Shown here piece after piece: positions 1 to 32,569 of a stretch of 32,569 nt of DNA (position 1 is its first letter; each line of letters begins with the position of its first letter). The position numbers were made by a program, and so were the translations under genes. This DNA is from Chitinivibrionales bacterium (GTDB lineage: Bacteria > Fibrobacterota > Chitinivibrionia > Chitinivibrionales > WJKA01). The stretch covers positions 1 to 32,569 of the forward strand of contig WJLZ01000151.1 of assembly GCA_014728215.1 (NCBI GenBank), in the 5' to 3' direction. The notes under the pieces are model-generated. The model was not told where the DNA came from. It did no database searches and saw only the letters and a program-made list of their open reading frames with translations.

Positions 1-156
1 CTCCACCGACTTGTCAGTCGAGCCGTCGTCGACAACAACAATCTCCACCGGCTGCTCTGTCTGAGCAAAAACACTCTCCAGGCACTCGACAATAAACTTT
101 TCTCCATTGTAGAGGGGAATGATGACGCTGACAGTGGGGTGTCCGGATCTATTCAT
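1..156 (-). CDS. Family 2 glycosyltransferase, N-terminal part (runs off the window)
   Basis: The first 52 codons of a minus-strand gene are visible, beginning at the ATG at 154-156. The start of a GT-A fold is clear: [14 protein letters not shown] (residues 9-22) followed by [11 protein letters not shown] (about 38-48), the nucleotide-sugar binding strand and DDGS turn of GT2 enzymes. Family members transfer a sugar from an NDP-sugar to a growing glycan at the cytoplasmic face of the inner membrane. Acceptor and donor cannot be told from this fragment. It is transcribed in the same direction as the GT4 gene upstream (stop at 263), with about 100 bp between them, so the two probably share a transcript. 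The C-terminal four fifths or so lies outside the window; nothing suggests truncation beyond that. Confidence 0.85.
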
Positions 157-262
157 CGTTCTCGTCCCCGGATATCTTCTTCCTCTCATATCGTTGTCGC
201 AAATCTTCTCCCATTTCCATTCCTCTTCATTCAACCTGATCATTCTCGTAATCATTCATAGA

Positions 263-1495
263 TCATTTTAAATGAGGACCACTTCTCACTTCCCCAATAA
301 ACCCGATCAACCGCTCCGAACGTTTCTCCCACGAAAATTCTCGTGCCGATTCCTGTGCACCTTTACAGAGCTGCGAATGCAGTGCATTGTCGGTAAAGAG
401 TTCGGTTATGGCCCGGGAGAGAGAACCGGTGTTTTCGACTTCGAAGAACAGTCCGTTTCTGCGGTCGCTCACGATATGTTCGGTTGTCGGCAGCCGGGGG
501 GCGATAACGGGGAGGCCTGCCGCAAAGTAATCTAAAATCTTTGTCGGACTTAAAAGGGCAAGGCTGAAAAAATATTTCTTATATGAAGCCAGTCCCGCAT
601 GTGCTTCGCTAAGAAGATAGTCGACCATTTCCCGGTGGGGAATCCATTCTCTGAGTTCCATCCGGTCGCTCAAACCTTCTCTGTTAATCCGTTCCTGCAG
701 CTTTTTGTTATTTTCGCCCCCGATTCCGAGCCAGGTAAAGGAGAGGTTGAGTGAACGGGTCTGGTGGAGGGCTTCGAATATGCTGTTGATATCAACATAG
801 GGAGAAGGCCGTCCGCAATAGACCAGGCGTTTCGGTTTGGAGGAGGAGATAGTCTTTTTCGGATCTTTCTGTTCAGGAAGGATCATCGATGCCAGTGGAA
901 GGACGGTGATGGGAATGGTCACGAAATCTTTGCCATACAGTTCTTTCTGGGGGGGAGCTATGCAGATCAGGCCGTCAATTTGATTGAGAAACAAGCGTTC
1001 GATAAGGCGAAACTGGTTTGACAGCCCTAATGTTTTGTGTTTGTGCCGCTGACCGATTGCGGGGAGTGTTTCCATGCCATGGTAGGCATGGGATTCGAAC
1101 AAGACGGTATAACCGAATATTTTTTTCAGCAATACGAGATAGGGAAGAAACGTCGTATTTCGTGAGATTACAACGGCCCCCTTTTTACCTGCCTCTCGTA
1201 TAATGTGTCGACATGCTCTGATAAAAAATACTGGTGTAGCTTTGATTTTATTAAAAATGATTCTTTTAAAGGGAATCACTTTATAGGTATCGAGAGGGGG
1301 TAAACCGAATTTCTGTTCGAGCATCGCAGCGGTGTCCCATGTCGGCTCGCCTTCGACAATAAAGGTTGTTGATACCCCTTGCCGTGCCAGACTCCAGGTC
1401 GACATGGTGGAAACGGTGGCCATCGGTGACGGCGCCAGCCAGTTGAATTTGTTGATGAAAAATAGCTTGAGTTTATTTGTTTGAAATTCGGACAT
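263..1495 (-). CDS. Family 4 glycosyltransferase (GT-B fold)
   Basis: A 410-residue GT4 retaining glycosyltransferase, probably acting on lipopolysaccharide or another surface glycan from the cytosol. Visible features are the N-terminal Rossmann half with KLFFINKFNW, the linker strand RLVYCGRPSPYVDI opening the C-terminal half, and the donor-binding block SPTKILDYFAAGLPVIAP (about 316-333), which takes the place of the classic E-x7-E motif. The frame stays open to a GTG at 1561, but those 22 codons read through spacer words (ccactcc/ccactatt), so the ATG at 1493-1495 (MSEFQTNKLKLFFI) is preferred; neither start has a convincing ribosome-binding site. It points away from the GT9 gene at 1835, leaving a divergent spacer of about 340 bp. 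Family is certain; substrate is unknown. Confidence 0.85.
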   Translation of the reverse strand: MSEFQTNKLKLFFINKFNWLAPSPMATVSTMSTWSLARQGVSTTFIVEGEPTWDTAAMLEQKFGLPPLDTYKVIPFKRIIFNKIKATPVFFIRACRHIIREAGKKGAVVISRNTTFLPYLVLLKKIFGYTVLFESHAYHGMETLPAIGQRHKHKTLGLSNQFRLIERLFLNQIDGLICIAPPQKELYGKDFVTIPITVLPLASMILPEQKDPKKTISSSKPKRLVYCGRPSPYVDINSIFEALHQTRSLNLSFTWLGIGGENNKKLQERINREGLSDRMELREWIPHREMVDYLLSEAHAGLASYKKYFFSLALLSPTKILDYFAAGLPVIAPRLPTTEHIVSDRRNGLFFEVENTGSLSRAITELFTDNALHSQLCKGAQESAREFSWEKRSERLIGFIGEVRSGPHLK

Positions 1496-1834
1496 AAGTA
1501 ATCTTAAAAACGGGCTGATAGAGTAATGCAATCCCACCACTCCACTATTCCACTCCTTCACCTAATCCAAAATACCTTTCGTTTCGCTCTCAGAGAAAGA
1601 TTTGGGGGCCGAAATGTATTTTACGGTGGGAAGAATCGGGAGGTCGGAGTATTCCCGATGCGTTCGGGACAGGTGGAGTAACGGGATAAATTGCATATAG
1701 TTTCAATGCTGGTTTTACAGATAATTGTTTTCGCATACCCGTATTTTTCATCACCTCACTACTCCACTACACCTTGTTTCGCTCAGTGCATCACTCATCC
1801 ACCTCTTTCTTATTTTTAATTGTTCCAGGTTTCC
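1496..1834. other. Divergent spacer with short repeat words and a hairpin
   Basis: This 339-bp spacer separates the minus-strand GT4 and plus-strand GT9 genes and should hold both promoters, but I see no convincing -35/-10 pair. It is built from recurring words: ccactccactattccactcc near 1537-1556, cacctcactactccactac near 1752-1770, and ggtggagtaacggg near 1672-1685 in the opposite sense. A hairpin lies at 1653-1669 (tcccga-tgcgt-tcggga); its left arm could alternatively pair with atcggga at 1635-1641. No protein-like frame is visible. Confidence 0.5.
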
Positions 1835-2809
1835 ATGCAATCAGCAACCAGACCTCATAACAGCACTGCAGTACTTATGCCCAACTGGCTTGGGGATTGT
1901 CTGTGTGCGCTGGCGGTGATTAACAGTAATTTCCCCCGGGAACAAGCGGGGCCGGCGCTGATTGTCCCGCCTCAGTTTGTTGGATTGCTCACCGAATTCT
2001 CGGATTATTTCCTGATTCCGTATAAACGGAAAAACCACGAAGAGCTGAAAGAAAGTTTCGCTCTGGTTCGTAAGGAAAACTTTGAAAGCGTATATATCGT
2101 GCCCCATTCCTTTTCATCAGCGCTTTTTGCCCTTCGCAGCGGTATTCCCTATCGAGTGGGAATCGGTGCCGAATTGCGGAGTCTCTTTTTAACACGGCGG
2201 GTTTCTCGTTCCGCAGCCACACGAAAAAATCATATTACCAGTGAGTATGCATCCGTGTTGGAGGCAGGGAATTTTGATCCGGCAGCTTGGGGAGGGGTAC
2301 AAATCAACAAAGATATCCGCTATGACGATTATATTGTTTTCTGTCCCGGGGCCCGTTATGGGCCGGCCAAGCGATGGCCCGGGTATAAAGAGCTTGCCCT
2401 GATTTTTGGTGATAAAAGAATTTTACTCCTTGGTGACACACGTGATTGGGAGCAGGCTGACGATATCGCAACACGTGCGCCTGAGCGCATAACGAATCTG
2501 GCCGGCGTCACCAGTCTTGTCGAGGCTGCCCGGATCATTGCGGGGGCAGAAATCGTCATTTCAAACGATTCGGGCCTGATGCACCTTGCCGGATTTCTGG
2601 GAACCCCGGTTGTGGGCCTTTTCTGTTCCACTTCACCGGCCTGGACCCATCCCTTGGGAAAAGCATCACTTGCAGCCGCCGCCGAAATACAGTGTCGCCC
2701 TTGCTTTAAGAGAACGTGTAAGTACGGTCATTACAAATGCCACAGCCTGATCACCCCGGAGCGGGTGGCGGAGCTTGCAGCGCAGGCCATGAAGGACGAG
2801 AAGGAGTGA
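1835..2809 (+). CDS. waaF: Family 9 glycosyltransferase, lipopolysaccharide heptosyltransferase II type
   Basis: A 324-residue GT9 enzyme. Heptosyltransferase II adds the second ADP-heptose-derived heptose to the inner core of lipopolysaccharide on the cytosolic side of the inner membrane. Seen here: MPNWLGDCL (15-23, usually PNWLGD in WaaF), the donor loop PGARYGPAKRWP (171-182), SNDSGLMHLAG (243-253) and a WaaF-style cysteine-rich tail C287-x2-C290FKRTC-x6-C302 followed by ITPERV. The frame opens at a TTG at 1820; the ATG at 1835 is chosen because it has AGG five bases upstream and leaves a normal lead-in to PNWLGD. A later ATG at 1877 would cut into the first strand. It is the first plus-strand gene of the cluster. 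The exact sugar is inferred from family resemblance only. Confidence 0.8.
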   Translation: MQSATRPHNSTAVLMPNWLGDCLCALAVINSNFPREQAGPALIVPPQFVGLLTEFSDYFLIPYKRKNHEELKESFALVRKENFESVYIVPHSFSSALFALRSGIPYRVGIGAELRSLFLTRRVSRSAATRKNHITSEYASVLEAGNFDPAAWGGVQINKDIRYDDYIVFCPGARYGPAKRWPGYKELALIFGDKRILLLGDTRDWEQADDIATRAPERITNLAGVTSLVEAARIIAGAEIVISNDSGLMHLAGFLGTPVVGLFCSTSPAWTHPLGKASLAAAAEIQCRPCFKRTCKYGHYKCHSLITPERVAELAAQAMKDEKE

Positions 2810-2963
2810 AGAAATTCGAAACTCGAAATAATGCTGAAGAGGGATGCTGGCCTCTGGCTTCTGGTTTCTGGATGCCTGTCTCCATTATCCCGGTCCATTA
2901 TCGTAATCTATTATCCTGCTTTATCCTGAATCCTGAACCCCGAACCCTGGACCCTCTCCACCC
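2810..2963. repeat. Degenerate dispersed spacer repeat, copy A
   Basis: A 154-bp non-coding spacer between two glycosyltransferase genes made of near-repeated words: gaaattcgaaactcgaa, then ctgg units (gatgctgg, ctctggcttctggtttctgg), then ccattat-type words, then tcctgaatcctgaacc and cgaaccctggaccct. Its core, from gatgctgg at about 2843 through taatctattatc at about 2920, can be aligned by eye with the reverse strand of the element at 10891-11068. It also supplies the upstream region of the next gene, which therefore lacks a ribosome-binding site. Confidence 0.55.
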
Positions 2964-4046
2964 ATGAATATTGCCTTCATGAATTCAATCCCCGCCTCTG
3001 TCTGGCGCGGCGGTGAAAAATGGATGGTCAATGCCGCTGCCGGTTTGCATGACAAGGGGCACTCAGTAATCTGTATCGGTAAGAATAATGCCGAGTGGTT
3101 GAAACGGGCCAAACATCGAGGTGTGCCCATCAAAGAATATCCCATCCATATGGATTTTGATCCTGTCATGATAGTCAGGTTGTGGTGTTTTTTCAGAAAA
3201 AACAGTATCGATGTGCTCTGCTGCAATTTTGAAAAGGATGTTCGTATCGGTGGAATAGCGGCAAAACTGGCGGGGATACAAAAGATTTTTGTGAGAAAAG
3301 GCCTTGCCCTTCTCTATGAAAAATTCCGTTATCGTATGGCCTATAAATATATTGTCGATGAGATTATTACGCCGGCGGAATCGATTAAAAGGACCTTCAG
3401 GAAATTTGACTGGATCAATCAGGACGACGTGCATGTGGTGCCCAATGGTGTTGAAATTCCTGATACGTCAGGGTGGGACAGGCGCTATTTGAAGAAGACG
3501 ATTGATATGAGTGACGGATTGCCGGTGATACTTGCCGCCGGACGGTTGTTTTCACAAAAGGGATTCGAATATCTTATCGAGGCAGTAGAAAAAGTAAACT
3601 ACTCGGGCAGGCCGGTGCGATGTGCAATCGCTGGTGGGGGTGACGATACCCCGTACAGGTCGCTGGCCCGGAAGCTTGGCATCAAAGACAGGGTGCATTT
3701 TCTCGGAGAACGTTCGGATCTGCCCCGGCTCATGTACGGCGCTGATATTTTCGTCCTCAGTTCTATCGATGAAGGTCTTCCCAATGTAGTACTTGAGGCT
3801 ATGAGTGTGGGTACGCCGGTTGTAGCGACCCGGGCCGGGGATGCCGGGGAGATAATCACCGACAGTACCGAGGGGTACCTGGTGCCGGTTGGGGATTCTT
3901 CACTTTTAGCCGAAAAAATAACCGGACTTCTCGAAAACGAGGATGAGCGGAAGCGGTTTTCGAAGCGATGTATTCAAACCGTAAAGGAACGGTATTCCAT
4001 TTCGGTGATGATTGATCGGCTGAATGCATTAGTTACATCGGTATGA
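2964..4046 (+). CDS. Family 4 glycosyltransferase
   Basis: A 360-residue GT4 enzyme of the lipopolysaccharide/surface-glycan cluster, predicted to be cytosolic and membrane-associated. The N-terminal domain carries an acceptor-side glycine-rich motif (WRGGEKWMVNAAAGL, about 14-28). The C-terminal domain shows VILAAGRLFSQKG and the E270-x7-E278 signature within DEGLPNVVLEAMSVGTPVV. The next gene has the same N-terminal pattern (W-x-GG-x-EKW-x-VN-x-A-x-GL) and identical length, which points to a tandem duplication. The ATG at 2964 is the only sensible start; it directly follows the repeat spacer and has no Shine-Dalgarno sequence. Acceptor and donor are not determinable. Confidence 0.85.
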   Translation: MNIAFMNSIPASVWRGGEKWMVNAAAGLHDKGHSVICIGKNNAEWLKRAKHRGVPIKEYPIHMDFDPVMIVRLWCFFRKNSIDVLCCNFEKDVRIGGIAAKLAGIQKIFVRKGLALLYEKFRYRMAYKYIVDEIITPAESIKRTFRKFDWINQDDVHVVPNGVEIPDTSGWDRRYLKKTIDMSDGLPVILAAGRLFSQKGFEYLIEAVEKVNYSGRPVRCAIAGGGDDTPYRSLARKLGIKDRVHFLGERSDLPRLMYGADIFVLSSIDEGLPNVVLEAMSVGTPVVATRAGDAGEIITDSTEGYLVPVGDSSLLAEKITGLLENEDERKRFSKRCIQTVKERYSISVMIDRLNALVTSV

Positions 4047-4056
4047 ATGGTAAAAG

Positions 4057-5139
4057 ATGAATATTCTATTCCTGAATTCATCGAAAGAATGGGGCGGCAA
4101 TGAGAAATGGACCGTCAACGTAGCCTGTGGACTGGCCGAACGGGGACACACCATCTACTTTGGACTCCGATCATCGGTGATACGGGACCGGATATGGAGC
4201 AAAAAGGTTTCGGTTATAACATTTCCTTTTGCCAACAATCTCGATTTTTTTACGAGTATTCGTATCTTGTCGGTGTTGTACCGTCATGCCATCGATTATG
4301 TCGTTCCAACAAAACAGCGTGAGTATGTGCTTGCCGGATTGGCGGGGAAATTCCGGAAAAAAACAAAAACGGTGTTCAGGTTCGGTATCGAAAGACCCCT
4401 CCACAATTTCAGAAACCGTTTCGCATTCTGTTCTCTCGCCGATTTGGTGATTGTCAATTCCTTGCGGGTAGTTAATGCCCTGAAACAGACGTCGTGTTTT
4501 GATAGTAATAAATGCAGACTCCTTCATAACGGTGTAGAATTGCCTTCGGATACAAACCAGTTACGGGATGAGTATCGTTCCATGCTCGATGTTGGACCGG
4601 AGACGACGATGATCCTTGTTGTCGGAAGGCTTGCCCGTCAGAAACGAATCGATCTCGCGATTGAGATGGGTAAGGTGCTTGTAGAAAAAGGGTGCTCCGT
4701 CAAGCTTGTTGTTGTCGGTTCAGGCGGTGCAATGGATACGTATCGCAATCTGATACAGGCACTGGATATGGATAAACATGTTGTATTGGCCGGTCACCGG
4801 GATGATATACAGGGTTTCTATCAGGCCGCGGATATTTTCTGGTTAACATCCCGGTCCGAAGGCATGTCCAATGCCATGCTCGAGGCCATGGCCCATGCCC
4901 TTCCGGTGGTCGCTTTTGATATTGCAGGGGTCTCGGAGGTTTTGAAAAACGGCCACAACGGTATGGTTGTTCCCTTTGGTAAAACGAAGGAGTTTGTGCA
5001 ATCGAGCCTGAAGTTGATTGAAAACAGGGGGCTCGGCAAAGATATCGGTGCACGGGCCTGTGAAGCGATACAAAGCGATTTTTCGCTTGAACGGATGTAC
5101 GAAAATCTTGAGTCTCTTTTAATGTCCGAACACGTGTAG
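4057..5139 (+). CDS. Family 4 glycosyltransferase, probable tandem paralogue of the preceding gene
   Basis: A 360-residue GT4 enzyme, 10 bp after the previous stop. The N-terminal half has WGGNEKWTVNVACGL (about 12-26). The C-terminal half has ILVVGRLARQKR and E268-x7-E276 in SEGMSNAMLEAMAHALPVV. The close match of the N-terminal motif and the identical length to its upstream neighbour suggest duplication and divergence, so the two may add related sugars to successive acceptors. The ATG at 4057 is preceded only by a weak ggtaaaag, consistent with translational coupling. Only three bases separate its stop from the next start. Confidence 0.85.
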   Translation: MNILFLNSSKEWGGNEKWTVNVACGLAERGHTIYFGLRSSVIRDRIWSKKVSVITFPFANNLDFFTSIRILSVLYRHAIDYVVPTKQREYVLAGLAGKFRKKTKTVFRFGIERPLHNFRNRFAFCSLADLVIVNSLRVVNALKQTSCFDSNKCRLLHNGVELPSDTNQLRDEYRSMLDVGPETTMILVVGRLARQKRIDLAIEMGKVLVEKGCSVKLVVVGSGGAMDTYRNLIQALDMDKHVVLAGHRDDIQGFYQAADIFWLTSRSEGMSNAMLEAMAHALPVVAFDIAGVSEVLKNGHNGMVVPFGKTKEFVQSSLKLIENRGLGKDIGARACEAIQSDFSLERMYENLESLLMSEHV

Positions 5140-5142
5140 TAT

Positions 5143-6225
5143 ATGGTAAAAAAAATACGCTATTCTCTTTTTCTTCGATTGCTTGCTTATATTTTCAGAA
5201 AGCCTTCGCACGCTGCTTCTTCCCGGAATATTCGGAAAATTGCGGTACTTCGTCCGGGAAAAATCGGCGATATGCTTGTTGCAACCCCCTTTTTCGAGGC
5301 AGCTTTCGATAATGGAATCAAAGATATTACCGTCATTTGCAGTTCCTATAACGAAATCGTAATCCGCCATAATCCTTATGTCAGGGAGCTGAAAGCCGTT
5401 AATTTCCACAATATGTTTCAAGTGATACGGCTGACACTATGGTTGCGCAGGGAGCGGTTCGATCTGATTGTCGATCTCACCCCCGGCATGTCAAATACCT
5501 GCTTTCTGATTTCCCGCTGTGCCGGTGCGGGCGTGGCCCTTGCCGGTTTGCACAAGAAAAATGTTGCCGATGAATACGATTATGTATTTGATCTTGATGA
5601 CAGGCATATGGTCGATCAGAATATCGCCCTTGTGGAAAAGATTACCGGAAAGCCGATATCCCGGTCTTATCAAATGAAAATCGCTGCCCCACCCGAGGCT
5701 TGCAGGGACGCAGAATTATTTATACACCGTCTGAATGAAACCCATGCAGACAGCAGCATGTTCGTTGGAATTAATCTTTCGGCCGGTGCAAAAATCCGAC
5801 AATGGAATGCCGATCGGTATGAAAAGCTTATCGAAAAGCTCCTTCGCAATCCTGTGGCCGTGGTTCTGTTTGCCGTGGAAGATCAGGCTGAATGGGCGCT
5901 GAATTTTGCGGATAGATATCAGAATGTCGAAACCGTGCCCCGAAGCAGTCTTATAATCGTGTCGGAGATTATCCGGCATCTGCAATTGTTTATTTCCCCG
6001 GATACATCATTGATATCGATAGCATCGTCGCACAACGTTCCGGTGGCGGGTATGTATATTGATCATAAGCAAACGCTTATGCGATGGTCGCCCTACAATG
6101 TGCCGCACGAAATTATCCGCGCACCCGAAGGAACGACTGTCAATGAAATATCGCCGCGGGAGGTATATGCCGCAGCGGTTTTGCTGCTTAAAGAAGTGTA
6201 TAATGTAACGTTGCGACCGGAATAA
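5143..6225 (+). CDS. Family 9 glycosyltransferase (heptosyltransferase-like)
   Basis: A second GT9 protein of 360 residues. The hallmark N-terminal strand and loop is present after a basic leader of about 30 residues: KIAVLRPGKIGDMLVATP. The donor-side region reads NLSAGAKIRQWNADRYEKL, followed by LFISPDTSLISIASSHNVPV, the S-x-DTS-x-x-x-H/A loop of the family. It lacks the WaaF-type cysteine-rich tail, so it is nearer to WaaC/WaaQ-type or generic GT9 enzymes. It follows the GT4 stop by three bases, and its length matches those neighbours only by chance (unrelated sequence). It probably adds heptose or a related sugar to the core oligosaccharide; that is inferred from family and context. Confidence 0.8.
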   Translation: MVKKIRYSLFLRLLAYIFRKPSHAASSRNIRKIAVLRPGKIGDMLVATPFFEAAFDNGIKDITVICSSYNEIVIRHNPYVRELKAVNFHNMFQVIRLTLWLRRERFDLIVDLTPGMSNTCFLISRCAGAGVALAGLHKKNVADEYDYVFDLDDRHMVDQNIALVEKITGKPISRSYQMKIAAPPEACRDAELFIHRLNETHADSSMFVGINLSAGAKIRQWNADRYEKLIEKLLRNPVAVVLFAVEDQAEWALNFADRYQNVETVPRSSLIIVSEIIRHLQLFISPDTSLISIASSHNVPVAGMYIDHKQTLMRWSPYNVPHEIIRAPEGTTVNEISPREVYAAAVLLLKEVYNVTLRPE

Positions 6226-6241
6226 TTCAGAAAGGTGATAC

Positions 6242-7144
6242 ATGAAAATCAGTGGGTTCTCCTTTGCTCGCAATGCTCAAAGGCTCTATTTCCCCATCGC
6301 GGAAGCAATTCAATCGATTCTGCCCATCTGTGATGAATTTATTATTGCGGTGGGCAAGGGAGATCAGGGAGACCAGACTCGTGAAATTATCGAAAATATT
6401 AACGATCCGAAAATTACAATAATCGACACCGAATGGACCGATCGTGAGAAATTAAAAGGTGGAATTCACAGTCAACAGACCAATATTGCTCTCAGAGCGT
6501 GCACCGGTGACTGGTGCTTTTATGTCCAGGCCGATGAAGTTGTTCATGAGAAATATTTACCTGTTATCAAGCAGCGGTGCGAGCAGTTGCTCGACGACAA
6601 AGATGTTGAGGGGCTTCTGTTCTCCTATAAACATTTCTGGGGTGACTACGACCATTATCATATTAATCATAAGTGGTATCCCAATGAAATTCGTATTATC
6701 CGGAATGGACTGGGTATCGAATCGTGGGAGACTGCCCAGTCGTTCAGGCGGAATGGGGAGAAGCTCAAAGTGGCAAAAGTCGATGCAGATATTTATCATT
6801 ACGGATGGGTCCGTCCTCCCCATCTCATGCAGGCAAAGTCAAAGGAGATAAATACGACTCACTGGGGAAAATCAAAAGCAGATGCATACTATGCCGAAAG
6901 AGGGAATGAATTTCATTACGGATTACTCTCCCGTCTTCCGTTATTTAAAGAAACCCATCCTGCGGTTATGCAGGAGCGGATAGCAAAACTCGACTGGAAA
7001 GATAAACTTCAATACTCAGGCAAGCCTGTGATGATGCATAATCATGATAAGCTCAAATACCGTCTGTTAACCTTTATCGAACAAACATTTTTCGGAGGCA
7101 AACAGCTCGGCGGCTTTAAAAATTATATTCTTCTGAAAAAATGA
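6242..7144 (+). CDS. Family 2-like glycosyltransferase
   Basis: A 300-residue GT-A type protein. The N-terminus shows ISGFSFARNAQ and DEFIIAVGKGDQGD (31-44) in place of the usual VDDGS turn, and the metal/nucleotide site appears as DWCFYVQADEVVHE (90-103), an A-D-E version of DxD. The C-terminal part is rich in His, Tyr and Trp (KHFWGDYDHYHINHKWYPNE). Related proteins occur in surface polysaccharide clusters; the substrate is unknown. A good ribosome-binding site (aaaggtg) lies upstream of the ATG at 6242. The stop overlaps the next start as ATGA at 7141-7144, so the pair is translationally coupled. Confidence 0.75.
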   Translation: MKISGFSFARNAQRLYFPIAEAIQSILPICDEFIIAVGKGDQGDQTREIIENINDPKITIIDTEWTDREKLKGGIHSQQTNIALRACTGDWCFYVQADEVVHEKYLPVIKQRCEQLLDDKDVEGLLFSYKHFWGDYDHYHINHKWYPNEIRIIRNGLGIESWETAQSFRRNGEKLKVAKVDADIYHYGWVRPPHLMQAKSKEINTTHWGKSKADAYYAERGNEFHYGLLSRLPLFKETHPAVMQERIAKLDWKDKLQYSGKPVMMHNHDKLKYRLLTFIEQTFFGGKQLGGFKNYILLKK

Positions 7145-7920
7145 GTTGTATGTCGTCACAAAGTATACCCATTTCTGCTGTAATTATCGCCTGCAATGCC
7201 GAACGAACAATCGAGCGCTGTCTGAAAAGCCTTTCTTTTGCCGATGAAATTGTTGTTGTCGATTCATTGAGTGATGACTCAACGGTCGAAATCGCTAAAA
7301 AATATACTCCCCATGTCTATTCCCATACCTGGGAGGGGTATACTGCACAGAAGGAATTTGCCGTTGCAAAGGCATCCAATACGTGGATACTCTGGATCGA
7401 TTCGGATGAAGAGCTGTCCTCGCCTTTGCAAGAGGAGATGCGGAATGTTGCCGGTAACGATTTTGCCGCCTGTGCGCTTGCCCGCAAAGTAAATTATCTG
7501 GGAAAATGGATCAATTATTCCGGATGGTATCCCGACTGGGTGGTACGATTGTTCAACCGGGAAAAATCGACGTTCGACGGCAGTGTTGTTCATGAGAAAT
7601 TAATTGTTGAGGGCAAAATCAGGCGCCTTCGGGGAGAGCTATATCACTATCCTTATAAAGATATCAGTCATCATCTGGATAAAATCAACCGGTTTACGTC
7701 GCTGAGTGCTCAGAAGATGTTCGGGGAAAGTAAGACGGCCGGGGCCGGCGATTTGATTGTCAGGCCTTTTTGGAAGATTCTTCGAATGTATATATTCAAA
7801 GCCGGTTTCAGAGACGGGATGCACGGCATGATACTAGCCGTTATGGCGGGATATTATACTTTTTTAAAATATGCAAAACTCTGGCACCTATACCACACCG
7901 ATCCGGGTTCTTCAGCTTAA
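7141..7920 (+). CDS. Family 2 glycosyltransferase, WaaE/KdtX-like
   Basis: A 259-residue GT2 enzyme resembling the lipopolysaccharide-core beta-1,4-glucosyltransferases of the WaaE/KdtX group. Seen: ISAVIIACNAERTI (11-24), DEIVVVDSLSDDST (35-48), WILWIDSDEELS (82-93, the DxD metal site), then WVVRLFNREKSTFDG and VVHEKL typical of the group, with a hydrophobic stretch near the C-terminus that may seat it on the membrane. The start shares the ATGA overlap with the previous gene; a second in-frame ATG at 7150 is possible. Its 3' end overlaps the next gene by 50 bp. Sugar specificity is inferred from family resemblance only. Confidence 0.8.
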   Translation: MSCMSSQSIPISAVIIACNAERTIERCLKSLSFADEIVVVDSLSDDSTVEIAKKYTPHVYSHTWEGYTAQKEFAVAKASNTWILWIDSDEELSSPLQEEMRNVAGNDFAACALARKVNYLGKWINYSGWYPDWVVRLFNREKSTFDGSVVHEKLIVEGKIRRLRGELYHYPYKDISHHLDKINRFTSLSAQKMFGESKTAGAGDLIVRPFWKILRMYIFKAGFRDGMHGMILAVMAGYYTFLKYAKLWHLYHTDPGSSA

Positions 7921-8989
7921 CGATGCCCGCGGATGGCGCGGTGGTGAAGCCCAGACCCTTATGCTGTCGAAGGGGCTGAATCACCGGGGATGCCATTCAA
8001 TCATCGCGGCAGCTCCGCATAGTGAGCTTGCCAAGCGTAATTCGTTGCTGAAATTGCCCTTTTTGCCGTTGTCCATTAATCACGAGCTGGACATACCTGC
8101 GGTTGTTGCCCTAAGCCGGATTGTCGGGAAAGAGAAAATCGATATTGTCCACACTCATACGGCCCATACACATACCATAGCTCTTTGTGCCTTGCTCTTT
8201 AACAGGCAAACAAAACTTGTTGTATCCCGCCGGGTCGATTTTCCCGTTGCTGAAAACCGATTCAGCAAACTGAAATACACTGTCCGGTGCAATCGCTATA
8301 TTGCAATTTCCGAAATGGTCAAACAGGTTTTAATTGAGGGTGGAATACCTGAAAGCAAGATCGCTCTTGCGCACAGTGGGATCGATATGGCTAAATTCGA
8401 TGATATTCCGGGGGAGAGAGATTACCGGAATGAATTTGCTATTTCTCCCGATTCGACAGTGATAGGAAATATCGCAGCCCTGGCGCCCCACAAGGCGCAG
8501 AGAGATCTTCTCGATGCCGCACGAATTGTTGTTGATAATGATCCATCGGTTCATTTTCTGATTATTGGTGACGGTGACCTGAAGAATGAGCTTGAAAATC
8601 GATGTATAGAACTGAATCTCACCTCCCATGTGACATTTACCGGGTTTCGCACGGATATCGGTGAATTACTCCGGTATATGGATATTTTTGTGTTGTCATC
8701 CAGAACAGAGGGACTGGGGACATCGGTGCTCGATGCCATGCTTTCGGGCGTCCCGGTTGTGGCGACCTCTGCCGGAGGCATTTCCGAAATGGTGGTTCAC
8801 GAGGAGACGGGCCTGCTTTCTCCACCGGCCGATAGTAAAAACCTGGCCGGTAATCTTCTGACCCTGATTCATAACCGGCAATTGCGGGAGAAATTCGGAA
8901 AAGCCGGCAAGGTAAGAGTCAGGGAATTTGATATCGAAAAAACAGTCGATAAAACATTGATTGAATATAAAAAGTTAATGCAATCATGA
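7871..8989 (+). CDS. Family 4 glycosyltransferase
   Basis: A 372-residue GT4 enzyme. The N-terminus RVLQLNDARGWRGGEAQT (about 12-29) is the acceptor-side glycine loop; HTHTAHTHT and AISEMVKQVLIEGGIPE follow, and the C-terminal domain has a signature beginning at E280 in TEGLGTSVLDAMLSGVPVV. The second acidic residue of the usual E-x7-E motif is Asp288, a conservative change. The ATG at 7871 lies 50 bp inside the preceding gene; no ATG, GTG or TTG occurs between it and the conserved first strand, so the overlap appears real. The final codons overlap the next start as ATGA. Confidence 0.85.
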   Translation: MQNSGTYTTPIRVLQLNDARGWRGGEAQTLMLSKGLNHRGCHSIIAAAPHSELAKRNSLLKLPFLPLSINHELDIPAVVALSRIVGKEKIDIVHTHTAHTHTIALCALLFNRQTKLVVSRRVDFPVAENRFSKLKYTVRCNRYIAISEMVKQVLIEGGIPESKIALAHSGIDMAKFDDIPGERDYRNEFAISPDSTVIGNIAALAPHKAQRDLLDAARIVVDNDPSVHFLIIGDGDLKNELENRCIELNLTSHVTFTGFRTDIGELLRYMDIFVLSSRTEGLGTSVLDAMLSGVPVVATSAGGISEMVVHEETGLLSPPADSKNLAGNLLTLIHNRQLREKFGKAGKVRVREFDIEKTVDKTLIEYKKLMQS

Positions 8990-10146
8990 ATATTGCGATA
9001 ATTACCGAAGAATTTCCTCCCCATAAGGGGGGCGGCATAGCCGAGTGGTGTATGGGTATTGGTGAAAACCTGGTCGGGTACGGTCATTCGGTAACAATTC
9101 TGTGCAAGAAGAAAAAAAAAGAATTCGATTACAGTATCTATGACGGCAAGTCCTATTCGTTTTGGCCCTTAAAAGGGCACGACTGGCATAGAAATCGGTT
9201 CTGGTATTCGCTTTATTATCTATGGCGGTATTTGGACCGTCATCACGATGCAATAATTATTACGTCGACCTGGGAGCTGGCATTTGCCTTTTCTTTTCTT
9301 AAGAACCGATATCCTGGGGCGCGATTGATCGTGGGGGTGCATGGCACCGAAGTTACCAGAAATTTGAGTAAGCGAAAAGTTGGCTCCCTTTGTAAAACTA
9401 TGAATGCTGCCGAATGGATAATTCCGGTCAGCAGATATACGAAAGGTGAGTTGAAAAAAAAGATCGGTAATGCATTCGATGAAAAGATTGTCGTGGTTCC
9501 CAACGGTGTTGACATACAGCGGTTCGCTCCCTGTGAAAATACCGGGAGAATAAGCGAACGCTACGGCTTTCCTCTGTCGAACCATATACTTCTTACGCTT
9601 GCCCGGATCGTGGAGCGCAAGGGGTGCGATACGGTAATCGAGGCTTTACCCGAGATTGTGCGTAAGTATCCGGATACGACATACATTGTTGCCGGTTCGG
9701 GCGAAAGGAATTACCTGAAAAGACTTCATGAGCAAACACAGCGCCTTAAAATGGAAAATCATGTATTTTTTACAGGGTTCGTAAATGATGAAGACCTTCC
9801 GGCGCTCTATAGCTACTCCACGCTTAATGTTATGATGAGCAGGGATGTTATGGACGATGGTGACAGTGAGGGATTCGGTATTACCTTTTTAGAGGCGAAT
9901 GCCTGCGAATGTCCGGTGGTCGGTTCGACCGCAGGTGGTATTCCGGATGCTGTTGAGGAGGGGGTTTCGGGCTTTTTATTGCCGCCCCAAAACCCGGCCG
10001 CGCTGTCGGCAACAATCATTTCACTCTTTGATAATCCGGAAAAACTGGAACGAACAGGAAAAGCATCCAGAAAAAGAGTGGAAGAAAATTTTACCTGGCA
10101 GAGTGCCGCAGAAAAAGTACAAAAGCTCATTCAACCTGATCGGTGA
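8986..10146 (+). CDS. Family 4 glycosyltransferase, PimB/mannosyltransferase-like
   Basis: A 386-residue GT4 enzyme starting inside the previous stop (ATGA, 8986-8989). Visible features: IITEEFPPHKGGGIAEW (5-21), VGVHGTEV, VVVPNGVDIQRF, the C-terminal domain opening ILLTLARIVERKGCDTVIEA, and E295-x7-E303 in SEGFGITFLEANACECPVV. This layout resembles phosphatidylinositol mannosyltransferase-like and related hexosyltransferases, but donor and acceptor cannot be read from sequence. It is the last recognisable glycosyltransferase of the run; the following outer-membrane protein frame overlaps its 3' end. Confidence 0.85.
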   Translation: MNIAIITEEFPPHKGGGIAEWCMGIGENLVGYGHSVTILCKKKKKEFDYSIYDGKSYSFWPLKGHDWHRNRFWYSLYYLWRYLDRHHDAIIITSTWELAFAFSFLKNRYPGARLIVGVHGTEVTRNLSKRKVGSLCKTMNAAEWIIPVSRYTKGELKKKIGNAFDEKIVVVPNGVDIQRFAPCENTGRISERYGFPLSNHILLTLARIVERKGCDTVIEALPEIVRKYPDTTYIVAGSGERNYLKRLHEQTQRLKMENHVFFTGFVNDEDLPALYSYSTLNVMMSRDVMDDGDSEGFGITFLEANACECPVVGSTAGGIPDAVEEGVSGFLLPPQNPAALSATIISLFDNPEKLERTGKASRKRVEENFTWQSAAEKVQKLIQPDR

Positions 10147-10885
10147 TAACAAAATCAAGACAAAAATATTCATAAGACTCTTTTTTGTTATTTGTATAAC
10201 CGGGAATATTATCGGTGCGGAAAATGATAAATCCTCCCTGTTCCCCAACCAGTATTTCATTGGCGCGGCCTTTTCGCAAAATGTCAGACGTGGCTATTTC
10301 GATATGAAGGGCTACCGACAGGAGGTCGACAAAGAGCCGCTGGCGTTCTGGGGAGCCGCTTTTGCCCGGCGGTACTATCTTGCTCCCTGGCTCAGACTCC
10401 AGTTCAGCACCCTCCTTGATTTCGGAAGCGAAATAACCGACACTTTAACCATGTATTTTCCCTCCGAAAACAATATTGCCGAGGTTGCAATCAGCAACAA
10501 CTTTTTTCATTTCTCTTTTGGTTCCGAACTGCAGTATGTTTTCCCTCCGGAAAAGGCCTTTATCCCTTTTCTTTCCATGGGGATTGGATTGAATTATTTA
10601 TCGGTAAGAGAGGCGGGCAAAAGAAATGATGAAATTGTAGGAATCAGGGAGCCGGTTGCCATAAAAGACAGTGAAGACAAGAATTTCAGAATAAACATGC
10701 AGGGAGGTCTGGGAGCCGATATTATCATTACAAAGAAAGCTAAAATATCGCTCGCCTATTACTATCGCTACTGGCACCCGATGAGATACGAATATATCCG
10801 GGATTTACCCCTTACTACCGCTGAATACTGGGAATCATATCGAAGCCACGGCATTCTTATCGGGATAGCATGGGATGAGGGGTGA
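10103..10885 (+). CDS. Predicted outer-membrane beta-barrel protein (start uncertain)
   Basis: A hypothetical exported protein of about 260 residues. A basic stretch (DNKIKTK) leads into a hydrophobic segment (IFIRLFFVICITGNIIGA), which looks like a signal peptide. Then come alternating polar/aromatic strands typical of small barrels (YFIGAAFSQNVRRGYFD, FIPFLSMGIGLNYLSV, ISLAYYYRYWHPMRYEY) and a final strand GILIGIAWDEG. No ATG lies near the start: the candidates are GTG at 10103 (44-bp overlap with the glycosyltransferase) or CTG at 10136; the frame is open much further upstream, but that part is antisense-free shadow of the GT4 gene. Location after the glycan genes suggests an envelope role. 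I do not recognise a specific family, and the ending is polar rather than the usual terminal aromatic. Confidence 0.6.
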   Translation: MPQKKYKSSFNLIGDNKIKTKIFIRLFFVICITGNIIGAENDKSSLFPNQYFIGAAFSQNVRRGYFDMKGYRQEVDKEPLAFWGAAFARRYYLAPWLRLQFSTLLDFGSEITDTLTMYFPSENNIAEVAISNNFFHFSFGSELQYVFPPEKAFIPFLSMGIGLNYLSVREAGKRNDEIVGIREPVAIKDSEDKNFRINMQGGLGADIIITKKAKISLAYYYRYWHPMRYEYIRDLPLTTAEYWESYRSHGILIGIAWDEG

Positions 10886-10890
10886 GGAAT

Positions 10891-11068
10891 GAGCGCACGA
10901 ACGCACGAGGTCACGAGCGTACGGGGGGAACAAAAATCATTCTCGTCCCGGTTCTTGAAGATCAATAATGATGTACGATAATAGATTAAGAAAATGGATC
11001 AGGAATATGGATCCAGCAACCAGCGACCGGCATCCAGCATCATTGCACGCTCGTGCGGTCGTACGCTC
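10891..11068. repeat. Dispersed element with 19-bp inverted ends, copy B, overlapping the 3' end of lepB
   Basis: A block of 178 bp bounded by inverted copies of one 19-mer: gagcgcacgaacgcacgag at 10891-10909, and at 11050-11068 a segment whose reverse complement is gagcgtacgaccgcacgag (17 of 19 match). Additional gagcgtacg words follow the left end (10915-10923). The interior, read on the minus strand, has gatgctgg/ctggttgctgg words and a ccattttcttaatctattatc segment that align by eye with the spacer at 2810-2963. No transposase frame is present, so it resembles a non-autonomous miniature element. It lies between convergent genes and includes the last 23 or so codons of lepB. Confidence 0.6.
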
Positions 11069-12039
11069 ACTCTTCCATTCCATGGCTGAATAAGCATTCC
11101 GATCCGGTCCCAGCGGATTTTCATTGGAAGAAGGTAAAAGGGGACTTCTTTGTCGAGGGAAAAGTAGAGAATAAATGCTTTGGCTTTGACAAAGTTGCGA
11201 TTGAGATAGCCCCAGAAACGGGAGTCGGTTGAATTGTCGCGGTTGTCGCCGAGCATGAAATAATTGTCGTTTTTGACGGTATACTCGGTAAGCCGTTCTC
11301 CGTCCAGATAGAGGAGTTTCCGAATGGCGATGGTTTTATCTGGCGCCCGCCGGGCCATTTCCATTTTAACGTATGAGATTTTCTGGTCGACCACGGCCCA
11401 TATATCCACCTTATCGAAACTAAAGCTGTTAACATATTCGCCGTCAACATAGAGCTGGTATTCGGTTTTCACCTCTTTTAAAGGATTCTCCTGGTGAACG
11501 AGTGTTTTGAGAAAATGAAATTCCCTGACCGGCAGGTCACTGATTTTTATTTTATCACCCTTTTTCGGTATGCGGAGAGGAGCAAAGTTGCGGATTTTTT
11601 CAAAGGGTACATTACCATTGTTCAGGTATTGACCTTTTGGAGGTAATGCCACCGGTTTTCCGTCGACTTTAACTTCGGCGCCCTTAATTTCGATTGTCTG
11701 TCCGGGACCTGCAACACATCGTTTAATATAGTCTTTCTTATCGGTTCCCGGATATCTGAAAATGATAACATCACCTGTTTTGGGATCGGTAATACCGGGG
11801 AATTTGGCATAGGTTCCGAAACTGTTAAAGGGAAGGACCGGCGCGCCATAGATAAATTTCAGTCCCAGAAGGAAATCACCGACAAGAAGGCTTTTTTCCA
11901 TCGAGCCGGTGGGTATTCTGAATGCCTGGATAACATATACGATGGCGATAAGGGCCATAAGAAGTGCCGAGGCCATTTCCTTACCGAAATGAAAAAGCCC
12001 CGCCGATTCACTTCTTCGTTTTTCTGTCTTCTTTGTCAA
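10999..12039 (-). CDS. lepB: Signal peptidase I
   Basis: Inner-membrane serine protease that removes signal peptides from exported proteins (346 residues). One N-terminal membrane helix (about 21-40) leads straight into the catalytic-serine box FRIPTGSMEKSLLVGD with Ser46; the general-base lysine is in DYIKRCVAGPGQ (Lys106); the conserved GDNRDNSTDSRFWG box lies near 270. A long insertion of about 100 residues sits between the lysine box and the GDNR box, as in larger signal peptidases. The start is a TTG at 12037-12039 sharing TTGA with the preceding stop; aaggaggt about six bases upstream decides it. Beyond RIGMLIQPW, where family members usually end, roughly 25 residues (VSVRPHERAMML and onward) are encoded by the repeat element at 10891-11068, so the native stop seems to have been lost. 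Confidence 0.9.
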   Translation of the reverse strand: MTKKTEKRRSESAGLFHFGKEMASALLMALIAIVYVIQAFRIPTGSMEKSLLVGDFLLGLKFIYGAPVLPFNSFGTYAKFPGITDPKTGDVIIFRYPGTDKKDYIKRCVAGPGQTIEIKGAEVKVDGKPVALPPKGQYLNNGNVPFEKIRNFAPLRIPKKGDKIKISDLPVREFHFLKTLVHQENPLKEVKTEYQLYVDGEYVNSFSFDKVDIWAVVDQKISYVKMEMARRAPDKTIAIRKLLYLDGERLTEYTVKNDNYFMLGDNRDNSTDSRFWGYLNRNFVKAKAFILYFSLDKEVPFYLLPMKIRWDRIGMLIQPWNGRVSVRPHERAMMLDAGRWLLDPYS

Positions 12040-12818
12040 AATGTTACCTCCTTGGGGTCCCGGAAAAACGCCAGGATGTCGTCGTGCACCCTGCCGTTTG
12101 TAGCGACGAATGTCCCGTTCTCAACTGTTTTATTTCCATGGATGTCCGAGATTTCTCCACCTGCTTCCTGAATAATGCATGCCGCTGCCGCGCAGTCCCA
12201 CGGTTTATCCATCAAATTGACGCAGGCGTCGAGTTTCCCGCCGGCAACTGAAGCATAGGAATAGGCGTCCATATAACCGTAGGAATAATCCCACTGCTTC
12301 ATCATACTCAGTAACTGTTGTCCGGCAGTAGTATCCGATTTCTCGATATAGCCAAGAGAACTGCCGAAAACATGTGCTACACTGCTGGTGTTTGAAACGT
12401 GTATCGGTGTTCCGTTGCAATAAGCGCCGCCTCCCCGTGACGCCCAGTATGTCTCTTTGAGGCCGGCGAAATGAATTACGCCTACCACATATTGTTTATT
12501 ATGTTCGAGGCCGATCAGGGTACTGAAGGTTGGTATTCCATGGATATAGGGACGGGTACCGTCAATGGGATCCACAATCCATCGCCTGCCGTTGCCCGAA
12601 TCCTGCAGTCCGGTCTCTTCTCCAAGAAAACCGTCGCCGGGAAAATTTTCCAGAAGTTTCCTTCTGATAAGCGCTTCGCACTGTTTATCGATTTGGGTTA
12701 CCGGTGAGTTGTCGGATTTTATTTCGATATTTTTGAGGGATGAAAATGCTGAAAGCTGCAATTTGCCGGCTTCTTCGGAGCAGTCCAGGGCAATCTTCAG
12801 TTCTTTGTTATAGGTCAT
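12036..12818 (-). CDS. Inositol-monophosphatase family phosphatase, probably HisN-like
   Basis: A 260-residue Mg-dependent phosphatase of the inositol monophosphatase fold. Metal ligands are visible: GEE (Glu67-Glu68), DPIDGT (Asp83-Thr88) and WDCAAA (Asp208). The run WIVDPIDGTRPYIHGIP and the overall length are close to histidinol-phosphatases of the HisN type, but inositol-1-phosphatase, or 3'-phosphoadenosine 5'-phosphate phosphatase (CysQ) activity, cannot be excluded. The ATG at 12816-12818 has aggag eight bases upstream. The start overlaps the end of panB by 11 bp and the stop overlaps lepB, so panB, this gene and lepB are co-translated. No other histidine-biosynthesis gene is nearby. 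Confidence 0.8.
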   Translation of the reverse strand: MTYNKELKIALDCSEEAGKLQLSAFSSLKNIEIKSDNSPVTQIDKQCEALIRRKLLENFPGDGFLGEETGLQDSGNGRRWIVDPIDGTRPYIHGIPTFSTLIGLEHNKQYVVGVIHFAGLKETYWASRGGGAYCNGTPIHVSNTSSVAHVFGSSLGYIEKSDTTAGQQLLSMMKQWDYSYGYMDAYSYASVAGGKLDACVNLMDKPWDCAAAACIIQEAGGEISDIHGNKTVENGTFVATNGRVHDDILAFFRDPKEVTF

Positions 12819-13659
12819 GAAACGTACTCCTGTTTTTCAGCCAGGTATCGACTGCCGAAAAACTGCTGTCGGGAATATGAGCGATATTGTTTTGGGTAGG
12901 AAATGCTTTGTTTCTGACTTCCCGGGCATAGGATGAAACTGCCTGTTCGTAAAGACCCCGTGCTGAGGCGTACTCTTTTGCGTGACGGAATGTTCTGTTT
13001 GAGAGTCCCAGGATATCGTTAACCACCTGGACCTGACCGCTGCAATATCGTCCAGCGCCGATACCGATAGTCGGGATTTGCAGCAGATTGGTGATTTCAC
13101 GGGCAAGTTTTTCGGGTATCAGTTCCAGAACAATCATGAAAGCCCCGGCATTTTCCAACGCCAGAGCCGCTTCACAAAGCTTTATTGCCCGTTCCGAATC
13201 TTTTCCCTGAACCCTGGCCCGGGGACCATCGAACTGAGGCTTGTAACCGATGTGCCCGCATACTGGAATAGTGCCCCCTTTTGTAAGGTGACGGATTATC
13301 TCAAGAACATTCCCTTCACCTTCGATTTTTATGCCGTCTGCGCCGTCTTCCATAAATTGCCGGGCCGTGGAGAGGGCGTCTTCAGTCGATTGAAAAGATT
13401 TGTAAGGCATATCGCAGAGGATAAATGAATTTTTAACCCCCCGGGAGACTGCACGAAGATGATGACGCATGTCGTCGATCGTCACCTCCGATACATCGGA
13501 ATAGCCCAGAACATTAGTGCCCACACTGTCGCCCACCAGTTGAATATCAATCCCGCATAAATCTTCGATAATCGCCGTTGGGTAATCGTAGGATGTGAGC
13601 ATGACAATGGTTTGATTGTCAAGTCTTTTTTTATGAAGGTCGGTGACTGTTATTTTCAT
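12808..13659 (-). CDS. panB: 3-methyl-2-oxobutanoate hydroxymethyltransferase
   Basis: First committed enzyme of pantothenate (coenzyme A) synthesis: it transfers a hydroxymethyl group from 5,10-methylene-tetrahydrofolate to ketoisovalerate, giving ketopantoate, in the cytosol. Length 283 residues is slightly above the family's usual 265 or so. Conserved segments: VMLTSYDYPTA (19-29), LVGDSVGTNVLGY (41-53, metal ligand Asp44), LCDMPY (Asp83), GGTIPVCGHIGYKPQ and VLELIP with the catalytic Glu179, then GIGAGRYCSGQVQVVNDILG. The ATG at 13657-13659 has no strong ribosome-binding site. It heads the minus-strand panB-phosphatase-lepB unit, and panC, panD and panE are not in the window. Coenzyme A supply links it loosely to the lipid operon further along. 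Confidence 0.95.
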   Translation of the reverse strand: MKITVTDLHKKRLDNQTIVMLTSYDYPTAIIEDLCGIDIQLVGDSVGTNVLGYSDVSEVTIDDMRHHLRAVSRGVKNSFILCDMPYKSFQSTEDALSTARQFMEDGADGIKIEGEGNVLEIIRHLTKGGTIPVCGHIGYKPQFDGPRARVQGKDSERAIKLCEAALALENAGAFMIVLELIPEKLAREITNLLQIPTIGIGAGRYCSGQVQVVNDILGLSNRTFRHAKEYASARGLYEQAVSSYAREVRNKAFPTQNNIAHIPDSSFSAVDTWLKNRSTFHDL

Positions 13660-13744
13660 ATATTCAAGACCGGTTTATTATGAACCCTCAAAAATAAATT
13701 GTGTCTTGACCCAATTACTCGATTCCGTTGAAAAGAGCTCATTA

Positions 13745-13774
13745 TTGAAGTGGCGGCATATTTAGTAGTATAAT
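13745..13774 (+). promoter_or_regulatory. Putative sigma-70 type promoter
   Basis: TTGAAG (13745-13750) and a perfect TATAAT (13769-13774) are separated by 18 bp. Transcription would begin near 13781 and leave a leader of about 235 nt before the gene at 14017. Judged by eye from consensus only. Confidence 0.45.
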
Positions 13775-13792
13775 TAGAATTGTTTTACGCAC

Positions 13793-13848
13793 TCCCGGAA
13801 TTTCGGGAAATTCACTGCTTGATCCTGAGGGTGCTTATGCTTCCGGGA
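13793..13848 (+). other. Possible mutually exclusive hairpins in a 5' leader
   Basis: The segment tcccggaa (13793-13800) can pair locally with tttcggga (13801-13808; effective 5-bp stem, 6-nt loop) or, with a perfect 8-bp match, with ttccggga at 13841-13848. A further small stem (atcc-tga-gggt) sits between them. The layout is what an alternative-structure leader would show, but no known riboswitch consensus is visible and there is no terminator after it. Confidence 0.35.
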
Positions 13849-14016
13849 AAGAAAAATAGCAGGCTTTTATTGTGTCCGGATATGGCAAACGAAATCAATT
13901 TTGAAATGTTATCTTGCCAATAAGGCATGTTCTCCTGCATTTTCTTATATTATTACTATAAGTGCCCCAATCGACCTGTTTTCTAAGCAGGAACCTTCAA
14001 CTCTATGGCAGCGTAA

Positions 14017-14595
14017 ATGAAGCACTTCTATCGTAGCCGATTCACCCCCCCCGGACCATCCGTCACTTCACGGGTGTTATTTCTCCTGTTACTTCTTTTT
14101 CTGGTAACGGTTTCTGAAGGTATTTATACGACTCTCAGGATAGAATCCATTAAATCGAGTAAAGCGCCGCGAATTGAAGAGAAGCGACTCATTTATACTC
14201 TCGATGCAAAATTTAATGAGCGGCCTAAAAATTACTGGTCCTATTTTGATAAAAAATCAAATTCCATTGTTATCGATTGTTATGACACCTGGCTCGATTC
14301 ACTTCCTGCCAGCATACTGGTAAGTACTCCTTTTACCGGGGTCGATATTACCAACACCGAAGCAAAGAAAACGGTAACAGGTAAGTTGGCAAAATTTTCA
14401 ATCAATCTGGATTCACTCTGGTATTACAAAATTGATCCTGTCGATAATAATGTTCTTCGACTGACAGTCTGGAAATATTTTAAAGAAAGAGGAACAAAAA
14501 AAGAGAAAAAAAATCTGACAATTGCCTACCTTGCAGTTGGTGGTCTTACCGCTGCACTTACCTTCGCCATTATTCTTCTGACTACCCAGCGATAA
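14017..14595 (+). CDS. Hypothetical protein with a membrane segment at each end
   Basis: A 192-residue protein that I do not recognise. Residues 1-18 are basic and proline-containing, followed by a strong hydrophobic helix (about 19-33, SRVLFLLLLLFLVTVSEG) acting as a signal anchor, a central polar domain of about 130 residues, and a second hydrophobic helix (about 168-188) before a short TTQR tail. The central part (RPKNYWSYFDKKSNSIVIDC) has the beta-strand pattern of AMIN-like domains, which bind cell-wall or secretin components; this is a weak resemblance. With both ends in the membrane, the domain probably faces the periplasm. The ATG at 14017 has no clear ribosome-binding site. It lies upstream of ssb, separated by about 125 bp of AT-rich sequence. 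Confidence 0.65.
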   Translation: MKHFYRSRFTPPGPSVTSRVLFLLLLLFLVTVSEGIYTTLRIESIKSSKAPRIEEKRLIYTLDAKFNERPKNYWSYFDKKSNSIVIDCYDTWLDSLPASILVSTPFTGVDITNTEAKKTVTGKLAKFSINLDSLWYYKIDPVDNNVLRLTVWKYFKERGTKKEKKNLTIAYLAVGGLTAALTFAIILLTTQR

Positions 14596-14719
14596 AGCAG
14601 GGGTAGGAAAAGGTTTTTTTAAAACTCTTGCTTTTCAGTTTAAAAGAGTTCATTTTATATATGTATTTTATATGTAATTTGATAATCTCAGGTTTGGAAC
14701 ATTTATTCCTGGAGGATGT

Positions 14720-15169
14720 ATGGCAAGTGTTAATAAGGTTATTTTGATTGGAAATTTAGGAAAAGATCCCGAGTTGAAGTATACGCCTTCGGGTCAGGCT
14801 GTGACAAATTTTCCTGTTGCAACCTCCGAGCGGTTTACCGATAAAAGTGGTCAGAAACAGGAGCGCACCGAGTGGCATAATATTGTTGCTTGGGGCAAAC
14901 TTGCCGAGTTGGCAAATCAGTATTTGAAAAAAGGACGGTCTGCATATATCGAAGGGCGGTTAACGACCCGGAGCTGGGAAGACCGGGACGGCAACCGGCG
15001 GTATAAAACCGAAGTCAATGCCAGAGAAATAGTTTTTCTCGGTGGAACCGGAGGCAACGGAGGACAGTCCACAGCGCCGCCTTCGGATAATACCTATCAG
15101 AATCCAGAAGGTTTTGATCAATCTGTTCAAGAGCCCGGTACCGCTGTGGAAGATGATCTTCCTTTTTGA
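14720..15169 (+). CDS. ssb: Single-stranded DNA-binding protein
   Basis: Cytosolic protein that coats single-stranded DNA in replication, recombination and repair, acting as a tetramer. The 149-residue sequence starts with [20 protein letters not shown] and continues through [40 protein letters not shown] and [13 protein letters not shown], the complete OB fold (about 1-110). A Gly/Gln/Pro/Ser-rich linker then leads to the acidic tip EDDLPF, which recruits partner proteins. The length is normal. The ATG at 14720 follows a clear ribosome-binding site (ctggagg). It lies apart from rpsF/rpsR, the usual partners of ssb in many bacteria. Confidence 0.97.
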
Positions 15170-15313
15170 GTTTAGTCGATTAAATTATCTTTGAACATAA
15201 TATGAATAAAATGCTTATTCCGTAGAGATATAATTTGCCGTTGAGTTATTATAAATTCTATTTTCATAAGCTATTAGAACTCTTTGTACACCCACTCAAG
15301 AAGAGGTATTATT

Positions 15314-15970
15314 ATGGGTACTGAAGTATTGCTTTTAGGTGTATTGGCGGGAATAACACTTCTTGCTTACATGGTAGCAATCAATTCACACGGACCGACT
15401 CGCCTGTCGATTTCATACTTACTTGCCACAATTTTGCTTGCCGGTACGGTATGGGCGATCGTTCAGCATGTGAATTCGGGACTCGACAAAGAGAAAATGG
15501 CGGAACTCAGGAGGCTGGAGCTTGAAAAGCAGGCGGCTGAGGAGAGAATCAAGAATAAAGAAGAAGAGCTCATGGAGAATAAACACCGGACAAATTTTGC
15601 GGCCAGACTGAATGATATTATCAATCGTGGTACCGGTCTGGCGACTACGATGATGAATGTCGACCTTCGGAATATGTCCTATGATCTTGAAACGCTTCTC
15701 GGCCGCGCTGCTGCTACCAAGAAAAAATCAAGTGAGCTGAAAAAAGAATTTGAGTCCCTTGAACCGGAAGATGAGTTTTTTACGCAGAGCATGGAATTAA
15801 TTGATGAGGCGCTTACCGATTTAACCGAAGCAGGCAGGTTTTACTATCTCTATTATCGATCAGAGGATACGACGCAGGAAGAACTCAGGGAGAGGTTACT
15901 CCGACAAAAGGCCCGCAAAGCATACGAAAGCTTCAAAAAAGCCGGCTCCCTGGTAGTATCAAATACATGA
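15314..15970 (+). CDS. Hypothetical membrane protein with coiled coil
   Basis: A 218-residue protein with no recognised family. Two predicted membrane helices (about 4-23, EVLLLGVLAGITLLAYM, and 32-52, LSISYLLATILLAGTVWAIV) are followed by a highly charged heptad-like helix (about 58-92, rich in Glu, Lys, Arg and Leu), a central segment with NRGTGLATTMMNVDLRNMSY, and a further charged helical tail with YYLYYRSEDTTQEELRERLL. The bulk probably faces the cytosol as an oligomerising coiled coil. The ATG at 15314 is chosen over a TTG at 15284 because agaggt lies about six bases upstream and the membrane helix starts immediately. It follows ssb by about 145 bp; no functional link is evident. Confidence 0.7.
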   Translation: MGTEVLLLGVLAGITLLAYMVAINSHGPTRLSISYLLATILLAGTVWAIVQHVNSGLDKEKMAELRRLELEKQAAEERIKNKEEELMENKHRTNFAARLNDIINRGTGLATTMMNVDLRNMSYDLETLLGRAAATKKKSSELKKEFESLEPEDEFFTQSMELIDEALTDLTEAGRFYYLYYRSEDTTQEELRERLLRQKARKAYESFKKAGSLVVSNT

Positions 15971-16154
15971 TATAAATCCATTTACGAAGCTTATCCCGCT
16001 GTTGGATAGCACGGCCGCCAGAAAAATCCATTTTCCCGGAATATCATGCCCGAAGTGGCATAAATGTTGCCTTGTAACGTAATGATGCAAGGTTGTCTGC
16101 TCAGAGAATAACTACACTCTGGTCAGAGCTTTGATATCTATTGTATATCTTTTC

Positions 16155-16182
16155 TTGACTGAATTTAGAATGACTATTTATT
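16155..16182 (+). promoter_or_regulatory. Putative promoter of the lipid-synthesis operon
   Basis: TTGACT (16155-16160), a 16-bp spacer and TTTATT (16177-16182) lie just before yceD at 16201. The -35 matches consensus in five of six positions and the -10 in four of six. It would give a very short leader. No FapR- or FabR-like operator palindrome is evident near it. Confidence 0.4.
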
Positions 16183-16200
16183 TTGGTGGATTTGTAAAAT

Positions 16201-16695
16201 ATGATAATTCATATACCGGATATTCCCGAAGGGCATTCGGTCCGGAATGCATCGGTGAAAATCAATGTCGATGAAGTCGCAGAGGTTCATTGGTTAGATA
16301 TTGTTCAATGCAGCGCAGAAATAGACCGGGTCGGAAACCGTTTTCAGGTCCGAATTGCTTTTTCAAGCACCTTAGAGCTGCAATGCAGCAGGTGCTTGAA
16401 TTATTTTAAGCAGCCGGTGACAGGAATGGTTTCCGTGGTATTTGAGTCTCGAGAGGGACAGACATTTACCAATCTTTCGGAAGATGAGTACTGCACCATT
16501 GAATATAACCCGGAGCGTCAGGAGGTCGATATAACTCCGGCTTTGTTTGATGAGATTATTACCGGATTATCGATGAAGCCGCTTTGTTCTCAATCATGTC
16601 CCGGGCCGGAAATCGAGGGCAAAAAGGAGACCGATGAGATCGATCCCCGATGGAATCAACTGAAAAAATTGAAAGAAAAATATAACAGCCAGTAG
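16201..16695 (+). CDS. yceD: DUF177 (YceD) family protein
   Basis: A 164-residue protein of the DUF177/YceD family, which almost always precedes rpmF; the family has been linked to ribosomal RNA metabolism in bacteria and plastids, though its biochemistry is not settled. Evidence: LELQCSRCLNYF with Cys62 and Cys65, PLCSQSCPG with Cys129 and Cys133 (a probable metal-binding pair of motifs), the acidic DEYCTIEYNPERQEVDITP stretch, and the C-terminal DPRWNQLKKL signature. The ATG at 16201 follows a putative promoter with no strong ribosome-binding site. Its stop is 11 bp before rpmF, and it heads the lipid operon. Confidence 0.9.
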   Translation: MIIHIPDIPEGHSVRNASVKINVDEVAEVHWLDIVQCSAEIDRVGNRFQVRIAFSSTLELQCSRCLNYFKQPVTGMVSVVFESREGQTFTNLSEDEYCTIEYNPERQEVDITPALFDEIITGLSMKPLCSQSCPGPEIEGKKETDEIDPRWNQLKKLKEKYNSQ

Positions 16696-16706
16696 AGGAG
16701 TTAATC

Positions 16707-16886
16707 ATGGCAGTACCAAAGAGACGAATATCAACAACCCGTCAGAAAAAGCGTCGTTCACACTTGGCACTGAAGCCGTCCAAGCCAACGCTTTGCGATC
16801 ACTGCAAACAGCCAACACTTCCGCATCGAGTATGCAAAAATTGCGGCTATTATGCAGGCACAGAAGTTATTGAAGTTGAAGAATAG
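16707..16886 (+). CDS. rpmF: 50S ribosomal protein L32
   Basis: A small basic protein of 59 residues of the large ribosomal subunit. The start MAVPKRRISTTRQKKRRSHL is diagnostic of L32. The zinc-ribbon form is present, with Cys30-x2-Cys33 and Cys43-x2-Cys46 (CDHC and CKNC), then the usual YYAGTEVIEVEE ending. A ribosome-binding site (gaggag) precedes the ATG at 16707 by about seven bases. It sits 11 bp after yceD and 14 bp before plsX, the common order that links ribosome production to phospholipid synthesis. All four zinc ligands are intact, so no zinc-free paralogue is implied. Confidence 0.97.
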   Translation: MAVPKRRISTTRQKKRRSHLALKPSKPTLCDHCKQPTLPHRVCKNCGYYAGTEVIEVEE

Positions 16887-16900
16887 TGATTGCCTGAGAT

Positions 16901-17866
16901 ATGGGCATTGTTCGACTTGCCATTGATGTTGTCGGTGGAGATTACGGTCCCGGTGTTGTAATCCGGGGAGCTGTCGAGGCAAAACTGCGCTCCGGATTAA
17001 ATTTTTCTCCGCTTCTTTGCGGAAAAAGAGAACAGATAGAGCACATAATTAAGAGCCTGGAGTCCTCACAGAGAGTAATCGCCGAAGAGTTCGATATCGA
17101 GCATTGTCCTGAGATCATTTCCGGCAGTGATACGCCGGCTCGAGCATGGAAAACCAAGAAAAATTCTTCGATTGTACGATGTGTCGCTCTTCAAAAAGAA
17201 GGTAAAGTTAATGCATCGATCAGTGCAGGTGACACAGGAACATTACTTGGCGCAGCCGTCTTTTTGCTCGGCCGTTCCGAATCTGTGGCTCGTCCGGCGC
17301 TTGCGGCGTTTCTTCCGACAATCCGGAAACGGCCCTCACTTATGCTCGATGTCGGAGCGAATCTTGATTGCCGGGTTGAGCATCTGGTCACTTTCGGATT
17401 GATGGGGTTCGAGTATTACCAAAAATTCTTTGCAATAAAAACACCCCAAGTTTTTCTTTTAAATATAGGAAAGGAGCCGTTCAAGGGAACCCGGACATTG
17501 CATGAAGCGGATCGGCTTTTGCGTGATCGATGCAGGGGATATCGGGGCTTTATTGAAGGATCCCGGGTCCTTTCCGGCGATGCTGATATAATCGTCTGTG
17601 ATGGATTTGCAGGAAACGTTCTCCTGAAGGCATGCGAAAGTTTTCATGGATTGGTGGCAAAAGCTCTCGGTGATGAGAATGGTCTTTTTGAAGCTGTTAA
17701 ACAAAAGATGGCGGTGTTGAATTCGGAAAATTACGGTGCAGTGCCTCTTTTGGGAATCAAAGGGATTGTAATGAAGGCCCACGGAAGCTCTTCATCCACT
17801 GCAATTGCCCGAGCGATCGAAACCTCGGTAATGCTTGTACGAAAAAATGGCAGTAGTCAAAAATAA
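16901..17866 (+). CDS. plsX: Phosphate acyltransferase PlsX
   Basis: Makes acyl-phosphate from acyl-ACP, the donor used by PlsY to start phospholipid synthesis; a peripheral membrane enzyme. The 321-residue sequence is of normal length. Conserved blocks: RLAIDVVGGDYGP (family usually DAMGGD; here V-V replaces A-M), SISAGDTGTLLGAAVF, LMLDVGANLDCR, LLNIGKEPFKGT, ADIIVCDGFAGNVLLK and GAVPLLGIKGIVMKAHGSS. Both the GGD and the GAN regions near the active site are intact. The ATG at 16901 begins a few bases into the conserved first strand and follows rpmF by 14 bp. It is part of the fatty-acid operon. Confidence 0.95.
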   Translation: MGIVRLAIDVVGGDYGPGVVIRGAVEAKLRSGLNFSPLLCGKREQIEHIIKSLESSQRVIAEEFDIEHCPEIISGSDTPARAWKTKKNSSIVRCVALQKEGKVNASISAGDTGTLLGAAVFLLGRSESVARPALAAFLPTIRKRPSLMLDVGANLDCRVEHLVTFGLMGFEYYQKFFAIKTPQVFLLNIGKEPFKGTRTLHEADRLLRDRCRGYRGFIEGSRVLSGDADIIVCDGFAGNVLLKACESFHGLVAKALGDENGLFEAVKQKMAVLNSENYGAVPLLGIKGIVMKAHGSSSSTAIARAIETSVMLVRKNGSSQK

Positions 17867-17917
17867 AAGATTGAAACGGATCCCTGATGAAAGGTTTGCA
17901 GTAGCTTGACTGAAACG

Positions 17918-18871
17918 ATGCGCTCAAAAGTGTTATCCGTAGGCTCGGCTGTTCCGGACACTATCCTCACTAATAAAGATCTTGAGAAATATCTTGATAC
18001 GACTGATGAGTGGATAACTACACGAACGGGCATAAAAAAGCGCCATGTTTTTCCTCCTGGAAAAGAGGCCTGGGCTTATGAACTCGGAGCGGCGGCATCT
18101 CTCAAGGCATTGAAAAAAGCATCCATGGCACCTGCCGATGTCGATTGCGTTATTTGCGCTACTTTTACACCCGATTATTTTTTCCCTTCAACAGCCTGTA
18201 AGATTCAGCATGCGATCGGTTGCACAAATGCGTTTGCCTTTGATCTGTCGGCTGCCTGTGCGGGGTTTGTTTATGCTTTGACTGTTGTTGATGGTCTTAT
18301 TACAAGTGGAAAATGCAAAACTGCGATAGTGGTAGGCGCGGAAGTCATATCCAAAACACTGGATTGGAATGACCGTTCCACTGCAATTTTGTTTGGCGAT
18401 GCCGCTGCTGCGGTGGTTTTACAGGCGGTTCCTGAAAGTGACGGTTCCGGTATACTTTCCACTTTTTTGAAAAGTGACGGATCGCTGGGTAAAATTCTCT
18501 ACATTCCGGCATGGGGTGAAAAGAGGACGATGTCTATGAATGGGGGGGAAGTTTTCAAGCACGCGGTTCGAATGATGGCGGATGCTACCTGCCGGGTTAT
18601 AGATAAAGCCGGACTTACCAGAGAACAGATAGACCTCCTTATCCCGCATCAGGCAAATATCCGGATTATGAAAGCTATTTCTCAGAATCTCGGGCTGGAT
18701 AAAGAAAAACTCATTACTAATGTAGATAAATACGGCAATACCTCCTCGGCATCAATACCCCTTGCTCTTGAAGATGCGTGGTTGCAGGGGAAGGTGAAAA
18801 AGGGGACCGTTGCTGCGTTGACATCGCTGGGGGGCGGCGTTACCGTAGGAAGTGCGATTATAAGATTTTAG
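17918..18871 (+). CDS. fabH: 3-oxoacyl-ACP synthase III
   Basis: Condenses acetyl-CoA (or a branched acyl-CoA) with malonyl-ACP to start type II fatty-acid synthesis. At 317 residues it has the full catalytic triad at standard positions: Cys114 in DLSAACAGFVY, His244 in PHQANIRI and Asn274 in GNTSSASIP, plus the closing GGGVTVGSAIIRF. The frame opens at a TTG at 17906, but the ATG at 17918 puts MRSKVLSVGSAVPD at the N-terminus exactly as in the family; neither has an ideal ribosome-binding site. It follows plsX by about 50 bp and precedes fabD by 50 bp. Primer specificity (straight or branched) cannot be told from sequence by eye. Confidence 0.95.
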   Translation: MRSKVLSVGSAVPDTILTNKDLEKYLDTTDEWITTRTGIKKRHVFPPGKEAWAYELGAAASLKALKKASMAPADVDCVICATFTPDYFFPSTACKIQHAIGCTNAFAFDLSAACAGFVYALTVVDGLITSGKCKTAIVVGAEVISKTLDWNDRSTAILFGDAAAAVVLQAVPESDGSGILSTFLKSDGSLGKILYIPAWGEKRTMSMNGGEVFKHAVRMMADATCRVIDKAGLTREQIDLLIPHQANIRIMKAISQNLGLDKEKLITNVDKYGNTSSASIPLALEDAWLQGKVKKGTVAALTSLGGGVTVGSAIIRF

Positions 18872-18921
18872 CTTTTTAAAGAAGAGGTATATTCGACCTT
18901 TGTAATGGAGTTTGTGCTGAT

Positions 18922-19845
18922 ATGAAATTATGTTTTATGTTTCCCGGACAGGGATCGCAAAAAGTGGGTATGGGAAAGGATCTTGTCGACAAGTTCGATC
19001 GAGCAAAACAGCTGTTTGAACAGGCAAACGACATTTTAAGTCGGGACATTGCACGCCTTTGCTTTGAAGGGCCCGATGAAGAATTAAAAGAGACAAGCAA
19101 TACCCAACCGGCCTTGTTTGTTGTTGAGGCGGCTCTGTGCGATATTCTCAATGAACTGGAAATTACACCTTCTTTTACCATGGGGCATTCTCTCGGGGAG
19201 TATGGTGCTCTGTATGGCGCCGGTGTACTTTCCTTTGATGACGGTCTTCGGTTAGTTGCCCGTCGTGGAGAGCTTATGGCTCAGGCGGGCAAAACCGCGC
19301 CTGGAGCGATGGCTGCTGTTATTAATCTTCCCAAAGAAAAAATTAGGGAAGTTATCGCTAACGAGGTCGATGGCGTCGTGGTATGCGCAAACGAAAACAC
19401 ACCTGTCCAGACGGTGATTTCCGGTGAAGTTGATGCTATTGCCGCAGCACGCAAAAAGCTTTGTGAAGCCGGCGCCAAGCGGGTAATCGACCTGCCCGTG
19501 AGCGGTGCATTTCACTCTCCCCTGATGCAGTCTGCGGCCGATGAGTTTGCTGGAATTCTTAAAGACGCCGCTTTTTCATCACCCAGGTGTCCTGTGATTA
19601 CTAATGTAACAGCCCGGGCGGAAACCGATCCCGAAAAACTCAGAGATTTATTGGTTCAACAGTTGGTTTCACCGGTGAAATGGGTTGACTCAATCGAATT
19701 CCTCATAAGCAAACAGCCGGATACATGTTGTGAGGTTGGGCCTGGGAATGTTTTAATCGGATTAGCAAAAAAAATCAATCGAGAGCTTAATGTTGTTCCC
19801 TGCGGAACAGTGGAGAATTTATTTTCTCTTCAGAGTTCTCAGTGA
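18922..19845 (+). CDS. fabD: Malonyl-CoA:ACP transacylase
   Basis: Moves malonyl groups from coenzyme A to acyl carrier protein, supplying the extender unit for fatty-acid elongation. The 307-residue protein starts MKLCFMFPGQGSQKVGMG. The nucleophile is Ser90 in TMGHSLGEYGAL, the substrate-binding arginine is in LVARRGELM (about 115), and the partner histidine is His198 in VSGAFHSPLM. The C-terminal EVGPGNVLIGLAKKI is typical. All catalytic residues are present and the length is normal. It lies between fabH and fabG in the standard order. Confidence 0.96.
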   Translation: MKLCFMFPGQGSQKVGMGKDLVDKFDRAKQLFEQANDILSRDIARLCFEGPDEELKETSNTQPALFVVEAALCDILNELEITPSFTMGHSLGEYGALYGAGVLSFDDGLRLVARRGELMAQAGKTAPGAMAAVINLPKEKIREVIANEVDGVVVCANENTPVQTVISGEVDAIAAARKKLCEAGAKRVIDLPVSGAFHSPLMQSAADEFAGILKDAAFSSPRCPVITNVTARAETDPEKLRDLLVQQLVSPVKWVDSIEFLISKQPDTCCEVGPGNVLIGLAKKINRELNVVPCGTVENLFSLQSSQ

Positions 19846-19912
19846 CCGGGAAGATGCGAACAGATAAATAATTAAGCGATATGCTTCATCTGTAAACCGA
19901 GGATGTGATCTC

Positions 19913-20656
19913 ATGATAACATTAGAAGGCAAAAATGCACTGGTTACCGGTTCGGGCCGTGGAATCGGAAAAGAAATAGCGCTCCGGCTTGCCCAGGCCG
20001 GTGCCGATGTTGCTGTTTGTGATATCGATCTTGAATCTGCACGGCAGACTTGCGGAGAAGTCGAAAAACTCGGACGAAAATCGGCAGCCTTTAAAACCGA
20101 TGTGTCCGATGCCGATTCGGTGCGTGCCTTGTTCAAAGACTTTTTTGCGAATTTTTCTCCATGTGATATCCTGGTCAATAATGCCGGGGTGACTCGTGAC
20201 GGATTGATTGTGCGAATGAAAGACAATGACTGGGACACGGTGCTGAGTATTAATCTGCGAAGTGCCTATTTATGTTCCAAAGAATGTGCCCGTCCGATGA
20301 TGAAAGCCAGAAATGGTAAAATTATCAACATTGCCTCCGTGGTAGGGCTCATGGGCAATGCCGGTCAAACCAATTACAGTGCTTCCAAAGCAGGCTTGAT
20401 AGGTTTTACCAAATCTCTTGCCCGGGAATTGGCTACCCGGGGTATTTCGGTCAATGCGGTTGCACCGGGATTCATAAAAACCGCCATGACCGACAAGCTT
20501 TCCGATGAAGATAGAGGAAAATTAACCGGTCAGATACCCATGCAGACTCTTGGAACGCCATCGGATGTTGCCAATGCCGTGCTGTTTTTGAGTTCTTCTC
20601 TTGCGGATTATATCACCGGCCAGGTACTTACAGTTGATGGCGGACTTGTTATGTGA
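19913..20656 (+). CDS. fabG: 3-oxoacyl-ACP reductase
   Basis: NADPH-dependent short-chain dehydrogenase that reduces 3-oxoacyl-ACP in the elongation cycle; cytosolic tetramer. The 247-residue protein has the cofactor loop TGSGRGIG (12-19), NNAG (89-92), Asn114, and the Ser142/Tyr155/Lys159 catalytic set in INIASVVG and TNYSASKAGLIGFTKSLA. The C-terminus ADYITGQVLTVDGGLVM is diagnostic of FabG. Context between fabD and acpP removes doubt that this is the fatty-acid reductase rather than another short-chain dehydrogenase. The ATG at 19913 follows a moderate gaggatgtg element. Confidence 0.96.
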   Translation: MITLEGKNALVTGSGRGIGKEIALRLAQAGADVAVCDIDLESARQTCGEVEKLGRKSAAFKTDVSDADSVRALFKDFFANFSPCDILVNNAGVTRDGLIVRMKDNDWDTVLSINLRSAYLCSKECARPMMKARNGKIINIASVVGLMGNAGQTNYSASKAGLIGFTKSLARELATRGISVNAVAPGFIKTAMTDKLSDEDRGKLTGQIPMQTLGTPSDVANAVLFLSSSLADYITGQVLTVDGGLVM

Positions 20657-20717
20657 TGTGCAAATTATCATTTTATATACTCTTTTTTGATTTATACTTT
20701 TTTGAAAGGAGCAAATC

Positions 20718-20951
20718 GTGAGCGAACGGGAAGACAAGGTCAAGCAGATTATTGCAGAAAAGCTTGGTGTAAGCGGTGATAAAATAACACCTCAAGCGTC
20801 GTTCGTTGATGATCTCGGGGCTGATTCACTCGACCAGGTAGAGCTCATCATGGCTTTTGAAGATGAATTCGATGTTGAAATTCCTGATGAAGATGCCGAA
20901 AAGATGAAATCGGTTCAGGATGCATTGGATTATTTAAATAGTAAGCTATAA
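20718..20951 (+). CDS. acpP: Acyl carrier protein
   Basis: Small acidic carrier of growing acyl chains (77 residues). The phosphopantetheine attachment site is Ser37 in [20 protein letters not shown], and the sequence is four short helices as expected. The start codon is GTG at 20718, fixed by the excellent ribosome-binding site gaaaggag seven bases upstream; no ATG is available. The 61-bp gap before it is very AT-rich and could hold an additional promoter. Two hairpins follow the stop (20957-21013), which may raise or protect expression of this normally abundant protein relative to fabF. Confidence 0.97.
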
Positions 20952-20956
20952 ATAAT

Positions 20957-21013
20957 CAACAAAATCATTTATTTTGTTGTCGTTGAAATGAAATTGGACA
21001 GGGAATCCCTGTC
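20957..21013 (+). other. Two hairpins between acpP and fabF
   Basis: An 8-bp AT-rich stem (caacaaaa at 20957-20964 with ttttgttg at 20972-20979) is followed by a 7-bp GC-rich stem (gacaggg at 20997-21003 with ccctgtc at 21007-21013, 3-nt loop). A modest T-containing stretch (tgattctttt) comes after the second. They could be a leaky terminator or an mRNA-stabilising end for acpP. fabF starts 47 bp further on. Confidence 0.5.
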
Positions 21014-21060
21014 TGATTCTTTTCATGGTAATTAAGAAAATAAGAAAGAATTAGATATTT

Positions 21061-22305
21061 ATGACCCAGAGAGTCGTAGTAACCGGTTGCGGAGTAGTCA
21101 GTCCTGTGGGAAAAACAAAGGATGATTTCTGGAATTCATTATGTTCAGGAATCAGCGGTCTTGATGTGATCAAGGCGTTTGACACATCTGCGTATCAGTG
21201 TCGCATTGGAGGAGAAGTCAAGGATTTCAGCCCTGATGGTCTTGTGGATCCCAAAGAAGCCCAGCGGACCGACAGGGTGATTCTCTTTGCTCTCGGTGCA
21301 TCGGATCAGGCGATCAAGGATTCAGGCCTTGATCTTGAGAGAACGGATCTGACACGGTTCGGTACGATTATCGGTTCCGGGATCGGAGGGCTTCAAACGC
21401 TCGAGAAAGAGCATTCAAAACTGGTAAACAGAGGCCCGGGCAGAGTTTCTCCCTTTCTTATCCCGATGATGATTACCGATATGACCGCCGGGAGGGTTTC
21501 AATCAGCTACGGCCTGAAAGGCCCTAACTACAGTGTTGTCAGCGCCTGTGCTTCAGGCACCCATGCTATTGGCGAAGCCTATACCATGATCCGTACCGGC
21601 ATGATGGATATCGCGGTAACGGGTGGTTCTGAAGCTACGATTACTCCTCTGGCACTTGCAGGCTTTTGCAATATGAAAGCGCTTTCCACGCGTAATGAGG
21701 ATCCCACAAAAGCGAGTTCGCCCTTTGATATCAAGCGAGATGGGTTTGTCATGGGCGAAGGGGCCGGCATTGTGATTCTCGAATCATTGGAGCATGCCCT
21801 TGCGCGGGGAGCACGAATCTATGGCGAAGTGATCGGGTATGGAGCGACGGGTGATGCCTATCATCTCTCCCATCCGGCGCCTGAAGGTGAAGGGATGTCG
21901 CGGGCAATGAAAATGGCGCTTGATAGTGCAGGACTGAAGCCGACTGATATCGGTTATATCAATGCCCATGGAACATCAACGCTCCTCAACGACAAATACG
22001 AAACAACGGCAATTAAAAATGTATTTGGCGATTATGCACAGGAGGTTAATATCAGCTCGACAAAATCCATGACCGGCCACCTGCTTGGTGCTTCCGGTGG
22101 AATCGAGTTTATCGCTTCGATATTTGCAATCCGTAATGGCATAATTCCGCCGACGATTAATTACCAGGATGCCGATCCTGAATGTGACCTTAACTATACG
22201 CCGAACACAGCCGTCAAAAAAGAGATGCGCTATGCTCTCAGCAATTCGTTCGGTTTCGGCGGGCATAATGCTACATTGATTGCAAGTGCCTATGAACCTT
22301 CTTAA
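21061..22305 (+). CDS. fabF: 3-oxoacyl-ACP synthase II
   Basis: Condensing enzyme of fatty-acid elongation, adding malonyl-ACP to acyl-ACP. The 414-residue protein has Cys163 in VVSACASGTHAIG, His303 in NAHGTSTLLND and His340 in SMTGHLLGASGG, exactly the standard triad positions, with the ending LSNSFGFGGHNATLI. Length is normal. The ATG at 21061 lies after an AT-rich segment without a strong ribosome-binding site. Its 3' end overlaps the rnc start by 14 bp, so rnc translation is probably coupled to it. Confidence 0.97.
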   Translation: MTQRVVVTGCGVVSPVGKTKDDFWNSLCSGISGLDVIKAFDTSAYQCRIGGEVKDFSPDGLVDPKEAQRTDRVILFALGASDQAIKDSGLDLERTDLTRFGTIIGSGIGGLQTLEKEHSKLVNRGPGRVSPFLIPMMITDMTAGRVSISYGLKGPNYSVVSACASGTHAIGEAYTMIRTGMMDIAVTGGSEATITPLALAGFCNMKALSTRNEDPTKASSPFDIKRDGFVMGEGAGIVILESLEHALARGARIYGEVIGYGATGDAYHLSHPAPEGEGMSRAMKMALDSAGLKPTDIGYINAHGTSTLLNDKYETTAIKNVFGDYAQEVNISSTKSMTGHLLGASGGIEFIASIFAIRNGIIPPTINYQDADPECDLNYTPNTAVKKEMRYALSNSFGFGGHNATLIASAYEPS

Positions 22306-23110
22306 AAAAATATCGAGGTTTTTTAAAAAACGTTTTCCGTTTCATTCGAAAACCTCTGCCGATGAGATTGATCTCACCACGATACAATCGATTATCGGCT
22401 ACCGTTTCAAAGACATTTCTTTTCTCCGCAAAGCCCTCAGGCATCGTTCATATACCACAGCAAACGGTTCTATACCTCCCTTAGATTCGAATGAGCGGCT
22501 GGAGTTTTTAGGTGATGCTGTTCTGAATTGCTGTGTGACCGAGCATCTTTTTCATACCTATCCTCAGAAGAGTGAAGGCGAATTGTCGAAGATAAAATCA
22601 TTGATCGTAAGCCGTAAAATACTGGGTGAAATAGCCACCGAACTCAATTTTGGTGATTATATTCTTTTAGGTCACGGAGAGAAAAGCTCCGGAGGCCGGA
22701 AGAAAACATCAATTCTGGCTAATGTTTTTGAAGCAATTGTAGGCGCCATTTTTCTTGATGGCGGTCTGGAACCCTCACAGACATTTCTTAAGGCCAGCCT
22801 TTTTTGCCGGATAACCGAATTTCTAAAAGAGAAAAGCAACATTAATTATAAAAGCAAGATACTTGAAGTGTCTCAGCGTGACGGATTCGGGATTCCTCAC
22901 TACAAAGTGCTGTCCACAATGGGGCCTGAACATGCAAAGATATTCAAAGTGCAGATAGAGATTGGCGGCGTTCCCCTCGGAGAAGGATCTGGTCCGAATA
23001 AAAAAACCGCTCAACAGATAGCCGCAAAAAATGCATTAAAAAATTATGAAAAATCAAAAATAGTTAACCATTCAAAAGGAGCAGAAAGCAATGAACTGGT
23101 TTCTGACTGA
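22292..23110 (+). CDS. rnc: Ribonuclease III
   Basis: Cleaves double-stranded RNA, for example ribosomal RNA precursors. The 272-residue protein has a basic N-terminal extension (about 1-25), the RNase III signature NERLEFLGDAVL (67-78; Glu68, Glu71, Asp75), the second active-site block ILANVFEAIVGAIFLDGG (141-158, Glu147) and a double-stranded-RNA-binding domain (about 190-256) ending GPNKKTAQQIAAKNALKNYE. The position normally occupied by aspartate in ADxxEA (Asp114 in the E. coli enzyme) is Asn144 here, while the essential Glu147 is kept. The ATG at 22292 is preferred over a TTG at 22280; it overlaps fabF by 14 bp and its end overlaps the acyl-CoA dehydrogenase by 20 bp. Confidence 0.94.
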   Translation: MNLLKKISRFFKKRFPFHSKTSADEIDLTTIQSIIGYRFKDISFLRKALRHRSYTTANGSIPPLDSNERLEFLGDAVLNCCVTEHLFHTYPQKSEGELSKIKSLIVSRKILGEIATELNFGDYILLGHGEKSSGGRKKTSILANVFEAIVGAIFLDGGLEPSQTFLKASLFCRITEFLKEKSNINYKSKILEVSQRDGFGIPHYKVLSTMGPEHAKIFKVQIEIGGVPLGEGSGPNKKTAQQIAAKNALKNYEKSKIVNHSKGAESNELVSD

Positions 23111-24239
23111 AGAGCAGCAGATGATTATTGAAACCGCACGGGAGTTGGCAGAGAAAAAAATTGTGCCTGTCCGTGAAGAATACGATCGGGAAGGCGTATT
23201 TCCCTGGGATGTTGTTAAAGCAATGGCCGAAGCCGACCTCTGCGGGTTGTATATCCCCGAAGAATACGGTGGGATGGGCGGCGGTGTCTTTGAACTCTGC
23301 CTTGCCGTAGAGGAGCTTTCCAAAGCCTGTGGCGGTATTTCACTGGCCATGGCCGCTACCGCACTCGGAACGTTTCCCATTTTGCTTTTCGGTTCCGATG
23401 AACAGAAAAAGAAATATCTCCCTTCTATTGCAACCGGTGAAAAACTGGCAGCATTCGGTCTTACCGAAGCCAATGCCGGTTCCGATGCTATCGGGATGAT
23501 GAAAACAACTGCTAAACTCGAAGGTGATCATTATGTGCTGAACGGCACCAAACAGTGGATTACCAATGGCGAAAATGCCGAAATCTACACGGTCTTGGCC
23601 CGGACAAATCCAGCCCGGGGAGCACGCGGAATCAGTGCGTTTATCGTTGAAAAGGGAACCGAAGGCTTCTCTTTTGGTAAGCATGAGGACAAGATGGGCA
23701 TCAGAGCGTCAAGTACCACAGAGCTTGTCTTTCAGAACTGCAAAATCCCCAAAGAAAACCTTTTAGGGAAAGAGGGTCTGGGCGCGATAATAACCATTAA
23801 TACGCTCAATTATTCCCGTCCGGGCGTAGGATCGCAGGCGCTGGGCATTGCTGCCGGTGCACTTAAGGATGCCATTCAATATTCGCGTGAACGGGTACAG
23901 TTCGGTGGTCCGGTCTCCGCACAGCAGGCGGTGCAGCATATACTTGCAGATATGGCCACTGACATTGAAGCCGCCCGGGCACTGCTCTATGCAACGGCTA
24001 AAACAATCGATGCCGGTGAGAAGCGGTTTTCAAAAGAATCAGCCATGTCGAAGCTCTTCTGCTCCGATGTAGCAATGCGGGTTACCGTGGATGCCCTGCA
24101 GGTGATGGGCGGATATGGCTATATGAGAGAGTATCCCATGGAAAAACGGATGCGTGATGCCAAAATAACCCAGATCTATGAAGGAACCAACCAGATCCAG
24201 CGCAATGAAATTGCCCTGCAGTTGATTAAAGGCGCGTGA
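23091..24239 (+). CDS. Acyl-CoA dehydrogenase (short/medium-chain, butyryl-CoA type)
   Basis: FAD-dependent enzyme that introduces a trans-2 double bond into acyl-CoA (or, with suitable electron partners, reduces crotonyl-CoA). The 382-residue sequence shows all domains: MNWFLTEEQQMI helical start, FGLTEANAGSDA and YVLNGTKQWITNG (FAD/substrate strands), KMGIRASSTTEL, the helical domain with SRERVQFGGPV, and the catalytic base Glu364 in QIYEGTNQIQRNEIA. It resembles the butyryl/short-chain group. A strong ribosome-binding site (aaaggag) lies nine bases before the ATG, within rnc. No electron-transfer flavoprotein genes are nearby. Its presence at the end of a biosynthetic lipid operon is unexpected. 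Confidence 0.92.
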   Translation: MNWFLTEEQQMIIETARELAEKKIVPVREEYDREGVFPWDVVKAMAEADLCGLYIPEEYGGMGGGVFELCLAVEELSKACGGISLAMAATALGTFPILLFGSDEQKKKYLPSIATGEKLAAFGLTEANAGSDAIGMMKTTAKLEGDHYVLNGTKQWITNGENAEIYTVLARTNPARGARGISAFIVEKGTEGFSFGKHEDKMGIRASSTTELVFQNCKIPKENLLGKEGLGAIITINTLNYSRPGVGSQALGIAAGALKDAIQYSRERVQFGGPVSAQQAVQHILADMATDIEAARALLYATAKTIDAGEKRFSKESAMSKLFCSDVAMRVTVDALQVMGGYGYMREYPMEKRMRDAKITQIYEGTNQIQRNEIALQLIKGA

Positions 24240-24300
24240 GGGGGTTAACAAACGTACGAAGGCATGAGCATACGAGTGCACGAGGCGTATGCGGGTGCTC
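24240..24300. repeat. Spacer repeat fragment related to the lepB element ends
   Basis: After the acyl-CoA dehydrogenase stop the spacer reads as a chain of acga/acgag words (cgtacgaaggcatgag, catacgagtgcacgagg, cgtatgcgggtgctc). These recall the gagcgcacgaacgcacgag ends of the element at 10891-11068 but do not match them closely. No frame or hairpin of note. Confidence 0.4.
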
Positions 24301-24343
24301 TTTACTTTAATTCATAATTTTCGCTTTGCGGTATTCTCACGAT

Positions 24344-25027
24344 ATGAACAATAAAAAAATATATATATGCCCTTCAATTCTCTCGGCCGATTTCCGGAAG
24401 CTTGAGCAGGAAGTGAAAGATGTTGAGCAGGCCGGGGCCGACCGGATTCATTGTGATGTTATGGATGGTCATTTTGTGCCGAACCTGACATTCGGTCCTA
24501 TGGTAATCGAGGCGGTGAAAAAGTGTGTTTCGATTCCTCTTGATGTTCATTTGATGATATCCAATCCTGAAAAGTATATCGATAATTATTGCAATGCCGG
24601 TGCGGATATTCTGACAGTCCATGCTGAAGTCTGCAAAGAGGGGCTTCCGGAGGTCCTCGCCGCAATCGAATCAAAGGGCGTGAAACGCGGGGTGACAGTC
24701 AATCCCGACAAAGGGATTGATCTGTTTTTACCCCTGCTCGAACAGATCGATCAGGTGTTGATTATGACGGTCTATGCCGGATTCGGCGGTCAGAAATTTA
24801 TCAGTGAAATGTTACCCAAAATACGAAGCGTTCGGGATACCGCTCTTGAACGGGAGCATCCTATCGACATTCAGGTTGACGGGGGTATCAATGATGAAAC
24901 GGCCCGGGAGTGTGCCGCAGAGGGTGCCAATGTTTTTGTAGCCGGTAATTATATATTCGGTGCCGATAATTATGGTCGGAAAATAGATGCCCTGCGGCAG
25001 GGAGCCTCGACCGGAAACGCCCGGTGA
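24344..25027 (+). CDS. rpe: Ribulose-phosphate 3-epimerase
   Basis: Interconverts ribulose 5-phosphate and xylulose 5-phosphate in the pentose phosphate pathway; cytosolic TIM barrel with a metal ion. The 227-residue protein shows CPSILSADF, HCDVMDGHFVPNLTFGP (metal and catalytic Asp), PLDVHLMISNPE, the phosphate loop region TVYAGFGGQKFI (family usually NPGFGGQ; Tyr-Ala replaces Asn-Pro), and the second catalytic Asp in IQVDGGINDET followed by FVAGNYIFG. A TTG at 24326 extends the frame, but the ATG at 24344 gives the normal N-terminus. No ribosome-binding site is seen. It appears to be a separate unit from the lipid operon, behind repeat-like spacer. Confidence 0.94.
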   Translation: MNNKKIYICPSILSADFRKLEQEVKDVEQAGADRIHCDVMDGHFVPNLTFGPMVIEAVKKCVSIPLDVHLMISNPEKYIDNYCNAGADILTVHAEVCKEGLPEVLAAIESKGVKRGVTVNPDKGIDLFLPLLEQIDQVLIMTVYAGFGGQKFISEMLPKIRSVRDTALEREHPIDIQVDGGINDETARECAAEGANVFVAGNYIFGADNYGRKIDALRQGASTGNAR

Positions 25028-25112
25028 AATGAAAGTATTCCTTCCAGAGTATATTTTTAAACTACAGACTAATCGATCCGGTTCCTGTAACAATATATAA
25101 AGGAATCCTACG

Positions 25113-26237
25113 GTGACTTTTATGCAGCAGCCCGTGATACGCCTTTCGGCGGTCGTCGCCCTTCTATTCACATTCTTTTGCTCTCCTCCTACCGAGACGG
25201 AAAAAGACCTTCTGGAGATGGAGCGGGTGTGGCAATATTGCAAAATCTACAGTATCTGGCAGGAATTCATACCCGATGATCCGGTGAGTGTCTATGATTA
25301 TCCGGGTGAAATAGTTGATGGCCTTCCCGACAGTCTTCATTCCGATACGGTGCATTATTCGATGTACTGGCCCAGCGGCACTGTCCCTCCCGGTCTGTTT
25401 GCCGGTTCGGGGTTTACCGGTTCGGCCGGACAGGCCTATGGTCTTCCGGTATACTATGCTCAGTTGACAGATAAAACCCTGTACATCCGGATAAAAGAGT
25501 TTTCCGAGTACTCGAACGAATCCGGACAAACGGTATCGACCTTTTCCCTGTTGCAAGCAATCCCTGCAAGTTCACCGAATGTTATTGTCGATCTCCGGAG
25601 CAACGGTGGCGGCAATATCGATATCTGTACCTTAAGTATCGATCTGTTTTTAGAGAAAGACATACCCTACATTGGGGCAATCTATCGGAAAAATGTCAAA
25701 GAGATTGGTGATACGGGGTGGGCTTATGACACCTTATCCGATGCCTGGAAAGCCACAAAGACAGGTGACCGGTTTGAAGGGAAAAACATCGTGGTTCTCA
25801 CCGACTGTCATACGGCAAGTGCTGCCGAGATTTTTGCGGCAGGGTTACGTGATGGGGTTCCGGGTGCGCAGCTTTACGGAACAGTAACATTCGGCAAAGG
25901 GATCGGCCAATACATCTTCAGTCTGGCATCGGGCGCGGCAATAAAGCTTACCGGATTCAAATTCGAACGGGCAGGAGGTGAAGAAATCTCACGGCAGTAC
26001 AATAAAAAGGGGATCACACCGGACATGCCAAAGCAAACGGTAGTGAAGAGAAACGGTTTATTCTGGGTGGATTCTCTTATCATTGCTGCCGGAGAGAAGC
26101 TTGAACCGGGCTTTGAAAACAACTACGACAGGGCGATTATGAGCGACCTTGCCCGAAACAATGACAGGTTCTCAGAAAGCTGTTCCCTCTTCGGCGCCGC
26201 CAAATTCCTTCGCCCCGAAGACCTTCCGGTGTATTAA
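25113..26237 (+). CDS. S41 family peptidase-like exported protein without PDZ domain
   Basis: A 374-residue protein related to tail-specific/carboxyl-terminal processing proteases. The S41 core is clear: NVIVDLRSNGGG (156-167), VVLTDCHTASAAEIFAAGLRD with the presumed nucleophile Ser236, and GTVTFGKGIGQY with the presumed general base Lys262, a spacing of 26 residues as in the family. The N-terminus is a hydrophobic signal segment ending in FTFFC at Cys23, a poor lipobox, so it may be a lipoprotein or simply secreted. The region before the catalytic core (about 40-115) shows no PDZ sequence. The start is GTG at 25113, chosen because aaagga lies eight bases upstream. Substrate unknown. Confidence 0.8.
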   Translation: MTFMQQPVIRLSAVVALLFTFFCSPPTETEKDLLEMERVWQYCKIYSIWQEFIPDDPVSVYDYPGEIVDGLPDSLHSDTVHYSMYWPSGTVPPGLFAGSGFTGSAGQAYGLPVYYAQLTDKTLYIRIKEFSEYSNESGQTVSTFSLLQAIPASSPNVIVDLRSNGGGNIDICTLSIDLFLEKDIPYIGAIYRKNVKEIGDTGWAYDTLSDAWKATKTGDRFEGKNIVVLTDCHTASAAEIFAAGLRDGVPGAQLYGTVTFGKGIGQYIFSLASGAAIKLTGFKFERAGGEEISRQYNKKGITPDMPKQTVVKRNGLFWVDSLIIAAGEKLEPGFENNYDRAIMSDLARNNDRFSESCSLFGAAKFLRPEDLPVY

Positions 26238-26545
26238 GAAGAGTTGAAGGTTGAACGTGAAAACATCGTCCCCGAATTTTTCCCCTTCTCCCTCATTTTG
26301 CCATTTCCCAGATTGTATTTTGAGGAAGTGATTCTGCATACAATATTGTTACGCCAGCAATTAAATATGGCATAATTGCTTTCATTTTTGTCATTCCGCC
26401 TTAATGCGGAATACAGCTCTTACAGTGTATAAAAGCGTATGGATCCCGGGTCAAGTTTGGGGTGACAGCAAAAAGCACGAATGAGACACGCCACGTTTAG
26501 TTGCCAAAGTAATAGAATTGAATTTCAAACAGGGAGATAGGTATA
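26238..26545. other. Spacer upstream of trxB
   Basis: A 308-bp spacer with no credible frame. It opens with gaagagttgaaggttgaacg words, contains a weak promoter candidate (TTGTTA at 26346, CATAAT at 26371, spacing 19) and then a palindromic repeat unit at 26389-26467. The trxB ribosome-binding site (agggag) is at its end. I see nothing else in it. Confidence 0.5.
26389..26467. repeat. Palindromic miniature repeat with TGTCA ends
   Basis: About 79 bp starting TGTCATTCCG and ending with the near-inverse TGGGGTGACA (7 of 10 complementary). The left part is a perfect 7-bp hairpin (attccgc at 26393-26399, gcggaat at 26406-26412); the right part contains ggatcccgggtcaag, itself with a central cccggg palindrome. 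This resembles the dispersed palindromic units with tgtcattcc/ggatcccgggtcaag words seen in many bacterial genomes. Only one copy is in the window. Confidence 0.55.
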
Positions 26546-27496
26546 ATGGCCGAAAATGTTATTATTATTGGCTCCGGTCCTGCCGGTTTTACTTCAGCAG
26601 TCTATACGGCTCGGGCAAATATCAATCCCCTTCTTTTTGAGGGTTTTCAGGTTGGCGGGATGCCGGGCGGACAGTTGATGATAACAAATATTGTCGAAAA
26701 TTTTCCGGGATTTCCCTCGGGCATTAATGGTCAGGAACTTATGATGAACATGCGTCTGCAGGCGGCCAATTACGGCGCCCGTCTTGTTACCGAGGATGTG
26801 TCCGAAGTGAAATGTGATGCCCGTCCGTTTAAAGTGATTTCTGCAAGTGGGCAGGAGTATGAGGCCCATGCTCTTATTGTCGCTACCGGGGCTACAGCCA
26901 GGCGTTTGCCCTATAAATCGGAAAAAAGACTATGGGGAAAAGGTATCTCAGCGTGTGCGGTGTGCGACGGCGGTCTTCCTATATTCAGAAACAAGGAGCT
27001 TGCGGTTATTGGTGGAGGAGACAGTGCGGTTGAAGAAGCCGTTCATCTCACGCAATTCGGTTCAAAGATATATATCATTCATCGCCGCGATGAACTCAGG
27101 GCAAGCAAGATAATGCAGCAACGGGCACTGAAGCATCCAAAAATCGAGATTGTATGGAATAAAATCGTCGATGAATTTCTGGGCGACCAGACACTTTCGG
27201 GCCTGAGACTTAAGGATACCAAAACCGGAGAACTATCGGAACTTCCCGTGGTGGGCGCCTTTGAAGCAATCGGCCACGTACCCAATACCGATTTTCTTAA
27301 AGCGCAGATTACCACCGATGATTTCGGATATATTAAAACTGAGTGTGATTCTACGGTTACTTCGGTTGAAGGTGTTTTTGCTGCAGGTGATGTTCAGGAC
27401 AGAAAATATCGCCAGGCGGTTACCGCTGCGGGTTCGGGTTGTATGGCTGCTATCGAGGCTGAACACTGGCTGCAGGAAAAGGGGCATTTAGCATAA
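26546..27496 (+). CDS. trxB: Thioredoxin reductase
   Basis: NADPH:thioredoxin oxidoreductase, a cytosolic flavoprotein. At 316 residues it is standard in length. The FAD loop is IIIGSGPAGFTSAVYTARAN (7-26), then GGQLMITNIVENFPGFP, the redox-active pair Cys137-x2-Cys140 in SACAVCDG, the NADPH loop VIGGGDSAVEEAVHL, HRRDELRASKIMQQRA and the closing GVFAAGDVQDRKYRQAVTAAGSGCMAA. Alkyl-hydroperoxide-reductase-type extensions are absent. A ribosome-binding site (agggag) precedes the ATG at 26546. No signal peptide is present. A thioredoxin-fold lipoprotein follows about 100 bp downstream and is the obvious candidate partner, although it is predicted to be exported. Confidence 0.96.
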   Translation: MAENVIIIGSGPAGFTSAVYTARANINPLLFEGFQVGGMPGGQLMITNIVENFPGFPSGINGQELMMNMRLQAANYGARLVTEDVSEVKCDARPFKVISASGQEYEAHALIVATGATARRLPYKSEKRLWGKGISACAVCDGGLPIFRNKELAVIGGGDSAVEEAVHLTQFGSKIYIIHRRDELRASKIMQQRALKHPKIEIVWNKIVDEFLGDQTLSGLRLKDTKTGELSELPVVGAFEAIGHVPNTDFLKAQITTDDFGYIKTECDSTVTSVEGVFAAGDVQDRKYRQAVTAAGSGCMAAIEAEHWLQEKGHLA

Positions 27497-27497
27497 T

Positions 27498-27551
27498 CCG
27501 GACCCATTCTATTAAATATTCCCTTGTTTGAAAATATCGGCCTTGGTCCGG
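27498..27551. repeat. Inverted repeat spanning the trxB-thioredoxin spacer
   Basis: ccggacc at 27498-27504 is perfectly inverted as ggtccgg at 27545-27551, enclosing 40 AT-rich bases. It begins two bases after the trxB stop and could close a stem-loop between the two cistrons. No T-tract follows, so it is not a canonical terminator. Confidence 0.4.
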
Positions 27552-27595
27552 CGAAATTATAAGGGGATTTTGCTAAATTGAAGAAAGAGGCGTCC

Positions 27596-28045
27596 ATGAA
27601 CAAAATGATTCTCAACAAGGGAACGTTATTAACGGCAAGTATTGCACTTGTTACACTCTTTGCATCGCTGCTTGTTACCGGCTGTGGTGACGAGGAAAAA
27701 AAAGAAGTCGCCGCCGAAAAAGCAATAAAGAAAATTAACTCCTATGAAGGGTTTCAGAAAGTAGTAAACAATGCAGGGGACAAACTTCTGGTATTTGATT
27801 TATATGCAGATTGGTGCAGGCCTTGCAGAATATTATCTCCCATGCTCGAACAGGTGGCAAAGGAACATAAAGACAAGGCAGAGGTGTATAAGATAAATGT
27901 TGATACCAATCCTCAGGTTGCACGGATGTTTCAGGTGCGCGGCATTCCCTATGTTGTGTTTATGAAAAACAAAAAAGCGATTCATGCTGTCCAGGGTGTT
28001 CAGCCTAAAGAAGCCTATGTCGATGCAATCGTGCAGTTGCAGTAG
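27596..28045 (+). CDS. Thioredoxin-fold lipoprotein
   Basis: A 149-residue protein with a type II signal peptide and a thioredoxin domain. Residues 4-29 form a hydrophobic export signal ending in the lipobox VTGC with Cys30; after a charged linker (DEEKKEVAAEKAIKK) the domain shows LLVFDLYADWCRPC with Cys74-Arg-Pro-Cys77, YKINVDTNPQVARMFQVRGIPYVVF with the cis-proline, and GVQPKEAYVDAI. It should act in the periplasm, tethered to a membrane, as a disulfide reductase or oxidant. The ATG at 27596 is chosen over a TTG at 27578; agagg lies five bases upstream. It follows trxB by 99 bp, and how it would receive electrons across the membrane is not apparent. Confidence 0.9.
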   Translation: MNKMILNKGTLLTASIALVTLFASLLVTGCGDEEKKEVAAEKAIKKINSYEGFQKVVNNAGDKLLVFDLYADWCRPCRILSPMLEQVAKEHKDKAEVYKINVDTNPQVARMFQVRGIPYVVFMKNKKAIHAVQGVQPKEAYVDAIVQLQ

Positions 28046-28073
28046 CTGAAGAAAGGATATTGTATGTTGATCC

Positions 28074-28098
28074 GGCGGTCAGCGATCGCCTCATTTTT
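28074..28098 (+). terminator. Likely Rho-independent terminator after the thioredoxin lipoprotein gene
   Basis: ggcggt at 28074-28079 pairs with atcgcc at 28085-28090 (one G-T pair, 5-nt loop), followed by tcattttt. It lies 28 bp after the stop at 28045. The T-run is short of ideal. Confidence 0.5.
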
Positions 28099-28242
28099 CT
28101 CAACCTCAACCTCATTAATGATCTTAGTCGTTCTCTTGACGTTGATTTGAACGTACGTTGCATTGATCCTGTAAGGCGGGGCGAAGTGTTGATGGTTCGT
28201 TTGTCTCTTTTCAACCTTTAACTTTTGACCCAATCTTCCATT

Positions 28243-29091
28243 CTATCTCCCCAGCCGAAGACGTTCACCGCACCAATTGTCAATGCCGCAAATGGCTTCG
28301 ATCTTCTTTACCACGCTTTCGATATCATAGGGTATTCGTCGCCATTCGATGGTGCGGTTTTTCTCATCGAAGAGACAATAGCAGGAGCGATTGTCTCTGT
28401 CGCGCGGCTGCCCCACGGAACCGATATTGATGATATACTTTTCTTTGGGATCAAGAGAAAAACGATAGTTAACATCCTGAGGGAAAATGGAACGCATATC
28501 TGAAGTAATGATACAGGGCAGGTGGGTATGGCCGCAGAAGATCAGCCAGTCGGTTTTTTCGAACATTCTTTGTATTCGTTCGGGATTCCAAATACCGACG
28601 TAGCTACTGGGGAATACGTATTCATTGATTGGATCCAGGGCGGATCCATGAACGAAAAGCGTATTTTCATCTCTCCAGGTTTCCACGAGTTCTTCCATGA
28701 ATTTCCACCGGGACGGCACGGTATGCTCCATCACCATGCATTTGGGTGTTTTATTTTCGCATGCACAGGGGAAATAGTTGCCCGTAACGACATGATCACC
28801 TGATGCCTGTTCTGCCAGTGAAGGGATCATTCTTTCCTGGGTATATCGGATAGCTTCGGCTGCAACAGGGTTAAATCCTATAGGGCCGTTTAAAAGCGCG
28901 TAATCATGATTTCCCATCAGAGAAACTGATGCCTTGGTCATAACCATATCGGTACAATCTTCGGGCTGAGGGCCATAACCGACGATGTCGCCCAGACAAA
29001 TGATATCTTCAATGCCTCGCGATTCAATATCGTTACAGACACAACTCAAGGCATCGAAATTTGCATGGATATCACTTATCAAGGCTTTCAT
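28243..29091 (-). CDS. Calcineurin-like metallophosphoesterase
   Basis: A 282-residue cytosolic phosphoesterase with a two-metal site. All motifs are present: SDIHANFDAL (Asp7, His9), CLGDIVGYGPQP (Asp35), MGNHDYALL (Asn61, His62), FVHGS (about 147-150) and CGHTHLPC (His188, His190), plus the late NIGSVGQPRD. The pattern matches bacterial proteins often labelled as phosphodiesterases or diadenosine-tetraphosphatase-like; the substrate is unknown. Several upstream starts are possible (TTG at 29104-29106, ATG at 29095-29097); the ATG at 29089-29091 is chosen because caggag lies six bases before it and the metal motif follows at once. It is in the same direction as the sigma-factor gene and 94 bp downstream of it. 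Confidence 0.88.
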   Translation of the reverse strand: MKALISDIHANFDALSCVCNDIESRGIEDIICLGDIVGYGPQPEDCTDMVMTKASVSLMGNHDYALLNGPIGFNPVAAEAIRYTQERMIPSLAEQASGDHVVTGNYFPCACENKTPKCMVMEHTVPSRWKFMEELVETWRDENTLFVHGSALDPINEYVFPSSYVGIWNPERIQRMFEKTDWLIFCGHTHLPCIITSDMRSIFPQDVNYRFSLDPKEKYIINIGSVGQPRDRDNRSCYCLFDEKNRTIEWRRIPYDIESVVKKIEAICGIDNWCGERLRLGR

Positions 29092-29110
29092 TTTCATCTC
29101 CTGCAATTGT

Positions 29111-29136
29111 GCCCATTCCTTTATACTGGAATGGGC
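29111..29136. other. Perfect 9-bp hairpin between sigma-factor and phosphoesterase genes
   Basis: gcccattcc at 29111-29119 is exactly complementary to ggaatgggc at 29128-29136, with an 8-nt loop. Neither strand has a T-tract after the stem, so it is not a classic terminator. It lies in the leader of the phosphoesterase gene, about 20 bp before its start, and could be a processing or regulatory hairpin. Confidence 0.6.
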
Positions 29137-29185
29137 ATTCTATGAGAAATATAAATATTATATGATCGTGCCGCAGTGATGGCAA

Positions 29186-30046
29186 TCAGTTGATGCTTCT
29201 GGGAATATAATCTTTCAGATTCTTCAGATTCGATTCTTCCCTGAGCCGTCTCAGCGCGTTTTCTTTGACCTGACGCACCCGTTCGCGGGTAAGACCGAGC
29301 CGTTCCCCGATCTGGTCGAGCGTATAAGGACGTTCATCGCCCAGACCGAAGTATAGTCGGACAATCTCCTTTTCCCGTTCGTTGAGAATGTCAAGGTTGC
29401 TCTTAACGCTTTGCTGATAAGATTTATCAAGCATCTCTTCGTCGGGGCGTTCATTTTTGTCATCACGGAGAAGATCGATCATACTCGCTTCGTCACCGGA
29501 ATCAAAGGGAGCATTAAGAGAAAGATGACGATTGCCGATTCGGAGCGAATCTTTGATATTGCCGATATCCAGTGACAATTCATCGGCAATTTCATCGAAA
29601 TCGGGGTCCCGCCCGTATCGCTGCTCCAGCCGTTCCTCTGCCTTGCCGATCTTGTGGATCAAGCCGACCCTGTGAAGAGGGACATTTACAATGCGAGATT
29701 GTTCGGCCAGTGCCTGAAGGATGGCTTGGCGGATCCACCAGACAGCATAGGAAATGAATTTGAAATTCTTTTTCTCATCAAATCGCTTTGCAGCCTTGAT
29801 AAGACCCAGATTACCTTCATTAATCAGATCGATAAGCGCCATGCCCTGGTTTTGATAATTCCGTGCAACACTCACAACAAACCGGAGGTTTGCCTGAACC
29901 AGCTTTTCAAGCGCTTCTTTATTCCCTTTTTTAATCCCCTTCGCCAGCCTGGCCTCTTCATCGGATTTCATGGGCTTGTATTGGCTGATCTCTTTCAAGT
30001 ACAGATCCAGGAATTCTTCTTCTAGAATTGAAAACGCCCTTTTCAT
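29186..30046 (-). CDS. rpoD: Primary RNA polymerase sigma factor, short form
   Basis: Sigma-70 family factor that directs RNA polymerase to housekeeping promoters. The 286-residue protein has region 1.2 (about 8-40, LDLYLKEISQYKPM), region 2 with QANLRFVVSVARNYQNQG, DLINEGNLGLIKAAKRFD and FISYAVWWIRQAI (about 50-110), region 3 (about 115-195) and region 4 with TLDQIGERLGLTRERVRQVKE (242-262). Region 1.1 and the large non-conserved region are missing, as in the short primary factors of Bacteroidota-related phyla. A strong ribosome-binding site (aaaggag) precedes the ATG at 30044-30046. That it is the primary rather than an alternative factor is inferred from the strong region 2.4 and 4.2 sequences. 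Confidence 0.9.
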   Translation of the reverse strand: MKRAFSILEEEFLDLYLKEISQYKPMKSDEEARLAKGIKKGNKEALEKLVQANLRFVVSVARNYQNQGMALIDLINEGNLGLIKAAKRFDEKKNFKFISYAVWWIRQAILQALAEQSRIVNVPLHRVGLIHKIGKAEERLEQRYGRDPDFDEIADELSLDIGNIKDSLRIGNRHLSLNAPFDSGDEASMIDLLRDDKNERPDEEMLDKSYQQSVKSNLDILNEREKEIVRLYFGLGDERPYTLDQIGERLGLTRERVRQVKENALRRLREESNLKNLKDYIPRSIN

Positions 30047-30179
30047 GACTTTCTCCTTTATTTTATAGGAATTTATTTCACGAATAGTTTTATCTGTTGC
30101 TCCTTGTAATTATCAGTTGGCGCACTACCCCAAAAAAATACGGATAGTGACTTTTGATATTTTTAGCCATCCTGAATTT

Positions 30180-30689
30180 TTAAAATTTATCCCGATGCAC
30201 CACATCTTTTAAGTCCTTGCGAGGTCTGGAGTTATGCCCTTTTTCAGGATAGCCGAGCGGGGTAAAAACAACCGGCTCGATACCACCAGGCAGTTCCAGA
30301 ACCTTCCGTGCAGCCTGTGAATCAAATGCCCCTATCCAGCAGGTGCCAAGTCCTTCTTCGGTAGCAGCAAGAATCATATGATCCATAGCTATAGCTGCAT
30401 CCACAAATCCATAGGTTACCCCATCCATTCTTTTCCAGGCGGCATTCATATCGCAGCAGACCGCAATGATAACCGGTGCGGTATAAAACCATTCTCTGTC
30501 ATACACTTTCTGCAATTCTTTTTTCTTATTCTCATTCTCAATAACGACAAAATGCCATGGCTGATTATTGCATGCTGACGGCGCCAGGCGCCCTGCATTT
30601 AATACCTTGAGTACTTTTTCTTCTTCAACCGGTCTGTTTTCATAGCCTCTCACTGAGTAACGGGATTTAACCAGTTCCAAAAACGTCAC
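30180..30689 (-). CDS. Nitroreductase family protein
   Basis: A small flavin (FMN) oxidoreductase of 169 residues, likely a cytosolic dimer using NAD(P)H; natural substrates are unknown for most members. Features: FLELVKSRYSVRGYENRPV, AGRLAPSACNNQPWHFVVI (FMN phosphate-binding motif), VDAAIAMDHMILAATEEGLG, TCWIGAFD and the C-terminal VVFTPLGYPEKG. The frame extends upstream to 30824, but the GTG at 30687-30689 is preceded by aaaggagg five to six bases away and gives the normal family length. It lies 161 bp downstream of a strong terminator on the same strand, so it either has its own promoter, not clearly seen, or is reached by read-through of an attenuator. Confidence 0.88.
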   Translation of the reverse strand: MTFLELVKSRYSVRGYENRPVEEEKVLKVLNAGRLAPSACNNQPWHFVVIENENKKKELQKVYDREWFYTAPVIIAVCCDMNAAWKRMDGVTYGFVDAAIAMDHMILAATEEGLGTCWIGAFDSQAARKVLELPGGIEPVVFTPLGYPEKGHNSRPRKDLKDVVHRDKF

Positions 30690-30849
30690 CAGTCCCTCCT
30701 TTCTTGTGTTTAGCCTACAATAAATCTGGAGTTTCCAATTTTTGCGTATAGAAGTACCAGCAAAAATCAGGCCTGTTTGTTCCTGCTGTTTATTTTTATC
30801 TTTCAGTTTTCTATTTATCGACAAAACACTGTCTTAAAAACCGGAATAC

Positions 30850-30887
30850 AAAAAAAAACCCGCCGTTGAATTTCTCCAGCGGCGGGT
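30850..30887 (-). terminator. Strong Rho-independent terminator (minus strand)
   Basis: acccgccgttg at 30858-30868 pairs with cagcggcgggt at 30877-30887 (11 bp with one G-T pair, 8-nt loop). On the minus strand the stem is followed by an uninterrupted run of nine T residues (complement of 30850-30858). On the plus strand it would be followed only by gttattt. It ends whatever is transcribed from the promoter at 31071-31099. Confidence 0.85.
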
Positions 30888-31064
30888 GTTATTTCCTGAC
30901 ACTTGTGACTATTCAGGTCATTACACGCGCCCACCGCTGAAAAAGAGTGGCAGTGGCATGCACCGTAAGCATACGACACAGTGAGGGCTTTTGCCAGCTG
31001 CTGTTTTGTGATACTATGTTGCGACGTTTCATTGGTACTAACATTGAAAGAGTGTACTGTTTTG
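30858..31064 (-). ncRNA. Candidate structured RNA or attenuated leader upstream of the nitroreductase
   Basis: This segment of about 207 nt runs from the predicted start of a near-perfect promoter to a strong terminator and has no persuasive gene. Read on the minus strand it can fold several local hairpins: gtatgc/gcatgc with a 7-nt loop, ccactgc/gcggtgg with a 12-nt loop, and cctga/tcagg. A 43-codon frame (30913-31044, ATG at 31042-31044) ends before the terminator but has no ribosome-binding site. It could be a stand-alone small RNA, or a leader controlling the nitroreductase by premature termination. I could not match it to 6S RNA, SRP RNA, tmRNA or a known riboswitch. Confidence 0.4.
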
Positions 31065-31070
31065 CTGCTA

Positions 31071-31099
31071 AATATATACTTAAATGAAGGGGGTGTCAA
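31071..31099 (-). promoter_or_regulatory. Near-consensus sigma-70 promoter (minus strand)
   Basis: On the minus strand TTGACA (complement of 31094-31099) and TATATT (complement of 31071-31076) are separated by exactly 17 bp; only one of the twelve positions departs from consensus. Transcription would start near 31064. The -35 box lies in the left arm of a perfect inverted repeat. Confidence 0.75.
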
Positions 31100-31112
31100 T
31101 ATTTTATTGACA
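31094..31112. promoter_or_regulatory. Perfect 8-3-8 inverted repeat, likely operator
   Basis: TGTCAATA (31094-31101), TTT, TATTGACA (31105-31112). Each arm contains TTGACA read outward, so the palindrome contains the -35 of the minus-strand promoter and a possible -35 for a plus-strand promoter toward the sulfatase. A dimeric regulator bound here would block both. Confidence 0.55.
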
Positions 31113-31136
31113 TTTTTTCAGATAAACAGCTATTCC
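31107..31136 (+). promoter_or_regulatory. Weak promoter candidate toward the sulfatase
   Basis: TTGACA (31107-31112) followed after 18 bp by TATTCC (31131-31136). The -35 is perfect, the -10 poor (four of six). It would leave a leader of about 185 nt. Confidence 0.25.
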
Positions 31137-31328
31137 AAAAACGCCGGATTTTAAAATCCAGGTTCGCTCGGAGTGTATTTAAAATGCAATAATTTATAAT
31201 ACATATTTTTCTAATTTAATTTGATAATGTGGAAAAAACCGGTAAATATTTATATAATTTAGGATCAGGTCATTTCATTCCCGAAAATTCAATTTTCTAA
31301 CAAGTTTAATCGAAAGATTGTTCGTATT

Positions 31329-32569
31329 ATGCAAAATAAGCCGATCAACATTCTCTGGGTTTCCTTTGAAGACACCAGTCCTTTTTATCGTTGCTATGGT
31401 GATCCTGTGGCCCAGACACCCAATCTCGACCGTTTGGCTTCGGAGGGCTGTCGGTGGACCAACTGTTTTTCCACAGCCGGTGTATGTTCTCCGGCCCGTT
31501 CTGCGGTTATTACAGGGATGTATCCTGTTTCCATAGGAACCCATCATCACCGTACAAAACATGAAAATCCAGCTACGCCTGAAATGCCGACCCCCTATGA
31601 GGCGGTTCCTCCTTCCTATGTCAAGTGCTTTACCGAGTACCTTCGTGCAGAAGGCTATTACTGCTGCAACAACAAGAAAACCGATTATCAATTTGAGTCG
31701 CCGATTACGGCCTGGGATGAGACCGGGCCCGAGGCGCATTGGAGAAAACGTCCTGATCCCGGGCAACCCTTTTTTGCAGTTTTCAATCCCGCCCATACCC
31801 ATGAAAGCGGTTTATGGCCGGAGAAGCGGCCGGAGTTTACCTATGATCCGGCAAAAGTCCCGGTGCCGCCCTATTTCCCTGATACACCGAAGGTGCGGGA
31901 AACCATTGCCCGGATGTATACGAATATTGAAACGAATGACAGATTTTTAGGTGAACGTCTTAAAGAGCTTGAAGAAGATGGTCTTGTCGAAAACACCATT
32001 GTCATGCACTGGAGTGATCATGGTCCTCTTCCCAGGGGGAAGCGGTGGGTTTATGATTCGGGGATCCATGTTCCGCTTATTGTTCGATGGCCCGGGCAGA
32101 TCGAGCCGGGGAACGTTATCGATGAGGTCGTTTCGACAATCGATCTGGGGCCGACAGTACTTTCCTGTGTCGGGCTTCCAATACCGCATCATATGCAGGG
32201 GCAGGCCTTTCTGGGGCCACAGGCACAACCTTCACGCACCCATGTTTTTGCTGCAAGGGACCGTCACGATGAATCCTATGACAGGGTACGCGCGGTACGC
32301 GATAAGCGGTTCAAATATATCCGTAACTATCATCCCGAGTTGCCGTATCTTCTCTGGATACCCTACCGGAACAAGCTGCCGATACTTGAAGACATGTGGC
32401 GGCTGTATCTCAACGACGAATTACAAGGTCCCCAACTGCTGATGTTTCAGAATAGGCGTCCGGTAGAAGAACTGTATGATACGCAGGCCGATCCGTGGGA
32501 AATAGAAAACCTTGCCGAAAGCCCGGAATATAAGTCGGAACTGGAGCGGTTGAGCAATACGCTGGATAC
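31329..32569 (+). CDS. Formylglycine-dependent sulfatase, S1 family (runs off the window)
   Basis: The frame starts at ATG 31329 and is open to the window end (413 codons), so the C-terminus is missing. Sulfatases remove sulfate esters or N-sulfate from glycans after a Cys is converted to formylglycine. The modification site is Cys53-Ser-Pro-Ala-Arg57 in VCSPARSAVITGMYP. The N-terminal metal site reads FEDTSPFY (Glu14-Asp15) instead of the usual DD, a variant common in bacterial proteins related to heparan N-sulfatase. HWSDHGPLPRGKR supplies the later metal ligands. No signal peptide is seen, so it would be cytosolic as it stands. The maturing enzyme is not in the window. The ribosome-binding site is weak. 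Confidence 0.88.
   Translation, partial: MQNKPINILWVSFEDTSPFYRCYGDPVAQTPNLDRLASEGCRWTNCFSTAGVCSPARSAVITGMYPVSIGTHHHRTKHENPATPEMPTPYEAVPPSYVKCFTEYLRAEGYYCCNNKKTDYQFESPITAWDETGPEAHWRKRPDPGQPFFAVFNPAHTHESGLWPEKRPEFTYDPAKVPVPPYFPDTPKVRETIARMYTNIETNDRFLGERLKELEEDGLVENTIVMHWSDHGPLPRGKRWVYDSGIHVPLIVRWPGQIEPGNVIDEVVSTIDLGPTVLSCVGLPIPHHMQGQAFLGPQAQPSRTHVFAARDRHDESYDRVRAVRDKRFKYIRNYHPELPYLLWIPYRNKLPILEDMWRLYLNDELQGPQLLMFQNRRPVEELYDTQADPWEIENLAESPEYKSELERLSNTLD

Follow-up and report, generated by a model that had tools for sequence, protein, structure and literature searches.

The window, that is the whole stretch of 32,569 nucleotides of Chitinivibrionales DNA that was analysed, contains a nitroreductase-family gene preceded on the same strand by a unit made of a promoter, a short open reading frame (ORF) and an intrinsic terminator (Table 1). 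The initial annotation had described a near-perfect promoter and a strong terminator bracketing this unit, and our results agree, since the promoter matches the consensus at 11 of 12 positions, the terminator (-19.7 kcal/mol) combines a hairpin with nine T, and both are kept in a congener. It also placed the nitroreductase about 161 bp past the terminator on the same strand, which fits a gene starting at the GTG at 30689. This GTG is the best candidate start because the protein of the congener, 71% identical, begins at the aligned residue. The longest nitroreductase ORF runs from a TTG at 30824; homology favours 30689, where there is an AGGAGG-like site, and the 5' extension (30824-30689) is probably untranslated.

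Table 1. Position of the nitroreductase leader elements in the window, and the ilvB-type leaders used for comparison
Feature	Coordinates	Strand	Details
Nitroreductase-family gene, regulated gene of the leader	30180-30689	minus	GTG start; PF00881, E 2.6e-33
Promoter TTGACA-17-TATATT	31071-31099	minus	TTGACA 31099-31094, TATATT 31076-31071, 17-bp spacer
Predicted leader transcript, ~215 nt if terminated	30850-31064	minus	Putative start 7 nt past the -10 box; end at the U-run
Putative leader-peptide ORF, 39 codons, MKRRNIVSQNSSWQKPSLCRMLTVHATATLFQRWARVMT	30913-31032	minus	Start and stop aligned with congener
MLTVHA, only conserved peptide block, proposed stall site	30955-30972	minus	Codons -9 to -4 before arm A
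Antiterminator arm A, within last ORF codons	30930-30942	minus	Complementary to arm B
Arm B, common to antiterminator and terminator	30874-30886	minus	5' arm of terminator
Intrinsic terminator	30850-30887	minus	Hairpin 30887-30858, then 9-T run 30858-30850
ilvB-type leaders			L301 (G000:C92, own genome), L295, L300, L296, L297, L293, L291, L292

Conservation in a congener

Comparison at the DNA level with 61 related genomes gave a match in only one congener (G001:C414, here L003), in which the order is as in the window: divergent sulfatase, promoter, terminator, nitroreductase, sigma factor and phosphoesterase. In a search that excluded close relatives, the sigma factor had its best matches (58-60%) in records of Latescibacterota, Calditrichota and Bacteroidota. 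The promoter hexamers and their 17-bp spacing are identical in the two species, and both parts of the terminator, hairpin as well as U-run, are kept, with compensatory changes. When the leader region is scanned by itself, consensus promoters are not above chance (five found vs 5.6 expected); given that the congener keeps hexamers, spacing, terminator hairpin and U-run, the predicted promoter and terminator do exceed chance. A fragment of a DUF4143-domain gene, absent from the window, separates the leader promoter from the sulfatase in L003 (1289-1825, minus strand).

In L003 the U-run ends about 27 nt before the nitroreductase start codon, and no promoter-like site was found in between. Since a gap of this size leaves no room for a promoter, the congener gene can be reached only through the terminator, which accordingly lies inside the nitroreductase transcript of the congener, and the unit is therefore best seen as a leader.

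The initial annotation had been unable to name an RNA family and had suggested a covariance search, which is consistent with what we obtained: at the gathering threshold no Rfam family (leader, riboswitch or T-box) matched the leader. Weak matches at a permissive threshold look like low-complexity chance, and an identity with 6S RNA was dropped, as RF00013 has no match at this locus or anywhere in the genome. A search of plasmids gave no match. A conserved 16-mer, TGCTTACGGTNCATGC, has one-mismatch matches in other genomes, where a control using the reversed pattern came out only a little lower, and matches on 19 viral contigs; both were treated as chance.

Alternative pairings and a short reading frame

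The minimum free energy of the leader is unexceptional (z = -0.76), and the signal lies in two alternative pairings rather than in overall stability. The antiterminator formed by arms A and B reaches about -24 kcal/mol in each species, a value matched by 0/1000 and 1/1000 dinucleotide shuffles, and 12 of its 13 pairs in the window are retained in the congener. Ensemble calculations that stop where arm B ends show about 94-100% formation of the A-B stem core in both species. The antiterminator and terminator pairings are mutually exclusive. At position 30878 a U in one species is a C in the other, and the bases that pair with it in the antiterminator (30938) and in the terminator (30867) have each gone from A to G, so that both stems are kept across species. 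A stem inside the antiterminator has likewise changed on both sides. The initial annotation had suggested looking for conservation and covariation in relatives; promoter, terminator and order are kept in the congener, and paired positions covary. No conserved anti-antiterminator that would hide arm A was found in the two species (118/500 and 209/500 shuffles as good); one candidate, the pairing of CCACUGC with GCGGUGG in the window, was rejected, being neither above shuffles nor kept in the congener. Nor did the 5' part of the leader show conserved structure in the two species.

The unit had been thought to contain no credible protein, a view that needs revision, since a 39-codon ORF that overlaps the antiterminator arm is shared with the congener. 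There the ORF has 40 codons, with a single in-frame 3-nt gap and 41% identity between the peptides, and a shared ORF of that length arose in 40/20000 column shuffles. Starting at the in-frame ATG at 31044 would lengthen the window peptide by four residues. There is no obvious Shine-Dalgarno sequence before the window ORF; the congener has a weak AAGG. We looked for strong codon-level constraint and did not find it: substitutions at the three codon positions number 14/16/16, vs 35/25/94 in the nitroreductase, so that the ORF has no third-position excess, and about 3% of shuffles give an amino-acid similarity as high. On these two grounds the leader peptide as a whole appears weakly constrained. 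The exception is MLTVHA, which is identical in both species and whose only two changes are synonymous. No Pfam match was found for the peptide. The stop codon follows arm A at a distance of 14-15 nt, which exceeds that in the leaders of ilvB and EamA genes described below, and a terminating ribosome may therefore mask arm A only partly.

Leaders of similar design

We scored the antiterminators of 81 strong terminators in 953 kb of the same genome. The window locus (-26.0 kcal/mol) and a locus preceding an EamA-family exporter gene (-25.3) are followed by a next credible value of -15.8; the median is -9.0, and another high score (L241, contig C1) was dropped, being GC-rich and lacking a covering ORF. 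Among these 81 terminators, only the nitroreductase and EamA loci credibly show the design. The EamA leader (L144) has a promoter-like TTGTGC-17-TATATT, an ORF encoding MIYSCAHITNWQWLRTVAVKARAFKADRHCQWWVT, an antiterminator (1/1000 shuffles as good) and a terminator before the exporter gene.

L144 was retrieved by a covariance model of the two nitroreductase leaders. The same leader design precedes an EamA homologue from another family of the order (L169, in G039), and broader searches brought up three leaders in G043. One of these precedes an MFS exporter gene whose best NCBIfam model, MdtG, stays below cut-off, another an EamA gene that shares 44% identity with the EamA of L144, and the third, which has a TTGACA-17-TATATT promoter, a small ORF. 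Across seven leaders from four genomes, a set whose members are not fully independent and were in some cases picked after inspection, 91% of the antiterminator cells and 97% of the terminator cells are paired, with nine and eight double changes respectively, and neither the paired percentage nor the covariation score was reached by any of 500 shuffles. In all seven an ORF runs across arm A and is closed by a stop ahead of arm B, with per-locus shuffle fractions of 0.002-0.135. Among the other nitroreductase and EamA homologues of the order no comparable leader was found beyond those named.

Matches of the R2 and R3 models below about 30 bits were mixed, most of those inspected being plain terminators or ilvB leaders. 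Separately, an attenuator-like leader (L288, minus strand, ~1394-1930, in G026:C48) stands before a decayed EamA gene of which only N- and C-terminal pieces are left, with an internal deletion and a stop. Six weak model matches that share a strand of G057:C1 (2995754-3000784), at intervals of about 1 kb, suggest a tandem array of ~1-kb units. In most of the non-ilv leader peptides a Trp codon lies some 30-60 nt before arm A (window 30996-30994, L003 ~1923, L144, L169, L174 and L207), which could be chance.

Eight more leaders, which came up with the last model, precede acetolactate synthase-like genes in the order, an identity that profiles confirmed for three of the eight genes. One is in the genome of the window itself (L301), before acetolactate synthase, with the leader peptide MFTNNTQLLNTILNISLVGLVVVIVNSKGGAVL. 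The peptides of these ilvB-type leaders are rich in Val/Leu/Ile, with arm A at the end of the ORF and the Val/Leu/Ile codons clustered 4-12 codons before it. Since this is the classic layout of an amino-acid attenuator, it suggests that the lineage uses this mechanism. The Val/Leu/Ile fraction is 0.28-0.54 in the ilvB leaders and 0.21-0.23, without any run, in the nitroreductase peptides, where MLTVHA (-9 to -4) occupies the control-codon position of the eight ilvB-type leaders and is not a codon run. By eye, a candidate leader peptide (MNYSVHLSLIIGILVITPYKAEG) and a terminator were also seen before a dihydroxy-acid dehydratase-like gene (L209, 1197-1400, in G043:C333).

Models of control and known systems

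Since the antiterminator arm lies within a conserved short ORF, the model that best accounts for these observations is a ribosome-dependent leader-peptide attenuator of transcription that controls the nitroreductase gene, to which we would give a probability of about 0.72. RNA polymerase would start at the strong promoter and make a leader of ~215 nt encoding a 39-residue peptide. If a ribosome stalled near MLTVHA, or if the ORF were not translated, arm A would be free to pair with arm B once the latter has been transcribed, the terminator would be blocked and the nitroreductase would be transcribed; a ribosome that reached the stop codon would instead mask arm A, leaving arm B to form the terminator hairpin together with the 3' arm, and transcription would end. 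Sequence comparison shows the pairings and where they lie; translation of the ORF, stalling and the direction of control we infer. The initial annotation had raised attenuation of the nitroreductase as one of its two options, and this option is well supported by the conserved synteny, the lack of room for a promoter in the congener and the conserved, exclusive antiterminator.

One may also consider an attenuator that works without the ribosome, in which arm A is sequestered or freed by an aptamer (riboswitch) or a protein-binding site made up of the first ~120 nt. Riboswitches use the same antiterminator/terminator pair, the block UAUGCUUACGGUNCAUGC shows nucleotide-level conservation and the ORF is without codon-position bias, all of which would suit such a scheme. 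However, one would then hardly expect a 5' part without conserved structure, the lack of a conserved pairing that hides arm A and of an Rfam match, or leaders of other genes that keep the ORF and the arms but not the block, and we therefore regard this explanation as unlikely. Another possibility is that the ORF is a small protein gene with a promoter and terminator of its own, the nitroreductase being transcribed by leaky read-through. The ORF ends are indeed aligned in both species, yet 41% identity, the absence of codon-position bias and the lack of a Pfam match speak against this, and both the conserved antiterminator at the ORF end and the recurrence of the design with unrelated peptides before other genes would be left unexplained, which makes this scenario quite improbable. 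As for a stand-alone small RNA ending at the terminator and acting in trans, the other option initially raised, the strong promoter and terminator around ~215 nt would suit it and a terminated leader RNA could accumulate, but it is very improbable given that the terminator of the congener lies within the only plausible nitroreductase transcript, that the unit travels with the gene and that what is conserved in it is an antiterminator which overlaps an ORF. Under the ribosome-dependent attenuator, a terminated leader RNA of ~215 nt should exist as a by-product, and some attenuator products are reported to act in trans.

The attenuation is probably induced by stalling, and the lack of a codon run together with the company of efflux genes favours stress- or drug-induced stalling over starvation for a single amino acid. 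Which stress would be the signal is a matter of speculation, ribosome-targeting agents or nitro compounds being the candidates we would name. A bolder proposal, which we put forward tentatively and consider rather doubtful, is that MLTVHA is a new arrest sequence answering a ribosome-targeting or nitro-aromatic compound and that the nitroreductase, EamA and MdtG-like leaders together form a detoxification regulon of the phylum governed not by a protein regulator but by stalling on leader peptides.

The mechanism as such is already known, and what may be new is the arrest peptide. A search of the literature found no paper that links a nitroreductase with leader-peptide attenuation, and a 2010 study described leader-peptide systems as having been shown only in Proteobacteria and Actinobacteria before its own Firmicutes cases (PMC2965389). 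The attenuators of ilvB, ilvBN and ilvGMEDA share with the nitroreductase leader a short ORF, an arm at or near its last codons, an exclusive intrinsic terminator and the gene that follows. The ilvB-type leaders differ in their peptides, 28-54% Val/Leu/Ile with the control codons 4 to 12 codons ahead of arm A, whereas the nitroreductase leader has MLTVHA in place of a run, and its gene is not biosynthetic. The attenuators of mef(E)/mel, erm(K) and vmlR are drug-inducible and have a leader ORF with stall-dependent antitermination before resistance genes (PMC4335068, PMC9226507), an arrangement that the nitroreductase leader would resemble; the MRLR-type stall peptide of erm(K) and mef(E) (PMC4335068) is absent from its peptide, and vmlR has an anti-antiterminator around its ORF, of which we found no counterpart here. 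The toiL upstream ORF of Escherichia coli topAI likewise senses ribosome stalling and signals it by base pairing (PMC12121999), although there a ribosome-binding site is hidden, with Rho-dependent termination as the consequence, whereas the nitroreductase leader would switch an intrinsic terminator. The nitroreductase leader and its relatives before exporter genes suggest that, in a phylum that has received little study, leader peptides detect a stress that disturbs translation and bring about detoxification and efflux in response, with the ilvB leaders of the same genomes providing an internal yardstick and MLTVHA marking a precise place to look for stalling.
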